From Fibrobacter succinogenes (GTDB lineage Bacteria > Fibrobacterota > Fibrobacteria > Fibrobacterales > Fibrobacteraceae): DNA of 64,000 bases. The notes under the pieces were generated by a model, which was not told the DNA's origin, did no database searches, and saw nothing but the letters and a program-made list of their open reading frames with translations. Position 1 is the first letter of the stretch. Each line of letters starts with the position of its first letter. This document shows positions 1-64,000 of the stretch, one piece after another. The stretch is from positions 1 through 64,000 of the forward strand of contig CACWNW010000007.1 in the NCBI GenBank assembly GCA_902762305.1, in the 5' to 3' direction. Position numbers and translations under genes: made by a program.

Positions 1-1343
1 GAACCCACGATGGAGCCGAGGAACACGCCGTGGTTCCAGCTGAGGGACTGGTGGACCAGAGGAATGGTGGACGGACGACGGCCACCGAAGAGGATTGCAG
101 AGATAGGCACGCCTGCCGGATCTTCCCATTCCTTAGCAATGCACGGGCACTGCTTAGCCGGAGCGGTGAAGCGAGCGTTCGGGTGAGCCATTTCTTCGCC
201 CTTAGGAGCCTTGTCCTTCGGGAGAGCGTCACGGGTCTTGCCCTTCCAGTCAACGAGCTTGCCCTGTGCCGGGTAGCCGATGCCTTCCCACCACACGTCG
301 CCGTCTTCAGTGAGAGCGCAGTTCGTGTAGATCGTGTTCTTTTCAGCAGAGATAAGAGCGTTCTTGTTGGATTCTGCAGAAGTACCCGGGGCAACGCCGA
401 AGAAGCCAGCTTCCGGGTTGATAGCATAGAGACGGCCATCCGGACCAAACTTCATCCATGCAATGTCGTCACCGATGGTTTCGACCTTCCAGCCCGGGAT
501 TGTCGGGATGAGCATGGCGAGGTTCGTCTTACCGCAAGCAGACGGGAATGCGCCAGTCACGTACTTGACTTCGCCCTTCGGGTTCGTGAGCTTGAGGATG
601 AGCATGTGTTCAGCGAGCCAGCCTTCGTCGCGAGCGAGAACGGTAGCAATGCGGAGAGCAAAGCACTTCTTGCCGAGGAGGGCGTTTCCACCGTAACCGG
701 AACCGTAAGACCAAATGAGGCGTTCTTCCGGGAACTGCGTGATGTACTTGTATTCGACGTCAGCGCACGGCCAGACACCGTTGTCGCTTTCGCATTCGCG
801 GAGCGGCTTACCAACGGAGTGGAGGCACGGAACGAATTCAGCGTTCGGGTCAGCATTGAAGATATCGAGAACCTTCTTGCCGGCGCGGGTCATGATGTCC
901 ATGTTGAGAACGACGTATTCGGAGTCCGTGACTTCGATACCGTTCTTGGAAATGGCGGAGCCGAGCGGGCCCATGCAGAACGGAATCACGTACATGGTAC
1001 GGCCGTGCATACAACCCTTGTAGAGCTTACGCATCGTCTGCTTGAGTTCAGACGGGTCGATCCAGTGGTTGGTCGGACCTGCATCTTCTTCCTTCACAGA
1101 GGAGATGAACGTGCGGGATTCGACACGGGCCACGTCAGACGGGAGGGAACGGAACAAGAAGCAGTTTTCTTTCTTCTTGAGCGGAGTGGCAAGGCCAGCC
1201 TTGACGCACTTCTGCATGAGGGCATCGTATTCTTCTTGAGTGCCGTCAACGACAACCACGTTGTCCGGTTCGCACATAGCAATCATTTCATTCACCCAAG
1301 TACTGATCTTCGGGTGCTTGATATCGTTAAGAGTAAGACTCAT
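1..1343 (-). CDS. pckG: Phosphoenolpyruvate carboxykinase (GTP), 3' end cut by window
   Basis: Interconverts oxaloacetate and PEP using GTP, a cytoplasmic gluconeogenic or anaplerotic step. About 447 N-terminal residues are visible, against roughly 600 in the family; the rest lies beyond the window. The P-loop [11 protein letters not shown] and the metal-binding stretch [10 protein letters not shown] are intact and are typical of the GTP-dependent class, not the ATP class. The start ATG is preceded by AGGAG. The gene is transcribed away from glgC, with which it shares a 284-base divergent intergenic region. In anaerobic succinate producers this enzyme often runs towards oxaloacetate; that direction here is an inference. 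Confidence 0.95.
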
Positions 1344-1549
1344 TATGAGCTCCTGTTTGGTTTAACGTTAAGTTTCGATAATTTCGAACGCGGTAAAATT
1401 TACAAAAATTCGGGATTCCATCGCAGGGGGGACCATAAAAAATTTTGATTAAAAACACGCGGCCATCCGCCAGTACCGGTCTGCCCGAATTTGCACCGGA
1501 AACAGCCCCCGCGATATTAGGCATTTTTTTAGACTTTTTTTGGAAAAAG

Positions 1550-1579
1550 TTTACATTTCCATTGAAAAAAACGTAGATT
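1550..1579 (+). promoter_or_regulatory. Candidate glgC promoter
   Basis: TTTACA at 1550-1555 and TAGATT at 1574-1579 are separated by 18 bases and lie about 50 bases before the glgC start. No operator-like palindrome was recognised in the rest of the divergent region 1344-1627. Confidence 0.4.
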
Positions 1580-1627
1580 ACGCATGTATATGTTGAATAG
1601 GTAACTCCGAGTTACACAAGAGGTTAT

Positions 1628-2878
1628 ATGAGTTGGTCTTATTCCAGAGAACACCAGAAGAACATCCTTTGCATGATTATGGCCGGCGGACAAGGAAGCC
1701 GCCTGCAGCCCCTCACCCGCGACCGCGCGAAACCCGCAGTGCACTTTGGCGGAACCTACCGCATCATCGACTTCGTTCTGAACAATTTCATCAATTCCGG
1801 AATCTTCAAGATTAAGGTCCTGACGCAGTTCAAGAGCGATTCCCTCAACAAGCACATTTCGGCCGCATGGAACCTGAACGCGAGCCTCGACCAGTACGTG
1901 GACTTGGTGCCTGCACAGATGCGCACCGGCGACGACTGGTACAAGGGCACCGCCGACGCGATTTTCCAGAACATCAACCTGATTACGGACGAGCGCCCCG
2001 ACCTGGTGGCGATTTTTGGCGGCGACCACATTTACAAGATGGACATCAACCAGATGATCGACTTCCACTTGAGCCGCGCGGCACTGCTCACGATCGCCGC
2101 GATTCCCGTGCCCGTCTCGGAAGCGCGTGAATTCGGCATCATCGAAGTGGACCAGGACAACCGCATGATCGGCTTTGAAGAAAAGCCCAAGAATCCGAAG
2201 GAAATGCCGGGCAACCCAGGCTACTGCCTTGCGAGCATGGGCAACTACATCTTTACGAGCAAGTTCCTGGTGCGCGAACTCATGAAGGGAGCCGCAAGCG
2301 GCGCGACCGACTTCGGCAAGCACATCATCCCGAGCCTGTACAAGGACTACCCCGTTTACGTGTACGACTTCAACACGAACATCGTGCGCGGCGAGCAGGC
2401 CAGCACCAAGGGCTACTGGCGCGACGTGGGAACGCTCGACGCCTTCTTCGAGGCGAACATGGACCTGTGTTCCGAAAACCCGCCGTTCGACCTCTACAAC
2501 AACTACTGGCCCATCCGTACGTTCAACTGGAACCAACCGCCTGCACGATTCTTCGCGGGCGACGGCAGCGCCCACCAGGGTGCCGCCATCGACTCCATCG
2601 TGTCGTCGGGCTGCATCATCGGTGGCGGCACCGTGGTCAAGAGCATCCTCTCCCCCGGCGTGTCCATCCAGAAGGATGCTCTTGTCGAAGAATCGATACT
2701 GTTCCCGAACGTGACCATCGGACCGGGCGCGAAAGTGCGCCGCGCGATTGTGGAAAAGGGCCTGCACATTCCGGCCGGCTTCCAAATCGGCTACGACCTG
2801 GAGCGTGACAAGAAGCTCTTCCACGTGACCGAATCCGGCATCGTCGTGCTTGCCAAGGATACCATCATAAAAGCTTAG
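1628..2878 (+). CDS. glgC: Glucose-1-phosphate adenylyltransferase
   Basis: Makes ADP-glucose for glycogen synthesis in the cytoplasm. The 416-residue length is normal for the family. The nucleotide-binding signature AGGQGSRLQPLTRDRAKP lies near residues 19-36, followed by the conserved FGGTYRIIDF segment. The C-terminal third has the hexapeptide-like pattern of a left-handed beta-helix. GAGGT lies just before the ATG. The last codons and stop (AAGCTTAG) match the end of the 78-base repeat that starts directly after the gene, so the repeat appears to have supplied or grown from the glgC 3' end. Confidence 0.95.
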   Translation: MSWSYSREHQKNILCMIMAGGQGSRLQPLTRDRAKPAVHFGGTYRIIDFVLNNFINSGIFKIKVLTQFKSDSLNKHISAAWNLNASLDQYVDLVPAQMRTGDDWYKGTADAIFQNINLITDERPDLVAIFGGDHIYKMDINQMIDFHLSRAALLTIAAIPVPVSEAREFGIIEVDQDNRMIGFEEKPKNPKEMPGNPGYCLASMGNYIFTSKFLVRELMKGAASGATDFGKHIIPSLYKDYPVYVYDFNTNIVRGEQASTKGYWRDVGTLDAFFEANMDLCSENPPFDLYNNYWPIRTFNWNQPPARFFAGDGSAHQGAAIDSIVSSGCIIGGGTVVKSILSPGVSIQKDALVEESILFPNVTIGPGAKVRRAIVEKGLHIPAGFQIGYDLERDKKLFHVTESGIVVLAKDTIIKA

Positions 2879-2880
2879 GA

Positions 2881-3114
2881 GGCGAGAGTCGCGAGAAAAC
2901 TTGCACTCCCATGACCGAGCCGACAAAGCTTGCGCTTGAAAAGCGCCAAGCTTAGCAAGGCGAGAGTCGCGAGAAAGCTTGCACTCCCATGACCGAGCCG
3001 ACGAAGCTTGCGCTTGAAAAGCGCCAAGCTTAGCAAGGCGAGAGTCGCGAGAAAACTTGCACTCCCATGACCGAGCCGACAAAGCTTGCGCTTGAAAAGC
3101 GCCAAGCTTAGCAA
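2881..3114. repeat. Three tandem 78-bp units, each with a bulged hairpin
   Basis: The units start at 2881, 2959 and 3037 and are nearly identical. Each holds an inverted repeat, AAGCTTGCGCTT (2926-2937 in the first) pairing with AAGCGCcAAGCTT (2941-2953), with one unpaired C. A diverged relative with the same bulge lies at 17659-17736. The array starts 2 bases after glgC. Confidence 0.9.
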
Positions 3115-3138
3115 ATCAGGGAAAAAACAGAGCTCGCT

Positions 3139-3219
3139 GCGAATGCGGGCTATTTTCCTGTCACGGGAATGTGCGCGGGGCGAATGCGAGCTATTTTCCA
3201 GTATAGAACTGCGCGCGGG
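3139..3219. repeat. Two tandem 41-bp units
   Basis: Copies begin at 3139 and 3180 and share GCGAATGCG, GCTATTTTCC and a GCGCGGG end; the middles differ. They follow directly after the 78-bp array. Confidence 0.7.
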
Positions 3220-3266
3220 CCGAAATTGGGGGCGACGCAGGCTGAAATCAGGGCATTTATTGCGTG

Positions 3267-3519
3267 AAAACGGTATTTTGGCTGACCAAAATGCCGTTTT
3301 TTGCAATTTAGTCAGTCAGATTTTTACTTTGTATGTAGTAAACCAAAGGAATGCGGGGCAGTTTTCGCCAAAAGTGGCTGACTAAAAGCCGGTTTTTCGT
3401 ATTTTGGTCAGCCAAAGACCTGCAAACAAGCCCGCAAAGACATCCAGACGCGCGAAAAAGCGGTTACTTTGTTCTAAAAACGGCTGACTAAACTGCGATT
3501 TCGCCCGATTTAGTCAGCC
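3267..3519. repeat. Array of three long hairpins, GGCTGACTAAA family
   Basis: Three inverted pairs of GGCTGACYAAA and TTTAGTCAGCC lie at 3280-3317, 3376-3413 and 3482-3519. Loops are 14 to 16 bases and the pairs recur about every 100 bases. The first pair overlaps a second, tighter palindrome (3267-3281 with 3286-3300) that is followed by a T run and could act as a terminator. A related array with a different stem lies at 10153-10383. Confidence 0.8.
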
Positions 3520-3739
3520 AGAAATGCAAAAAGCGGGCTGTTCCAGGCCCGAAAGGGGCGGACGGGCGCAGTTTTCTCCCGAAAAGAGCCTGAGGGCGGC
3601 GTGGTCCGCCAGAAAAGAGCCTGAGGGCGGCAGAGAACCGCGAACTGCGCGCAGCACCGGCCCGAAGCAGCTGTGGCCCGAAGGCGAGATTCGCGCAGCT
3701 TTGCCCCGAAGGCAGCAGCGGCCAGCAAGACATATGAGA
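3520..3739. other. GC-rich non-coding stretch with a short direct repeat
   Basis: No credible gene was seen. GAAAAGAGCCTGAGGGCGGC occurs at 3581-3600 and again at 3612-3631, and CCCGAAG-type words recur. Together with the features before it, this makes 2879-3739 a repeat island between glgC and the next gene. Confidence 0.6.
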
Positions 3740-3772
3740 AAGACCCGCACAGAGTGCGAGTCTTCCTTTTTT
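3740..3772. terminator. Bidirectional rho-independent terminator
   Basis: An 11-bp imperfect stem (3740-3750 with 3754-3764) is followed by T-rich sequence on both strands. It lies 18 bases beyond the stop of the minus-strand lipoprotein gene. Confidence 0.7.
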
Positions 3773-3789
3773 GGGTTGGTTTTGAGAAA

Positions 3790-4557
3790 CTATTCCGCAG
3801 TCGGGGTCTGGCCACCCATGCCGCCCTGGCCACCCCAATCGAAGAAGCCGCTGCCAAAACTAGAGCTGTCGCCCATGTTCCAGTTGCCACCGGTCCAGCT
3901 GGAGTCACCGAAGCCACCCCAGTCGCCACCGGCCCAGCTGGAGTCACCAAAGCCGCCCCAGTCACCGCCGCCCATGCCGGACATATCTATGGTCCACTGG
4001 CCATCCTTGCATTTATAGGTCATATCGATGTCCATGCCCATCATAGACATGGTTTCGGTCTTCGTGGCGCCATCTTCGTCACACTTGTTAGCTTCAGCAG
4101 TCGCTTCAGAATCATATTCCCACTGGCCGTTCCTGCAGACCAGCACGGCAGCGCCCATCATATTCTGGGTAGCGCCTTCTTCGTCGCACTTCATCATGTC
4201 GGCGAAGGCAGAGCTGTCAAAGGAGAAAGCCGTGCTGTCAAAAGTGAAGGTAGAGTCCATTCCGGGGAATGTGCTAGAGCCAACGCTAGAGGAACTTGCG
4301 GGCGCGGCCTGGCTCGAGCTGGCAGGTGCAGCCTCGCTGCCGGCCTGCTTCACGGAAGAGCTAGACGCAACCTGATCCTGGCCACCATTATCCTTAGATT
4401 CGCTGGAGGGTACCTTATTGTCACCTTCCGTACCCTGCGATTCGCTCGAAGGTACCGGCTGGTCGTCATCGACGGATGCCGAGGTTGAATCCTCGCAGCC
4501 CAGATAGCAGAAGGCCGCAGTAAGGGAAAGGGCCAGTGCAAATTTCTTGAAGTTCAT
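3790..4557 (-). CDS. Gly/Ser/Asp-rich lipoprotein, function unknown
   Basis: A 255-residue exported lipoprotein: a hydrophobic signal ends in the lipobox CYLGC, then comes a Ser/Glu/Asp-rich linker. The middle holds two copies of a module that starts CDE(E/D)GA and ends in a C-(R/K)-(N/D)-GQW motif, so paired cysteines may form disulfides. The C-terminus repeats WGGFGDSSW and is rich in Gly, Trp and Met. The start was chosen at the ATG behind GGAG; an upstream in-frame start would add 20 non-signal residues. It stands alone with its own terminator. No enzyme motif was recognised; surface display is an inference. Confidence 0.8.
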   Translation of the reverse strand: MNFKKFALALSLTAAFCYLGCEDSTSASVDDDQPVPSSESQGTEGDNKVPSSESKDNGGQDQVASSSSVKQAGSEAAPASSSQAAPASSSSVGSSTFPGMDSTFTFDSTAFSFDSSAFADMMKCDEEGATQNMMGAAVLVCRNGQWEYDSEATAEANKCDEDGATKTETMSMMGMDIDMTYKCKDGQWTIDMSGMGGGDWGGFGDSSWAGGDWGGFGDSSWTGGNWNMGDSSSFGSGFFDWGGQGGMGGQTPTAE

Positions 4558-4762
4558 TGTTGCTCCTTTGTGATTTGATGGATCATCCCGTACGCCATAA
4601 ATATATGCCCCCATCACAAATGAATTCGTAACTTAAAGTAAATTCCAATTTTACTATCAAAAAAAATCGGCATAAATCCACCCGTTCGGGGCTTTTTACC
4701 CCAAAAAGAACCACGGATTTTCGCAAAAATGTCCACAGGGCTTTTCCCCCAAAAAAACACAC

Positions 4763-4793
4763 AAAAAAGAAACCCCGGGCAACAGCCTGGGGC
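4763..4793 (-). terminator. Terminator of the nucleotidyltransferase gene
   Basis: GCCTGGGG (4785-4792) pairs with CCCCGGGC (4773-4780) and is followed on the minus strand by a T-rich run. The remainder of 4558-4834 is low-complexity and holds no gene that could be supported. Confidence 0.7.
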
Positions 4794-4834
4794 AAACCAG
4801 AAAGCGGAAGCAGCAGCCAGAACGGCGCGGGAGC

Positions 4835-5758
4835 CTACTTGTGGACGACGGTATTCTTCACGATGCCGTTCGAAATCTTGACTCCGTTCCAAACGATTGC
4901 GTCGCGGATTTCGACTCCGGAAAGTTCGCAGTCATCGCCGATAGCGACGAACGGGCCAATCTTGCAGCCGTGAATTTTCGCGTTCTTGCCGATGTAGCAC
5001 GGCGGGATGATTTCAACACCGGGAACAGCCCTTTCCTTGGAGTTATCGTTCCTCTTGAGGACATGCGCGTTGGTATCGAGGAGAGTCTCGACAAGCCCGC
5101 AATCGAGCCAACGGGAAACCGGCGCCGTCTTGAACTTGCAGCCCTGTTCAATCATCATCTCAAGGGCATCCGTCAGCTGGAACTCGCCCTTGGTACGGAT
5201 ATTATTGTCCATCAGGTGCTTGAGGCAAGCCTTGAGCGCCTTCACGTCCTTGATGTAGTAGATACCCACGATGGCGTCGTCGCTCACGAATTCCTGAGGC
5301 TTTTCGACAAGGCGTTCGATGCAGCCACCCTCGCCCACCACGGCCACACCGAAGCGCTTCGGGTCTTCGACCTTGTAGGTGTAGAGGATGTTATCCTGGG
5401 CATTTTTCAAAATGGAGAGGTCAGCCTCAAAAAGGGTGTCTCCGAGGATAATCAGGAGCGGTTCGTCGTCGTTTACGTACGGGAGCGCAAGGCTGATAGC
5501 CTCACCAAGGCCCTGCGGATCGGACTGAAGTACGGTACGTACAGCGCCCCACTCGGGCTTCGTCTTCAAAAACTCGTCAATCTTTTCGGCCTTGTAGCCC
5601 GTAATGAAAATAGTCTCGGTCGGCTTGAGGCTGTTGGCATCTTCGACAATCCAGTCGATGATAGTCTTCCCGGCCAACGGAAGAAGGCACTTAGGACGGT
5701 CCTCTGTATAAGGGCGCAGTCTCAAGCCATTTCCAGCAACAGGCAAAACAATCTTCAT
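4835..5758 (-). CDS. Sugar-1-phosphate nucleotidyltransferase
   Basis: A 307-residue nucleotidyltransferase (NTP_transferase fold) followed by a short left-handed beta-helix. The N-terminus carries GNGLRLRPYTEDRPKCLLP, the signature for nucleotide and metal binding in this superfamily, and LGDTLFE matches the metal-binding Asp region. The substrate (glucose-, mannose- or another sugar-1-phosphate) cannot be told from the sequence. The hexapeptide-like C-terminus (YIGKNAKIHGCKIGPFVAIG) resembles GlmU-like and archaeal sugar nucleotidyltransferases. AAGGA precedes the ATG. It stands alone on its strand, so its pathway is not shown by neighbours; cell-surface polysaccharide or nucleotide-sugar supply is an inference. 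Confidence 0.85.
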   Translation of the reverse strand: MKIVLPVAGNGLRLRPYTEDRPKCLLPLAGKTIIDWIVEDANSLKPTETIFITGYKAEKIDEFLKTKPEWGAVRTVLQSDPQGLGEAISLALPYVNDDEPLLIILGDTLFEADLSILKNAQDNILYTYKVEDPKRFGVAVVGEGGCIERLVEKPQEFVSDDAIVGIYYIKDVKALKACLKHLMDNNIRTKGEFQLTDALEMMIEQGCKFKTAPVSRWLDCGLVETLLDTNAHVLKRNDNSKERAVPGVEIIPPCYIGKNAKIHGCKIGPFVAIGDDCELSGVEIRDAIVWNGVKISNGIVKNTVVHK

Positions 5759-5889
5759 AACCAGATTCCTTCTACAGCCAAAAGTACGAAATCATATTGG
5801 AATTAAAAGATAACAATAACTTATTATCTTGTCTATCATGAATAGATCTTTTAAATGTCACATTCACGTATTTTGCCCCATATGAAAAG

Positions 5890-5922
5890 AAAATGCCGAA
5901 AACCGCTAGGATTTCGGCATTT
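5890..5922 (-). terminator. Terminator after tRNA-Lys
   Basis: AATGCCGAAA pairs with TTTCGGCATT just 3' of the tRNA on the minus strand, followed by a short T run. Confidence 0.7.
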
Positions 5923-5925
5923 TAG

Positions 5926-5998
<73 letters not shown>

Positions 5999-6094
5999 AT
6001 TGTCGCTTGGACGGGGTCAATTATAGAAAAGGATTTGACGGTTGTCAAGGGATTTTTTACTTTTTTTTCTTAGAAATTGGGAAAGGAGAGCAAA

Positions 6095-8125
6095 TTGAAG
6101 AGGATTTTCGAACTAGCCCTTCTGTTGGCATTTTTCGCAGCCGGCTGCAGCATGACCGATTCCGACGACGACTTCATCCCCAAAAGCTCGGAGGACGGAT
6201 CAGAGAATGGCTGCGAAGACGGAGACGATGAATGCTCTTCGGATTCAAAGGGAAAATCCTCTTCCGGCAAGAATGGCAACTCTTCCTCCAGCACGAAAAT
6301 TTCCTCGTCCAGTTCGTCCAAACCTTCGGGAGCCAGCATAATTGTCCCCTCTACCGTAACCAAGGGGACCCTCACCGACAGCCGCGACGGCAAGACGTAC
6401 AAGACCATCACCATCGGGACCCAGACCTGGATGGCCGAGAACCTGAACTACGAGACAGAAAACAGCCAATGCGTGGTATCTACCGACACCGACTGTCAAA
6501 AGTACGGAAGGAAATATCCATGGTCCGACTTGAGCGATACGACAGACAAGGCGTACAGGTACGACGGTACATTCGATTGGCCTTTCCAGGGAATTTGCCC
6601 GGACGGATGGATTATTCCTACACCGGGTGATTGGATAACCCTTCTCGAAAACACGGGAGCCTACCCCACCTACGACAACCGCTATGAAAATCCCCAGGCA
6701 CTTTACGTAAAAGCCCCCTGCGATGAAGGCGGAAGCGATTGCGGTACCGATGATTACGGTTTTGCCATCAATAAACTTTCGATGGCGTATTGGACATCTC
6801 GCAACAACAACTACGAAAACAAGTCTTATATAGACGGTTACCAGCGAGCCGTGTCTGTCAGCTGCTACTCTGAATATATAAGGGTTGTGGACGGGAACCG
6901 AGCCAATGGAGCAGCCTCGTTGCGTTGCATCAAACGAACAACCAGAGCTATCGACTTGAATGAACCGTCGACCGTAAAGTCAAACGACGCGGGATGCGAA
7001 AATGCTGTTTGGTCTCCCAAAATTCCTCCTTGCAACGTAAAAGGCGTTGACAACTGCGTGTACGGGGAATTCGGCAGGGTAAAAGACACTACCGTCATAA
7101 TCGGCGATGACGAATGGCTGTTGTTTTTAGAAAACTTCAACTCATACGCCAAAACGCACAGCCCACTATCGTGTCCCGGCGGATGGCACGTTCCCGACAC
7201 GCTAGAATGGAACACATTGTTTGACAATGTTGGAGGAAAATGTTTTGCAGGATTAATGCTGAAGTCCGAAACTGAATGGAGCGATGGCACAGGTTTAAAT
7301 GCATACGGGCTGAACATAAAGCCGACCGGATTTCTCAACGTAGACCACGATTATACCTACAATACCGGAAATGAAGTCGGGAACGTAACCTATGCAGGCT
7401 TCTTCACGGACCATCGAAATGGAAATATCGCAGCATTCGAAGCAAGACAAGATGGCGTTCAATACAGTAACCTCTATTATACAACTGCAAATATCCTGTG
7501 CAAAAAGAACCCGCCCGTACAAGACTTTTTTGACAGGTTCACGCCTGAAGGCGCAAATTACGGAGAATTCACCGACCCGCGCGACGGACAAACGTACAAG
7601 ACGGCAATCAGCGGTTCACAAAAATGGATGGCCCAGAACCTCAATTTCAAGACGGATTCCAGCATATCCTATCAAGACAGTGCATTTTACGACTACGACA
7701 AGACATTTGGCCAGTATTATGTATTTAACGAGGCCAAAAATGCATGCCCGAACGGATGGCACCTCCCCTCAACAGAAGAATTCAACACACTTTTTAGCAA
7801 CATGAAACCTGTAAAAAATTGGATTCCCATCGATTTCGAGAATAGAAAGGATTCTATCAAATTTTATGTACTCCAGGATCAAAACAGCGGAATCGTTTTC
7901 CCCTATATGGGGCAAGCATATCAAGGCCACAGAGGAAATGTTTACCATGGCTTCAACGATTCCTGTGTGTTCTGGACTAACGAAGCAGAATCCAAATATG
8001 ATGTCAAAGTCTTTTTGCTTGAAAGACAAAGTAGGAACCCAGAAATCACCACATTCACGACCTACCTTAATTATCTCCCCGTCCGCTGTGTAAACGACAC
8101 CCTCTTTACAAAAGAAGAAGAATGA
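6095..8125 (+). CDS. FISUMP-domain surface lipoprotein
   Basis: A 676-residue lipoprotein. The signal ends in the lipobox FAAGC and is followed by an acidic/Ser-rich linker. It carries repeated FISUMP modules (Fibrobacter succinogenes major paralogous domain, TIGR02145). The first has DSRDGKTYKTITIGTQTW-MAENLNY and CPDGWIIPT; a middle copy keeps CPGGWHVPD; the third has DPRDGQTYKTAISGSQKW-MAQNLNF and CPNGWHLPS. The role of the domain is not established; a lectin-like fold is often assumed. The start is the TTG at 6095, because AAAGGAG lies 6-13 bases before it and this begins a proper signal peptide. The stop overlaps the next start as ATGA. Confidence 0.85.
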   Translation: MKRIFELALLLAFFAAGCSMTDSDDDFIPKSSEDGSENGCEDGDDECSSDSKGKSSSGKNGNSSSSTKISSSSSSKPSGASIIVPSTVTKGTLTDSRDGKTYKTITIGTQTWMAENLNYETENSQCVVSTDTDCQKYGRKYPWSDLSDTTDKAYRYDGTFDWPFQGICPDGWIIPTPGDWITLLENTGAYPTYDNRYENPQALYVKAPCDEGGSDCGTDDYGFAINKLSMAYWTSRNNNYENKSYIDGYQRAVSVSCYSEYIRVVDGNRANGAASLRCIKRTTRAIDLNEPSTVKSNDAGCENAVWSPKIPPCNVKGVDNCVYGEFGRVKDTTVIIGDDEWLLFLENFNSYAKTHSPLSCPGGWHVPDTLEWNTLFDNVGGKCFAGLMLKSETEWSDGTGLNAYGLNIKPTGFLNVDHDYTYNTGNEVGNVTYAGFFTDHRNGNIAAFEARQDGVQYSNLYYTTANILCKKNPPVQDFFDRFTPEGANYGEFTDPRDGQTYKTAISGSQKWMAQNLNFKTDSSISYQDSAFYDYDKTFGQYYVFNEAKNACPNGWHLPSTEEFNTLFSNMKPVKNWIPIDFENRKDSIKFYVLQDQNSGIVFPYMGQAYQGHRGNVYHGFNDSCVFWTNEAESKYDVKVFLLERQSRNPEITTFTTYLNYLPVRCVNDTLFTKEEE

Positions 8126-9015
8126 GCCTGAATTCAAACCGCATGGACGCCTACCTGGCGTTTTTGGGAGTGGAGCGGAACCTTTCGCCCGCGACCATCC
8201 AGAGTTACCAGGAAGACCTGCGGCATTTTATCGCTTGGCTCGACGAATGCGGGCTCGACCTGAAGGAACTCACGCCCGAGAAACTGGACGAGTTCCTGAC
8301 GCTCACCGCCGGGCAGGAGGAATACTCCCCCACATCCATCGCGAGGCACTTTTCGAGCCTGCGCGGATTCCTGAAGTACATGCAGAACCAGGGCGAGTAC
8401 GACTACAGTACCGAGTCCATGCTCGAACGCCCGAAGCTCGGGCACTACCTGCCGCAGTACCTGACCCGCGAGGAGGTCGACAGCGTATTCGAGAGCGCCG
8501 CAGGCGGCAAGAACCCGCTGCGCGACACGGCGCTGTTCGAACTCATGTACAGCGCGGGACTACGCATCTCGGAGACCCTCGGAATCAAACTTTCGCAGCT
8601 GGACCTCGACAACGAATGGCTCACCCCCATCGGGAAGGGCAACAAGCAGCGTCTGGTGCCCCTCGGGAGCAAGGCAAAGGAAAACCTGAAAGCCTGGATC
8701 GACGTAGGTCGCCCCCTCACCCACCCGACAACCGACAATATCATCCTGAATTCCCGCGGTAAACCGATGAGCCGCATGGGAGCATGGAAAATCGTGCAGC
8801 AGCATACAGCGCACCTCTCCAAGCAGGTCTCACCGCACACCTTCCGGCACAGTTTCGCCACGCACTGCCTGGAAGCGGGAATGGACCTGCGCGTGCTGCA
8901 GGAACTCCTCGGGCACGCGGACATCAGCACCACGCAAATCTACACGCACATCGACAAGGAATTTATAAAGCAGGAACACCGGCAGTTCCATCCTAGGGAA
9001 AAGGCTGAAAAATAA
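8122..9015 (+). CDS. xerD: Tyrosine recombinase, XerC/XerD type
   Basis: Site-specific recombinase of 297 residues, the usual size for XerC/XerD. The N-terminal SAM-like core-binding domain is followed by the catalytic domain with Arg148 (SAGLRISE), Lys174 region (GKGNKQR), His239 and Arg242 (HTFRHSFATH), His265 (LGHAD) and the Tyr274 nucleophile (TTQIYTH). Chromosome-dimer resolution at a dif site is the likely role, since no phage or integron genes are nearby. XerC and XerD cannot be separated with certainty here. The start overlaps the stop of the FISUMP gene, so translation is coupled to a surface-protein gene, which is unusual for a housekeeping recombinase. Confidence 0.9.
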   Translation: MSLNSNRMDAYLAFLGVERNLSPATIQSYQEDLRHFIAWLDECGLDLKELTPEKLDEFLTLTAGQEEYSPTSIARHFSSLRGFLKYMQNQGEYDYSTESMLERPKLGHYLPQYLTREEVDSVFESAAGGKNPLRDTALFELMYSAGLRISETLGIKLSQLDLDNEWLTPIGKGNKQRLVPLGSKAKENLKAWIDVGRPLTHPTTDNIILNSRGKPMSRMGAWKIVQQHTAHLSKQVSPHTFRHSFATHCLEAGMDLRVLQELLGHADISTTQIYTHIDKEFIKQEHRQFHPREKAEK

Positions 9016-9162
9016 TCTACAACGGACACCGCACCGAAGCATAGCAGAACTGCACGAACTAAATTCAGAAAAAAAAACACGCGCTATCCACGCTAATAAA
9101 CTTTTATTCAAAATTTTAAAATTTATCTTTAAATTTTATTGTAGATTATCTTATTTTTTAAC

Positions 9163-9191
9163 TTGACAAAAGGTCAAGCCGATACTATTTT
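9163..9191 (+). promoter_or_regulatory. Sigma-70-like promoter of a candidate small RNA
   Basis: TTGACA at 9163-9168, 17 bases, then TATTTT at 9186-9191. No protein start with a ribosome binding site follows in the next 150 bases. CTTGAC and GTCAAG also form an inverted repeat over the -35 region. Confidence 0.45.
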
Positions 9192-9197
9192 TCGCAG

Positions 9198-9344
9198 TCC
9201 TACTTGAGGTGAATTTTGTTCTATTTCGAACAAAAAAAACAGGATGACAAGCTCGCCGTTTAAGCAATCAAAAATTAAACTGCAGCACAAGAATTTACAC
9301 ACCTCAAAACACAAACACGGCCCGTTAACGCGGGTCGTGTTTTC
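9198..9344 (+). ncRNA. Candidate small RNA
   Basis: About 147 nt between the promoter at 9163-9191 and a strong GC hairpin (ACACGGCCCG pairing with CGGGTCGTGT, 9315-9340) followed by T residues. An internal hairpin, TTTTGTTC pairing with GAACAAAA (about 9214-9236), and a GAGGTG/CACCTC pair that closes most of the transcript suggest a folded RNA. No 6S, SRP, tmRNA or RNase P signature was recognised. The window 9016-9418 holds nothing else convincing; a short ATG frame at 9244 has no support. Confidence 0.4.
9313..9344. terminator. Terminator hairpin, usable on both strands
   Basis: A stem of about 10 bp with a TTAA loop, T-rich on both sides. It could end both the candidate small RNA and the minus-strand DUF2314 gene. 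Confidence 0.6.
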
Positions 9345-9418
9345 CATTTTTGAGCTACTGGTGACAAATTTCGATTTATACAACAATAAACCGGGCCATC
9401 GAATTCTAAGTCCTGAAA

Positions 9419-10114
9419 TCAGGGCTTGACCTCACCGGTTCGGAAGTCATATATTCCGTAAGTATAGAAAACCTCCCCTTCCTCGAACTTCTGCCCTTCG
9501 CGCCGTTTCTTTTCGTACGAAGCCTTCAAGCGCTTGCCGAGTTCAGCGATGATTTCCTGGGATACAATTCCGTCTATGCTGTTCAGGTATTTCGCCGATT
9601 GGGCATCCTGGTACTTGAACTCGAACTTGCCCTTCTTGAACACCCCCTCGAAAAAAACGCCGACAATCCCCGAATCGAACGCCTCGATGGCCTTCCCCAC
9701 GAAATTGCCTTCCTCGTTGCCCAAGGAATCCACGACAACCCAGTTCTTCACCTGGTCCTGCGTAAACGAGACTTCATCTCCCTTCTTGTATTCCTTAAAG
9801 AGCTGAATTTCATTAACAATAATCCCTTGGAATCGATTTCCCAAGCATTGGGTAACATGAACGAAAACCATCTCCTTCATCCCGTCCTTGTCGGCAAGTT
9901 CAATCTGCACGTCCAATTGACGCTTTTCGCGCACATAGTCGCCCGCGATGTATTTCTTCTTGACCGCAGGGAACGTCGACTTGGCCTTCTCCATATACGG
10001 GGCTATGAGTTTTTCCATATCGGTGTTCATGTTGAACAACTTGTCCTCGGCTGCGTGACAGCACACGCAAAGCGCCGCAAGCAGGGAAATTTCGCGAAAG
10101 AGTCTAGAAAACAT
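9419..10114 (-). CDS. Exported DUF2314-domain protein
   Basis: A 231-residue protein with an N-terminal signal peptide (hydrophobic stretch LLAALCVCCHAA). Its central part, from FVHVTQCLGNRFQGIIVN through KKGDEVSFTQDQVKNWVV, fits DUF2314 (the YegJ family), whose function is unknown. The C-terminal region is charged. The ATG at 10114 is preferred over the one at 10120 because GAGG is 7 bases before it and only 1 base before the other. It stands alone, between the candidate small RNA and a hairpin array. Confidence 0.7.
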   Translation of the reverse strand: MFSRLFREISLLAALCVCCHAAEDKLFNMNTDMEKLIAPYMEKAKSTFPAVKKKYIAGDYVREKRQLDVQIELADKDGMKEMVFVHVTQCLGNRFQGIIVNEIQLFKEYKKGDEVSFTQDQVKNWVVVDSLGNEEGNFVGKAIEAFDSGIVGVFFEGVFKKGKFEFKYQDAQSAKYLNSIDGIVSQEIIAELGKRLKASYEKKRREGQKFEEGEVFYTYGIYDFRTGEVKP

Positions 10115-10152
10115 ATTCATACCTCACTAAAAATAACACAAAAATCAAAAAT

Positions 10153-10383
10153 TGGGGATTAAACAGCTGCTTTTAAGGCACTTTAATCCCCATTTTCACA
10201 CATAAACTAACAACAAATAAAGCATTTCTAGCGTTCAAACACAGGTACAGCACAAAAATTGGGGATTAAACCGGCGTTTTTTGTGTATTTCATCCCCACA
10301 AAAAGCCAAATTTGACTTTTTTTTGCACAAACAAACTAACAAACAGGGGATTGGACAGGCTATTTTTCAGCAGTTTAGTCCCC
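10153..10383. repeat. Array of three long hairpins, GGGGATTAAA family
   Basis: Inverted pairs lie at 10153-10192 (TGGGGATTAAA with TTTAATCCCCA, perfect), 10260-10298 (one mismatch) and 10346-10383 (GGGGATTGGA with TTTAGTCCCC, which pairs only if G-U pairs are allowed). Loops are 17 to 18 bases. AAACTAACAA recurs between the hairpins. The array fills most of the 300-base gap before the next gene. Confidence 0.75.
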
Positions 10384-10400
10384 AATTTCCACAAAAAAGC

Positions 10401-10427
10401 AAAAAATCCGCCCCAAACGGAGCGGAC
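10401..10427 (-). terminator. Terminator of the AgmX-like lipoprotein gene
   Basis: TCCGCTCC pairs with GGGGCGGA on the minus strand and is followed by TTTTTT, 2 bases after the stop codon. Confidence 0.8.
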
Positions 10428-10428
10428 T

Positions 10429-11154
10429 TTAATCGTTCTGCTTCAACGATTCTTCTTCATAAAATCTTATCGGGAAAGTCGCAACTACATCCGTATTTAA
10501 TTTGGCTACTACACCCGAATTCATGTTCTGGAAATTCCAGCGACCTACCGCTTTCTGGACTTTTTCGTCAAAATCCGTATTGCCGGTAGTCGTTGAGTCT
10601 ATTTGGACTTTTTGAACAGCGCCACCAGCATTGATATTCAACCGAAAAACAATCGTCCCGCTAAAACTGGGATTCCTCTTTAAATGTTTATTATAAATAT
10701 GACGCAATCCAGGAATCCGCAGGCGAATGATCTTTAAAATCAGAGCTTTATCAGCATCAACGCCACCAGCCACACTCAATTCCTCATAAGTAGGGGCTTT
10801 TGCGACGCCTCGTGCACGGCCTTGCAAGTACTTTTCATCTATTACAGGAATCCCATATTCATCTCTTTTAACGGAACAGCCATTTTCTGGACGACATCCA
10901 TAAAGCGTAGTCGTCCCATGCGTTGAAAGATTCCCCACCGACTTTAAAACGCTGTCTATGGATGCTTTAAATACGCTATCCCTGCGCAGTTTCTCGTAAT
11001 CTTCCTTTTTCACGTCCAAGGACTGTTCCGTTTTACCCTTTTCCTGCTCCAAGGTTTTATCCGCATTCTTATCGACTTCGGAACACCCCGCCCACAGCAC
11101 CGCTGCAGCCAAGAGCACAAAATTATTCCAGCATTTTCCAAATAAACTAGCCAT
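10429..11154 (-). CDS. Lipoprotein with AgmX/PglI (TonB-C-like) C-terminal domain
   Basis: A 241-residue lipoprotein: the signal ends in LWAGC, then a charged Lys/Glu/Asp helix, then a Cys pair (YGCRPENGC). The C-terminal 100 residues, starting near LRIPGLRHIYNKHL, match the AgmX/PglI type of TonB-like fold (GTIVFRLNINAGGAVQKVQI, then VGRWNF). In Myxococcus such domains occur in gliding and export proteins; the role here is unknown. A paralogue lies at 54372-55049, with the same signal, domain order and upstream sequence. No ribosome binding site is present; TATATA lies exactly 6 bases before the ATG, so the mRNA may be leaderless. Confidence 0.75.
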   Translation of the reverse strand: MASLFGKCWNNFVLLAAAVLWAGCSEVDKNADKTLEQEKGKTEQSLDVKKEDYEKLRRDSVFKASIDSVLKSVGNLSTHGTTTLYGCRPENGCSVKRDEYGIPVIDEKYLQGRARGVAKAPTYEELSVAGGVDADKALILKIIRLRIPGLRHIYNKHLKRNPSFSGTIVFRLNINAGGAVQKVQIDSTTTGNTDFDEKVQKAVGRWNFQNMNSGVVAKLNTDVVATFPIRFYEEESLKQND

Positions 11155-11166
11155 ATTTTATATATA

Positions 11167-11192
11167 GAAAAATCCGCCCCGTGAGAGGCGGA
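11167..11192 (-). terminator. Terminator hairpin beyond the GH94 gene
   Basis: TCCGCCTC pairs with GGGGCGGA on the minus strand, followed by TTTTTC. It ends next to the -10 of the 10429-11154 gene. Confidence 0.6.
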
Positions 11193-11207
11193 CATAAATG
11201 TTTCTAG

Positions 11208-11345
11208 GAGGAGATCCCCGCCTACGCGGGGATGACAAACCTCTTTCGAAAAACGCAGAGAGCCTAGCGAGAGCAGGCGCCTTGACCGAAGGCGTACAAA
11301 CGTACGACGAGAGTCAAGGCAACGCACTATCGCGACGGCTATATG
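11208..11345. repeat. Intergenic hairpin elements
   Basis: ATCCCCGC pairs with GCGGGGAT (11214-11233). A larger nested palindrome follows: GCCTTGAC (11279-11286) with GTCAAGGC (11313-11320), enclosing GTAC-AAAC-GTAC. GCTATATGCG near 11337 is shared with the repeat at 17659-17736. Confidence 0.55.
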
Positions 11346-11350
11346 CGTTT

Positions 11351-13797
11351 CTATCCGAGGGTAACCACTACTTTATGAGTACCCTTAGTGAAGATCGGGG
11401 CCACATCCGCGTCAATCTTCTGGCCATCGACGATCATCTCGGCGACACCCTTGCACACGTGCTTCGGGTTCTTCACTTCGATTTCGTAGGTAGCACCGCG
11501 GAACTTGCGGGTCACCTTGAAGCCGTCCCACTTGGAGGGGATGCAGGGGTTCACGATGAGGCCCTTGAAGCTGGCGCGCACACCGATGATGAACTGCGTG
11601 GCAGCCTGGTAGGTCCAGGAACTGGTGCCGGAGAGCCATGCGTTACGGCCCATACCGAACTGCTTGTGTTCGTCACCGAGGATGTTCTGCGGGTAGCAAT
11701 ACGGTTCGGATTCGAACTCGTCGAGCTTGGTATTCTTGGCAGCCGGGTTGATCTGGCTGTAGTACTGGAAAGCCTTGTCACCACGGCCGAGAATCGTTTC
11801 GGCAATCATCACCCACGGATTGGTGTGGAGGAAGATACCGCCGTTTTCCTTGGCTCCGGGAGGATAGGTGGAGATGCCACCCACGTTCGGGTCGAAGCCG
11901 CGGTAGCCCGGAGTAGAGCTCTTCACGCCGTTGGCGGTGTTGAGGAGCTTGTTCAGGCTGTCCATGCCCTGCACGGCGCGGTCGCCGGTAGCGATACCGG
12001 AAATCACGGACCAGGACTGGCTATTGCAGTAAATCTTGCCGTACTTGGCCTTGTTGGTGCCGTAAGCATTGCCCTGCTTGTCGAACCAGCGGACCCACCA
12101 CTTGCCGTCCCAGGCGCTGTCGTTGAACGCCTTCTTAACGTCTTCGTACCAGCCCTTGTACATTTCGACAGAGGCGGTATCGCCGAGGGCTTCGCAGATG
12201 TCCATCATCTCGAGGAGAGCCTTGGCGTAGAGGCCGGTGTTGAAGGAAGATTCTGCACCGAGCGGGAGGTTCATGCAGTCGTTCCAGTCGGCGAAGCCGA
12301 GGAGCGGGAGGCCGTGCTTACCGAGGTGAGTACGGGTAAAGTTGAGGGAGCGCTTGAGGTGTTCGAGCACCGTGCCCTTTTCACGCTGGGCGCGCTTCTT
12401 GCCGGCTTCGTAGAACGGAACTTCCTTGTTGAGGAGGTCCATCTTGCCGGTTTCCTTGAGGTAGTTCGCAATCGTGAGGACGATCCAGAGGTGGTCATCG
12501 CCGTACCAGTCAGCGTAAGCCGGGTTGCCGTTCTCGTCGAGCACGCCCTTCTTTTCGCGGGAGTCACCGGCGCAGGACGCTGCACAGAGAGCAGGTTCAG
12601 AGCGAGTTCCAAAGCTTCTTCCGGCATGTGGCTCATCACGCCCATGAGGTCCTGGCTGGAGTCACGGTAACCGATACCGCGGCTGGTGCCGTAGCCCAGC
12701 TGGTACAGGGAGAGGTAGCGGCTCCAGTTCTTGGTGGTGTGGCACTGGCGCGGGTTGTGGACGTTCACCATGGAGTTGAACGCTGCATCCGGAGTCTGCA
12801 CCTGGATCGTAGAGAGGTACTTTTCCCAGAACTTGGCGAGTTCGTCGAAAGCCTTGTCGACGTTCTTCAAGTCGCGGTACTTCTTGATAGCCTTGGCAGC
12901 GACCTTGAGGCTCTGTTCCTGACCGAGCTGGGTGCAGGTGCGGAAGGTCTTGTTCGCGCCAATCTTGCCAGCGTGGATCATGAGAGCGGCAATGTTGTCG
13001 CCACGGTCGCATTCGCTGTTGGAAAGTTCCTTGTTGGCGAGGCTGAGCGGGGCAGCCCAGGAGCCCATTTCGTTTGCACCGAGGAACACGCGGCGGTCGC
13101 CATCGAAGCTACCGACCTTGCAGTCAGCAGTAACGTAGTTCACGGCGAAGTCACGCTTCATGTAGGCATACTGTTCGAGCACCACGTGGCCGTCCTTTTC
13201 CCAGTGGCCCTTGAGGGTCATGGTCTGCGGCACCCAGTCGGCGTTCGTGAGCTGCTTTTCGGCTTCGAAGTGGCTGAATTCATAAACCGGGATAATGTCC
13301 ACTTCCTTGGAGGCACCGGAGATGTTGGTCACCTGGATGTCCTGGAGGAGGGTGTTGGAGCCGGTCGGGACGAAAATCGTCACCTGCGTACGGAGGCCTT
13401 CGCATTCGGCGATCCAGCGCATGTAAGAAAGACCGACGTGGCATTCCCACTTCTTCATCTTGGTGAGGGTCGGAACCACGAACGGAGAGAACACGGTGTA
13501 ACCCTTGGCGTTCTTCACACGGATATAGATGGTGCTGGCCTTAAAGTCAGAGCAAGGCATCTGGGCGATGTACTTGGTGATACGGTTCAGGGCCGGGTCG
13601 CCCTTGCAAACGAGGGTACCGCCAGTAGTATCGACGATACCACCAAAGTTCAAAGTACCAACGTAGTTGCACCACTTGATCGGGGTTGCCGGCGTGGTAA
13701 GCACGTATTCTTTCTTGGCGTCGTCAAAGTAGCCGTACTTGGCAAGAGCCTTAGCAGCGACTTTCTTGGGAGCCTTCTTGTTCTGTTTTGTAGCCAT
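11351..13797 (-). pseudogene. GH94 phosphorylase (cellobiose phosphorylase-like), frame broken near 12565
   Basis: Phosphorolysis of cellobiose or a related disaccharide to a sugar 1-phosphate, in the cytoplasm. The N-terminus (YGYFDDAKKEYVLTTPATP), the middle and the C-terminus are all well-kept GH94 sequence, including WYGDDHLWIV, which holds the catalytic Asp. The 5' part reads in one frame to LNLLSVQ and the 3' part continues in another from about AGDSREKKG. The usual DGSxxHQFxPLT segment between them is absent, so about 45 bases seem to have been lost together with the frame. A real deletion, a strain polymorphism or an assembly error are all possible. GGAG precedes the start. The gene is alone on its strand. 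Confidence 0.8.
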
Positions 13798-13847
13798 TTT
13801 GTCTCCGTAAGAGGGGTTGTGTTAAAAGTTGTTGCGCCTTCGGCGCT

Positions 13848-13876
13848 GTTAATAGTTACCAGTTACTAGTTGTTAG
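13848..13876. repeat. Tandem heptamers, GTTAxTA type
   Basis: Four 7-base units (GTTAATA, GTTACCA, GTTACTA, GTTGTTA) lie 50 bases upstream of the GH94 start. An inverted counterpart lies at 13958-13984. Confidence 0.7.
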
Positions 13877-13957
13877 ACCTGTAATTATTAAAAAGTTCCA
13901 TTTTTCACGGCAAATATAGTTAATTACTTCCAGCAGAACTGAACCATAATCCCTTGT

Positions 13958-13984
13958 AACTAGGAACTAAGAACTAGTAACTCA
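13958..13984. repeat. Tandem heptamers against the padR stop codon
   Basis: TAACTAG, GAACTAA, GAACTAG and a degenerate fourth unit end exactly where the PadR-family gene stops. Confidence 0.65.
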
Positions 13985-14587
13985 TCAATCTTTCTGGTTG
14001 AAATTCTCGAAATCGCGGTTTCCGAAGTTGATGTAGAAGTAGCCGTCGAGCTTCTTGTTGCGGATCGGGTCGCGCAAGATGCCGATGGCGGCGCGCACGT
14101 ACTTGAGTTCCACAAGGATATGGTCGCGGCTCATGCAGTTGAGGAACGGGCCCTCCGGATAGAGCGTGGGGCGCGGTTCCTCGGCAATCATCCTCTCGAG
14201 GTTCTCGATTTCCTGCACCAGGCGGCGTTCGTGCGCCTCGAGGGTGCGGATGACCTCCTTCTGGTCGGCACCGTAAAGGAACGCGAACCCGAGCGTACGC
14301 GGGTCGTCGTTGAATCCGGTCAAGTGCTTGAGGACTTCCTTCCTGAGGATTTCCCTACCCTTCTCGGTAATGTTGAACACCATGCGTTCGGGCCTGTTGC
14401 CGTCACGTTCGGCACGACCGACAATGCACTCGTTTTTCTCGAGCGTCGTAAGTCGGTTGTAAACGGTAGAAGTGCTCAGGTTGGCCCAGCGGTCCAGTTC
14501 ACGGTTACTGATTTCCGTGATAATGTCGTAGCCGCTGCGCTCCTTTTCCAGGATAAGGCCCAGAAGGACCAAGTCATAACGGTTCAT
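13985..14587 (-). CDS. PadR-family transcriptional regulator
   Basis: A 200-residue DNA-binding protein. The winged helix spans about residues 5-85 (LVLLGLILEKERSGYDI, then STSTVYNRLTTLEKN and a basic wing ending NITEKGREIL). The C-terminal dimerisation part is helical and longer than in minimal PadR proteins, with a coiled-coil-like stretch EAHERRLVQEIENLERMI. AGAGG precedes the ATG. A perfect 17-base palindrome lies 14 bases upstream of the start codon, so autoregulation is likely. The effector is unknown. Downstream on the same strand is the GH94 gene and upstream is gerW-like, so either could be a target. Confidence 0.85.
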   Translation of the reverse strand: MNRYDLVLLGLILEKERSGYDIITEISNRELDRWANLSTSTVYNRLTTLEKNECIVGRAERDGNRPERMVFNITEKGREILRKEVLKHLTGFNDDPRTLGFAFLYGADQKEVIRTLEAHERRLVQEIENLERMIAEEPRPTLYPEGPFLNCMSRDHILVELKYVRAAIGILRDPIRNKKLDGYFYINFGNRDFENFNQKD

Positions 14588-14600
14588 GTGTACCTCTTTC

Positions 14601-14617
14601 TATTCCAATTTGGAATA
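14601..14617. promoter_or_regulatory. Probable PadR operator
   Basis: TATTCCAATTTGGAATA is a perfect palindrome (8 bases, 1 spacer, 8 bases) just upstream of the padR ribosome binding site. PadR regulators bind such sites in their own promoters in several bacteria. Confidence 0.6.
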
Positions 14618-14686
14618 TACACAAAAAAACACTGCCGGAACGACTTTTTTGAAAAAATTTTCGATTTTTACATTTTGGCCGGGAAA

Positions 14687-15025
14687 TTACTCCGCATCGA
14701 CCTTTTTGCCGGAAAACTTGTTCATCACATCGGGCACGATATCCATGACTTTCGACATGAGCGAGCTGTCCTTGCTGATAGGCATAATGCGCACGTCGTC
14801 GCCCTTGATGACGAGGAAAGCAACCGGTTCGACTGAGGCCCCACCACCGGAGGCGGACGAGTCTCCCTTGCCCTGGTGACCGCCGAAACCGAAACCGACC
14901 GAGACGCGGCTCACGGGAACGACAGTGGACTCACCCGCCTGGATCGGCTCACCGATCACCGTCTCCGCCTGGGTGATGAAACGGAGCTTTTCCAAAAGAG
15001 TTTCTGCAAGTTTTTCAATAGCCAT
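14687..15025 (-). CDS. GerW (YtfJ)-family protein
   Basis: A 112-residue protein of the GerW/YtfJ family (PF09579): helical N-terminus, then GEPIQAGESTVVPVSRVSVG, a Gly-rich loop, and PVAFLVIKGDDVRIM. In Bacillus YtfJ is needed for spore germination, but the family is common in non-sporulating bacteria, where its role is unknown. The start is the ATG at 15025; it lacks a ribosome binding site and has TATATT exactly 6 bases upstream, suggesting a leaderless mRNA. The PadR gene follows on the same strand after 99 bases, with its own operator. Confidence 0.85.
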   Translation of the reverse strand: MAIEKLAETLLEKLRFITQAETVIGEPIQAGESTVVPVSRVSVGFGFGGHQGKGDSSASGGGASVEPVAFLVIKGDDVRIMPISKDSSLMSKVMDIVPDVMNKFSGKKVDAE

Positions 15026-15056
15026 GTTCTGAATATAACAAATAAATTGGAAAATG

Positions 15057-15098
15057 GTCAATGGACATTAGTCTTGAGTAAAAACTAACGACTAGGAA
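15057..15098. repeat. Degenerate 7-bp periodic stretch at a gene end
   Basis: Units such as GTCAATG, GACATTA, GTCTTGA, CTAACGA and CTAGGAA keep a 7-base register and end exactly at the stop codon of the next minus-strand gene. Confidence 0.4.
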
Positions 15099-15935
15099 TC
15101 AATAGCGGGCTTCGAAGACTCGGTCGGAGGCGACAAAGAACTTCCGTTCGAGGTCGGGCCAGCTCAGGTAGCCCCAGACCACCACGACGCGGCCGCCCGA
15201 AAGGCGCGAGGCCATCCCGTTCACGCCTTCGCCCGCGGTGAAGTAGACGACGTCCACGTCGTACGCGATTTCAGCAGGCTTCGCCTTCTTGAGCTGGGCC
15301 GCCCACGAGGCAAAGGCGTCTTCTTCCACCTGCTCCCAGCTGCGGGCCACGTTCCACTGCAGGTTCGAATTGCGGTAGCTCTGCACCAGCACCGGGAAGT
15401 ACGACTTCACCCCGAGAAAATTCCGCGTCTGGATGGAAGTCTTGTTCGCCTCGCGGTGCTCGAACGGCAGGCTCAGGAATTCCTGCGGGAACCCGCCATG
15501 ATACCCCGGGAAGCTGCGCACGTACTGTTCGAGGTCGCTCCTTTCGTACCGGCGGAAACTGTCGTGCGTAAAGATGAAGATGCGCGCATCCGAACGGATG
15601 CTCTGTTCCATCTCGGCGCCGCGCAAAATCGGGAGTATCCCCTGGAAGCGCCCGCTGTTGATGTAGTAGTCCATCGCGTACACGTCGCTCTTGAACTCGA
15701 GGATGCATACGTCGAGCGTGTCGTCCACCATCATCGGGTAACGCAAATCAATGCGCTTCACAAGGGCGGCCACGTTTTCGGACACCGGATGCTCGTCCAC
15801 GTGCACGCCAATCGGCTTCACGTCCTTGTAAAGGATTTCGCCATAGTCCACCGGGCGTTCTTCCTCTTGCTTGCAGCCGCAAAGCGCAAGCGCAACACAG
15901 AACAGGGCGAGGCAATTTTTTCGCAGGTGGAGCAT
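15099..15935 (-). CDS. Lipoprotein, function unknown
   Basis: A 278-residue lipoprotein with lipobox ALCGC followed by charged residues. No known domain was recognised. The body mixes aromatic and acidic residues (YPMMVDDTLDVCILEFKSD, later a Gly-rich GRVVVVWGYLSWPDLERKFF near the end). The start at 15935 was chosen because it gives a compact signal peptide and has TGCTAAATT 8 bases upstream, a leaderless arrangement; an ATG at 15953 is the alternative, and would couple it to the gene upstream. It lies 26 bases after the Fe-S protein gene, so both may also be co-transcribed. Confidence 0.65.
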   Translation of the reverse strand: MLHLRKNCLALFCVALALCGCKQEEERPVDYGEILYKDVKPIGVHVDEHPVSENVAALVKRIDLRYPMMVDDTLDVCILEFKSDVYAMDYYINSGRFQGILPILRGAEMEQSIRSDARIFIFTHDSFRRYERSDLEQYVRSFPGYHGGFPQEFLSLPFEHREANKTSIQTRNFLGVKSYFPVLVQSYRNSNLQWNVARSWEQVEEDAFASWAAQLKKAKPAEIAYDVDVVYFTAGEGVNGMASRLSGGRVVVVWGYLSWPDLERKFFVASDRVFEARY

Positions 15936-15961
15936 ACGGCTAAAATTTAGCATAGAACCGG

Positions 15962-16783
15962 TCACTCCCTGCGCTGCGCGTAGTCGCAGAACTCGTAAAG
16001 CGGGCAATCGGCGCAATGGCGGGTCACCTCGCGGCACACGAAATCCTCATCCCCGATTTCGAGGAAGAACTGGAGCGCATGGGCGCTGCGGTACGGGATT
16101 TCCTTGCAGAGCGCCGCAAAATAAGTATTCGCGAGCGACTGCTTCTTTTCCGGCTCCATGTCGGCAAAGCCGGTATCGCGCGCAGGCCCGAGAATCGCGA
16201 GGAACCTGCGAGCCCCCATCGTGAGCGGGAGCGGCGGCATGCGGCCGGCCTTGGACTTGACACCGAGCCCGAGCGGGGCCGGAGCGAGCAGGCGGTAGAT
16301 GGCGGCACAGGCCTTCGGACGCACGCTTTTTTTGCCCATGAAGTAGATTTCGCCGAAGTCACGCCATATTTCTTCGGGCTTGCGTTCTGCCGCCCACTGC
16401 ATAAGGTCCGGATGGTGGCGCACGAACAAGCCCACGCTCCAGAAGATTCCCGCGACATGCTCGAACAGGCTCCAGTTGCGGCTCCCGAAAGTACCCACGA
16501 CAACCGCGTTGATTTCGCGGGCAGAAGGTACGGGAAGGCTCCAGAGCGCATCGTCCGGGAACTTCGCGTAAAAGGCGGCAAGCAGGCGCGCAATTTCGGA
16601 ATGCGACCTGTCCTGGAAAAGGACCGTCCCGAGGAGCGTCCAGGCGATTTGCGCATTCAGGCCGTTTGCACGGCGGGAAACAGAAAGGACCGGGTCTTCG
16701 ATGCCGGCGAACGCATCGACGAATTCCTGCGAAGCCTTGAAAAGCGCAGGTTCATCCTGTACAAAGCGCCGGACCGAAGCCAT
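15962..16783 (-). CDS. Endonuclease III-like Fe-S protein, divergent
   Basis: A 273-residue protein ending with Cys250, Cys257, Cys260 and Cys266. This C-X6-C-X2-C-X5-C spacing is exactly that of the [4Fe-4S] cluster of endonuclease III and MutY. The preceding 200 residues look all-helical and start with a WTLLGTVLFQDRSHSEIARL stretch that resembles the opening helices of HhH-GPD glycosylases. The hairpin LPGVGRKTA is not recognisable; FMGKKSVRPKACAA sits where it is expected, and the catalytic Asp motif VDTH is absent. Base-excision glycosylase, DNA-binding Fe-S protein or an inactive relative are all possible. It lies 4 bases after psd. Confidence 0.6.
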   Translation of the reverse strand: MASVRRFVQDEPALFKASQEFVDAFAGIEDPVLSVSRRANGLNAQIAWTLLGTVLFQDRSHSEIARLLAAFYAKFPDDALWSLPVPSAREINAVVVGTFGSRNWSLFEHVAGIFWSVGLFVRHHPDLMQWAAERKPEEIWRDFGEIYFMGKKSVRPKACAAIYRLLAPAPLGLGVKSKAGRMPPLPLTMGARRFLAILGPARDTGFADMEPEKKQSLANTYFAALCKEIPYRSAHALQFFLEIGDEDFVCREVTRHCADCPLYEFCDYAQRRE

Positions 16784-16787
16784 CTGC

Positions 16788-17639
16788 CTACAGGGCCTCG
16801 CCCACCTTCACGGCTGTGCCGAGGCGGCTCTTGAACAAGTCGGGGTGGCGTTCGCGAATCTTCTTGTCGGCGACGAGAATCACGGTGCTGCCCATCTCGA
16901 AACGCCCGAGTTCCCCGCCCTTCTCGAACGTGAACTTCTTGGAAGGCTTCCAGTCGAAGCGCTTGCAGTTCCTGGGGAGCCTATCCGCGTTCGTGAGGAG
17001 CTTGTCGCTGTACACGACACCGATGCGGCCCACGTTCGTAGCACCGACCTTCACCACCAGGATTTCGGAACCGTCTTCGAGGCGGAGGCGGCTCGTAAGG
17101 CGTTCATTTATGCAGAAAAGCCCTTCCACGCGTTCGACACTGCCCACATTCACCGGCCAAAGGGTTCCCGGGCAATAGCTGGCATCTACAAGTTCGCCCT
17201 TGACGGGGCTGTGGATGCGGTGGTAGTTGAACGGAGCGAGGTAGATTGTCGCAAACATGCCGCCCTCGAAACGCTTCGCCATTTCGTCGTCGCGGAGCAG
17301 GTCCTTGAGCGTGTAGGTCTTTCCCTTCGCCTGGATAAGTTCCTGCTTTTCGTCGAACGTTCCCGTCTGCGAAAGTACGCCGTCGACCGGAGAGACGATT
17401 TCGGAATCGGCGACAGGGCGCATGCCGGGCTTGAGCCTGCGGATAAAGAGTTCACCGATATTGCGGTAATGCTCGAGCGGGAACTCCGACTCGTCCATGT
17501 TCAGCTTGTAGTAGGCAGCAAAGGCGTTACGCGCAAGCTTCGAGACGAAGGGGATGCGGAGCCGCACGAAGATACCGAAAATACGGCTGGCCGCATTCTT
17601 CGGCAGGAGTTTCATAAAAACGTAAAACGGTGTGTTCAT
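16788..17639 (-). CDS. psd: Phosphatidylserine decarboxylase proenzyme
   Basis: Makes phosphatidylethanolamine at the inner membrane. The 283-residue length and motifs fit bacterial Psd: PVDGVLSQ, NYHRIHSPVKGELVDASYCPG, the NERL region and the self-cleavage site at Gly250-Ser251, here MGST instead of the usual LGST. The start at 17639 aligns with the family N-terminus (MNTPFYVFMKLLPKN). An upstream ATG at 17684 would begin inside a repeat element. No ribosome binding site is seen; TGCTATATT ends 7 bases before the ATG, so the mRNA may be leaderless. The Fe-S gene follows closely. Confidence 0.95.
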   Translation of the reverse strand: MNTPFYVFMKLLPKNAASRIFGIFVRLRIPFVSKLARNAFAAYYKLNMDESEFPLEHYRNIGELFIRRLKPGMRPVADSEIVSPVDGVLSQTGTFDEKQELIQAKGKTYTLKDLLRDDEMAKRFEGGMFATIYLAPFNYHRIHSPVKGELVDASYCPGTLWPVNVGSVERVEGLFCINERLTSRLRLEDGSEILVVKVGATNVGRIGVVYSDKLLTNADRLPRNCKRFDWKPSKKFTFEKGGELGRFEMGSTVILVADKKIRERHPDLFKSRLGTAVKVGEAL

Positions 17640-17658
17640 AAGGGGGAATATAGCAAAA

Positions 17659-17736
17659 GGCGAGCGCCGCGACAGAGCATTCATGCTCTGGCATGGCCGA
17701 GCCTAGCTATATGCGCTCCACAGGAGCGCCATATAG
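17659..17736. repeat. Single hairpin element related to the 78-bp repeat
   Basis: GGCGAG, CGCGA, CATG and CCGAGCC occur in the same order as in the 2881-3114 units. The main hairpin, CTATATGCGCTCC (17707-17719) with GAGCGCcATATAG, carries a bulged C in the same place as the 78-bp units. A second small hairpin is AGAGCAT/ATGCTCT. Confidence 0.7.
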
Positions 17737-17745
17737 AAACGTGAA

Positions 17746-17780
17746 ATGTAAAATTATTCATTACACATTACACATCGTTA
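17746..17780. repeat. Tandem heptamers, ATTACAC type
   Basis: Five 7-base units, two of them identical ATTACAC copies (17760-17773), run into the stop codon of the next minus-strand gene. Confidence 0.7.
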
Positions 17781-18647
17781 ATGGCTTTCGAGCTTGTTCA
17801 GGTCGGTGCTGAACATCTTCCAGAGGCGCGGGGCGAACGGTCTGGACCACTCCTTCTCGGGAGCAACCCTGCTTGTAGAGGCGGCCGTAAATTCGGAATA
17901 CACAAGGAACACGAGTTCGCCGTAGCGCGCATCCCAGAGGCTCCACGCAATTTTCCAGGTGAACCCGCCGCTCCTGCCCAGGTCCGGGTCCATCGCGACT
18001 TCGAGAACCAGCGGGAGCGACACGTAGCGCACCTCGTACCGCGAGGCAATGCCAGAAAGCAAGTCCTTGAGCTTCGCGGGAACTTCACGCGAGAACGCCT
18101 GCTCGATTCCGTCACGTTCCACCCACGGGGAAAAATCACCGAGCTTCTTGCCGTCGGCAAAGGCGGAATTCAGGAGCCTAACAGACAAGGTGTCAATGTA
18201 CAAGGAATCTCCGTCGGGGAGCCGCATCCCGGGGAGCATCAGCTCGCGCTTCATTTTCGGGAACGCCTTCACGAACAGGGAATCTTCCACATGCGCGAGG
18301 TCGAAATCCAGGGCGTCCGCACTGAAACTGTGGCACATCTTGCACACTTCGGGGCGCTTCGCCTTCACGCGCAATGTCGGGAACACGCCGACCACAGCAG
18401 AGGAATCCATGCGGGAATACGCCTTCGCGTTCCATTCGCGGTAAAACTTCTCCCCGGTAATCTTGAGTTCGATATCGCCGCGGGCCCCACATTCTTCGCA
18501 CGGGGTATCGCGCATACCCGAATCGCCACCGGAACTGCCGCGGGCATCGTCACGCAGGCCCGCGCAACCCGCTAGGCAACAGCAGAATATGCCCGCAAGT
18601 ACAAAAGTACCCGCAAGCAGGCCAAATCTCTTTTGCGTCAACAGCAT
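17778..18647 (-). CDS. Cysteine-containing lipoprotein, function unknown
   Basis: A 289-residue lipoprotein: signal with lipobox CLAGC, Gly/Asp-rich linker, then PCEECG and later CKMCH. The two Cys pairs could bind zinc; the second reads CxxCH, the c-type heme site, but a single site in an otherwise unrelated protein is weak evidence. The rest has no recognised domain. The last 15 residues contain an SRPFAPRLWKMFSTDLN segment. The start lacks a ribosome binding site and has TGCTATATT exactly 6 bases upstream (leaderless type). dtd ends upstream, 19 bases away, on the same strand. Confidence 0.7.
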   Translation of the reverse strand: MLLTQKRFGLLAGTFVLAGIFCCCLAGCAGLRDDARGSSGGDSGMRDTPCEECGARGDIELKITGEKFYREWNAKAYSRMDSSAVVGVFPTLRVKAKRPEVCKMCHSFSADALDFDLAHVEDSLFVKAFPKMKRELMLPGMRLPDGDSLYIDTLSVRLLNSAFADGKKLGDFSPWVERDGIEQAFSREVPAKLKDLLSGIASRYEVRYVSLPLVLEVAMDPDLGRSGGFTWKIAWSLWDARYGELVFLVYSEFTAASTSRVAPEKEWSRPFAPRLWKMFSTDLNKLESH

Positions 18648-18666
18648 ACCCGCAATATAGCAAACG

Positions 18667-19101
18667 TCAGTCGAGCATTATGGTGAAGGGGCCGTCGTTC
18701 ACGAGGCTCACCTGCATATCGGCGCCAAAATGGCCTGTTTCCACAACGGCGATTTCTTTTTTGCATTCAGCGATGATGTATTCGTACAGTTCGTTTGCAA
18801 GCGTGGGGTTCCCGGCACCGTTAAAAGTCGGGCGGTTCCCCTTGTGGCAATCGGCATACAGGGTGAACTGCGAAACCAGCAGGAGCGCGCCGCCCACGTC
18901 CTTGATGGAGAGGTTCGTCTTGCCGTTTTCGTCGGCAAAGATACGCAACGCAAGCATTTTCCTGATGAAACGGTCGGCGACTTCGCGCGTATCGCCCTCC
19001 CCCACGCCAATCAAGACCAAATAGCCCTTCCCAATCTTACCGATGGTCTCGCCCGCGATATCCACCGCGGCTTCCGTCACTCGCTGAATCAAAAACTTCA
19101 T
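18667..19101 (-). CDS. dtd: D-aminoacyl-tRNA deacylase
   Basis: Removes D-amino acids and glycine wrongly loaded onto tRNA. The 144-residue protein has both family signatures: [15 protein letters not shown] (catalytic Thr region) near residue 80 and the C-terminal NDGPFTIML. The length is normal. AAGGTG lies before the ATG. A tandem repeat region separates it from the asparaginase gene upstream, so it may have its own promoter. Confidence 0.95.
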
Positions 19102-19166
19102 TTTTCACCTTATATTACTTTGTTTTAAATTTCACATTTCGAGATACGCGCAAGGCACCAGTTCCT

Positions 19167-19295
19167 GTTTCAAGACGCCCGCGGGTTTCGAGATGCGCGC
19201 AGTATTTTTCCGTTTCAAGACGCCCGCGGGTTTCAAGAAGCGCGAATGCTTCGGTTCACGTTTCAAGATGCCCGCAGGTTTCAAGATGCCCGCAG
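19167..19295. repeat. Tandem repeats of 45-48 bp behind the asparaginase gene
   Basis: GTTTCAAGACGCCCGCGGG begins units at 19167 and 19212; GTTTCAAGATGCCCGCAG begins copies at 19260 and 19278. The units end with GAGATGCGCG-like sequence. On the minus strand the repeats stay open in one frame and would encode Lys/Pro/Ala/Gly peptides such as KPAGVLK. Confidence 0.75.
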
Positions 19296-19304
19296 CCCTT
19301 ACAT

Positions 19305-20252
19305 TCACGCATTCGCAAAGAACTTCTTGATAACCCGCGGGTTCTCCGTCACCGTCAGGCACAGCCGCAGGAGCACGGCGGCCTTCTGCGGGGCAAGCGT
19401 GCCCGCACATATCCGCCCGGGAGCAAGCGTCTCGTTGAGCGTAACAGTCCCGTGATTCGTCCGGCTGGCAACGACCACCGGGATATCGATGGCCGCAAGC
19501 GCCTCCGCCCACGCCTTGCTGAACTCGCCCGAACCCGCACCCGCAATCACGAGCCCGTCGGAGATACATGCGGCATATTCCAGCACTTTCGGGTTCGCAT
19601 CCACCGAGAAATACACCACATTCACCCGCGGGAGGCTTTCCAGTTTCGAGACATCGAAGAAGTTCTTTTCCCTCAGGGCATCCATACACGCGCCCTCGCC
19701 CGCCAAATCGACGCCCATCGCATTGAGCGCGCTGGCACTGCACTTTTGCACGCGTTTCGCATCGAAAAGTTCACCCGCAAAGTAGACCCACACGTAGTTC
19801 TCGGGCGGGTCGTCGTCGACGGCAAAACCCGCGGCAACGCGCACGGCTCCCAGCAGGTTTGCAGGCCCGTCCGGATTCTTCGCGGTCGCAGGCTTCATCG
19901 ATCCCGTAAAAATCACGGGCTTTTCGCACTTGACCGTAAGGCTCAAGAAATACGCGGTCTCGTCCATCGTGTCAGTGCCGTGCGTTATCACGATACCGTC
20001 CACCGGCTCGTCTTCCTGCAGTTCCTTCACGCGGTTTGCAAGCGCAATCCAGATGCGGTCCGTCATGTCGTCGGAATTGATGTTGCAGATTTCCTCGACG
20101 CGCACGTCCGCGTATTCCGCAAGCTCGGGCACAGAAGCCACGAGATTTCCGCCCGAAATCTGGCCCGACACATAGCCGGTATCCTTGCCGCTCTCGCCCA
20201 CGCCGGCAATCGTCCCGCCGGTAGTCAGCACCACAATTTTCTTCTTCGCCAT
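19305..20252 (-). CDS. L-asparaginase
   Basis: Hydrolyses asparagine to aspartate and ammonia. A 315-residue protein with both catalytic threonine motifs: TTGGTIAG near residues 10-17 and HGTDTMDETA near residue 90. It lacks a signal peptide, so it should be cytoplasmic, although its sequence resembles the type II branch. The start overlaps the stop of the upstream peptidase gene (TAATG), so translation is probably coupled. Several tandem repeats follow its stop codon. Confidence 0.92.
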   Translation of the reverse strand: MAKKKIVVLTTGGTIAGVGESGKDTGYVSGQISGGNLVASVPELAEYADVRVEEICNINSDDMTDRIWIALANRVKELQEDEPVDGIVITHGTDTMDETAYFLSLTVKCEKPVIFTGSMKPATAKNPDGPANLLGAVRVAAGFAVDDDPPENYVWVYFAGELFDAKRVQKCSASALNAMGVDLAGEGACMDALREKNFFDVSKLESLPRVNVVYFSVDANPKVLEYAACISDGLVIAGAGSGEFSKAWAEALAAIDIPVVVASRTNHGTVTLNETLAPGRICAGTLAPQKAAVLLRLCLTVTENPRVIKKFFANA

Positions 20253-21238
20253 TATCTCACCTCGTCGAGTAGCTGGTCCGTCTTTACCCCGTAAAATTTC
20301 ATGAGCGCATCGTCTGCTTCCATGTTTCGCAAGCTCTGTATAAATTCCCTGAAATGTACAAAGCTTCCGTCACGCGCAAGCAGGCGTTCCACCATCTTCT
20401 GCGAATACCAGTAAAGGCGCACGGCCACATCAGTGGAAGGCTCCTTCACAAAGGGTTCCGTCAGGGCTTCCTTCGAAGGCACAACTCCCTCCGGGCGCGG
20501 GCTGCCCGTACGCGATGCGTCCACCACCTGCGCGATACCCTCGTTGACCCAGAGCGGGACTTTCGAACGAGTCATGGCCCGCACAAAGGAATGCGTCAAC
20601 TCGTGGAAAATGACGGGCCGGTAGATTTCGCGGTACTGCATCATCTCTACGGGAATGCGGAGCTTGCCATCAAACACGGCGGCCACCCACTCCGGACGTG
20701 GCCCAACGCCCTGATATTCGCTCGACTTGTACAGCACGAGACTCATCTTGTTGTTGGGCCTAAAATCGAACAGGTTGCACAGGGAATCGTAGGCGACCTC
20801 AAGCACCGCGAGCGCTTCCATCACGTCGCGTTTCGAAGGACGTCCCTCGAATTCCACGCGGAAATGCATCGAGCCCTCGAACCCCAGTTCATCCATCTCG
20901 CGCAAAAGCTGCGCCGATTTCTTTTTGAGGAACCCGAAATCTCCATCCGCATAGCCGAGCGAATCGACAAAACGGATGCATTCTCCGTATCGTTCTTGCT
21001 CGTAAAGAATGCCCGCCAGGTGGAGCTGCAAGTTCGTATCGTGAGGAGCATCACACAGGAGGGCGCGAACGGCCTGCTCGGCGCACTTCCAATCGGCCGC
21101 ATCCAGACACTCCACAGCATCGGCTACAAGTGCCTCATGCCTTTCAAATTCGGCCTTTTCGGCATTTTTCGTTACAAAAAGTTTCACCCCAAAGGCGACC
21201 AAAATCATTGACAAAAAGGTAACGATTAAATTTCTCAT
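20252..21238 (-). CDS. Membrane-anchored zinc peptidase (peptidase MA-like) with TPR-like helices
   Basis: A 328-residue protein. One N-terminal membrane segment (LIVTFLSMILVAFGVKLF) is followed by about 90 residues of helical, TPR-like sequence. The catalytic domain has HELTHSF (an HExxH zinc site, near residue 211) and a downstream WVNEGIAQVVD, where the Glu is the likely third ligand, as in the gluzincin MA-like family. It should face the periplasm. Substrates are unknown. It is the first gene of a pair with the asparaginase. The start lies near a TATAAT element on the minus strand (about 21265), in a 59-base region shared with the divergent TIGR02147 gene. Confidence 0.8.
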   Translation of the reverse strand: MRNLIVTFLSMILVAFGVKLFVTKNAEKAEFERHEALVADAVECLDAADWKCAEQAVRALLCDAPHDTNLQLHLAGILYEQERYGECIRFVDSLGYADGDFGFLKKKSAQLLREMDELGFEGSMHFRVEFEGRPSKRDVMEALAVLEVAYDSLCNLFDFRPNNKMSLVLYKSSEYQGVGPRPEWVAAVFDGKLRIPVEMMQYREIYRPVIFHELTHSFVRAMTRSKVPLWVNEGIAQVVDASRTGSPRPEGVVPSKEALTEPFVKEPSTDVAVRLYWYSQKMVERLLARDGSFVHFREFIQSLRNMEADDALMKFYGVKTDQLLDEVR

Positions 21239-21297
21239 AGGCTCAAATCGGACTTTCCCAAATTATATATTTTTTTACAAATAATGGGGCAAGCCAA

Positions 21298-22125
21298 ATG
21301 CCAAGTATCTACGATTATACAGACTACCGGGATATCATTCGGGATTTCTATCTCGAGAAAAAAAAGAAGAACGCCAAGTATTCGTACAGCGTTCTCGGAA
21401 TGGCAATCGGCCTGAATGCGAGCCATGTGTTCTGCATTGTCGAAAAAAAGCGCAACCTGCCCGTGCGCTGTGTCCCCGCCATCAAGAAAGTGCTCGGCCT
21501 AACCGGCCGCGCCGCCCGCTACTTTGACCTCCTGCTTGCCGCCTCCCGTACCAAATCCGAAAAGACCCGCGAAGAAATCCTTGCCAAAGCCGTCCTTTTG
21601 CGCGATGTGAAAAAGCACGTGCTCCAGGACAAAGAAATCAAGTACCTGAGCGACTGGTGGACGCCCGTAATCAGGGCCCTCATCGAAGTAAACCAGGGCA
21701 AGGTCGACGTCAAGACCATCGCGGAATGCCTCGAACCCGCCATCGGCGAAGAAAAAGTCCTGGAAAGCATAGATTTGCTCAAGGATTTGGGCTTTATTCA
21801 AGATTTGGGCAACGGACGCGTGAAAATCGCCGATTCCCATATCAACATCTCCGGCGAGGAACGCGCACAGGCAATTAGGGCATTCCAGGCTGCAGTAATG
21901 CAAATTGGAGCCCGTTCTTTACAAACAATTGCACCGGAAGACCGAGATATTTCTACACTTACAATGGCGGTAGACCAACAAGGCTTTGAAGAAATCAAGA
22001 GTATGATTCAGGAATTCCGGAAAGACGTCCAGATTCGAGTAGACAAGTGCGGGAAGCCCACGCGCGTCCTGCAGATGAACCTTGCCTTGTTCCCCGTGGC
22101 GTTCAATAAGAAGATTTCGAAATGA
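21298..22125 (+). CDS. TIGR02147-family protein (DUF4423), probable regulator
   Basis: A 275-residue protein of the second-largest paralogous family described in Fibrobacter succinogenes. It opens with IYDYTDYRDIIRDFYLEKK, then a helix-turn-helix-like segment (YSYSVLGMAIGLNASHVFCIVEKKRN) and the typical LLLAASRTKSEKTREEIL and LSDWWTPVIRALIE stretches. The C-terminal half is DUF4423-like. Transcription regulation is inferred from the HTH-like part; direct proof is lacking for the family. The stop overlaps the start of the DUF2341 lipoprotein gene, a strong hint that the two work together. Confidence 0.85.
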   Translation: MPSIYDYTDYRDIIRDFYLEKKKKNAKYSYSVLGMAIGLNASHVFCIVEKKRNLPVRCVPAIKKVLGLTGRAARYFDLLLAASRTKSEKTREEILAKAVLLRDVKKHVLQDKEIKYLSDWWTPVIRALIEVNQGKVDVKTIAECLEPAIGEEKVLESIDLLKDLGFIQDLGNGRVKIADSHINISGEERAQAIRAFQAAVMQIGARSLQTIAPEDRDISTLTMAVDQQGFEEIKSMIQEFRKDVQIRVDKCGKPTRVLQMNLALFPVAFNKKISK

Positions 22126-23669
22126 TGAAGACCCTGTTTAAAATATTTCCGATCATTCCGATGATCTTCTTCGGCGCATGTACGAATTCCGACATGGCCG
22201 GTGGGACTACGGAAACGGAAAACGCCATTGCGACTGTTTCGATACAGGTCAACAATGGCAAGAAGCCCGCAAAGGCTTCGTACAGGGTGCTTCCGAGCTG
22301 GTATGTTACCGATTCCACAGGCAACGTAAACGCAGACGACATCACATACGTCGGCGAAACGGACAGCCTCGGAAGAATCCTTATCGAGAACCACAAGGAA
22401 GGCTCTTACACCATCCAGATAGAACAGGGCGATTCTGCCCTAGTCTACCAGTACACGCTGAACGGGCTTTCCAAGAACTTCTCCGTCCCCAAGGCATACC
22501 TCAAAAAGAAGGGTACCGTCAACGGATGGGTTTCGCTCCCCGACAGCGCGAAGTACGCCTGGGTGAACTTCGAAGGTATCGGGCGTGTCGCCAAGACGGA
22601 TTCCCTCGGGTACTTCGTCGCAGACAAGCTCCCCGTCGGGCATGTTTCCATCAAGTCCTGGAGCGGCGACGATACGGAATGCATCGCCGAAGCCAAGGTG
22701 GCGGTACCTACAGCCGACACGCTGCGCATTGGGCACCTGCTATCGCCGGCAAAGAATGGGCTCGTACAGACGCTCAACATCAATCCGACCGACCTGGTTT
22801 CGGACTGGATGCGCCCCCTGACAGTCCCGTTCGTCCTCACGCTCCGGTTGGACTCCACGAATTTCGACTTCACGAAGGCCCGCGAAGACGGTAGCGATGT
22901 GAACCTGTACGCAAGCAACGGCACTACGGTCCCGATGGCAATCGAGAACTGGGAGCCCGATATCAAGAGCGCCGTCATCAGCATCAGGCTCGAAGACCTC
23001 GCCGACACGGCCGACACCTGGTCGCTCGAATCCGGCAACCCCGACGCAGTCGCCCCCGAAAAGGTGGACATCTGGGAAGGCATCAGCGATTCGCTCTGGT
23101 ACGAACTCAACACCGTCGAGGTATTCAACTTCGAAAGCGGAAGCCCTGTGAGCGATTTGCCCTCCCCTCTCAGGAGAGACGCCTGGTACGTGCAGCTCCA
23201 CAAGAAAGACACCCTTACGGATTCCGTGACGGTATCGTTCCTGAGTTCGAACGCCTCTGTAACTACGGTCGATTCCCGTATGGGCAAGGCCATGCATATC
23301 GACTACGCGGTCGACTATCCCGACATTGTGGTGTTCGGCACACGCCTCACCCGCCACCAGCACGACTGGAGCCGCATGGACTCGCTGGTCGTATGGATGC
23401 GCACCGACGGCGACTTCGAAATCATCCTCGAATCGCTCGACGACCCGCTGAACTACAAGGCCTCGTACAAGGGTACGGGCAAGAGTCTCATTGAATGGAC
23501 CCGCTATTGCCTCAAGCCCGAAGATTTCACGTACAAGTTCCGCGACTACCACGGCTGGGAATACGTGCGCAACCGCATCACGAACTTCACCATATTCAGC
23601 TACAACGGCACCGAGACGTGGATTGACGCCGTGCGCGTCTACGGTGTGAACCGCGACGACCTCCGATAA
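22122..23669 (+). CDS. DUF2341 lipoprotein with C-terminal jelly-roll-like domain
   Basis: A 515-residue lipoprotein with lipobox FFGAC. About residues 35-200 form carboxypeptidase-regulatory-like beta domains (GTVNGWVSLPDSAKYAWVNF, DSLGYFVADKLPVG). Near residues 245-290 NFDFTKAREDGSDVNLYAS matches DUF2341, found in sugar-binding and channel-linked proteins. The last 150 residues resemble a carbohydrate-binding jelly roll (ESGSP, DSLVVWMRTDGDFEIILES, WIDAVRVYG). A role in binding polysaccharide at the surface is an inference. The start overlaps the TIGR02147 stop; a clear terminator follows. Confidence 0.75.
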   Translation: MMKTLFKIFPIIPMIFFGACTNSDMAGGTTETENAIATVSIQVNNGKKPAKASYRVLPSWYVTDSTGNVNADDITYVGETDSLGRILIENHKEGSYTIQIEQGDSALVYQYTLNGLSKNFSVPKAYLKKKGTVNGWVSLPDSAKYAWVNFEGIGRVAKTDSLGYFVADKLPVGHVSIKSWSGDDTECIAEAKVAVPTADTLRIGHLLSPAKNGLVQTLNINPTDLVSDWMRPLTVPFVLTLRLDSTNFDFTKAREDGSDVNLYASNGTTVPMAIENWEPDIKSAVISIRLEDLADTADTWSLESGNPDAVAPEKVDIWEGISDSLWYELNTVEVFNFESGSPVSDLPSPLRRDAWYVQLHKKDTLTDSVTVSFLSSNASVTTVDSRMGKAMHIDYAVDYPDIVVFGTRLTRHQHDWSRMDSLVVWMRTDGDFEIILESLDDPLNYKASYKGTGKSLIEWTRYCLKPEDFTYKFRDYHGWEYVRNRITNFTIFSYNGTETWIDAVRVYGVNRDDLR

Positions 23670-23684
23670 AAAGCTCTTTACAAG

Positions 23685-23722
23685 AAAAGACCGACCGTGC
23701 ATCAGCACGACCGGTCTTTTTA
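23685..23722 (+). terminator. Terminator of the TIGR02147 operon
   Basis: AAAAGACCGACCGTGC pairs with GCACGACCGGTCTTTT across an ATCA loop, with a T run. Confidence 0.85.
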
Positions 23723-23862
23723 ACTATAGTTGCAGCATTTCTCCAACCCAGAATTCACCAGCAACATAGTCTGCCGTTTCTCACGGCTTATTCCATAACT
23801 AACCGTTAATGTTAAACTAGGTTATTCATCACACTTTTTTACCTAATCCACATTTTTTACCA

Positions 23863-23877
23863 TTTACAAATTGTAAA
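23863..23877. promoter_or_regulatory. Palindrome in the promoter region of the next gene
   Basis: TTTACAAATTGTAAA is a perfect 7-1-7 palindrome about 57 bases before the 23934 start. It may be an operator; no regulator can be named. Confidence 0.3.
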
Positions 23878-23933
23878 GGGTTTTCTAGCATTGAATCAGG
23901 GATTATACACTACTAAACTAAAAGAAGGAAAAC

Positions 23934-24437
23934 ATGAAACTCCATTTTGCAGCATTATTCGTGCTCGTATTCGCACTGGTAGGCAACTCTTTCGCCGACG
24001 ACCGTTACGAGATACAGGTCTCTAACACCCAAGACCAGAAAATCTCTTTTCAGAATAAACAATGGTACATAGGCAACCGTGCTGTCGATGCCGACGAAGC
24101 CGTCGAGGCTCTCAAATCCAAAGAGGAATCAGCAAGCACCTACAGTGCGGCAAAGGGATTCTACTATCCGGGTCTGGTCCTCGCCTACACAGGTGGTGCC
24201 GCCCTCGGCGCCGGTGTCGGCCAACTGCTCTGGGGCGAAACCGAACTGGGGGCCTACCTTTCCATCGGCGGTGTCGCTGTCATAGGAATCTCGCTGCTGC
24301 TCACAACAATTGCGAACAGCTACGTGCACGACGCCATCGACCTCTACAACAAGGGAATCGGGATTTCGGAAACTGCGCTCAAGCTGAAAGTCGTCCCCAC
24401 ACAACAGGGCGGAATAGCCGTGGCGCTTGCGTTCTAG
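23934..24437 (+). CDS. Small exported membrane protein, function unknown
   Basis: A 167-residue protein with a signal peptide (FVLVFALVGNSFA), a soluble stretch of about 65 residues with an NKQWYIGNRAVD segment, then two hydrophobic segments: a Gly/Ala-rich one (YPGLVLAYTGGAALGAGVG) and one at YLSIGGVAVIGISLLLTTIA. The tail is short and lipophilic. No family was recognised. AAGGA precedes the ATG, and a terminator follows. It is a single-gene unit. Confidence 0.75.
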   Translation: MKLHFAALFVLVFALVGNSFADDRYEIQVSNTQDQKISFQNKQWYIGNRAVDADEAVEALKSKEESASTYSAAKGFYYPGLVLAYTGGAALGAGVGQLLWGETELGAYLSIGGVAVIGISLLLTTIANSYVHDAIDLYNKGIGISETALKLKVVPTQQGGIAVALAF

Positions 24438-24467
24438 GCCCCCAGACAGCCCGCATTTTTCTAAATT

Positions 24468-24497
24468 TACCCGCGTTCAAAGAGCGCGGGTTTTTCC
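24468..24497 (+). terminator. Terminator between the membrane protein gene and ychF
   Basis: CCCGCG pairs with CGCGGG with a T run after it, 30 bases after the stop codon. Confidence 0.7.
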
Positions 24498-24521
24498 GTG
24501 CAAATCAAATCGGAGATTATC

Positions 24522-25619
24522 ATGGGTTTCAAATGCGGTATCGTAGGCCTCCCGAACGTAGGCAAGTCCACCATCTTTAACGCCATCACCAACGCCGGTG
24601 CCGAAGCAGCGAACTACCCGTTCTGCACCATCGAGCCGAACGTGGGCATGGTGAGCGTCCCGGACAGCCGCCTCGACGAGCTCGTGAAGGTCTACAACCC
24701 GAAGTCCATCGTCCCCGCCGTTACGGAATTCGTGGACATCGCCGGCCTCGTGAAGGGTGCCGCCCAGGGCGAAGGCCTCGGCAACCAGTTCCTCACCCAT
24801 ATCCGCGAATGCGAAGCCATCATGGAAGTCATCCGCTGCTTCGACGACGAGAACATCGTGCACGTGAGCGGCTCCGTGGATCCGGTCCGCGACGTGGAAG
24901 TCATCGAGACCGAGCTCATCCTGAAGGACCTCGACACGGTGGAAAAGCGACTCTCTACCGAAGCGAAGGGCGCCCGTACCGGCAACGCCGAAGCGAAGGC
25001 TCGCCTCGCCGCCTGCGAACTCCTGAAGAAGACCATGGAAGAGGGCAAGGCCGCCCGCACCGTGATGCACGACAGCGAAGAAATGGAAGGCATCGTCAAG
25101 GACTTGGGCCTCCTCACCGCGAAGCCGCTGTTCTACTGTGCGAACGTGAAGGAAGACGACATCCTCACCGGCAACGCCTATGTGGACCAGCTCAAGGATT
25201 ACGCCTCAAAGAACGGCCACGAAGTCATCGTCATCAGCGGCAAGATCGAAGAAGAACTCTCCGCGATGGAACCCGCCGATAAGGTTGAATTCCTCAAGGA
25301 ACTCGGCATGAAGGAATCGGGCCTCGACGCCGTGGTGCGCAAGGGCTACGAAATCCTCGGGCTCCGCACGTTCTTCACCGCAGGCGAAAAGGAATGCCGT
25401 GCCTGGACGTTCCACGCGGGCTACAAGGCCCCGCAGTGCGCAGGCGTCATCCACACCGACTTCGAACGCGGCTTCATCCGCGCAGAAACCCTGAGCTACG
25501 CCGACTTTTTGAAGCACGGCAGCTGGAACGCCGCGAAGGAAGCGGGCCTCGTCCGCACCGAAGGCAAGGACTACCTGGTACAGGATGGCGACATCATGTA
25601 CTTCCTGTTTAATGTGTAA
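24522..25619 (+). CDS. ychF: Redox-regulated ATPase/GTPase YchF
   Basis: A 365-residue Obg-family P-loop protein that binds ATP in preference to GTP and associates with ribosomes. GLPNVGKSTIFNAIT is the P-loop near residues 8-22; DIAGLVKGAAQGEGLGNQFL is the switch-II region. The C-terminal TGS domain follows from about TAGEKECRAWTFHAG. The length is typical. The start at 24522 is preceded by GGAG; a GTG 24 bases upstream would sit within the previous terminator region. Confidence 0.96.
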   Translation: MGFKCGIVGLPNVGKSTIFNAITNAGAEAANYPFCTIEPNVGMVSVPDSRLDELVKVYNPKSIVPAVTEFVDIAGLVKGAAQGEGLGNQFLTHIRECEAIMEVIRCFDDENIVHVSGSVDPVRDVEVIETELILKDLDTVEKRLSTEAKGARTGNAEAKARLAACELLKKTMEEGKAARTVMHDSEEMEGIVKDLGLLTAKPLFYCANVKEDDILTGNAYVDQLKDYASKNGHEVIVISGKIEEELSAMEPADKVEFLKELGMKESGLDAVVRKGYEILGLRTFFTAGEKECRAWTFHAGYKAPQCAGVIHTDFERGFIRAETLSYADFLKHGSWNAAKEAGLVRTEGKDYLVQDGDIMYFLFNV

Positions 25620-25636
25620 TATTTGCCAGAAAGTTT

Positions 25637-25666
25637 AAAACCGCGGGCAATTCGCTCGCGGTTTTT
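25637..25666 (+). terminator. Terminator of ychF
   Basis: AAACCGCG pairs with CGCGGTTT over a short loop, followed by a T run. Confidence 0.8.
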
Positions 25667-25689
25667 CTTTTTGCAAATCGGCTCTATCG

Positions 25690-25730
25690 ATTGTTTATCT
25701 CGCCAATAGTTTATCGTTTATCGCGCCAAC
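25690..25730. repeat. GTTTATC short repeats at a gene end
   Basis: GTTTATC occurs three times, two of them in direct tandem, with (T/G)CGCCAA words between, just beyond the stop of the minus-strand gene at 25754. Confidence 0.45.
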
Positions 25731-25753
25731 TGGCTAAGCGCAATAACCATCGG

Positions 25754-26371
25754 CTATTGACCAGCGGCTTTTTTCGCTGCCCGCTTCGCCTTGATTTCCA
25801 CGAGAATCGGGCGGGCAATCGCCGCAATGTTCATCGCAGTCCCAATCAGGATTAGCGCCGACGCGGCATAGATGCCGTAGCTCGGTTCCAGCGACAGCAC
25901 CTGCATCCCGAAACTGTGGCACAGTTCCCCCATCCTGGAAAGGAACGCCCATAGCGACATCATCGCGAGTATACCCAGAGTCAGCGACCCGAGGGGCGTG
26001 AACCACGCGAACACCGCAGCAAGCACAAGAGCGGCAACAATCCCGAACAGGGCCGGAACCGCATTCATCTTCGGGAATTCCGGGATGTGCGCCTTGAACC
26101 TGTCCAGCGCCTTCGGGTTGTCGCTTTCCATCTTCAAAAGGTAGCCCTTCGCAGGCTCCTTGAGGGTTTCCCGAAGGTCTATGCCCGTCGCAAGTTCATA
26201 GAACGAGGGTTCGGCAATGACCTTCTCGGCGCACGACACATTCATGAGGGGTAAAAACAACACGACCAGCGCAAGCAGGTACGGCGCGGAAATTATCCGG
26301 CGGAAGAACTTGAAACGGGAATCATTCTTCAATTCGGCAGAAGCTGTCTGCGCGGGAGTCTTTTCTGTCAT
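25754..26371 (-). CDS. Multi-pass membrane protein, function unknown
   Basis: A 205-residue protein with an Ala/Thr-rich cytoplasmic start and about four hydrophobic segments: YLLALVVLFLPLMNVSC, VPALFGIVAALVLAAVFAWF, LGSLTLGILAMMSLWAF and YAASALILIGTAMNIAAIA. The loop after the first holds NVSCAEK. The C-terminus is Lys/Ala-rich. No family recognised. Its start overlaps the stop of the FGE-fold protein gene (ATGA), so the two are probably made together. Confidence 0.75.
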   Translation of the reverse strand: MTEKTPAQTASAELKNDSRFKFFRRIISAPYLLALVVLFLPLMNVSCAEKVIAEPSFYELATGIDLRETLKEPAKGYLLKMESDNPKALDRFKAHIPEFPKMNAVPALFGIVAALVLAAVFAWFTPLGSLTLGILAMMSLWAFLSRMGELCHSFGMQVLSLEPSYGIYAASALILIGTAMNIAAIARPILVEIKAKRAAKKAAGQ

Positions 26372-28611
26372 TGACGACCTTCAATAAGTTTACGGGGAAA
26401 TACACAGCGGAAGCCGATGGCATCGGACCAGTAGCGCGGGTCTTCGTCATCGCCATTCGTCAAGTTCAAGGCGGACTCGTTGTCCTTCCATGAGCCGCCC
26501 TTGTACACCTTGGAGTAACCCATCACGGCTCCGGAGGGGTTCGCGGATTCCACCCAGAACGAGAACATGAAATACTTGTCGCGGGTCCATTCGGCGACAT
26601 TGCCCGACATATCGTAAATGCCCCAAGCGTTCGGCTTCTTGGAGGCAACAGGCTGCGGGCCGTAAGCCGGGCTCTTCTTGCCCATCTTGTACGAATTCTT
26701 GCGGTAGACGGCGTAGTCGTCGACGGATTTATTCGAGTCGACCTCCCACACGGCCCCCTCGTTGTTGTCGGCACGGCCGGCAAATTCCCACTGCGCTTCG
26801 GTCGGGAGGTCACCGCCCATCAGTTGGCACACGGCACGGGCGTTATCCCACGTGATGTTGTGGACCGGCTTGAGCGGGCTCTTGAACGAAGAACGGTCCT
26901 TGATGCGCTTCAGCGTATCTTCCTGAGCAAGCATCCAATGTTCATAGAGCCTCTGCGTCACTTCCGTCGTCATGATGGCAAACGGGGACATCGTGACAAC
27001 GCGACCACGGTAACGGAAAGAACCTGAATCGATAAGCGCGACCGGGCCAAGCAAGCTGTCGCGGACAATACGCGGAACATTTACATTATCGTAGCCCGGG
27101 AGGGAGGCATCGGCAGATGCAGTATCGTTCGCCACATCCAGAATTTCCTGCGGAGCCCTCCACGGGGCCGCATGCGCGACAGACAGCCACCTCTGCACCT
27201 CGGGCTGGGCAGCGATATAGACCGGCAAAACAAATTCACCGATACCGGCCAACGACTGCGTGCCTAGCTTGAACTCGATTTGCGTATAGCGGTAATGATG
27301 GCGGCCCGTAAATTCACCTTCCTTATGGAGGAGAACAGGTTTATTCTGCTCGATAGTCACAATCACGGAAATTTCATTCCCGTTCTGCATAAACAGCTTG
27401 TACAGGCTATCGGCGCTTATATCCTTCGCAGTCCCCTGCCATGCGACATCGATACGTTCGCGGTCCTGGCCGAACTTGAGCTTCACCGCCTTCAGGGGCG
27501 CCGATGCGGAATCCACGACAGAAGAATCCATAGCACGGACCGGGGTAACCGATACCGGAGTGAGCGCAACGCGCAACGGAAGCGCATGCAGGCTGTCCAG
27601 CTTGTTGTTGAAGGCCTCATTGACTTCGCTCACGCCAAGCGTCATGGAATGCATCCAGTCGGACTTCGCCTTCATGCGGGTTCCCTCGTAGGCCGACACA
27701 TATTCCCTGTAATTAAAATCGGTCTTCTCGAGTCCGAGGTTTTCCGGCGTTTTCAACTTCGGATAAATCTCGTCGAACTGCATGGTATCGACAAAAGACG
27801 CGACCTTCTGCAATTCGCCAATGAACTTGTCGTAGAGGACTTCCGTTTCTTCCAGATTCTTCGTCGCGTTCACGTCGGCAACTTCCATCGAAATGCCCGG
27901 CACTTCTTCGCCGGATGCCGTATCGGGAGCAACAAGTTCTGGTTTCAATACAACCACGCTCCTGGATGTCACAGAGCAAATGTCCACCACAGGCAGGAAT
28001 CCCGGGGCCGTATAACTAAAGACATACGAATCCGCCTTGAGCGGGAACACCGCCTTCGGGAGCTTCTTGAGCGGAGACTGCTTGAATGCGGCAGAAAAAT
28101 CCTTTTTGTCGGTGTCAAAGACGACTACACCCGGGAATTCGGCTTCGCGCAAGACCTGCCAGCGGCCGTTCTTGATAAAGAAGAGCCTAGGAACACGCGG
28201 AGAATAGATGTAATACTTGTCGAAGTACAAGTCGGATTCATCTTGGAAGGCTTTCATGTTCTGCGATGCGTAAAAACGCATGTACGCCACTTCGGAGGGC
28301 AACAAATGCGCGTCTGCCAAGCTAAAAGCATGAAGATTCACGTAATTCGTCAAGTCCGGCTGGCCCTGGATCCACACGAATTCCTTGGCCCCCTTCTTGT
28401 GTCTCCAGTAAAGGTTAAAATTCTTCAGCGGGAACGCCGGCTTCTGCGAAACCATTGCCGTCCCCTTGGCTTCGACAGCCATATTGGCAATAGGTTCGAC
28501 AACGCTCCCGGCCAGGAACTGATCTGGCGCGACCTTAAAATTCTTGTCGGAATCGGCAAACGTTATTGCCGGAACCAACAGTAACAGCGGCAGCAAACGG
28601 GCTATAGACAT
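26368..28611 (-). CDS. Exported protein with FGE-sulfatase-like C-terminal domain, catalytic Cys absent
   Basis: A 747-residue protein with a cleavable signal peptide. About 500 residues of mixed beta sequence of unknown type come first. The C-terminal 210 residues are an FGE (SUMF1) fold: TTEVTQRLYEHWM, PVHNITWDNARAVCQLMGG, DLPTEAQWEFAGRAD, GIYDMSGNVAEWTRD, KVYKGGSWKDN and IGFRCV. The active-site cysteines of true formylglycine-generating enzymes, expected after the GGSW block, are absent. It is therefore more like structural members of this fold than an enzyme; that is an inference. GAGGAG precedes the ATG. It is coupled to a membrane protein gene. Confidence 0.8.
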   Translation of the reverse strand: MSIARLLPLLLLVPAITFADSDKNFKVAPDQFLAGSVVEPIANMAVEAKGTAMVSQKPAFPLKNFNLYWRHKKGAKEFVWIQGQPDLTNYVNLHAFSLADAHLLPSEVAYMRFYASQNMKAFQDESDLYFDKYYIYSPRVPRLFFIKNGRWQVLREAEFPGVVVFDTDKKDFSAAFKQSPLKKLPKAVFPLKADSYVFSYTAPGFLPVVDICSVTSRSVVVLKPELVAPDTASGEEVPGISMEVADVNATKNLEETEVLYDKFIGELQKVASFVDTMQFDEIYPKLKTPENLGLEKTDFNYREYVSAYEGTRMKAKSDWMHSMTLGVSEVNEAFNNKLDSLHALPLRVALTPVSVTPVRAMDSSVVDSASAPLKAVKLKFGQDRERIDVAWQGTAKDISADSLYKLFMQNGNEISVIVTIEQNKPVLLHKEGEFTGRHHYRYTQIEFKLGTQSLAGIGEFVLPVYIAAQPEVQRWLSVAHAAPWRAPQEILDVANDTASADASLPGYDNVNVPRIVRDSLLGPVALIDSGSFRYRGRVVTMSPFAIMTTEVTQRLYEHWMLAQEDTLKRIKDRSSFKSPLKPVHNITWDNARAVCQLMGGDLPTEAQWEFAGRADNNEGAVWEVDSNKSVDDYAVYRKNSYKMGKKSPAYGPQPVASKKPNAWGIYDMSGNVAEWTRDKYFMFSFWVESANPSGAVMGYSKVYKGGSWKDNESALNLTNGDDEDPRYWSDAIGFRCVFPRKLIEGRQ

Positions 28612-28701
28612 AATATCTCCTCTCTAACGTCTTCAAGCTACGGTTTTAACCCACAACCAAGCATTTTAAAAATAACATCTTCACGGCAAATTAGTCCACA
28701 A

Positions 28702-31700
28702 TTAGATGTTATTTGCCCCCATATTCAGCAAATAGCCGCCTTCGGAACCCCCAACAGGCCCGAGTTCCACTTTCCAGTCCGCCAAACGTATTATATCGGG
28801 ATGATGTTCAATGACGATGACGGTATCGCCACGGGCAGAAAGCTTGCGCAGCATGTTCCAGAGAATCTGGATATCCTTGAGGTGGAGCCCTGTAGTCGGT
28901 TCGTCGAGCAGGTAGACCATTTCTTGGGCGGGCTTGCGGGCAAGTTCCGCTGCCAGCTTGAGGCGTTGGGATTCGCCGCCACTGAGCGTGGTGACAGACT
29001 GGCCGAGCTTTACGTACGGGAGGCCCACGTCGCGCAGGCACTCCAGTTTCGGCAAAATTTTCGGCTGGTCTTTGAAGAACTCACAGGCTTCGGCGACGCG
29101 CATGTCAAGCACGTCGGCAATATTCTTGCCCTTGAAGGTGACCGTAAGCGTTTCCTGGTTGTAGCGTTTGCCGCCACAGACATCGCAGACTTCCCACACG
29201 TCGGAGAGGAAGTGCATCTCGATGGCAACGGCACCGCGGCCCTCGCAGGCCTCGCAGCGGCCGCGGGCCAAGTTGTAACTGAACCGCCCGTAATCGAAAC
29301 CCTTCAACTTGGCCTGCGGCAACTTGGCGAACAGCCTACGGATGTCGTCAAGTACGCCCGTGAAACTCGCGGGCGTGCTGCGAGGCGTCCCCGAAATCGG
29401 GCTCTGGTCCACCAGCAACACTTCGCCGCTTTGCTTCTTGCGGCCACGGGCCTGGAATTTCTTCTTGAGACGCGGGAAGATTTCGTCCATGACCATGGAA
29501 CTCTTGCCCGAACCCGACACACCGCAGACCACGCTAATCGCGCCCTTCGGGAACTTTACAGACAAATTCTTCAAGTTGTTGTGCTTAAGTTTTTCGAACT
29601 CGTAAAACTCCGTAGAATCCGTGATGGGCCTTGCGGCAATCTCGTTCGCCATCGGGATGGTGTGCGTCAAATACTTGACCGTCTCGCTGCGCGGGAACTG
29701 CTGTAAGGCGTAAGGTTTGGAAAGCTGTGCAGGCGTACCCTCGGCGACGACTTCGCCACCGAACTCGCCCGCCGCCGGGCCCATGTCAATGATGTGGTCG
29801 GCAGCCTGCATCATCTTCATATCGTGTTCCACGACCACAAGCGTATTGCCGAGGTCGCGCAGGCGGTAAAGCGTATCGAGCAGCATGGCGGTATCGCTTT
29901 CGTGCAGGCCCACCGTGGGTTCGTCAAGCACGTAGAGCACGCCTTCGAGGCCGCTACCGATCTGGCTTGCAAGGCGGATTCTCTGCGATTCGCCACCACT
30001 AAGCGTGTCGCCCGCGCGGTCGAGGCCAATGTAGCCAAGGCCCACGCCCTTCAAGAAATTGAGACGACCGACAATTTCGCGAAGCAATGGTTCTGCAACA
30101 GTCATCTTGCCATCGGCATTCTTGTCGCCCTTAAAGTTGTCGCGCTTGAAATTCTCGTTGCTGAACCATTCGTAAGCTTGGGCGATGCTCATGTGGTTCA
30201 CATCCATAATGTTCTTGTCGCCGATGCGCACCGCGAGGTATTCGGGCTTCAAACGTTCGCCATGACAATCCGGGCAGACATGGCCATCGTAATCGTGACC
30301 GAGGCCAAGGCAGGTTTCGCAAGCGCCCCAGTGCGTGTTGAAACTGAAGTGTTTCGGGTTCAGCGCCGAATCCATGTACCAGCCACAATCAGGGCAACCC
30401 GGCTTTTCGGAGCAGGCCAAGCGACCGCCCTTCTCGTCTTCTACATACAGGATTCCGTTGCCGTCGCGGTAGCCGCGCTCAAACGCTTCCACCAGGCGGG
30501 CGCGGTTTTCTTCCTTGACCACCACCATATCGACCACAGCGAATAACTGCTTTTCGCGGGTCGGAATTTTCGGCAGCGGGAGATCCACGAGCTTGTTGCC
30601 GAGGTAAACCTTGCGGTAGCCTTTTTCCGTGAGAATCTTGGAAAGCTTCAGCACATCCTTGATTTCGAACGGAGCAAGCACAGTGACCTTCTTATTCAAG
30701 TCACGGTCGAAGGCATATTGCATCAGGTCGCCCGCGCTGTACGAAGACACAGGCTTCCCGCATTTCAAACAATGCGGGGTGCCGACCCTCGCCCAGAAAA
30801 TGCGGAAGTAGTCATAGATTTCGGTGAGGGTCGCGACCGTACTGCGCGGGCTCTTGCTCGCACTCTTCTGGTCAATCGCAATCGCAGGCGCCAAGCCCGA
30901 AATGGAATCGATGCTCCCGTGGTCGGGGCGACCGAGGAAGCGGCGGGCATAAGTGCTCAACGTCTCGACAAAGCGGCGCTGGCCTTCGCTAAAGAGCGTA
31001 TGGAACGCGAGGCTCGACTTGCCGGAACCCGAAACACCCGTGACCACTGTGAGCTTGTGGCGCGGAATCGTCACGTCAATATTCTTGAGGTTATGCTTGC
31101 GCGCGCCATGCACCTCGATATCGAGCGACAAATCTTCGCCGCCCTTGAGCGTGCGGTCAAAATGATGGTTCTCGCCATGCTTTTTCGCAAGCACCGGCGC
31201 AAGGTAGCGGCCTGTTTCCGACTTCTTGCTCTTCGCAATCTGTTCGGGCGTACCCGTCGCAATCACTCGCCCGCCGTGGATGCCTGCATCCGGGCCCAAG
31301 TCAATAATCCAGTCGGCGCACTTGATCACGTCCAAGTTGTGTTCGATAATCACGACGCTGTTGCCGAGACTGCGCAAGCGATTCAGGCAATCCATGAGTT
31401 TGCGGATATCTTCAAAGTGCAAGCCCGTCGTTGGCTCGTCGAGCAGGTAAAGCGTCTTGCCGGTACCCGGGCGGCGCAACTCAGAAGCAATCTTAATTCT
31501 CTGCGCTTCACCGCCGCTCAACGTTGTCGAAGGCTGGCCCAGAGTGAGGTAGCCGAGGCCCACTTCCACGAGCAAGTTCAGCGGTTCTGCAATTTTCGGA
31601 ATATCCTTGAAGAATTCCGCCGCATCGGCGATGCTCATGTCAAGAATTTCGGAGACGTTCTTGCCCTTGAAATAAACTTCGCGAGTCGCGTCGTTAAAGC

Positions 31701-34029
31701 GTTTGCCACCGCACACCTCGCAAGTCACCTGCACGCTGGGCAAAATATGCATGTCCACAATTTTCACGCCAGCGCCTTCGCAGGCATCGCAGCGGCCGCC
31801 CTTCACGTTGAAGCTGAAACGGCTCTTGCTGTAACCGCGAATCTTGCTTTCTTCCATGCTCGCGAAAAGGTCGCGCACATCGTCCCAAATCTTGGTGTAG
31901 GTCGCCGGGTTGCTTCGCGGCGTGCGGCCAATCGGCGTCTGGTCGATTTCAATCACCTTGTCGATATTCTCGAGGCCTTCTAGGTGGTCAAACTTGCCGA
32001 CCGGTTCTTCAGCGTTATAAAACACGCGGGCCAATTCGCGACGCAAAATCTGGTTAATCAGCGTACTCTTGCCGGAGCCCGAAACGCCCGTCACCACCGT
32101 CAAAGCACCATCGAGCGGAATTTCGACATCGATATTCTTGAGGTTGTTTTCTGCCGCACCGCAAATCTTGAGTTTCGGCGTATCCTTGTCAATCTTCTTT
32201 CGCTTCTCGGGAATCTCGATAGCCTTGCGTCCGCTCAAATAAGCGCCCGTCAGCGAAGCTTTGTTCTTCTCGAGTTCCTCGACAGTCCCTGCCGCAATCA
32301 CGCGACCGCCTTCCACGCCGGCACCCGGCCCCACGTCAATCACGCAGTCCGCATGGCGCATGGTGTCTTCATCGTGTTCCACGATAATCAGGGAGTTGCC
32401 CTGCGCGCGCAAATGCTCCAGCATCCCGAGCAACTTATCGTTATCGCGCGGGTGAAGCCCGATGCTCGGCTCATCAAGCACATAAAGCACACCCTGCAAG
32501 CCAGCACCCACGGCGCTTGCAAGCCTTATGCGCTGAGCCTCGCCACCGCTCAATGTGGACGCCTTGCGGTTAATCGTCAAATAACCGAGCCCCACCGCAT
32601 TGAGGAACGAGAGTCGCCCGCGGATTTCCTTCAGGATTTCCTTGCCGATGCGCTTTTCTTTTTCGGACAAATCCAGCTTATTGAAAAAGTCCACCGACTT
32701 TTCCACCGACCATTCCGTCATCTCGGTCAAATTATGCCCGTGGAACTGCACCGCATTTGCCGTGCGGTTGATACGCGTGCCGTGGCATTCGGGGCAAACG
32801 CCAATCTGCATGTACTTGCGGAAGTGGTAAATGTGCCACATGTCCCACAGTTCCTGCATGATGGGGATAATCCCGCGTTCCGATTCGCTTGGCGTACCGT
32901 ACAATACGGCATCCTGCTGCGCTTTCTTGAGCTTGTTCCACGGCGTATCGAGCGAGAAATGCATCTCGTTCGCGATGTTGCGCAAGTTGCGGCGTCCGAA
33001 GTCGCTAAAAATCAGCGTTCCGTCGTCCTTCTTGATGGTTGCGATGCAGCCGTCCTTAATGGATTTCGTCTTGTCCGGGATAATCAGGTCCAGGTCGAAC
33101 TTGTAGCTCTCCCCCATGCCCTTGCACGCGGGGCAGCGGCCCTTCGGGTCGTTAAAGCTGAAGAAGCGCGGTTCCAGTTCCGGAATGGAAATGCCGCACT
33201 TGGGGCAAGCAAGCAACGTGCCCTGCAGGCGGTACTCTTCCTTCGCCGACGCATTCCCGGCACCCGCGCTCCCGGCACCCGAAGCAGCACCCGCATTCGA
33301 AGCACCCGGCGCGGCCAGCAAGAAACTCACCAACTTTCCGTCGGTCAGTTTCAAAGCGCCTTCCAGCGCTTCGCGCAAACGGCTCATGTTCTTGCGCTCC
33401 AGCGTCAAGCGGTCAATCACCGCTTCAATGGTATGCTTCTCGTAGCGCACGAGAGCCGGAACATCTTCCAAACGATAAATCGTGCCGTCCACGCGAGCAC
33501 GCACAAATCCGTTTTCCTTGAGTTCGGCCAGTTCCTTGCGGTATTCACCCTTGCGTTCTTGCACAATGGGCGCCATCACCGTAATCTGTTTGCCCTCGTC
33601 GCTCACATACAAATTATCGACAATCTGGTCTACCGTCTGCGCCTGGATCACGCGCCCGCAATCGGGGCAATGCGGCACGCCGAGGCGCGCAAAAAGCAAA
33701 CGGTAATGATCCAAAATTTCCACCACCGTACCCACCGTCGAACGCGGGTTCCGGTTCACCGTCTTCTGGTCAATCGAAATCGTCGGCGAAATGCCACGCA
33801 CACTTTCGACCTCGGGATGTTTCATGCGGCCAATGAACTGGCGCGCATACGCCGAAAGCGACTCCACAAAACGCCTCTGGCCTTCCTGGAACACCGTATC
33901 GAACGCAAGACTCGACTTGCCCGAACCCGACACTCCAGTTACCACCACGATAGAATCGCGTGGAATGGAAAGGTTCACATGGCGTAAATTATGCTCGTGC
34001 GCATCGCGGATTTCAATAGACTTGGTCAT
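28702..34029 (-). CDS. uvrA: Double-length UvrA excinuclease subunit
   Basis: DNA damage sensor of nucleotide excision repair. At 1775 residues it is about twice the usual 940. Four Walker A motifs (GVSGSGKS) lie near residues 35, 650, 1000 and 1505, each with an LSGGE(A/S)QR signature further on, so it is two UvrA units in tandem. Each half keeps UvrA zinc modules ([22 protein letters not shown] and partners). A low-complexity Ala/Gly/Ser insert lies in the first half, near residue 245. Chlamydial UvrA is also double. The start has TATATT 6 bases upstream and sits 12 bases after a hairpin with a T run. Confidence 0.95.
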
Positions 34030-34040
34030 GCCTCAAATAT

Positions 34041-34063
34041 AAAAAAAGACGGCATAACCGTCT
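34041..34063 (-). terminator. Terminator hairpin between the COG0523 gene and uvrA
   Basis: AGACGG pairs with CCGTCT, followed by seven T on the minus strand. The T run overlaps the likely uvrA -10 element (34036-34041). Confidence 0.65.
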
Positions 34064-34110
34064 AAAAATAGTGAACAAATGTGTATTTTTTTTCGTTAAA
34101 AACCGAATAG

Positions 34111-35268
34111 CTAAGCAATAGCCCTTTCGTCTAGGCAGTTTTCGAGTTCAACCATGATGGCATCCTTGTTGTAGCCCTTGCCGATGAATACGACCTGATT
34201 TTCGCGGTCACCAAAGCGGGAATCCCAGTTTTCGCGGACTTCGGGATTATCCGCCAAGTAAGACTGTTTCACATCTTCGCGCAAAGCATCAATCCAATAA
34301 GATACGGGCATCACCGACGAATTGCGACCGGCCTGTTCAAAGAGCTGTACATCGCGGCTCGCGTCCGAGAACCAGATGTAACCCTTGGAGCGGATGAGTT
34401 GCGAAGGATAGCGGTTGTTGACGAACTCCATGAATCGATCCCTGTTAAACGGGCGCCTCGCCTCGAAAACGAAGGACGAAATGCCGTACTCGTCAACGCA
34501 GCCATTGTTCTTGCGGCCAGACTGCAGCAAGGTGGCCGTAGCCTTCTGGATAGCAGAAGAGGAATCGATTTGGTCGTAGTTGAACGGCTTGGTCGTCATA
34601 ATCTTGTCGATGTCGATATCCCCATTGACCGAATGGATTATCGGGGCACGCGGCTGGAAATCGCGGACAATGGATTCCACCTCCTTGAGCTGAGCTTCGT
34701 CCAGCAGGTCGCACTTGTTCAAGATGATAAAGTTGCAGAATTCAATCTGGTCCACAATCAGAGTCGAAATTTCTTCGTCGCTCAGGTCGTACTGAGCGGC
34801 CAGTTGGTCCCGACCTTCTTTTTTCTGTTTGAGTTCGCCGAGGAACTCTCGGTAAATGCGGTCTCCGTCAACAACCGTGACGATGGAGGTCAGGTAAACA
34901 TTCGTGTCGGGATGGTCTTCTTCATAGGCAAGGAAACTCGCACTGACGGCACCGGGATCGCTAATGCCGGATGCTTCTACAAACACGACTTCAACGGAAT
35001 CGAGATTGGAAATCGCTTCAATCTGCTGGATGAATTCGTCTCGCAGGGTGCAACAGATGCAACCGTTCTGCAGTTCAAACATCGGACATTCCGTGACGTT
35101 CGAACCGTTCTTCTTTAAGATTTCGGCATCAACGTTGATGCTGCCCATGTCATTGACAATCAAAGCGACCTTTCGCTTTTCCTGCTTGAGGAGGTTGTTC
35201 AGGAGCGTGGTTTTACCCGAGCCCAAATACCCGGTAATAAGAATTACCGGCTTCTTATTCTTTTTCAT
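34111..35268 (-). CDS. COG0523 (CobW/ZNG-type) metallochaperone GTPase
   Basis: A 385-residue G3E GTPase of the COG0523 group, whose members hand metals, often zinc, to client proteins. The P-loop GYLGSGKTT lies near residues 13-21, the metal site CICC at 70-73 and the guanine-specificity motif NKCD follows. The C-terminal part resembles the CobW-C domain. The start was chosen at 35268 (AAAGGG upstream); an earlier in-frame start adds 24 residues. It lies 38 bases after a Fur-family gene, the usual neighbour when the regulator is Zur, so a zinc-limitation response is likely. Confidence 0.88.
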   Translation of the reverse strand: MKKNKKPVILITGYLGSGKTTLLNNLLKQEKRKVALIVNDMGSINVDAEILKKNGSNVTECPMFELQNGCICCTLRDEFIQQIEAISNLDSVEVVFVEASGISDPGAVSASFLAYEEDHPDTNVYLTSIVTVVDGDRIYREFLGELKQKKEGRDQLAAQYDLSDEEISTLIVDQIEFCNFIILNKCDLLDEAQLKEVESIVRDFQPRAPIIHSVNGDIDIDKIMTTKPFNYDQIDSSSAIQKATATLLQSGRKNNGCVDEYGISSFVFEARRPFNRDRFMEFVNNRYPSQLIRSKGYIWFSDASRDVQLFEQAGRNSSVMPVSYWIDALREDVKQSYLADNPEVRENWDSRFGDRENQVVFIGKGYNKDAIMVELENCLDERAIA

Positions 35269-35306
35269 AAGAACCCTTTGTTTATAAGAAAAAATGGATG
35301 ATATGT

Positions 35307-35729
35307 TTACGCCGTAGCAGCAACCCCGCAGTTTTGGCAAAGTCCGTAAAAGACTGTGCGGAAAGCATCTAGAGCGAATCCGTGTTCCGCCTTCAGGTGC
35401 GAACTGAGTTTTTCTAGATCAGAGCACTCAAGGTGAATGAGCGTACCGCATTTTTCGCACTTCAGGTGGAAATGGGAAATTTCTTTGTGGCATTCTTCGC
35501 CAACATACTCGAAACAAGCTGCGTTCTGCTCGCCCAAAAAATACTTCTGGACAACGCCTGTCGAGACAAATTTTTCGATTTGGCGATAGATGGTGGCAAT
35601 CCCGATGGAAATGTCCTTTTCCTCGAAATAAGCGCGAACATCTTCGGCCGTAAAATGGCGGTGCTTCATCGCCTTGAAGCAGGAAAGAAGCAAATCCTGT
35701 TGCCTAGTCTTGTAATTCTTCTTGTCCAT
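35307..35729 (-). CDS. Fur-family metalloregulator (Zur/Fur/PerR type)
   Basis: A 140-residue repressor with an N-terminal winged helix (DISIGIATIYRQIEKFVSTG is the recognition region) and a C-terminal dimerisation domain. HFHLKCEKCGTLIHLEC is the metal site and a second Cys pair, CQNC, lies at the end: a structural zinc site. Which metal it senses cannot be decided; the COG0523 gene after it favours zinc, while the operator sequence looks more Fur-like. AAGGA precedes the ATG, and a perfect palindrome covers its promoter. Confidence 0.9.
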   Translation of the reverse strand: MDKKNYKTRQQDLLLSCFKAMKHRHFTAEDVRAYFEEKDISIGIATIYRQIEKFVSTGVVQKYFLGEQNAACFEYVGEECHKEISHFHLKCEKCGTLIHLECSDLEKLSSHLKAEHGFALDAFRTVFYGLCQNCGVAATA

Positions 35730-35740
35730 GTTCCTTTCAA

Positions 35741-35767
35741 ATTTGATAATTGTTATCAAATTATAAC
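35741..35767 (-). promoter_or_regulatory. Fur-family operator with adjacent -10 box
   Basis: ATTTGATAA-TTG-TTATCAAAT is a perfect 9-3-9 palindrome (35741-35761). TATAAT on the minus strand overlaps its upstream edge (35760-35765), so a bound dimer would block the transcription start. Confidence 0.7.
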
Positions 35768-35973
35768 AAAAGAACCGATAATTGGCAAGTGAGTTTATAG
35801 GGTCAACACAAAGATAAACTTCTAAGGAAAAAACAACACAATTTGTACGTACTTCGTATGACAAGCAAACTAAAAAAGTTTACATCCAACCTTGATGTCG
35901 TAAGCATTTTGAAATATATTTGTACACAAATTAAAAAACAACCCTAAATTGCAAAAAAAAAGGAGTTTCTTTA

Positions 35974-37227
35974 ATGAAATCAAATATCCTCAAAGTGCTG
36001 GCAGGCTTTGCGTTTGCCTCTATCCTCGCGGCATGCGGCGATTCCGACAGCAGCTCCACGAGCGCCGACAACACCGATGTGCGCGATTCGGTGGTTATCC
36101 GTGATAGCCTCAACTGGATCGACTCCATCCGCGTTATCGATAGTGTGCGAATCAAGGACAGCCTGCGCATCAAGTACAAGGATAGCCTGCTCATTCACTA
36201 CATCGATAGTCTTCGTTACGTCGATAGCACCCGCTACATTGACAGCATCCTCTTCAAGGATAGCACCCGCATACTGGACAGCATCAACCTCATCGACAGC
36301 CTGTACATCACGTTCATGGACAGCACCCGCCTCGTGGATAGCGTCATTACGCACACGCCGGAAGAATACCTGGGCAAATGCAACGCCAATAACGCTGGCC
36401 AGCTGAAGATTGCCGAAATCAATGGAGAAGACCGCTATTTCTATTGCGATATGGGAACGTACCTCTGGAGGAACGCTACCAAGCAAGAGAAAGATAGCGA
36501 CATCAACGACAGATACGTGAGGGACTCCCGTGTTACAGAGTTCATCCCAATAGATAGCGTTTTCCGCTTATTGCAGTCGGACGAAAAGATGATCGTGGTG
36601 TTGCGCCATGCGGAACGCGATGACGATATCACCGTGATGAGCGCATTGACGGAAACCGGAAGACTCCAGTCCCAGGCACTGGGGCGCAGGTTGCTCGGTA
36701 GCCCGGACATGTACTATGCGGGTTCGCAGTATTACCGTACCCACATGACGTACAACAATATCGCCATTGGGCACGGCGACCTCGATACGCTCGGCGATAC
36801 CTTGGCCGTGTTGAACAATGGCTGGTATATAAAGAACTACGATATCTACTATATGAGCCTCATTAGGGAAAATGACGATGGAAGAGGTGTCATTACCAAG
36901 TGGGCGGCCCAGGGCGGTTACACCGGCGCGTTCTACGATTTGGCTCCCCGTAGTTCCGAATTGATAGAAGAATTCCTTATCCCGGCATTGAGAAAATCCC
37001 TGAAGCAGGTCGGCATGTTCATTTCGCACGATGTGATGCTTATCCCGCTGGTATCGTATGTATCCGAAGGGAGAATTACGATACCATATTACCAAAAACC
37101 AGTGGAAGGCGACAATTGGCTGAACTACCTGGCCGGTATCGCGGTCATCCTCAAACCGGACGGCACCAAGAAGTTCTTTGCAGTCAAGAGTCTCGAATCG
37201 GGAACGATGAGACTCCCGGATGAATAA
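35974..37227 (+). CDS. Histidine-phosphatase lipoprotein on a repeat stalk
   Basis: A 417-residue lipoprotein with lipobox LAACG and a short Ser-rich linker. Residues about 37-125 are made of 6- to 7-residue repeats built on D-S (such as IDSIRVIDS), probably a rod or coiled stalk. The enzyme part follows: VLRHAER near residue 210 is the RHG catalytic motif, LTETGRLQSQALGRRL is the next conserved element, and FISHDVML near 349 holds the second His. The histidine-phosphatase branch and substrate are unknown. A strong ribosome binding site (AAAGGAG) precedes the ATG. It is a single gene, placed outside the cell membrane. Confidence 0.82.
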   Translation: MKSNILKVLAGFAFASILAACGDSDSSSTSADNTDVRDSVVIRDSLNWIDSIRVIDSVRIKDSLRIKYKDSLLIHYIDSLRYVDSTRYIDSILFKDSTRILDSINLIDSLYITFMDSTRLVDSVITHTPEEYLGKCNANNAGQLKIAEINGEDRYFYCDMGTYLWRNATKQEKDSDINDRYVRDSRVTEFIPIDSVFRLLQSDEKMIVVLRHAERDDDITVMSALTETGRLQSQALGRRLLGSPDMYYAGSQYYRTHMTYNNIAIGHGDLDTLGDTLAVLNNGWYIKNYDIYYMSLIRENDDGRGVITKWAAQGGYTGAFYDLAPRSSELIEEFLIPALRKSLKQVGMFISHDVMLIPLVSYVSEGRITIPYYQKPVEGDNWLNYLAGIAVILKPDGTKKFFAVKSLESGTMRLPDE

Positions 37228-37323
37228 GCAGGGACCTGCTGGGGCGTAACTAAAAAAAACGCCCGCAGAACCGACCTGCAGTTGACGGAACCACTCAATT
37301 TTCATATATTTGGCTCACCTAAC

Positions 37324-37396
37324 GGGGATATAGCTCAGTTGGTAGAGCGACAGGTTCGCAATCTGTAGGTCATGGGTTCGACTCCCACTATCTCCA
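37324..37396 (+). tRNA. tRNA-Ala (anticodon CGC)
   Basis: 73 nt, no encoded CCA. The acceptor stem GGGGATA/TATCTCC contains G3-U70, the alanine identity pair. The anticodon loop is TTCGCAA. Confidence 0.95.
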
Positions 37397-37400
37397 TGCG

Positions 37401-37429
37401 AAAAGGACGGCTTAACGGCCGTCCTTTTT
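37401..37429 (+). terminator. Terminator after tRNA-Ala
   Basis: AAAAGGACGGC pairs with GCCGTCCTTTT, with a T run. Confidence 0.85.
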
Positions 37430-37454
37430 CGTTTCCGCAATACAACCGGCGGTC

Positions 37455-38780
37455 CTAGAATTCCACCTTGACGCCCGCCTTGCCCGAGGTCAGCAGGCTG
37501 CTTCCCGGGAAGTAATCCTTGAGCGTATCCGGGAGCCAGTAGTTCAGGTACAGCTGCTCCACGCCCAGATAAAGGGTAAACCAGCTCGGGTTCCACTGGA
37601 ACATCAGGCCCCACGTTCCCGAGAACTTGCCCATCTTCTCGTACTCTTCCGACGCGCCGTCTATAAGAGCCCCGCCGAACAGATTGAATTTCGCCTCGAT
37701 GGAAATCCGGTTCCTGAACATATACGTGAGCTTCGCGCGCAAGGTCGGGCCGACCCAGCGGCTCCAGTAAGTCGAGAACTCCACCTCGGGAGGATCGGGA
37801 GGATTCTGCATGCTTTCCCATGCTTCCTGCTGCTTCGCCATGGCATCGTTGATGTACGTCCGGAGAATTCCATTCTTGGTATCGCCACAAACGGAATCGC
37901 CATGGTCCGCCACGCAGTTGGCCCAGTAGTTCTCGAACGGAATCACCGACCCGACATACTGGTCAACGCAATTACCCCACATGTCCCTCACGCAATCTGT
38001 GTTAGACTGCTCCACGAAGTCCAGGATATCCACCATGTAGTCGGCCTCGTACTTCGCACCGAGGTAAGCGCTCCAGCTGAACCCGAACGGCTCTGTCCTA
38101 TGCCATGCCACATACAGCGCAGCAGACGCGGGTCCGTCATCGCGGTAATAACCCATGGCAGCCGCCCCTACACGCTGCTTGTCAAACCTGTAGAAATCAT
38201 ATTCCAGCCAGCCGTACCCCGACAACTTCAAATTACCTTCGTCATTCACATTGAAGTCAAGCCCGACATCGAGAAGGAAGCTACTGCCGACAAGCGAGTA
38301 TTCCAGACCGGGAGCGAGAGTCCAGTCGTTCGTATCGAGCACAGGCATTTTGTCGTTGGCGAAGAACCATTCCGAAACAAACGCGACACCGAGCGAATGG
38401 ATCCAGTCCCCGACGCTGTAATCGACAAACGCGCTAGCCGAGGCGAACAAATCCCCGCCGTTCTCGGAAACCCTCCCGCGGCCGAACTCGGCATAGTGCA
38501 ACCCGTAAAATCCGACATCGCTCAAGAACCGGAAGGAGAACGATCCCGTATTGTCCGTCGTTATTCCGAGGGCTTCGTAGTATTGCTTGATAATTTCGCG
38601 GATTTCTTCGGTATATTCACCGCCGACAGCGGCCGCCCGTTCAAAATAGGCCAGAGCTTCGGGAATATTCTCCGCTTCTTCGGCCTGCATGGCGCGCATG
38701 TACAGTTCTTGCTGCGTATCCGCATGAAGCAGAGACGCCAAAACAAGAAGCAATATGGGAATAAACGCCAGCGGGCGCAT
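37455..38780 (-). CDS. Probable outer-membrane beta-barrel protein
   Basis: A 441-residue exported protein: signal peptide ending LLHA, a short TPR-like helical part (AEEAENIPEALAYFERA), then alternating aromatic/polar sequence typical of a barrel (SVGDWIHSLGVAF, YDFYRFDKQRVGAA, GVEQLYLNYWLP) and a terminal Phe. A loop with four cysteines (NTDCVRDMWGNCVDQ and NCVADHGDSVCGD) may carry disulfides. No family could be named. Start at 38780 chosen because it gives the signal peptide and overlaps the stop of the gene before (TAATG). Function unknown. Confidence 0.7.
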   Translation of the reverse strand: MRPLAFIPILLLVLASLLHADTQQELYMRAMQAEEAENIPEALAYFERAAAVGGEYTEEIREIIKQYYEALGITTDNTGSFSFRFLSDVGFYGLHYAEFGRGRVSENGGDLFASASAFVDYSVGDWIHSLGVAFVSEWFFANDKMPVLDTNDWTLAPGLEYSLVGSSFLLDVGLDFNVNDEGNLKLSGYGWLEYDFYRFDKQRVGAAAMGYYRDDGPASAALYVAWHRTEPFGFSWSAYLGAKYEADYMVDILDFVEQSNTDCVRDMWGNCVDQYVGSVIPFENYWANCVADHGDSVCGDTKNGILRTYINDAMAKQQEAWESMQNPPDPPEVEFSTYWSRWVGPTLRAKLTYMFRNRISIEAKFNLFGGALIDGASEEYEKMGKFSGTWGLMFQWNPSWFTLYLGVEQLYLNYWLPDTLKDYFPGSSLLTSGKAGVKVEF

Positions 38781-39241
38781 TACTGCTGCGGAGAAATCGG
38801 CCCAGGCCCATAGCAACCCCACGGGAAATAAATACAGGGGTTCACCGGATAAGCGGCCGGTGCATTGCCACGCATCGGATTCATAGCGTGAGAATCTGGT
38901 CTTTCGTAAAACGGCTGACGTTCGCGAGGCTGCATTTTTTGCGGTTTCCCCTCAAAGCGAGACTTCTCGTTCCGGTTTTTCGAAACGTCCTGGCGGATGA
39001 CCTGTTTCTCGGCGCTGGAGCTTTCCCTAATTTTGGTGAGGATCTGCTCGCGGGCCTGCTTGCGTTCAGCACGCATCTTCTGCCATTCTGCGCTTTCTTT
39101 AGCACCCAAATCAGGAGTCCCTCTAGAGACATCCAGTCTTTCGGCGGGGGTCGGAACACTGGATGCGGGCGCAGCGACACCACCGGCGAAAGACATCATC
39201 GCCGAGAGGGTCAATATCGAGATGAAAGCTGCGTACTTCAT
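38780..39241 (-). CDS. Small exported charged protein, function unknown
   Basis: A 153-residue protein with a signal peptide (ILTLSAMMSFA) and a helix-forming, highly charged middle (AEWQKMRAERKQAREQILTK). The tail is rich in Pro, Tyr and Gly and ends NPCIYFPWGCYGPGP, with two cysteines. AAGGA precedes the ATG. It is coupled to the barrel-like protein gene and may work with it in the envelope. Confidence 0.7.
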   Translation of the reverse strand: MKYAAFISILTLSAMMSFAGGVAAPASSVPTPAERLDVSRGTPDLGAKESAEWQKMRAERKQAREQILTKIRESSSAEKQVIRQDVSKNRNEKSRFEGKPQKMQPRERQPFYERPDSHAMNPMRGNAPAAYPVNPCIYFPWGCYGPGPISPQQ

Positions 39242-39412
39242 ACCCGTCCTTCTGCAAATTCCGTGCCAATGTTCCTTTTGGCTATCAATATAGGCTTTTT
39301 TAAGCCCTATATACCAAAATATAATTTAAATCCTTGAAAAAGCAAACGAAAAAAACGAGAGAAGCACCTTGTTTAGGACTTTTCGTTCCGCTTTTTCAAG
39401 CACCCCGTTTCA

Positions 39413-40867
39413 TCAGTTCTTAAAATCTTCTTTCTTCATGCCCAAGCGCTCCATGACCTCACGGAGGACCTTGCGGTCAATCCCGAGAATCGTGGCGGCA
39501 AGAGTGAGGTTCGCATTGCTGTCCTGCAGGGCACGGGCAATCACTTCGCGCTCCACGGCCTCGCGCGCTTCCTTCAGCGTGCGGGGGCTTTCCTTAGCCT
39601 CCTTCTGCACGTCGTCGAGCCCGATATCCTTGGGCTGTATAACGCCATGGACAGCCTGCACCAGGCCCTTCTGGATGCGGTTCTCGAGTTCGCGCACGTT
39701 GCCCGGCCAGTGGTAGCCCAGCAAAGCCTTCTCGGTATTGCGGCTCATCTTGAACTTGCCGCGACCATATTCCGCACTGTAGCGCTTGATGAATTCCTCG
39801 GCCAAGAGGACAACGTCCTGCCCGCGCTCACGAAGCGGCGGGATGGCAACCGGCATCACCTGGATGCGGAAGTAGAGGTCTTCGCGGAACCGCTTCTCGC
39901 GGACCGCAGCCTCGAGATCCACATGCGTCGCCGATATCACGCGCACGTTCACGGGAATCTCGCGGTTGTCACCCACGCGCGTAATGTGCTTCTCCTGCAA
40001 CACGCGCAAAAGCTTCACCTGCATGTTCATCGGAAGTTCGCCAATCTCGTCGAGGAATATCGTGCCACCGTCGGCCTCTTCGAAGAACCCCTTGCGGGTA
40101 TCGATAGCGCCGGTGAACGAGCCCCTCGCATGCCCGAACAGGAGGGATTCGATCAGGTGCTCGGGGATGGCCCCGCAGTTCACCGCAATGAACGGGCGGT
40201 CGGCACGCGGGCTGTGGTTATGGATAAAGCGCGCGAACACTTCCTTGCCCGTTCCGGTCTCGCCGCGGATAATCACGGGCAGCGGGAGCAAGGCAAGCTT
40301 TTCGGCCAGCGCGACCAGTTCCGCCATCGCCTTGCACGAATACACGATGCCGTCCTTACGAACAACGTTCTTGAGCACGTCGAGCGATTCCTTGTCGCGC
40401 AGGCGGTCGTAGGCGGCAAACGCGAACTTCTCGCACACTTCCACGAAGGCGTCGAAGAGCGCGCTGTCCTCTTCGGTAAAAGGTTCCTCGCGGGCGGCGC
40501 GCTGCAAGTACAGGTAGCCCGATTCGCTGTCGGGAGTACGGAACGGCGAAACCATGATGCTCGTGAGCTGGTTCTGGACGATGGACTTCGAGAGGTCGGC
40601 ACCGTCGTCGTCGAGCTGGTTCCACACGACGGCGCGCTTTTCGGACTTTGCCTGCTTTACCGCCGAAATGGAAATGCTCACCTGCTCGGGGTTCGAGAAG
40701 TGCAGCGGGTTCTCGCCCGAAATATCGAGCACCGCGGCATCCGCATGGAGCACGCCCTTCGCCACTTCGAGTATCTTCGAGAAAAGGCTCTCGGGCTGCT
40801 CCTCGTCGAGCAGCGTCTTCACCACATCGAGCATCTTTTCAGTCGCAAGCATCGATTCCGTTTTCAT
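39413..40867 (-). CDS. Sigma-54-dependent activator with GAF-like sensor
   Basis: An enhancer-binding protein of 484 residues: GAF-like N-terminus (about 30-155), AAA+ domain with GETGTGKE (Walker A), ESLLFGHARGSFTGAID (the GAFTGA loop reads GSFTGA) and GGTIFLDEIGELP (Walker B), then a Fis-type HTH at the C-terminus (LTLAATILGIDRKVLREVM). It has no receiver domain, so a ligand or another protein must control it. The start at 40867 has GGAG 10 bases upstream; 40897 is possible too. It is the last gene of a TPR lipoprotein/kinase/activator operon, 22 bases after the kinase gene. Confidence 0.92.
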   Translation of the reverse strand: MKTESMLATEKMLDVVKTLLDEEQPESLFSKILEVAKGVLHADAAVLDISGENPLHFSNPEQVSISISAVKQAKSEKRAVVWNQLDDDGADLSKSIVQNQLTSIMVSPFRTPDSESGYLYLQRAAREEPFTEEDSALFDAFVEVCEKFAFAAYDRLRDKESLDVLKNVVRKDGIVYSCKAMAELVALAEKLALLPLPVIIRGETGTGKEVFARFIHNHSPRADRPFIAVNCGAIPEHLIESLLFGHARGSFTGAIDTRKGFFEEADGGTIFLDEIGELPMNMQVKLLRVLQEKHITRVGDNREIPVNVRVISATHVDLEAAVREKRFREDLYFRIQVMPVAIPPLRERGQDVVLLAEEFIKRYSAEYGRGKFKMSRNTEKALLGYHWPGNVRELENRIQKGLVQAVHGVIQPKDIGLDDVQKEAKESPRTLKEAREAVEREVIARALQDSNANLTLAATILGIDRKVLREVMERLGMKKEDFKN

Positions 40868-40889
40868 TTTGCAACTACTCCGTTCAAGT

Positions 40890-42038
40890 TTATTCATCCG
40901 TTACACCGTTGTCGCCAGCACCTTCGAGTTCAGGCGTAGGCAGGGATTCGAGCAACATTCCCGAAACACCGCTGTCGCCGCCCGAGGAATCCTGCGCCTC
41001 GCCCACAATCGCGTCGAGCGACCTGGACTTCTGCAAGATGGAGGCTCCGGTCTCGTCAATCGAGGGTCCCCCGCGCGAAAACGCGAAGAACAGCGCCACA
41101 AGCAACAATATAAGTCCTAAAATACAAGCAAACGCAACCCGTTTTCGCCCCCCTGTGGGCTTTATCATCGCAAATTCGACGGGAAGGGCGCATGCACCCT
41201 CGGAACCGTGACCAATCGTTCCGATTTTTTCGGCGAGGGCGGCGACAGTCCCCGCCCGCAGGGTCTCCCATGCGACGCTCCCACCGGAGACCTTCCCGAA
41301 GGCAATCTCCAGCAGTTCGTCCAGTTCGTCGAAATCCTCCACGCGGTCTTCCGGATCGGCACGCAAGAGGCCCTTCCACAGGGGTTCGAGACACGAGAGT
41401 TCCTCCGCCTTCACGCCCCTGCCGTACAGGAGCGAAGTCGTATCAATTTCATCCACCAGCGACGCTGCACGCGCGTAAGACTCGAAGGTATCGCCCACGA
41501 CAAGGTCCACGCCCGCCACCAGGCGGTACAGGAGCATCCCCACGCTGTAGAGGTCGCTCTTCTCGTCGGGTGCCCTACCCTGGAAACGTTCGGGAGCCGC
41601 ATATGCGGGAGCCCCCGGCCCCACTATACCGCAGTCGATAACTACGGGAGTTCCGTCGGCGCAGACAATCACGTTCGAAGGATTCAGGTCCCCGTGATGC
41701 ACCCCGCACGACGCCAGCGCGGCCAGCGCCCGCACGACATCACGAACAAGGGAAATAGCAAAAGCGACAGGCAGCGCGCCCAGTTCCGCCGCGGGGATGC
41801 CATCCACGAAATCGTACACCAGGTAAGGCCTACCAGCCTTTTCGCCCGTCTCGCGCACCCGGTAGACGCCCCGGTCGTGCACCTGCGAAATGGCCTCGAT
41901 AGATGCGGCATCGAACCTCACGCCCGCGGCATACCACTTGAGCGCATATTCCCTACCCTGCGAAACGACCTTGTAAATCTCGGCCTCGCCGCCCCTGTGG
42001 AGCATAGCGCACTGGCTCACTCCGGCAAGGATACTCAT
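40890..42038 (-). CDS. Membrane-anchored Ser/Thr protein kinase-like protein
   Basis: A 382-residue kinase fold: Gly loop LHRGGEAEIYK, catalytic Lys34 (YALKWY), HGDLNPSN near residue 115 in place of HRD-KPxN, and DCG at 135-137 in place of DFG. A membrane segment (ACILGLILLLVALFFAF) near residue 305 leaves a short acidic outer tail. The essential Lys, both Asp and Asn122 are kept, so activity is possible; loss of the HRD Arg means activation-loop control would differ. Its start overlaps the stop of the TPR lipoprotein gene and the sigma-54 activator gene follows, so it could phosphorylate the activator. Confidence 0.82.
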   Translation of the reverse strand: MSILAGVSQCAMLHRGGEAEIYKVVSQGREYALKWYAAGVRFDAASIEAISQVHDRGVYRVRETGEKAGRPYLVYDFVDGIPAAELGALPVAFAISLVRDVVRALAALASCGVHHGDLNPSNVIVCADGTPVVIDCGIVGPGAPAYAAPERFQGRAPDEKSDLYSVGMLLYRLVAGVDLVVGDTFESYARAASLVDEIDTTSLLYGRGVKAEELSCLEPLWKGLLRADPEDRVEDFDELDELLEIAFGKVSGGSVAWETLRAGTVAALAEKIGTIGHGSEGACALPVEFAMIKPTGGRKRVAFACILGLILLLVALFFAFSRGGPSIDETGASILQKSRSLDAIVGEAQDSSGGDSGVSGMLLESLPTPELEGAGDNGVTDE

Positions 42039-42763
42039 AGTTCGCCTGCCCGCACCATCGCGCCGAGCGAATCCTCGGCAGCCCGCGTCCAGCGGGAAAG
42101 TTCAGCATCTTCGGGAACCGCCTCGTGGCCCATCGACCAGATGTCCCACGCCGACCCGATATCGCCCTCGGCCCAGTAGAGGTTTCCGAGGTTCAGGTAG
42201 GCCGAAGAGAACTTCGGTTCCTTCGTCACGATAAACGCATAAATTTTCTTTGCCTCCTCGACGCGCCCGAGATTCGAGAAAAGGAGCGCCTTGAGGTTGT
42301 AGCTGAAAAAGTTCGCGCTGTCGAGCCGGATAGAACGGTCCAGAAGCGGGAGCACGTTCGCATGCCCGTCCTTATACAGCGTCGCGCGCGCCAGATAGAA
42401 CAGCGCGGTAGAATAGGTACCCGAGATGCTTTCGGAGGAATCGACCTTCGAGAGGATGCGGAACTCGTTCACGGTCTTCTCCCACATTTCGAGAGTGGGC
42501 TGCTTGAGGCGTTCCTTGTCTTCGGCGATGGAGAAGTAGGCTAGCGCGAGGCCGTAACGTGCATCGCGATTCGCCGGTTCGTCGTCGAGCGCCTTCGAAA
42601 AGTTGGTTACGGCACGGTCAAAATCGCCGATGCGCAGGGCGGTATTCCCCCGCTCCACGCTCCGCTCTACACAGGCGGAAAAGACGGCAGCCACAAGCAG
42701 CAGCGCCGCCGCGTACAAAATACGCGAAAAAAGATGTGTTCGATGCCAAACACGCCTGTTCAT
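42035..42763 (-). CDS. TPR lipoprotein
   Basis: A 242-residue lipoprotein with lipobox FSAC and several TPR units (GNTALRIGDFDRAVTNFSKA, AYLNLGNLYWAEGDIGSAWD). TPRs mediate protein contacts, so it may be the outer sensor or scaffold of the operon. The start is the ATG at 42763, behind GAGGGG. Its stop overlaps the kinase start as ATGA. Confidence 0.85.
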   Translation of the reverse strand: MNRRVWHRTHLFSRILYAAALLLVAAVFSACVERSVERGNTALRIGDFDRAVTNFSKALDDEPANRDARYGLALAYFSIAEDKERLKQPTLEMWEKTVNEFRILSKVDSSESISGTYSTALFYLARATLYKDGHANVLPLLDRSIRLDSANFFSYNLKALLFSNLGRVEEAKKIYAFIVTKEPKFSSAYLNLGNLYWAEGDIGSAWDIWSMGHEAVPEDAELSRWTRAAEDSLGAMVRAGEL

Positions 42764-42869
42764 ACCCCTCAAAATACATTAAAAAACGGGAAAATGCGGG
42801 TCGCCCCCCAAAAAAATGCATTTTTTTGTTAGAAATCGACCAGGATTTATTAAGACGACGAGCGGTATA

Positions 42870-42897
42870 AAAACAAAACCCCAGCGCAAAGCCGGGG
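42870..42897 (-). terminator. Terminator of the DUF3332 gene
   Basis: CCCCGGC pairs with GCTGGGG on the minus strand, followed by TTTTGTTTTT. Confidence 0.8.
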
Positions 42898-42923
42898 TCC
42901 CGAAATTTCGTTGAAGGAACGAA

Positions 42924-43358
42924 TTACTTTTCGATGTCGTACTGGGCGACGAGTTCGCCGTTGGCGTCGAGGGCGCGGACGACGTTTTCATCGCGCTGGA
43001 GGATGAGGTTGGCCTTTTCACCCTTGGCGGACGTGAGTTCGACAGAGAGGGAGCCATCTTCGTTCTTCACGGCGGCAATGGAGTTGCCCTGAGCATCCTG
43101 CTCATAGTAGGAGTCACCAGAAGCGAGCGGGTTGGAGCCAGTCCAGAATTCAACAGTGTTGAGGACGAGGTAGTCGATGAAGTATGCGAAGCCGTAAACC
43201 GGGATCACATGCATGCCGAAGTGCACAATGGAGTTGAGCCACTTGTTACCAAGGGTTCCGTTCCACTTGTGGAGCTTTCCGAACAGTGCGTTGCTACCAT
43301 AGCAACCAGTGAGAGTAATCATGCCTGCGCAAACGAGAGCAGCGATACCTTTTTTCAT
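42924..43358 (-). CDS. DUF3332 lipoprotein
   Basis: A 144-residue protein of the DUF3332 family (PF11810), unknown function. Lipobox TLTGC; a conserved membrane-near region HVIPVYGFAYFIDYLVLNTV and the family hallmark EFWTGSNP. The C-terminal half is a small beta domain. AAGGAG precedes the ATG and a terminator follows, so it is a single-gene unit. Confidence 0.85.
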   Translation of the reverse strand: MKKGIAALVCAGMITLTGCYGSNALFGKLHKWNGTLGNKWLNSIVHFGMHVIPVYGFAYFIDYLVLNTVEFWTGSNPLASGDSYYEQDAQGNSIAAVKNEDGSLSVELTSAKGEKANLILQRDENVVRALDANGELVAQYDIEK

Positions 43359-43426
43359 TTTTGTACTCCTTGAGGGGGTTGAGTTTATCGTTTTACGACA
43401 GAAAAAATATAACTAAAAAAAAGATT

Positions 43427-43816
43427 TTAAACAGAAACTTTCGAAAATTTTTCGATTTTCTTGATAATCGTCACCGAATCCGGAAACAGCCTAAATTTTC
43501 GTAACTTCTTGAAACTCACCCATTTAGCGCAGTCATACCCCGTCAAGGCGGGCTTTTTTTCGTCAAAAAGCGCAAAAAACGCGAAAATTCGGCAATTTTC
43601 CACACAACTGGAGTCGAAAGCACCCGCCGGACGCACCTCACTCAACTTTACTGTAAGTCTGTCAAAAAAAGCACTTTCAAGGGTATTTTCGAGGGTTGCA
43701 TCGTCCTCAAGTTCCGCGGCCGGGAACTCCCAAAAGCCGGCATAGGACTGCCCCGCAGGCCTCCTGCATATAAGAAATTTCCCTTCGCGTTCGGCAATCC
43801 CGCAAGAAACCAGCAT
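43427..43816 (-). CDS. NUDIX-fold protein with a degenerate NUDIX box
   Basis: A 129-residue protein resembling MutT or the C-terminal domain of MutY. GFWEFPAAELEDDATLENTL sits where the NUDIX box begins (expected GG-K-E-x-GE), but the catalytic RExxEE block reads ESAFFD, so the magnesium-binding Glu residues are mostly gone. Hydrolase activity is therefore doubtful; a binding role is an inference. GAGG precedes the ATG. It diverges from the solute-binding protein gene. Confidence 0.7.
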   Translation of the reverse strand: MLVSCGIAEREGKFLICRRPAGQSYAGFWEFPAAELEDDATLENTLESAFFDRLTVKLSEVRPAGAFDSSCVENCRIFAFFALFDEKKPALTGYDCAKWVSFKKLRKFRLFPDSVTIIKKIEKFSKVSV

Positions 43817-43930
43817 AAATGCCTCATTTTTCGTATTTTATTGTAGATAATGTACAAATTATTATTTATTTTAGGCAAGGGGGGAAGCAACGGGATTGTC
43901 GTTCCAGCCCCTACTGGGAAAGGAAGAGAT

Positions 43931-45439
43931 ATGGTGTTTAGGTGTAAATTAATTGCACTGTTTTTAGCGATAGCCATTTCGCAGGCTTTCGCTGTAGATT
44001 CGCTTAACATCTGGATTATGCCAAACGGGGCTTCGCCCCAAGAAAAGCTCGAACAAGAGCTCGAAACGTTCACAGCCAAGACGCAGATTCCTGTCAAGGT
44101 GACGGTGCTCGACTGGGGCGAAGCATGGAACCGCATTTCGACCACGCTCGAAAACAAGGAAAACGCCCCCGACGTGCTGCAGCTCGGGAGCACCTGGGTA
44201 CCCTACTTCGCCGCACGCGGTGAACTCAAGAACCTAAACGAGATTCTCGAACAAGTAGACTCCACACGATTCGTGCCCGTCTCGTGGTACACATCCCATA
44301 TAGACAGCGACACGAACATCTATGCCGTCCCGTGGTTCATCGACGTGAGGCCCGTACTCGGCAACAAGCGCATCATGAAGAAGTACGGCATAACGCCCGA
44401 AAGCATCCGCGACTACAAGGGTTTCTCGGACGCCATACGCAAGGTGAACGAAGGCAAGGAACTGCTGGAATACGGCGCCAAGATTCGCGGCTACGCATTC
44501 CCGGGCAAGAGCGACTGGAACATTCCCCACAATTTCGCCCCATGGATCTGGAGCTACGGTGGCAGGCTTGTCGACAAGGACAAGAACGGCAAATGGCACG
44601 CGAGCATCCTCTCGGCACCGACGCTCGAAGGCATCGCGAAGTACCTCTCCTTCATAGTCGATTCCCTCGTATCCACCGAATCTCTGCAATCCAATTCCGC
44701 AGAAATCGCCCAGCAGTTCAACAACGGTGAATTCGCCTTCATCGTAAGCACGGCAGAAATCGTGATGCAGACGCGCATCCACGGTTCGCAGGGCGGGCTT
44801 TCGGACGCACGTATCGCGCAGGACAGCGTAATCGTGCTCCCCATCCCGAATGGTAGGGCAGGCAGCGTGAGCTTCCTCGGAGGCTCGAACCTCGCCATTC
44901 CCGCAATAAACACGAAGGAAGAGGCCGTCCAGCTGCTGCTGTTCTTGACCGCAGACTCAAGCCTCGACGCCTACACCAAGCAAATCGGGTTCTTGCCCGC
45001 ATCGAAAAAGGTCCTGGAATCCTGGGCCGAAGACGAGGCCTACAAGAACCTGGTCGCCCTGCTCGAAACCGGAAGGACCTACCCCGCGCTCCCCGAATGG
45101 GGAACCATCGAGCAGACGCTCGTTTCCATGTTCAGCGCGGTGTGGGACCTGCTCGAAATCCCCGCGCTCTACTCCGAAGAAAAACTTTACCGGATTTTCA
45201 AGGAAAAATCCGACATCATCGACAGCCAGCTCGGCTACACGCCAACGCACACCATGACTTTCGCCGAATTCCAGGAAATCTGGCAACGATCCATCGTAAA
45301 GTCCGATACCACGGAGCAAGCGCCCGACCAGGCAAAGGAACCCGAAGGCATAAGCATAAACCCGACTCTGTACGTATTCTTTGTCGTCCTCGTTATCAGT
45401 TTCATCTTTTCGTATACCCGCAAACGGAAGAAAAGGTAG
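43931..45439 (+). CDS. Membrane-anchored family-1-like solute-binding protein
   Basis: A 502-residue protein with a signal peptide (CKLIALFLAIAISQAFA) and the fold of extracellular solute-binding proteins of the sugar type: LNIWIMPNGASPQEKLEQE, PDVLQLGSTWVPYFAARG, NIYAVPWFIDVRPVL and later LGGSNLAIPA. Unlike ordinary members it ends with a membrane segment (YVFFVVLVISFIFSY) and a basic tail, which would hold it at the inner membrane. No ABC permease or ATPase is nearby. The diguanylate cyclase gene begins 9 bases after its stop, so it probably acts as a sensor subunit. Start behind AAGGAAG at 43931. Confidence 0.85.
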   Translation: MVFRCKLIALFLAIAISQAFAVDSLNIWIMPNGASPQEKLEQELETFTAKTQIPVKVTVLDWGEAWNRISTTLENKENAPDVLQLGSTWVPYFAARGELKNLNEILEQVDSTRFVPVSWYTSHIDSDTNIYAVPWFIDVRPVLGNKRIMKKYGITPESIRDYKGFSDAIRKVNEGKELLEYGAKIRGYAFPGKSDWNIPHNFAPWIWSYGGRLVDKDKNGKWHASILSAPTLEGIAKYLSFIVDSLVSTESLQSNSAEIAQQFNNGEFAFIVSTAEIVMQTRIHGSQGGLSDARIAQDSVIVLPIPNGRAGSVSFLGGSNLAIPAINTKEEAVQLLLFLTADSSLDAYTKQIGFLPASKKVLESWAEDEAYKNLVALLETGRTYPALPEWGTIEQTLVSMFSAVWDLLEIPALYSEEKLYRIFKEKSDIIDSQLGYTPTHTMTFAEFQEIWQRSIVKSDTTEQAPDQAKEPEGISINPTLYVFFVVLVISFIFSYTRKRKKR

Positions 45440-45448
45440 GCTAGAGCT

Positions 45449-47179
45449 ATGAACGAGAACAGAGTCCTAAAGCTTTCGAAAAGCCTCATTGTCAGGAGCC
45501 TCCTGTTCCTGATATGCGCGTTGGCCGCAGTAACCATAGGCGGCATGTACTACTTCGTGAACCACCAAACGCAGATGAACCTGGTATCGACCTTCGAGTC
45601 AAACAAGGTCCACCTGCAGCAAATGTCCACGGCCATCCACAACGAGATGCAGCAGTTCGGCAACCAGCTCACCCTGCTCGCAAAAACATCCGAAATCAAA
45701 AGCATGAATCCGGCCATCGCGGCGGGTTACCTGAAGAGCTACAACATCTCTCCGTTGTTCATTTCGGGCGAAAAAATTTCGCTGTTCGACCGCAACGACA
45801 GCCTCATCTGCGACAACACCATGGTCGCCTCGACGCCGACCAAGTACCCCATCGACTTTACCAAGATTACCCCGCACAGGCCATACATCTCGGGATGGTA
45901 CCGCGACCCCGACAACATGCGGCCCAAGCGCGCATTCGCAACCGTCGTCACCGACAACGCCAAAGGGAACGGGAGCCTTGTGGCAAGTTTCTCCGCACAG
46001 AGGCTCTGGAAAATCCTCTCCGATAGCAAGGTCGGCAAGCAGGGCTACTATGTTGCAATCAACTCCGAAGGCGAAATCATATTCCACCCCGATCTCGAAA
46101 AATGGCTCGCCGACCACCACAAGATTTCGGAACTCGGCATAAGGAATTTCTCCCCGAAGAACGAAGAAATCAAGAGGGTCAAGTTCTATACCCTCTCCGA
46201 CGGCCAGAAATACCTAGCCAACTACATATACGACACCATCTACGATATCGGCTTGCTCTCGCTGCAGCCCAAGGAAGAAATCGATTCGCAAGTATCCACG
46301 CTCCTGCTCGTAAGCAAGGTCATGCTCGTCACTGCGTTCATCGCGATACTGCTTGTTTCCGTGTGGTTCTACCGCAAGCTCGTGCTGCCCATGAGCAAGC
46401 TCATCGTCCACACCATCAAGATTTCCGAAGGCGACATCGAAGCCGAAGATATCGATTTCGGCAAGAGGCAAGACGAAATCGGCATCCTGGCGAAACACTT
46501 CAATATCATGCACGGGACCATCAAGCGCCAGATTGCGGAACTGAACGCGCACCGCGAAATGCTCGAACAGGAAGTGCGGGAACGGACGAAGGAGCTCGAA
46601 GAGGCGAACATGAAACTCGACCTGATTTCGAGGACGGACGAACTCACCGGGCTCCCCAACCGCCGCGACATGCTGCGCACAATCGACAACGAGATACAGC
46701 GCATTTCTCGCACCAGGAAGCCGTTCTGCTTCATATTCATCGATATCGACCACTTCAAGAACGTGAACGACACCTACGGGCACGCCTGCGGCGACGAAGT
46801 TCTCAAGCAGGTATCCGGTACCATCCGCAACTTGCTGCGCAAGTACGACGTGCTAGCCCGGTACGGCGGCGAGGAATTCCTCACGCTCCTCCCCGAAACA
46901 GACCTCATGGGTGCAAAGACTGTCGCGGAACGTTTCCGCTCGACCATCGAGAACACGACCGTCACTTACGGCAAGCTCTCCATCAAGGCGACCATCACGC
47001 TGGGTGTATCGCTATACGACAGCGCCCTCGGAGTGGACAGGAGCATCCAGATGGCAGACCGCGCCCTGTACGAGGGCAAGGAAAGCGGGCGAAACAAGGT
47101 CGTCGTCTGGGACCCCGCGCGTACCACCGAAGAAGACTACAAGGCGGCCGAACTCGAACGAGCCGCAAAGAACCTGTAG
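45449..47179 (+). CDS. Diguanylate cyclase with dCache, HAMP and GGDEF domains
   Basis: A 576-residue inner-membrane receptor. Membrane segments near residues 16-37 and 285-308 flank a periplasmic dCache-like sensor; HAMP and a coiled coil (EMLEQEVRERTKELEEAN) follow. The GGDEF domain has DELTGLPNRR, FIDIDHFKNVND and the active-site loop GGEEF near residue 472. RKYD lies five residues before it, the I-site RxxD for product inhibition. No EAL domain is present. It should make c-di-GMP in response to a ligand, probably via the anchored binding protein encoded just upstream. NspS-MbaA of Vibrio is a known precedent for such pairing. Confidence 0.92.
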   Translation: MNENRVLKLSKSLIVRSLLFLICALAAVTIGGMYYFVNHQTQMNLVSTFESNKVHLQQMSTAIHNEMQQFGNQLTLLAKTSEIKSMNPAIAAGYLKSYNISPLFISGEKISLFDRNDSLICDNTMVASTPTKYPIDFTKITPHRPYISGWYRDPDNMRPKRAFATVVTDNAKGNGSLVASFSAQRLWKILSDSKVGKQGYYVAINSEGEIIFHPDLEKWLADHHKISELGIRNFSPKNEEIKRVKFYTLSDGQKYLANYIYDTIYDIGLLSLQPKEEIDSQVSTLLLVSKVMLVTAFIAILLVSVWFYRKLVLPMSKLIVHTIKISEGDIEAEDIDFGKRQDEIGILAKHFNIMHGTIKRQIAELNAHREMLEQEVRERTKELEEANMKLDLISRTDELTGLPNRRDMLRTIDNEIQRISRTRKPFCFIFIDIDHFKNVNDTYGHACGDEVLKQVSGTIRNLLRKYDVLARYGGEEFLTLLPETDLMGAKTVAERFRSTIENTTVTYGKLSIKATITLGVSLYDSALGVDRSIQMADRALYEGKESGRNKVVVWDPARTTEEDYKAAELERAAKNL

Positions 47180-47200
47180 AATCAAGGAAATCGTAGATAC

Positions 47201-47230
47201 AAAAAAGCCCGCCGAAAGGCGGACTTTTTT
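47201..47230. terminator. Bidirectional terminator
   Basis: GCCCGCC pairs with GGCGGAC across a GAAA loop, with six A before and six T after. It serves the cyclase gene on plus and tRNA-Pro on minus. Confidence 0.8.
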
Positions 47231-47231
47231 A

Positions 47232-47305
47232 TCGGGATGACTGAATTCGAATCAGCGACCTCTTGAACCCCATTCAAGCGCTCTACCAGGCTGAGCTACA
47301 TCCCG
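47232..47305 (-). tRNA. tRNA-Pro (anticodon GGG)
   Basis: 74 nt, no encoded CCA. Acceptor CGGGATG/CATCCCG, anticodon stem CTTGA/TCAAG, loop ATGGGGT. Confidence 0.95.
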
Positions 47306-47373
47306 AGGTCTCTCGTAAGAGTATGCCAAAGTTAGTTAAACAAAAAGGAATTTTTCGGGATTCCGAGACCGGA

Positions 47374-48108
47374 CTACTCGTTCCAGTAACCGACGACCAG
47401 CACCTCGGGTGTAGCCTTCGGGAACTTCTTGCTCTTGAAGGAAACAATCTTCCGGATGCTCTTCTGCTTGAGTTCCCAACCTTCGCGAGTGAGGCCTTTT
47501 GTCGAGAGCGTCACCTTGAGGCCCGGGACCTTCCCGCCTTCCTTGATCTTGTCGAGTTTGTCCACATTGAGCATCACGTTTTTCGTCTTGATCGCGAACT
47601 GCTTCGCCGACTCGGGCGAAAGTTCCAGATCGGGGCGAGACTTCTTGTCGGTCTCCCACACATAGAACGTCCATTCGCGTTTTTCGCCCGCCTTGTAGAA
47701 GCCAGCGTCGAAGAGTTTCTCGCCGAAGAACACCGGTGCCTTGACCAGGCCCGAAAGGTTGGCCGTATAGGGTTTGCCGCCTTCCGCAACAAGCACCACA
47801 ACCGGTTCAATCTTCCCGTCCATGCCCGAGAAATCCATGTCGAATTCGATGGAAACAGTCGCATTCGGGGCGATTTTCTGCGGGAACTTGAAGTTCGACA
47901 TGCCGATGCCCTGGCCGAACACGTTTTCGAGGGCGATCTCCGCTCCGGTGGTATTCGCGCCCTGGAGCACGATATGTTTCTGTTCGCCCTGGTTCACCAC
48001 ACCAATGGGGTATACATCAGGAACAAAGCGGATGGCCTCGTCGGCAAAAGCAGCCGCTGCAAAAGCAAGCGCCGCAGGAAGCAAAAACTTGTAGAATTTC
48101 GATGTCAT
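47374..48108 (-). CDS. Exported beta-rich protein (DUF1573-like)
   Basis: A 244-residue protein with signal peptide (FAAAAFA). The pattern VYPIGVVNQGEQKHIVLQGA, IAPNATVSIEFDMDFSGMDG and ANLSGLV resembles DUF1573-type Ig-like domains, common in Bacteroidetes exported proteins, though the second half has no clear assignment. The role is unknown. The start lacks a ribosome binding site and has TGCTATATT exactly 6 bases before it (leaderless type). Confidence 0.65.
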   Translation of the reverse strand: MTSKFYKFLLPAALAFAAAAFADEAIRFVPDVYPIGVVNQGEQKHIVLQGANTTGAEIALENVFGQGIGMSNFKFPQKIAPNATVSIEFDMDFSGMDGKIEPVVVLVAEGGKPYTANLSGLVKAPVFFGEKLFDAGFYKAGEKREWTFYVWETDKKSRPDLELSPESAKQFAIKTKNVMLNVDKLDKIKEGGKVPGLKVTLSTKGLTREGWELKQKSIRKIVSFKSKKFPKATPEVLVVGYWNE

Positions 48109-48168
48109 GGCATGAATATAGCAAACTCTTTACTACATTATTCAAGAAACCTTTCAGGAGGAACCCAA

Positions 48169-48768
48169 ATGAAAAAACTGTTTTTAGTTGCACTCATCTT
48201 TTTACTTGCCGCCTGCGCACCAAGCCGCGTCAAGCCGACCATCACAACAAACTCCGTCTCGGCATTCAACGGCCTATACACGAAGATTCTCAGCACCAAG
48301 TTAAATGTTCCCGTGCCCAAGCCGTTATCGTTTAAGTTCAGCGGAGAATGGAATATCAAAACCGACTACTTCTCCCTAGAAAAGAACCTCGCCTTTTTCA
48401 CCTGCGAAAAAGATGGACAGCATATCCAGCTCAGGGGTATGAACACGATAGACCTCTACCGCGACCCGACCTTCACGATAGAAAAGAATGTCACTGAAGA
48501 CGCCTTCGTAAAATACTACCTTCAGTGGGATCACGACTTCTGGAAGAGCAAGCGGGAAACACTCGTGCAGAGCACATCTTCGGCCCCCATATTCAACGCC
48601 GAAAAGTCATACGGCGTCATCAAAACGGTGAACGGAGAATTCCAGCGCTGCGTTCTTGCTGCCGTTGTTGAAGACGCCTTCTACATGATGACCGGTGATG
48701 CGATTGGTTCCAGCGACGACATCTGCGAAACACTCGCTTCAATCTGGAACAGCAGAAAGCCGTTCTAA
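48169..48768 (+). CDS. Small lipoprotein, function unknown
   Basis: A 199-residue lipoprotein with lipobox LLAAC. The rest is alpha/beta with two cysteines (FFTCEKDGQ and FQRCVLAA, plus ICETL near the end). The strong ribosome binding site AGGAGGA lies before ATG 48169; a longer open frame upstream runs antisense to the 47374-48108 gene and was rejected. The gene ends 4 bases before the convergent phosphatase gene. Confidence 0.75.
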   Translation: MKKLFLVALIFLLAACAPSRVKPTITTNSVSAFNGLYTKILSTKLNVPVPKPLSFKFSGEWNIKTDYFSLEKNLAFFTCEKDGQHIQLRGMNTIDLYRDPTFTIEKNVTEDAFVKYYLQWDHDFWKSKRETLVQSTSSAPIFNAEKSYGVIKTVNGEFQRCVLAAVVEDAFYMMTGDAIGSSDDICETLASIWNSRKPF

Positions 48769-48772
48769 ATTT

Positions 48773-50069
48773 CTATTTCAACCGCTCCTTCAGCGCCTCG
48801 ATTTCGGACTTTTCCATACCGAGTGCAAGCAGGTAGCTTTCGGCCGCGGCCGCCAGGTCGGCATTCTCGAAATCGCGAATGTCGACCCCTTCTGTATGGA
48901 AGGAGTTCTTCAGGTTCCTGACAATGATTTCCTTGGCCAAATCCACCTGGTGCGGGGACAGGGCAACATACACACTGCCAAAGAAACTGCAATAATTCGT
49001 GTAGCTCTTTACGTAATCCACCCTGATTTCGTCGGCGGTCGCGCCCATCAGGGCCTCGAGCACGGCAATCGTGAATCCCGTCCGGTCCAAGCCATAAGTA
49101 CAATGCACCAGATACGGGCCATCATGTTCAATGATGAAGCGGAAACCTTCGACAAGCCCATCCTTGAAAGCCCTGTTCACGAAGGTCGCCGGAAGATTTA
49201 GAAACACCACATTCTGCGTCGCATAATAGGATGCGGGAAAGTTCCGGTACGTTTCGGCATACCCCATACTTTCCGCAAGATTCATGAAAGTCGCGACACC
49301 TGCGACCCACGCCAAGGAATCTGCATAGAAATTGCGGCCCAGCGCAGGATTGATCGGGCTCGACGAACGGTACAGCACCCCCTCGCCCATTCCCGTGGTC
49401 TCCACCATCCGGAAATTCGCGAATTCCTCTACCGAAAAGTTCGGGTACGCCTCCAGTTCATACGCTATCGTCAAATATTCCTGCAATTCCAGATATTCGA
49501 GATAGCCACCCTTTTCCTTCATCTGCACGACAACTTCTATCGGGAATTCGATTTCTCGCCCAATGCCAATGGCTTCTGCCGCATTTCCGTTGAGGACCTC
49601 GAAAAACAAATAATCCGAGCCCGCCACGGTACGCAAAAGGAATTCTCCCGCAGTGACACTGCCTGTGTAGGGAACCACGGGAACATCCACCGTATCGTAA
49701 CCATCCACCATCAGCGTAACGACGTCTCCATACTCGTACATCGTCAAAAAAGAATCCGCAGGGAAATTGAGACTCACGCGCCCGTAATAGAACAATTCAA
49801 AAGTATCTTCCACCATGGTCGTCGTAATCGGGACCGCATCCCGAAGGATCCTGCTCTCGGAAGACACAATCGAAGAACTCGACACAATTTCCGACGAAGA
49901 GAGCCCCTCATCCGCCAAACTTGAAGAGGACTCGATTTCGTCAACGACGGAACTGCTTTCGCCGCCCTCGGGGCCGGAACTACTCCCATCATCGCCACAA
50001 GCGACTAAACAAAAAAAACATCGCCGCTTGACACAAGAGACTTATAGAACGAAATAGATGCCTTACCAC
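48773..50069 (-). pseudogene. Tyrosine-phosphatase lipoprotein, frame broken at a T8 tract
   Basis: Encodes a Y_phosphatase3-type enzyme: the catalytic loop HCTYGLDRTG near the middle and an upstream VLYRSSSPINP segment match secreted Tyr/Ser phosphatases. The N-terminus carries a Ser-rich linker (CGDDGSSSGPEGGESSS). Read from the GTG at 50069, which has GGAGG upstream, a good signal peptide starts but goes out of frame at eight T (50011-50018). With seven T it would read on as MFFCLVACGDD into the phosphatase, 431 residues in total. Without that change translation could only begin internally, without a lipobox. Phase variation or a base-calling error would both explain it. Confidence 0.75.
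50011..50018 (-). repeat. Homopolymer T8 (A8 on plus) inside a signal-peptide coding region
   Basis: Eight identical bases where seven would keep the phosphatase reading frame. Such tracts slip easily during replication. Confidence 0.8.
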
Positions 50070-50102
50070 AGTCCCTCCACAGTACATTCCGAAGATAACT
50101 AT

Positions 50103-50780
50103 TTATGAGCACTCTTTCAGGACCGTACACATTTCGGCATAGCTATTGACGGAATTTTCGGGCTTCAGCGGGAGCAAGTTTACCGGTTTTCCAAAGCCGC
50201 ACAGGAGCGTAACGCAATCGACTCCGGCGTTACGGGCAGCCAGGATATCCGGCTGGTCATCGCCGACCATTACCGCATCTTCACGCGAAACTCCCGCCAT
50301 TTCAAGAATCTTGAGCAGGCCCGCAGGGCTGGGCTTACGTTCGGGAGTGGTATCACCGCAAAGGATAAACTCAAAACAGTCGCGGAGCCCGAAGTGATGC
50401 AGAATCTTTTCTGTAGGGCGGAGCGGCTTGTTCGTAAGCATCGCTATGCGGGCTTTGCTTGTGCGCAAGAAATCAACCACCCCCGGATTCGGGAGCGTGC
50501 GTTCGGTGCAGTGTTCCCAATAAAAGTCTGAATAGACCTTGTGGACCATTTCAATGGTTATACCCGTACGCGCGATATTTTCGGGAAGAGCCGCCTCCCC
50601 CATGCTCCGTTCGATAAGTTTCAGGGAACCGTTCCCGATAAAGGTCCGCACACGCTGCTCGTCATGTTCCGGAAGCCCGAAATGGCGCAAGGCAAAATTC
50701 ACCGCCACGGCAAGGTCGCCGAGCGTATTGAACAGAGTTCCATCCAAGTCAAAAACGATAAGGGATTTCTTTTTGAGCAT
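50103..50780 (-). CDS. HAD-family phosphatase, phosphoglycolate phosphatase-like
   Basis: A 225-residue HAD hydrolase: motif I FDLDGTLFNT, motif II AMLTNK, motif III Lys (ERKPSP) and motif IV VGDDQPDI are present, with a helical cap at residues 20-85 of the Gph/PGPase type. It acts on a small phosphorylated compound in the cytoplasm; the exact substrate cannot be read. No partner is evident, and it is separated from the next gene by 33 bases. Confidence 0.88.
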   Translation of the reverse strand: MLKKKSLIVFDLDGTLFNTLGDLAVAVNFALRHFGLPEHDEQRVRTFIGNGSLKLIERSMGEAALPENIARTGITIEMVHKVYSDFYWEHCTERTLPNPGVVDFLRTSKARIAMLTNKPLRPTEKILHHFGLRDCFEFILCGDTTPERKPSPAGLLKILEMAGVSREDAVMVGDDQPDILAARNAGVDCVTLLCGFGKPVNLLPLKPENSVNSYAEMCTVLKECS

Positions 50781-50801
50781 AGCGCGCCCAAATGTAGAAT
50801 T

Positions 50802-50996
50802 TTACCGGATCCATTCCATCTCGATGAGGAACCGGTAAAAGCAAAGCGCCGACACTCCCAAGATAAACACAAGCACAATCACGAACTGCACGGGATGTTC
50901 ATGGAAGTCGTAATCCACCTTGCCGTAGGAGAAACTCCCGCGCACGATGGCACTTATGAAAAGCGCAAGAAATAGAATAGCAAGAAGCAAGGACAT
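50802..50996 (-). CDS. Small two-pass membrane protein
   Basis: A 64-residue protein with two hydrophobic segments (LLLAILFLALFISAIV and FVIVLVFILGVSALCFYRF). GGAG lies 9 bases before the ATG. It begins 7 bases after the stop of the zinc-ribbon membrane protein gene, so it probably belongs to the same operon. Confidence 0.65.
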   Translation of the reverse strand: MSLLLAILFLALFISAIVRGSFSYGKVDYDFHEHPVQFVIVLVFILGVSALCFYRFLIEMEWIR

Positions 50997-51003
50997 TGCA
51001 GAT

Positions 51004-52044
51004 TCACTCCACGCCGTAGTGCGTTTTCATCATTCCGACGACTTCGGGAAAAACGCGCTCATCCACAACAAAAGACCATCGACCTTTCTTGAAAAAGAAC
51101 ATGAGGGCGCCTTTTTCATCGCGTTTTGTTTTATTCAGTTCCGACTTGTCGAACGAGAACGTCTTTTCCCCGAAACGGGTGCAAAGCACAAACTTGTCCT
51201 TATACCACCGAATCTCAAAAACATCCCTCAAATGATAAAATGCATAAATAAGGACTATGGCAGCAAATAAAAAAGCGAACGCTGCTTTGCCCGAGTCCGA
51301 AACCAAAATATCACCAAGACCTATAAGAATATTGAAAAGAAAGGCTACAACATACCAACCTATGGCGACGGGGCGTTTCAGCGGCTTGAACTCCGCATAA
51401 ACAGCGCAATTTTCGTCCTGCACAAGGTCTTTCGGATTTAACTCGTCGTAAATTCTGCACAACATCCTTGTAACTTCCGGGAACGCCTTTTCACGAAGAA
51501 CAAATATCTTTTTCCCCTTTTTCAGGCAAACGCCAAAACCTGTGTCGTCCTGTTGCACTAACTCCACAAACACCGACTTATCAAACGGAAGCTCCGTTTC
51601 TCCATAGAGTGTCTTTAAAATGAATTTATCCCTATGCCATTTTACAGCAAAAACTGTTCTTGACAAAAAGAAAATACAAATTCCAAAACACACGCTCACC
51701 GGCAACCATATCGGCCACAAAGACTTCAGCTCTTCGACAAAGGACATCGCCGCAACAGAAAACAAAAATGGTCCAAGACAGAAGAGCATTCCCACAACGG
51801 TTTTAACAAATTCAAACTTGGCAATTTTAAACACAACATAACCAGAGGTTCTTTGCGCAAAGTCCACCTCATCGGAACGCTCAAGATAATCAAAGCCGTT
51901 TATTTCACCCTGATTCCGTTTCTGGACAGAGCCTACTTTACGTTCGACTTCCACAACACGGCCATAATTCGGATTGGGAGCATCGCACCAGAGGCAGCGA
52001 GGCATATCGTCTTCGTATTTATCACCACATTTCGGACAAATCAT
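51004..52044 (-). CDS. Zinc-ribbon membrane protein with duplicated PH-like domain
   Basis: A 346-residue protein. CPKCGDKYEDDMPRCLWC at the start is a zinc ribbon. Two halves follow, each made of two membrane segments and a small domain: VKWHRDKFILKTLYGETELPF then FVLREKAFPEV, and IRWYKDKFVLCTRFGEKTF then FVVDERVFPEV. The similarity shows an internal duplication and resembles bacterial PH-like domains behind membrane hairpins. Function unknown. AGGAA precedes the ATG; a small membrane protein gene follows directly. Confidence 0.75.
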   Translation of the reverse strand: MICPKCGDKYEDDMPRCLWCDAPNPNYGRVVEVERKVGSVQKRNQGEINGFDYLERSDEVDFAQRTSGYVVFKIAKFEFVKTVVGMLFCLGPFLFSVAAMSFVEELKSLWPIWLPVSVCFGICIFFLSRTVFAVKWHRDKFILKTLYGETELPFDKSVFVELVQQDDTGFGVCLKKGKKIFVLREKAFPEVTRMLCRIYDELNPKDLVQDENCAVYAEFKPLKRPVAIGWYVVAFLFNILIGLGDILVSDSGKAAFAFLFAAIVLIYAFYHLRDVFEIRWYKDKFVLCTRFGEKTFSFDKSELNKTKRDEKGALMFFFKKGRWSFVVDERVFPEVVGMMKTHYGVE

Positions 52045-52118
52045 AAAAATTTCCTACAACAAAAAATATAGATTTTATAATTCAAGTTTATCCAAACCGA
52101 ATACCCCTCCATAAAAAA

Positions 52119-53801
52119 CTATTTATGCAGTAGTAGTTTATTATTTCCTTGAAGGCCGTCGTTATCGAAGCGGACGGTGGGATTCTTGCCGCTCTTGTAG
52201 GCATCTTCGCTCTCGTAGAGGGAGAGCGCCACGGAAACGCCAGGCTGGATTGCGAGATTCGCCTCGCCCGCCGGAACCGCACCGCTGAACGAGAACTGCC
52301 GCGATGCGCCGTCCTTGAAAGTTCCCTTGGGAATGCGGACGGTCTCACCGATTTGCGCAAGCGCCTTGCCCGTACTGTCCACGAATTCTGCCACCAAATA
52401 CACATCGAAGAAGCAGGGCGCCACGCCGGTGTTCTTGACGGAAATGTTCAGAGTGTTCGTCGCAGCATTGCCCGTAGCGGTTCCGGCGGATTTTTCCGCA
52501 GTGGGCGTCACGACAGTCACCAGTTCCGCCTGCGTCACGGTAAAGTTGTACCCGATGACCTTGCTCATGGAATCGGCCAGCGCCTTGTTATCCTTGTAGA
52601 AATAGTAACCGCAGTCGTTGTCCTGATCCAGAACGTAGTAGGTCAGGTGCGCCGTAATAATCGCATCCACCCAGCGTTCCGCAGTCCACTTCTGGCTACC
52701 TCCGGGAATCAGGTCATCGTAGGTCAGCATCGTCCTGTAACCGGCGATATTCTCGGCGATGGTCGGGAGGTTCGCATTGTATGCCCGCAGCAAGGTATCC
52801 GGCCTGCCGGGAATGCCGATGAACCCATCGTCTCGCTTGGTAATGCCGAGTTCGAGCGCATGCGTATAGACATCGCCAAAACCGTTAGACGGCAAAACCA
52901 GCTGGGTTTTCTTGAATAGGGAGGCGTAATAGTCCAGCATGTCAATCAACACAGAATCGGCAGGCATTTCGCTCCCCAATATGTGAGACGTGTGCCATTC
53001 ACCCCATTCGCCAAAGGTGCGGACATCGATGTATTCGATACGCGGGTCGCCATCGTATTTTTCGGCCAGAGCCTTTGCAAATTCCTTTGCCGCCCAAATG
53101 TAGACAGAATCATCCCAGACGGGAGCATACGCATGGTATTCTGTCCCGCGCAAGTCAATCTGGATTTTTTTCGCGCCCATCTCATAGACAAAAGGCGGAG
53201 TCCAGTCGTAATCCTCTTGGGGCGGGAAGTCACTCTTGATAAACGAAGGGGTGTACGGCAACACGCGCAGGGCGTAAGTCATATTGTGCTCGGCAAGTGC
53301 GTTCAGCAGTTTTTCCAGTTCCGTCCAGTCGTAAACGCCCTTAGCCGGGTTCAACTTGTTCCACTGCTGGTAACCGGAACCGTACGAGACCAGGTCCCAC
53401 GCCCTGTTGTTCAGGGAACCGTAAGGACCGTATTCGAACTCCGGCACGAACACCCAGGCACCACCCGTCGGGACCGTAAATCCCTTGTGCGGGTTGGAAA
53501 GCGGGCCGTCGAAAGGCTTGAGGGCAAAAGGGATTATGATAGTGTCAGCCTGGATTGCGGCGGAAGAGTCTGCGTTACTTGATGATGTCATTCCGGCCTC
53601 AGTGCCGGAATCACCGTTTCCACTGCTAGACGAAACTTCTGCCGACGAACTCGACTGTGCGGCATCCGAAGAGCTAGATTCTTCAATCGTGCTGCTTTCG
53701 CCACCCTCGGGGCCGGAGCTGCTCGCGTCATCGCCACAGGCCGCAAAGAACAAGGCAACGGCAGACGCAAAAAGTGAGGGCAAAATCCTTCTGAAAATCA
53801 T
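52119..53801 (-). CDS. DUF4832/DUF4874 glycosidase-like lipoprotein
   Basis: A 560-residue lipoprotein: lipobox FFAACG, a 70-residue Ser-rich tether, then a TIM-barrel-like domain starting LSNPHKGFTVPTGGAW. IEYIDVRTFGEWGEWH is typical of the DUF4832/DUF4874 group, related to glycoside hydrolases, and includes candidate acidic residues. The C-terminal 140 residues are a beta domain (LNISVKNTGVAPCFFDVYLV). Substrate unknown; a plant or microbial polysaccharide is an inference. Its first 25 tether residues resemble those of the phosphatase at 48773-50069. AAGGA precedes the ATG. A lipoprotein gene ends 1 base upstream, so it is the third gene of an operon. Confidence 0.8.
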   Translation of the reverse strand: MIFRRILPSLFASAVALFFAACGDDASSSGPEGGESSTIEESSSSDAAQSSSSAEVSSSSGNGDSGTEAGMTSSSNADSSAAIQADTIIIPFALKPFDGPLSNPHKGFTVPTGGAWVFVPEFEYGPYGSLNNRAWDLVSYGSGYQQWNKLNPAKGVYDWTELEKLLNALAEHNMTYALRVLPYTPSFIKSDFPPQEDYDWTPPFVYEMGAKKIQIDLRGTEYHAYAPVWDDSVYIWAAKEFAKALAEKYDGDPRIEYIDVRTFGEWGEWHTSHILGSEMPADSVLIDMLDYYASLFKKTQLVLPSNGFGDVYTHALELGITKRDDGFIGIPGRPDTLLRAYNANLPTIAENIAGYRTMLTYDDLIPGGSQKWTAERWVDAIITAHLTYYVLDQDNDCGYYFYKDNKALADSMSKVIGYNFTVTQAELVTVVTPTAEKSAGTATGNAATNTLNISVKNTGVAPCFFDVYLVAEFVDSTGKALAQIGETVRIPKGTFKDGASRQFSFSGAVPAGEANLAIQPGVSVALSLYESEDAYKSGKNPTVRFDNDGLQGNNKLLLHK

Positions 53802-53802
53802 A

Positions 53803-54357
53803 TTAGTCCTTTTTAGCGTTCAGCCATTTTTTTCCACAATCGTCAATTCTCATAAGCATATTATCATCACATCCAAAATCACCACAAATAGAAGAAATCA
53901 AATAGCCATCATCTTTTGTGGTTATACTAATTCCGTTATTCATAAAAACAGGAAGTTTCCCCAACGTACAATCTTCATTCGGTTTTTCACGAGTTGTTTG
54001 CACACACACCAATTCACCCGACTCGCATTTTTCACCTGTCAAAGAAAATGAAAATTCATTTCCTTCTTCAGCACAAAAAATTTTTCCTCCGTTCATTTTA
54101 AGCGATTGCCCATAAACACAAAGCAGCAAAGAATCTAACTTTTCGTCAAGTCCCAGTTTATCCAAATGACACGAAATCAAATCCTCAGGCGTTAGAGAAT
54201 TCAACCGAGCCTGACACTTCGCCTTGCGATCTTCTTCAGACACCGCTTTACGATCTTTCGAAACTTTTTCCGAAGAAGAACACGCAACAAGCAAGCCTAC
54301 AAGCACCGCAAGAAATATTGAAATTCGACGCATAGGTAAAAATCTTTTGGAAATCAT
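53803..54357 (-). CDS. Cysteine-rich lipoprotein, function unknown
   Basis: A 184-residue lipoprotein with lipobox LLVAC, a charged helix and about ten cysteines in the second part (FCAEEGNEF, KCESGELVC, CGDFGCDD), probably disulfide-bonded. No family was recognised. Neither ATG (54357 or 54333) has a ribosome binding site; both give a valid signal. It sits between an AgmX-like lipoprotein and the DUF4832 gene in one transcription unit. Confidence 0.65.
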   Translation of the reverse strand: MISKRFLPMRRISIFLAVLVGLLVACSSSEKVSKDRKAVSEEDRKAKCQARLNSLTPEDLISCHLDKLGLDEKLDSLLLCVYGQSLKMNGGKIFCAEEGNEFSFSLTGEKCESGELVCVQTTREKPNEDCTLGKLPVFMNNGISITTKDDGYLISSICGDFGCDDNMLMRIDDCGKKWLNAKKD

Positions 54358-54371
54358 ATAGGGATTTTCAT

Positions 54372-55049
54372 CTATAGAGATGATGGATTATCTTCATAAA
54401 AAGACAATGAAATAGTAACGGTTCCCCCATTTTGAGTTTTGGGGAACACCCAAACACTTACTTTTTTCACGACTTCATCACTTATTTTGCTAAAAAAGCC
54501 TTGACGAATCGATGTAGGCTCAGACTCAGCGCTTTCTACAGAACCATCCGAATTTATTTTCAACTTTAAAACAATTTTTGCAGTAAACAGTTTTGTTCGC
54601 TTAGTGCGGAATTTAGGTTCCTTCAAGATTTTGGTACATACGTGACCTAATCCCGGAATTCTTTGATTAACCGCCATTATCACAGCGTCAACATCAATAC
54701 TCGCATTTTCCTCAACAACAACATCTTCCGCCTTTAACTTTTTTACATAGCATCGTGCTGTTTGACTATGCACGGGTCCATCATGAGTCATTCCAACATT
54801 TTCAAGAACCTGTTCTTTATCTTTTCCGTCAAAAGGCTTTTTCACCAAGAAAAATGTGTCCCCTCTGCAATCGCCATTGCAACCATAAAGCGTTACGCTA
54901 GTTTCATTCAAAATACTCGTATCTTTTACTTCAGAACTACCCTGCTTGGCAGCAGCTTCGTTTTTTTCGGAATCGCTGCAACCTGCCCACAGCACCGCTG
55001 CGGTCATCAGGACAATCTTCCCAAGACATTTGCTGAAGAGTTTAGCCAT
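54372..55049 (-). CDS. AgmX/TonB-C-like lipoprotein, paralogue of 10429-11154
   Basis: A 225-residue lipoprotein with signal ending LWAGC and an N-terminal MAKLFSKCLGKI like its paralogue (MASLFGKCWNNF). Both keep VTLYGC/TTLYGC, an IPGLGHV/IPGLRHI segment and a TonB-C-like end (TAKIVLKLKINSDGSVESAE). No ribosome binding site; TATACT lies exactly 6 bases before the ATG, and TAAAATATGGCTA is shared with the paralogue. First gene of an operon with two other lipoproteins. Confidence 0.75.
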   Translation of the reverse strand: MAKLFSKCLGKIVLMTAAVLWAGCSDSEKNEAAAKQGSSEVKDTSILNETSVTLYGCNGDCRGDTFFLVKKPFDGKDKEQVLENVGMTHDGPVHSQTARCYVKKLKAEDVVVEENASIDVDAVIMAVNQRIPGLGHVCTKILKEPKFRTKRTKLFTAKIVLKLKINSDGSVESAESEPTSIRQGFFSKISDEVVKKVSVWVFPKTQNGGTVTISLSFYEDNPSSL

Positions 55050-55269
55050 ATTTTAAGTATAGCAAAAATATTTTTTTGAGACTCGGAAGCAACGTTGTCA
55101 AGAGCTTTTAAGAAACACATGTATCGATGTTTACTTAAAATCGGTATTTTCCTACAGGTTCCCTTAAAAAAGGGTATTCAATTACTCAAAAGTGGATTGG
55201 AAAAGTTTGTTGAAAAAAAGATAATGTATATTGTGCTCATTCAGATTTTGGAAAATTTGTCAGACGTTT

Positions 55270-55902
55270 ATGAGAACCACACCAACTAAATGGGCTCTAT
55301 GCCGTAAAGCAATCTTCTTCGCTTTATGCGTGGAATGTTGCGCAAGTGGGATTGAAGATCTGTGGGCTCCGTGTTGGCCATTGCCTCAAAATGTTCAAAT
55401 CATAGAGTACATTGTCCCCTGTTGCTTTGATAAAGACTCACTTCGTTATACTTTTATAGAAGTTCCAAAAGAAATCACCTGGTACACCATCGATTTCGCA
55501 CATAAAGAAAAAATTTGCTGCTATGTAGATGTGCCCCAAAGAGAATATACAGCCTTTATGACCGATATTTATAGTCGGATTCAGCACATTCGTGATTCTG
55601 TAACATCCATGTTTCCAGCAATAAATCACCAGCGTCCGCCTAATTATGAATTAATGAACGAATTCCAAAAGCAGGCCTACAGCCGTAAACAGGCGGAGCT
55701 TTCTCGGCTTCGAGAATTGAAGGAAGATTCTGTATATTGCTTGGTAGTTGATTCCTTGGAAAATTCCTGGATGGGGCCACAATACCAGAAATTTGATATT
55801 CCCCCAGCAAACGATTGCAGACTTAACCACATTGAGGAAATGCGAAATCGTTGTATGAGATGGGCTAGGGCCACACTCCGTCCCGCAGAAACGCGGAGAT
55901 AA
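55270..55902 (+). CDS. Putative exported protein, function unknown
   Basis: A 210-residue protein from the ATG at 55270, with a hydrophobic, Cys-rich start (AIFFALCVECCASG) that may be a signal peptide. The body is helical with Arg/Glu-rich stretches (YSRKQAELSRLRELKEDS). No family recognised and no ribosome binding site. Codon use looks more AT-rich than the neighbours. Nothing else is supported in 55050-55269. Confidence 0.45.
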   Translation: MRTTPTKWALCRKAIFFALCVECCASGIEDLWAPCWPLPQNVQIIEYIVPCCFDKDSLRYTFIEVPKEITWYTIDFAHKEKICCYVDVPQREYTAFMTDIYSRIQHIRDSVTSMFPAINHQRPPNYELMNEFQKQAYSRKQAELSRLRELKEDSVYCLVVDSLENSWMGPQYQKFDIPPANDCRLNHIEEMRNRCMRWARATLRPAETRR

Positions 55903-55949
55903 TTTTCAGCAAATCAATCTTCCCTCAAAAAAATGCTAAATTTGCCCGC

Positions 55950-57281
55950 ATGAAAAAATACCACTTGGCCACATACGGCTGCCAGATGAACGAGTACGAC
56001 TCGGCGATGATCGCCCAGGAGCTCGACATGAGCGGTTGCGTCGAGACGAGCAACCAGGAAGATGCCGACTTCATCATCGTGAACACCTGCAGCGTACGCG
56101 AGAAGGCCGAGGAAACCGCCATCGCGAACATCAGCAAGCTTAAGTACCTGAACAAGAAGAACCCCGACGTGAAGGTGGTCGTGTGCGGCTGCATGGCGAA
56201 GAATCGCGGGCCAGAACTTCTGAAGCGCCTGCCGAACGTGAGTTACATCGTGGGGCCGGACCAGTACAAGAAAATTCCGGAACTGTTGCTGGGCGACGCG
56301 CATAGCCCGCTGCACCAGACGCACCACAAGATGTTCATCGACGAGGACCTGAACGAGAACTACCTGGGCGAATACGCGAAGCTCCAGAACGACTTCACTA
56401 CCTTCGTCGCTATCCAGCGCGGTTGCAACAAGCGCTGCAGTTACTGTATTGTGCCGTACCTGCGCGGGCCGGAAAAGTACCGCGACATGGATGACGTGCT
56501 CGCCGAAGTCAAGAAGGCCGCCGACAAGGGCATTACCGAGGTGACGCTCCTTGGCCAGACGGTGAACGCCTACAAGACCGAAGGCGGCAACTTTGCCGAC
56601 CTCCTCACGAAGGTTTCCGAAATCGGCGGCATCCGCCGCATCCGCTTTACGAGCCCGCACCCGAGGCACTACACAAACGAACTCATCGACGTGCTGCTGA
56701 ACAACCCGAAGGTCTGTCACTACGCGCACATCCCCATCCAGAGCGGCTCCGACGCCATGCTCAAGAAGATGCGTCGCCAGCACAACATGGAGCAGTACCT
56801 CTCGATTATCGAACAGCTGCGCAGCAAGGACCCGTTCTACGGGATTTCAACGGACGTGATCTGCGGATTCGTGGGCGAAACCGAAGAAGATTTCGAGGCG
56901 ACCCTCAAGGCATTTGAGACCTGCCAGTTCGACTCTGCGTTCATGTTCATCTACAGCCCGCGCAAGGGCACGGAATCGTACAAAGAAGCGGAGACGCTCA
57001 CCGAACAGGAAAAGAACGAGCGCCACACGCGCCTGGTGGAACTGCAGAATGCCATCACGCTCAAGCGTAACCAGATGATGCTCGGCCGCACCGAGGAACT
57101 GCTGGTCGAAAAGAACTCCGTGCGCGACGAGACGGAACTGCGCGGCCGCACCGATAACTTCAAGAAGGTGGTTTTCAAGCCCGCAGAAGGCCACACCGTG
57201 AAGCCAGGCGACTACGTGAAAGTTAAATTGGATGATATTAGAGGCTGGACGATTAGAGGGAAATTGATAATTGATGATTGA
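55950..57281 (+). CDS. miaB: tRNA-2-methylthio-N6-dimethylallyladenosine synthase
   Basis: Radical SAM enzyme that adds the methylthio group to i6A37 in tRNA. 443 residues: N-terminal MTTase domain with Cys11 (TYGCQMNEYDS), VNTCSVREKAEE and CGCMAKN for the second Fe-S cluster, then the radical SAM cluster motif GCNKRCSYC, and a C-terminal TRAM domain. QSGSD is also present. The start lacks a ribosome binding site; TGCTAAATT ends 7 bases before the ATG. The last codons and stop lie in a tandem TTGATAA heptamer array. Confidence 0.96.
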   Translation: MKKYHLATYGCQMNEYDSAMIAQELDMSGCVETSNQEDADFIIVNTCSVREKAEETAIANISKLKYLNKKNPDVKVVVCGCMAKNRGPELLKRLPNVSYIVGPDQYKKIPELLLGDAHSPLHQTHHKMFIDEDLNENYLGEYAKLQNDFTTFVAIQRGCNKRCSYCIVPYLRGPEKYRDMDDVLAEVKKAADKGITEVTLLGQTVNAYKTEGGNFADLLTKVSEIGGIRRIRFTSPHPRHYTNELIDVLLNNPKVCHYAHIPIQSGSDAMLKKMRRQHNMEQYLSIIEQLRSKDPFYGISTDVICGFVGETEEDFEATLKAFETCQFDSAFMFIYSPRKGTESYKEAETLTEQEKNERHTRLVELQNAITLKRNQMMLGRTEELLVEKNSVRDETELRGRTDNFKKVVFKPAEGHTVKPGDYVKVKLDDIRGWTIRGKLIIDD

Positions 57282-57298
57282 TAATGGATAATGGATGA
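57264..57298. repeat. Tandem heptamers across the miaB stop codon
   Basis: Five exact-length units: TTGATAA, TTGATGA, TTGATAA, TGGATAA and TGGATGA. They supply the last residues (IIDD) and stop of miaB. Confidence 0.8.
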
Positions 57299-57319
57299 TT
57301 GTGGTGTGAGGTAATGAAG

Positions 57320-58294
57320 ATGAAGTTTTGGAATGTTTGCGGAGTTACGGTTATTTTATCCGCTTTTTTCAGCACAAACTTATTTGCACAGCCCGCAGCG
57401 GCCGCCCCCACCGATACGCAGGCGACCGTGACCATCGCCGATGCGCAGAAGGCCTACGTGGCCGGCAAGTGGAAAGAAGCCGCTGCCGCATACGAGGCCG
57501 TATGCCCCAAGGAACCGGATTCCGTACGTGCGGAATGCTACCTGTGGAACGTACTTGCGCTCTCGCAGATAGGCGCCGCGAAGGACTTCAGCAAGGCGGG
57601 CAAGCGCCTCGACAGCCTCATCAACAAGACGAACCCGCAAAAGGCCGTATACGCCGACCTCATGATGACGAAGGCGCAGTTCCAGCTGTACATGGGCCGT
57701 AACGAGAAGGCCGCCGAGGCCCTGATTCACGCTATCGAGACATCCCAGCCGCACCAGGCAGTCGTACTGCAGAAAGTCTGCACAGTCGTTCAGTCCAAAG
57801 TCAAGAACGCGACACTCGACGAAACCTGCAAGCGCCTCGACGAACCCGCGCCGCAGGTCGAACCTGCAAAACAGGCCTCCGCACCCGCGCAAAAAGCGGA
57901 ACAAACTGTTCCGGAGACTGCGGCCAGCTCGGATCAACAAGCCAAAAAAGCCGAAGAATCGCCAACTCAGGCGACTGCACCGGCTGCAAAACCTGTTGCA
58001 CCGGCACCGGCGGTCCAACCTGCAAAAACGGAAATCGCAAAGGACGACCATGAATACTGGATCCTTCAGCTCGGCGCATTCGGCGTAAGGAGCAACGCGG
58101 AACTCCTGGTCAACAACCTCAAGAAGCAGGGAATCAAGGGTTCCATCGAGGAACGCCAGGGCGAAACGAAGACCCTGTACCTCGTCCAGACGGGAAAATT
58201 CGAGACAAAAGAAAAGGCCATCGATTTCGGAGCCCAGAAACTCGCGCCCCTCAACGTCGAATTCCGTGCCATCCTAAAAAAATCGTCTAAATAA
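57320..58294 (+). CDS. Exported SPOR-domain protein with TPR-like part
   Basis: A 324-residue protein: signal peptide (STNLFA), TPR-like helices (AQKAYVAGKWKEAAAAYEAV), an Ala/Pro/Gln-rich linker of about 60 residues, and a C-terminal SPOR domain (YWILQLGAFGVRSNAELLVNN, LYLVQTGKFETKEKAI). SPOR domains bind septal peptidoglycan lacking stem peptides, so a cell-division or envelope role is expected. The ATG at 57320 has GAGG 8 bases upstream. Confidence 0.85.
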   Translation: MKFWNVCGVTVILSAFFSTNLFAQPAAAAPTDTQATVTIADAQKAYVAGKWKEAAAAYEAVCPKEPDSVRAECYLWNVLALSQIGAAKDFSKAGKRLDSLINKTNPQKAVYADLMMTKAQFQLYMGRNEKAAEALIHAIETSQPHQAVVLQKVCTVVQSKVKNATLDETCKRLDEPAPQVEPAKQASAPAQKAEQTVPETAASSDQQAKKAEESPTQATAPAAKPVAPAPAVQPAKTEIAKDDHEYWILQLGAFGVRSNAELLVNNLKKQGIKGSIEERQGETKTLYLVQTGKFETKEKAIDFGAQKLAPLNVEFRAILKKSSK

Positions 58295-58357
58295 GCCATT
58301 TTCGCCCAATTCTCCCTACAAAAAAGCGAAAATTGTTCTATATTTGTGTTACCCCAA

Positions 58358-58441
58358 GCCGGGGTGGTGAAATTGGTAGACGCGCCGGACTCAAAATCCG
58401 GTACTCGCGAGAGTGTGAGGGTTCGATTCCCTCCCCCGGCA
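58358..58441 (+). tRNA. tRNA-Leu (anticodon CAA)
   Basis: 84 nt with a long variable arm, no encoded CCA. Acceptor GCCGGGG/CCCCGGC and anticodon arm CCGGA-CTCAAAA-TCCGG pair fully. Confidence 0.95.
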
Positions 58442-58465
58442 TTATAGGATAGGAGTCGGTACCCA

Positions 58466-59209
58466 ATGTCTCTTTGGACCAAAATTGTATTAGCAGTGTT
58501 CCTTATCGGCACGATGTCTTTCGCGCAGTTCGATGATGAACCGTCCGGTGACGATTCTAGCGAGCAAACATACTCGTATGGGGACGATGAATCCTCCAGC
58601 GAATCTGAATCTACGGGGGGGAATGAATCCGTTGGCGAAGCTACCGCTTCGGGGGACCAATGGGAAGGTTTCCGCTACGAAGACCTCGGCCTCACCCAGT
58701 GGGAATTCCAGCAGGCGAAGGAAGAGGGCATAAGCCGCGATAAGCTCACCCGCCTCGTCGAACTCGGCGTCCGCATTTCCGAATACCTCCAGAAGCCCTG
58801 GAGCAAGCTCGGCGTTAGCGAAGAAGACTGGCTCGCCCAGCGTTCGCAGGGCCTCGAAGACGCAGACATCGACCGTTCTTACAGAAACCACTCCGGAAAC
58901 CAGGGTTACGCTTACGTTTCCCTCCTCCTCCCGAGTTTCTACCAGTGGAAATTCGACCGCACCGTGAAGGCCATCTGGATGGACGTCCTTTGGGGCGTCA
59001 GCGCTGGCGTCACGATTTACCTCGCAGCCGACGGGAGCAACGCCTGGTGGTACGGACTTATCGGTGTTGCAGCAGCCCACATCTGGTCGTTCGCCGACGC
59101 ATTCTTCGGCACGCAGTGGGACAGCAACCCGGACGCAAACCGTTTCAGCTTCGGAATCCTCCCCACTCCCGACAAGGGCGTGCTCGGCGCATTCCAGGTC
59201 AAGTTCTAG
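58466..59209 (+). CDS. Exported membrane protein with acidic linker, function unknown
   Basis: A 247-residue protein: signal peptide (AVFLIGTMSFA), an Asp/Ser/Glu-rich linker, then a helical region (LTQWEFQQAKEEGISRDKLTRL) and hydrophobic segments at WMDVLWGVSAGVTIYLA and WYGLIGVAAAHIWSFAD. The C-terminus ends in a beta-like VLGAFQVKF. No family recognised. AGGAG precedes the ATG; panD follows after 9 bases, so they may form one operon. Confidence 0.7.
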   Translation: MSLWTKIVLAVFLIGTMSFAQFDDEPSGDDSSEQTYSYGDDESSSESESTGGNESVGEATASGDQWEGFRYEDLGLTQWEFQQAKEEGISRDKLTRLVELGVRISEYLQKPWSKLGVSEEDWLAQRSQGLEDADIDRSYRNHSGNQGYAYVSLLLPSFYQWKFDRTVKAIWMDVLWGVSAGVTIYLAADGSNAWWYGLIGVAAAHIWSFADAFFGTQWDSNPDANRFSFGILPTPDKGVLGAFQVKF

Positions 59210-59218
59210 ACAAGCGCC

Positions 59219-59566
59219 ATGCAGCTTGAACTTTTAAAATCCAAAATTCATCGCGCCACCGTTACTGATGCGAACCTCAATTACGAAGGCTCGATTACGA
59301 TTGCGCGCGACTTAATGGATGCAGCAAACATCCTCCCCTTCGAAAAGGTCGGCGTGCTCGACGTGAACAACGGCAACCGCCTCGACACCTACGTCATTGA
59401 AGGTCCCGCAGGTTCCGGCGTCATCTGCCTGAACGGAGCGGCCGCCCGCCTCGTGCAGCCCGGCGACCTCGTGATTATCGTCGCCTACGCGACCATGAGC
59501 GAAGCAGAAGCGAAATCGTGGAAGCCCACCGTGGTACACGTGAACGCAAAAAATGAAATCGTGTAA
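59219..59566 (+). CDS. panD: Aspartate 1-decarboxylase proenzyme
   Basis: Makes beta-alanine for pantothenate in the cytoplasm. 115 residues, as usual. Self-cleavage between Gly24 and Ser25 (NYEGSITI) creates the pyruvoyl group; the downstream [17 protein letters not shown] segment is conserved. It begins 9 bases after the previous stop codon without a clear ribosome binding site, so coupled translation is likely. Confidence 0.96.
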
Positions 59567-59602
59567 TCAGTCGCTTATTTTAAACATTTCATCAAAATTT
59601 TC

Positions 59603-59633
59603 CCAACCTGTCATTTCGTGACAGGTTTTTTGT
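59603..59633 (+). terminator. Terminator of panD
   Basis: AACCTGTCA pairs with TGACAGGTT, followed by TTTTT. Confidence 0.85.
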
Positions 59634-59669
59634 TATATATTTAGACTACCTAAAAAGGAGGCAAAATTC

Positions 59670-61184
59670 ATGCAAACTAGCATCATCGTAACAATCGCCC
59701 TCTGCGCGATTGCATTTCTTTCAATTATTTTCGTGATGTCGTACATCAAGGCGGCTCCGGACGAAGCCATCATCGTTTCCGGTTTGCGCAAATTGCCAAA
59801 AGTCATTATCGGCCGTGCGGGTCTCAGGATCCCGTTCTTCGAACGTGCCGACCACCTTTCGCTGCAGCTCATCCAGATTGACGTAAAGACGGGGAGCCCC
59901 GTCCCCACGAAAGACTATATCAACGTTTCTGTCGACGCCGTCGTGACGGCCAAGATTTCTGACAATCCGGATCGCCTAAAGTCTTCGGCCCAGAACTTCT
60001 TGAACAAGAAGCCCGAAGACATCCGCGCCATGATTGTCGACATTCTCGAAGGTAACATGCGTGAAATCGTCGGCCGCATGCAGCTCGTTGACCTCGTGGG
60101 CGACCGCAAGCAGGTTTCTGAACTCGTGCTCGAAAACGCCATTCCCGACCTCGAAAAGCTCGGTATCGTGGTGCAGACATTCAACATCCAGAACTTCGAA
60201 GACGCAAACGGCGTCATCGAGAACCTCGGCGTGGACAAGACGTCGGCCATCCGCAAGGCTGCCGCCATTTCCAAGGCGAATGCCGAAAGGGATATCAGCG
60301 TGGCCCAGTCCCAGGCCAAGAAGGACGCGAACGACGCAGCAGTCGCCGCAGAACTTGAAATCGCCCAGAAGCAGAACGACCTCGCCGTGAAAAAGGCCAA
60401 CCTGCAGAAAATTTCGGATACCGAGAAGGCTATCGCCGACGCGGCCTACGAAATCCAGAAGCAGACCCAGCAGAAGGCCATCAACGTGGCGCAGGCAGAA
60501 GCCGAAGTCGCTAAGCAAGAAAAGGAAATCGAAATCCGTGAACGCATGGTCGCGGTGACCGAGAAGGAACTCCAGGCCCAGATCGAAAAGAAGGCCGAAG
60601 CCGACCGTCAGGCACAAATCCAGCGTTCCGAAGCGGAGCTCTTCCAGCAGCAAAAGGACGCCGAAGCCGCACGCTACAAGGAAGAACAGCGCGCCAAGGC
60701 CATCAAGCAGATAGCCGACGCCGAAAAGGAAAAGGCATTTGCCGAAGCCGAAGCCACCAAGGCGAAGGCCATGGCAGAAGCTGAAGCTACAAAGGCGAAG
60801 GGCCTTGCCGAAGCTGAAGCCATCAAGGCGCAGGGTCTTGCCGAAGCTGAAGCGCTCAACAAGAAGGCCGAAGCGATGAAGCTCTATGGAGACGCTGCCC
60901 GCCAGGAAATGCAGCTGAAGACCATCGAGAAGTACTTCGAACAGATGCCGAGCATCGCTGCAGCCATCGCAAAGCCCATGGAAAAGATCGGGAACATTAC
61001 CATGTATGGCGAAGGTAATACAGCCAAGCTCACCGGTGACATCACCAAGACGCTCACGCAGGTCACGAACGGGCTTACTGATTCCCTCGGGATCGACCTC
61101 CGTACTGTACTCGGTTCCATGTTCGGCGCAAGGCTTGCTGGGGTCGCCAAGTCCGATACCCCGCAGGAATCCAACAAAAAATAG
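59670..61184 (+). CDS. Flotillin-like SPFH protein
   Basis: A 504-residue membrane scaffold: N-terminal membrane segment (IIVTIALCAIAFLSIIFVM), an SPFH/Band 7 domain (about 30-210, with VSVDAVVTAKISDNPDRL), and a long coiled coil of Ala/Glu/Lys repeats (AEAEATKAKGLAEAEAIK) near 350-405, the flotillin signature. The tail is loosely folded. Flotillins organise membrane microdomains; YqiK/FloT are the nearest known types. GGAGG lies before the ATG, and the gene is its own unit. Confidence 0.9.
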   Translation: MQTSIIVTIALCAIAFLSIIFVMSYIKAAPDEAIIVSGLRKLPKVIIGRAGLRIPFFERADHLSLQLIQIDVKTGSPVPTKDYINVSVDAVVTAKISDNPDRLKSSAQNFLNKKPEDIRAMIVDILEGNMREIVGRMQLVDLVGDRKQVSELVLENAIPDLEKLGIVVQTFNIQNFEDANGVIENLGVDKTSAIRKAAAISKANAERDISVAQSQAKKDANDAAVAAELEIAQKQNDLAVKKANLQKISDTEKAIADAAYEIQKQTQQKAINVAQAEAEVAKQEKEIEIRERMVAVTEKELQAQIEKKAEADRQAQIQRSEAELFQQQKDAEAARYKEEQRAKAIKQIADAEKEKAFAEAEATKAKAMAEAEATKAKGLAEAEAIKAQGLAEAEALNKKAEAMKLYGDAARQEMQLKTIEKYFEQMPSIAAAIAKPMEKIGNITMYGEGNTAKLTGDITKTLTQVTNGLTDSLGIDLRTVLGSMFGARLAGVAKSDTPQESNKK

Positions 61185-61223
61185 CGAAGTAGCCAGCAAA
61201 GACCAAATTGCTATATTCATAGC

Positions 61224-61763
61224 ATGCGGTTCATGCTGTTACTCGTAACCCTCTTGACAGCATTAGCCTTTGCGGAAAGCCCCGCAAAGGCTGATTCTAT
61301 TGCTGCCGGAGACGAAAAAGCCGAAACCGAAGACGGGATTCCCTGGAACCGCGACAGGTTCGACCCGAGCCGCCTGGTACGGCACGACACGTTCGACCCC
61401 GCGCTGAAAGTAGCCTACTCGTACTCCATCAGCTTCCTATCGACCCCCTACGGCAGCATCAGCCAGAACAGTTTTCTCGCGCACCTCGCCTACGAATTCA
61501 CGCCTGACCTGCACCTGTATGCGGATCTGGGCCTGTGGATGCCGTTCCATTCCACCTTCAAGGCGGGCCCGCTCAGCAAGGAAGACATCCGGCAGGGCCG
61601 CCCGCAGTTCGTGCTTCCAGCACTCGCGCTGGAATACAAGCCCACCGAGAACAGTTACCTGCGGCTCCTTCTCGTAAACGAGAGCGACGCGTTCAAGGCG
61701 TATGGTCCGCACCGCCTGTACGGTCCGTGCTCGCCGTGGCGCGAAACCATCTGGTGCAGGTAA
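61224..61763 (+). CDS. Exported beta-barrel-like protein, function unknown
   Basis: A 179-residue protein with signal peptide (LVTLLTALAFA) and an alternating aromatic/polar middle (VAYSYSISFLSTPYGS, LHLYADLGLWMPF) consistent with a small outer-membrane barrel. It has no recognised family. No ribosome binding site; TGCTATATT ends exactly 6 bases before the ATG (leaderless type). Confidence 0.7.
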   Translation: MRFMLLLVTLLTALAFAESPAKADSIAAGDEKAETEDGIPWNRDRFDPSRLVRHDTFDPALKVAYSYSISFLSTPYGSISQNSFLAHLAYEFTPDLHLYADLGLWMPFHSTFKAGPLSKEDIRQGRPQFVLPALALEYKPTENSYLRLLLVNESDAFKAYGPHRLYGPCSPWRETIWCR

Positions 61764-61791
61764 AATTTTTTTCTAAATTTGGCGATAGAAA

Positions 61792-62226
61792 ATGTACAGG
61801 AAATTCGCCAAGGCAATCCGTTACACACTCTTCGCAGGGTCCGTATGCGCGGCCCCCCTCTTGCTAGGCTGCGAAGAGGAAAAAACGGCCCCGGTGGAAC
61901 AGATTGTACGCTCGTACAAGGGCGACGTAGAAGTGCTGAACAGCTGCGGCGAACCGGGTGCAGCGGCAAAAATGCGTTCGTTCCTCCGCAAGAACGGCTT
62001 TGACGTGGTGAGTTTCCGCAACGATGTACTGCAGAACTACGACGAGACCATCGTGGTGCTCCGCAACCCGGAATGGGAAGGGGCACAGGCGCTGGCAAAG
62101 ACGCTACGGACGAAGAACGTCCTCACCGTGGTGAGCAAGCGGTCGTACGTAGATGCTGCCGTATACATCGGCAAGGATTTTAAACAAATCATAGAACCCG
62201 ATCAGGGAGAAACAAATGACGATTAA
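61792..62226 (+). CDS. LytR C-terminal-domain lipoprotein
   Basis: A 144-residue lipoprotein with lipobox LLLGC. The region DVEVLNSCGEPGAAAKMRSF and NGFDVVSFRNDV, then ETIVVLRN and VLTVVSKR, match the LytR_C domain (PF13399), found at the end of cell-wall polymer ligases. Here it stands alone, without the ligase. It overlaps rsfS by 11 bases, so it belongs to the rsfS-argS operon. Confidence 0.75.
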   Translation: MYRKFAKAIRYTLFAGSVCAAPLLLGCEEEKTAPVEQIVRSYKGDVEVLNSCGEPGAAAKMRSFLRKNGFDVVSFRNDVLQNYDETIVVLRNPEWEGAQALAKTLRTKNVLTVVSKRSYVDAAVYIGKDFKQIIEPDQGETNDD

Positions 62227-62632
62227 GAAGCAAGACCTGCCAGAGTCCGTAACCATCGGCGCAAGCATCCTGTTCGAGCTGCGCGCCCAGAACGTGCAGC
62301 TGATTGACCTGCGCGGCATCAAGGACGTGACCGACTACTTCCTCGTGGCCACCTGCGAGAGCGAAGCCCAGATGCAGGCCATTCTGAACGAACTCCGCAA
62401 GGAATTCAAGGCGAACAAGCTCCCCTCCGTGGGCGTGGAATACAAGGAAGGCGTGCGCTGGGCAGTGTTCGACGCCGGATTAGACCTGATGGTCCACCTG
62501 TTCGAAGAAGAAAAGCGTAACGAGATTTCGCTCGACCGCCTGTACGCCGACGGCAAGATCGTGGAACTCGACGAAAACGACTTTGTGAAGAAGACCTCCA
62601 AGAAGAAGAGCAGTGAAGATGAACTCGTTTGA
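62216..62632 (+). CDS. rsfS: Ribosomal silencing factor RsfS
   Basis: A 138-residue member of the Iojap/RsfS family, which binds ribosomal protein L14 and stops subunit joining during starvation. It shows DLRGIKDVTDYFLVATCESE, the VEYKEGVRWAVFDAGLDLMVH core and a C-terminal Lys/Ser-rich extension. GGGAG precedes the ATG. Overlaps both neighbours. Confidence 0.94.
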   Translation: MTIKKQDLPESVTIGASILFELRAQNVQLIDLRGIKDVTDYFLVATCESEAQMQAILNELRKEFKANKLPSVGVEYKEGVRWAVFDAGLDLMVHLFEEEKRNEISLDRLYADGKIVELDENDFVKKTSKKKSSEDELV

Positions 62633-64000
62633 GCAAGAAATCGCAGAGGCGCTCGCCGCCACCGGTTCCTTCGAGAAGGAAGCCGCATTGAAGCTTATCT
62701 CCGTGCCGCCTGACACCAGCCACGGCAACTTCACCATCCCGTGTTTCTCGCTCGCGAAGGTAATGCGCAAGGCCCCGAAGATGATTGCGGAAGACCTCGC
62801 CGCCCAGGTGAAGCTCCCCGCAGGTCTCTCGAAGGTCGAAGCCGTGAACGGATACCTGAACTTCTTTATCGACCGCGGATTCCTCGCGAAGTCCACGCTC
62901 GAAGAAATCGCCGCGAAGGGCTTGGAATATGGACACGCGGCCCCGAACGGAAAGGTGGTCTGCATCGACTTCAGTTCCCCGAACATCGGCAAGGAACTCG
63001 CCTTTCACCACCTGCGCTCCACGATGATCGGAAACGCGCTTTCCCGCATCTACAAGGCCGCCGGCTACAAGGTGGAACGCATCAACCACCTGGGCGACTG
63101 GGGTACCGCATTCGGCAAGCTCATCGTGATGTACCTGCGTGAAAACCGCCCCACCGACGACGCCACGCTCGATAGCCTCACCGTGAAGGAACTAAACATC
63201 CTTTATGCCGCCTTCTCCAAGGCGAGCAAGGAAGAGCCGGGCCTCGAAGACGAAGCACGCGCCGCATTCACTAAACTGGAACAGGGTGACGAATTCTACC
63301 GCAAACTCTGGACCGCCTTCCGCGCCGCAACGCTCAAGGAACTCATGCGCATCTACGACATGATGGGCGTGGGCTTCGACCACTACACCGGCGAATCCTT
63401 CTTCGAAGACAAGATTCCGGCCATCCTCGACGAACTCCGCGAAAAGAACCTGATGGTCAAGAGCCAGGATTTGGACGTGGTGATGCTCGACGAATTCGAC
63501 CTGAACCCCTGCCTTATCCGCAAGAGCGACGGTTCTACCTTGTACGCAACCCGCGACCTCGCTGCCGCCTGCTACCGCAAGAAAGAATACAACTTCGACA
63601 AGTGCCTTTACGTGGTGGACCTCGGACAGGCTCTGCACTTCAAGCAGGTGTTCCACGTGCTCAAAAAGATGGGCCGCGAATGGTACAAGGACATGTACCA
63701 CATTCCGTTCGGCGTGATTCTGCAGCTGGTGGACGGCAAGTGGGAAAAGGGCAAGACCCGTACGGGTACCGCAAGCCTGCTTCGCGACGTGATTGAAGCC
63801 GCCCAGAAGAAGATTCTCGAATTCATCGACGAGAAGAATCCGAACCTCGAAAACAAGGAACTCATCGCACGCCAGATCGGCATTAGTGCCCTCACCTTCA
63901 ACGACCTCAAGAACAGCCGCCTGAAGGACGTGCGCTTTGACTGGGATGCCGTGATGAGTTTCGAAGGCGATACCGGTCCGTATGTTCAGAACGCCCACGT
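62620..64000 (+). CDS. argS: Arginine-tRNA ligase, 3' end cut by window
   Basis: Class I aminoacyl-tRNA synthetase; about 460 residues visible of roughly 560-590. The N-terminal Arg-tRNA-synt-N domain is followed by DFSSPNIGKELAFHHLRST, which holds the HIGH-like motif. GKTRTGT takes the place of the KMSKS loop; TxGP in FEGDTGPYVQ lies near the end of the window. The start overlaps the rsfS coding region by 13 bases. Confidence 0.95.

Follow-up and report, generated by a model that had tools for sequence, protein, structure and literature searches.

Among the described systems that come closest to the present locus, NspS-MbaA of Vibrio cholerae and Sinorhizobium meliloti is a tightly spaced two-gene operon, in which a transport-independent solute-binding protein (SBP) is paired with a membrane c-di-GMP enzyme (PMC8967002, PMC9993111). 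NspS itself, a periplasmic SBP for polyamines, resembles PotD, and its partner MbaA carries both GGDEF and EAL. In Ruminiclostridium cellulolyticum, the CuaD-CuaS-CuaR system relies on a membrane-held SBP that is specific for a product of cellulose and works solely with a HAMP receptor, itself not a binder of the sugar (PMC10384115); CuaD is lipid-held, the output consists of a histidine kinase and an AraC-type regulator, and the organism has a matching importer. A third system is XylFII-LytS of Clostridium beijerinckii, in which, as far as the structure is described in the article that cites it (PMC9769921), a sugar SBP of another group docks on a receptor ectodomain of the 4HB type with a kinase output.

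The locus described here lies in a stretch of 64,000 nucleotides from Fibrobacter succinogenes (GenBank assembly GCA_902762305.1, contig CACWNW010000007.1, positions 1 to 64,000), hereafter called the window. Fibrobacter are fibre-digesting bacteria of the gut, and we know of no account of how they sense cellulose. The locus consists of a gene for an SBP and a gene for a putative diguanylate cyclase (DGC), with the following features.

43931-45439, + strand: SBP open reading frame, 502 aa; CUT1-type solute-binding protein
43931-43993, + strand: predicted Sec-type signal peptide, SBP residues 1-21, MVFRCKLIALFLAIAISQAFA; hydrophobic segment 7-25; no lipobox
44000-45226, + strand: CUT1 solute-binding domain, beta-gluco-oligosaccharide type, residues 24-432, from Pfam SBP_bac_8/1, PDB relatives and ligand residues
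45350-45436, + strand: predicted C-terminal transmembrane anchor (residues 474-492; KD19, mean Kyte-Doolittle, 2.22) and basic cytoplasmic tail
45440-45448, + strand: gap of exactly 9 nt between SBP stop and DGC start
45449-47179, + strand: DGC, 576 aa; TM1, periplasmic dCache-like domain, TM2, HAMP, coiled coil, GGDEF
45557-46288, + strand: periplasmic dCache-like sensor domain, about residues 37-280, from a sub-threshold Pfam dCache_1 match and the AlphaFold2 strand/helix pattern
46301-46357, + strand: second transmembrane helix of the DGC, residues 285-303 (KD19 2.71)
46364-46522, + strand: HAMP domain, DGC residues 306-358 (Pfam E 3e-8)
46634-47098, + strand: GGDEF domain with GGEEF active site and RxxD I-site (Pfam E 7e-46)
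47209-47232, + strand: intrinsic terminator closing the two-gene unit, a 5-GC stem with T6 (fold z-score -3.3)

An alternative in-frame start at 43850 gives a longer SBP reading frame; the ATG at 43931 is preceded by AAGGAAGAG, and a clean Sec signal begins there. The product matches SBP_bac_8 (E 2e-25) and SBP_bac_1 (E 8e-21), and both the SBP_bac_1/8 fold and the sugar-site residues of the SBPs of CUT1 ABC importers are present. A variable linker joins this domain to the C-terminal helix, after which the protein ends in YTRKRKKR. In the DGC, the active site reads RYGGEEF and the I-site, RKYD, stands at the normal spacing of 5 residues ahead of GGEEF; RKYD-VLARY-GGEEF is conserved in the alignment, and GGEEF is invariant in the 8 aligned orthologues. 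By these motifs, GG(D/E)EF together with RxxD, the protein is predicted to be an active diguanylate cyclase. A Pfam scan found no EAL domain in it, GGDEF being the only output domain. Its dCache_1 match has an E value of 2e-8 and scores 34.5 bits against a Pfam cut-off of 45, which marks a divergent domain; a relative of the receptor scores 56.5 bits, over the cut-off. In the AlphaFold2 model of the DGC (mean pLDDT 71.9), the membrane-distal half of the dCache-like domain is of low confidence, and among the matches listed in a fold search with this model all fall on GGDEF and none on dCache. The anatomy proposed in a sequence-only reading of the window, namely a sugar-type SBP with its own C-terminal anchor and, 9 bases further on, a dCache-HAMP-GGDEF protein with intact active site and I-site, is therefore recovered at the same positions, with the dCache assignment falling below the Pfam cut-off. 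An Rfam scan of 42-49 kb gave a tRNA as the sole match.

Like NspS-MbaA, the window pair is a tightly spaced operon of an SBP and a membrane c-di-GMP enzyme. Whereas NspS is PotD-like, however, the window SBP is CUT1/CbpB-like and membrane-anchored, with no PotD among its PDB matches, and the enzyme has GGDEF where MbaA has GGDEF-EAL. Membership of the NspS-MbaA family is ruled out on both counts, the family of the SBP and the EAL domain. The sequence-only reading had likened the pair to NspS-MbaA with a different binding-protein family; the difference in family is borne out, beta-glucoside/cellodextrin SBPs being closest, and the likeness holds as a functional analogy, but the closest analogues also include CuaD-CuaS, a cellobiose SBP with a kinase. 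The window pair likewise appears to have a membrane-held SBP dedicated to a HAMP receptor, but with a helix as anchor and c-di-GMP as output; an SBP without lipobox and a GGDEF output domain rule out membership of CuaD-CuaS-CuaR. With XylFII-LytS, in so far as that structure is described, the pair would share the docking of a sugar SBP on a receptor ectodomain, the receptor here having dCache and GGDEF in place of 4HB and a kinase. Judged by its domains, the pair is best read as a tethered variant of the SBP-dependent c-di-GMP receptors, outside both the NspS-MbaA family and CuaD-CuaS.

We surveyed 168 Fibrobacterota genomes with the SBP and the dCache-HAMP part of the DGC as queries. Homologues of the window SBP with 45-100% identity, here called group A, occur in 81 genomes: 66 of the 80 genomes of the genus Fibrobacter, and a further 15 from seven more genera of the family Fibrobacteraceae. 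In each of the 81, the DGC follows immediately downstream in the same orientation, after a gap of about -4 to +48 nt (in G118, the DGC starts 48 nt after the SBP match), and neither a group A SBP without the DGC nor the DGC without the SBP was found in any of the 168 genomes. The neighbours of the pair differ completely between genera, and the pair itself is kept in eight genera of the Fibrobacteraceae. The adjacency is far from a matter of chance. In other words, the SBP gene neighbours that of a membrane GGDEF protein and is inherited together with it, which is the general mark of an SBP-dependent c-di-GMP receptor, and the dedicated pairing supposed in the earlier reading extends to every genome with either gene. 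The SBP and dCache trees also form matching groups, and the pairwise distances correlate at 0.954 for SBP and dCache versus 0.918 for dCache and its own GGDEF; this match is weak evidence and could reflect mere vertical inheritance, because vertical descent alone yields high values.

The closest solved relatives of the SBP are 7c63, a beta-glucoside-binding protein from Thermus thermophilus (E 4e-65), and 7x0i, CbpB of Clostridium thermocellum (E 4e-54). CbpB binds the cellodextrins G2-G5, and its subsites +1 to +3 are common to the Thermus protein (PMC9601137). Ligand-site positions in the latter were taken from the single-residue differences among the chains of 7c6x, 7c6z and 7c71. The altered positions correspond to W62, W89 and D138 of the window SBP, which are conserved in 82 of 82 anchored proteins, and W28, W135, R140, W196, H200, N201, W205, W207 and W390 are also invariant in the 82. 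The tryptophan at GPW of the Thermus protein beta-GlyBP is E276 in the anchored group, so that the outer part, or a subsite, of the sugar site may differ. Because the nearest structures bind beta-gluco-oligosaccharides, the ligand is likely of this kind, with cellodextrins as candidates; nothing points to xylose. CbpB and beta-GlyBP resemble the window SBP in the domain and its conserved sugar-site residues, but they are importer SBPs without a comparable C-terminal helix.

This helix is a constant feature of group A, in which all 76 distinct tails are hydrophobic (1.48 or more) and then have a basic end, as the fixed anchor of the sequence-only reading would have it. No lipobox was found in 92 orthologue entries, which rules out a lipoprotein. 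None of the sorting-signal models scored above its cut-off at the SBP C-terminus (GG_III-CTERM came nearest, with 15.4 of the 22 bits needed), and the residues ahead of the helix vary among orthologues. A surface protein processed by a sortase or rhombosortase-type enzyme was rejected for the same two reasons, no recognised signal before the helix and no conservation there. With neither lipobox nor known sorting signal, the tail is most simply read as an ordinary anchor in the inner membrane whose C-terminus faces the cytoplasm.

SBPs of this type normally serve import. That one of them is anchored, and always encoded beside a c-di-GMP enzyme, suggests that it is probably part of a sensor that reports cellulose digestion. 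We hold with some confidence that the SBP and the DGC form one sensor, in which the tethered SBP binds a beta-gluco-oligosaccharide, docks on the dCache domain and switches the GGDEF domain. After export, the SBP would be held by its own helix at the inner membrane, facing the periplasm, where it would close on a soluble cellodextrin or related beta-glucan fragment freed from plant fibre. By analogy with NspS-MbaA and CuaD-CuaS, the closed form would dock from the side on the dCache domain of the adjacent DGC, and the change would pass through TM2 and HAMP to the GGDEF dimer; a joined SBP-dCache-HAMP chain modelled with AlphaFold2 (TAG read through for modelling, alignment of few loci) gave pLDDT 53 and pTM 0.35, too low a confidence for any interface to be read from it. 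Binding would most likely raise c-di-GMP, and a downstream role may lie in adhesion or cellulase expression. The protein would have descended from an import protein in a genus that no longer has that type of permease. We propose that tethering replaces a high periplasmic abundance of SBP: the tether fixes SBP and receptor in one plane, so that low SBP numbers would suffice.

It might be supposed instead that the SBP still takes up sugar with an unlinked ABC permease, and that its link to the DGC is only that of an operon under shared regulation. An uptake role has been proposed for FSU_1047 of F. succinogenes S85, an SBP 31.3% identical to CbpB and 1.25-fold up on cellulose, which was read as an importer component (PMC6851124); earlier work had detected it on cellulose alone (PMC4619616). 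Its reported properties (57.575 kDa, pI 7.77, GRAVY -0.218) come close to those of one group A protein, from locus L125 (57.467 kDa, 7.77, -0.207), and are unlike those of six paralogues (group B, below) examined; by these physical properties, FSU_1047 is probably the S85 orthologue of the group A SBP. Homologues in sister lineages, moreover, are real transporter SBPs: an SBP 30% identical lies in a CUT1 operon of the order ATPase-SBP-permease-permease in sister genera g2 and g4, in genome G044 and in family f4. On the contrary, there is no transporter by the window locus, no CUT1-type permease was matched in the window's own genome (95% complete), and none cognate to the SBP family was found in any of the 80 Fibrobacter genomes; MalF/MalG-type partners were likewise not found in this set. 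The sequence-only reading, which had assumed that there was no transporter, had named an ABC permease elsewhere as the contrary case; a search for one turned up no such partner, and the four BPD_transp_1 permeases of the genome all belong to Opp/Dpp-like genes. Furthermore, the homologues split cleanly into those with a C-terminal helix and no permease and those without a helix inside ATPase-SBP-permease-permease operons, and the ten transporter-type proteins lack the anchor (best tail hydrophobicity 0.08-0.53). The SBP would accordingly seem not to be used by an ABC permease, and we regard the uptake explanation as quite improbable. Both types occur together in the single genome G044, and genus g6 has the importer as well as the anchored pair. 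Taken with the split and the absence of the importer from Fibrobacter, the case of g6 indicates that the anchored SBP is a separate line, which in Fibrobacter has outlived the importer. In addition, L094:1472-5635 (G164) codes for 1387 aa with several membrane helices and a C-terminal SBP domain (953-1384), apparently a permease-SBP fusion, and the CUT1 permeases at L096:1803-3839 and L098:1210-3438 (680-740 aa) have a long N-terminal extension ahead of BPD_transp_1.

The dCache domain might also sense a ligand of its own, with the tethered SBP doing no more than enriching sugar or passing it on, either to dCache or to a different protein of the envelope (e.g., the membrane cellodextrin phosphorylase). 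Some independent use of each half is indeed suggested by the paralogues. Group B is an anchored SBP with 35% identity (in the window's own genome at L014:5146-6753, contig C8), whose gene is flanked by aroA and a dacB-like gene and has neither a DGC nor any other signalling gene next to it; in genera g3 and g8 the group A pair occupies the same interval, as aroA-SBP-DGC-dacB. Conversely, DGC-2, 49% identical to the DGC over its length, has no SBP neighbour; it occurs in ten Fibrobacter genomes without the group A pair and in three with it, and in the tree it branches from the paired DGC within the genus. Each half can therefore exist apart, which speaks against a dedicated sensor. Group B is present in most genomes with DGC-2, and it is a guess that the one may serve the other. 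The obligate one-to-one pairing over 81 genomes would nevertheless be needless for a general sugar buffer, and we consider this explanation unlikely. Comparably small is the chance that the architecture is the same and the sign opposite, such that the apo-SBP keeps the DGC on or the liganded SBP turns it off. In NspS-MbaA, the identity of the ligand sets either direction (PMC8967002); however, S85 cells grown on cellulose contain about 2.5-fold more c-di-GMP, a bulk measure that favours activation (PMC6851124). The genome of the window codes for 13 GGDEF domains, so the bulk rise need not come from the paired DGC, which is itself absent from the list of changed GGDEF proteins in the S85 data; the genome also has one PilZ match. 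As for DGC-2, its loci (L141:4465-6195, L142, L143, L144, L145 and L151) have Sua5-, competence- and peptidase-like genes as neighbours.

Returning to the sensor of tethered SBP and cyclase, deeper relatives suggest a wider module. In G004 (family f7), the gene for a homologue of the SBP that is likewise anchored and the gene for an 871-aa dCache-HAMP-HPt-HATPase kinase are divergently oriented, 224 nt apart, and in G165 (family f5) homologues of the anchored SBP and the kinase lie at the ends of different contigs. With a kinase beside the anchored SBP in the lineage of G004, the sensing half appears to be constant while the output half is swapped. It is a tentative idea, somewhat short of an even chance, that the Fibrobacterota have a co-receptor module of an anchored former import SBP and a dCache-HAMP receptor with exchangeable output (GGDEF in the Fibrobacteraceae, an HPt-HATPase kinase in deeper lineages), and that the Fibrobacter module survived the loss of the importer to become the cellulose sensor responsible for the c-di-GMP rise. 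Here an import SBP would have been recruited as a fixed co-receptor, and one and the same sensing half would serve a cyclase in one lineage and a kinase in another. The 2019 proteome study stated that the signals for Fibrobacter GGDEF proteins were unknown (PMC6851124), and the pair offers a concrete candidate receptor for the cellulose-linked rise; it also casts doubt on FSU_1047 being part of an importer, as published. In a 2022 review of c-di-GMP, SBP_bac_3 is the one PBP-clan domain listed as having been studied in such networks (PMC8846402), and a sugar-type SBP would thus add a new kind of input. The receptors at L088:4459-8782 (G004) and L148:2-2458 (G165) combine dCache-HAMP with HPt and HATPase_c, not GGDEF. 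In the window itself, positions 39413-42772 (- strand) hold a row of genes for a GAF/sigma-54-type activator, a short protein-kinase-like membrane protein and a TPR protein, assigned by eye from the ORF translations; this row is conserved in L007 and L009.
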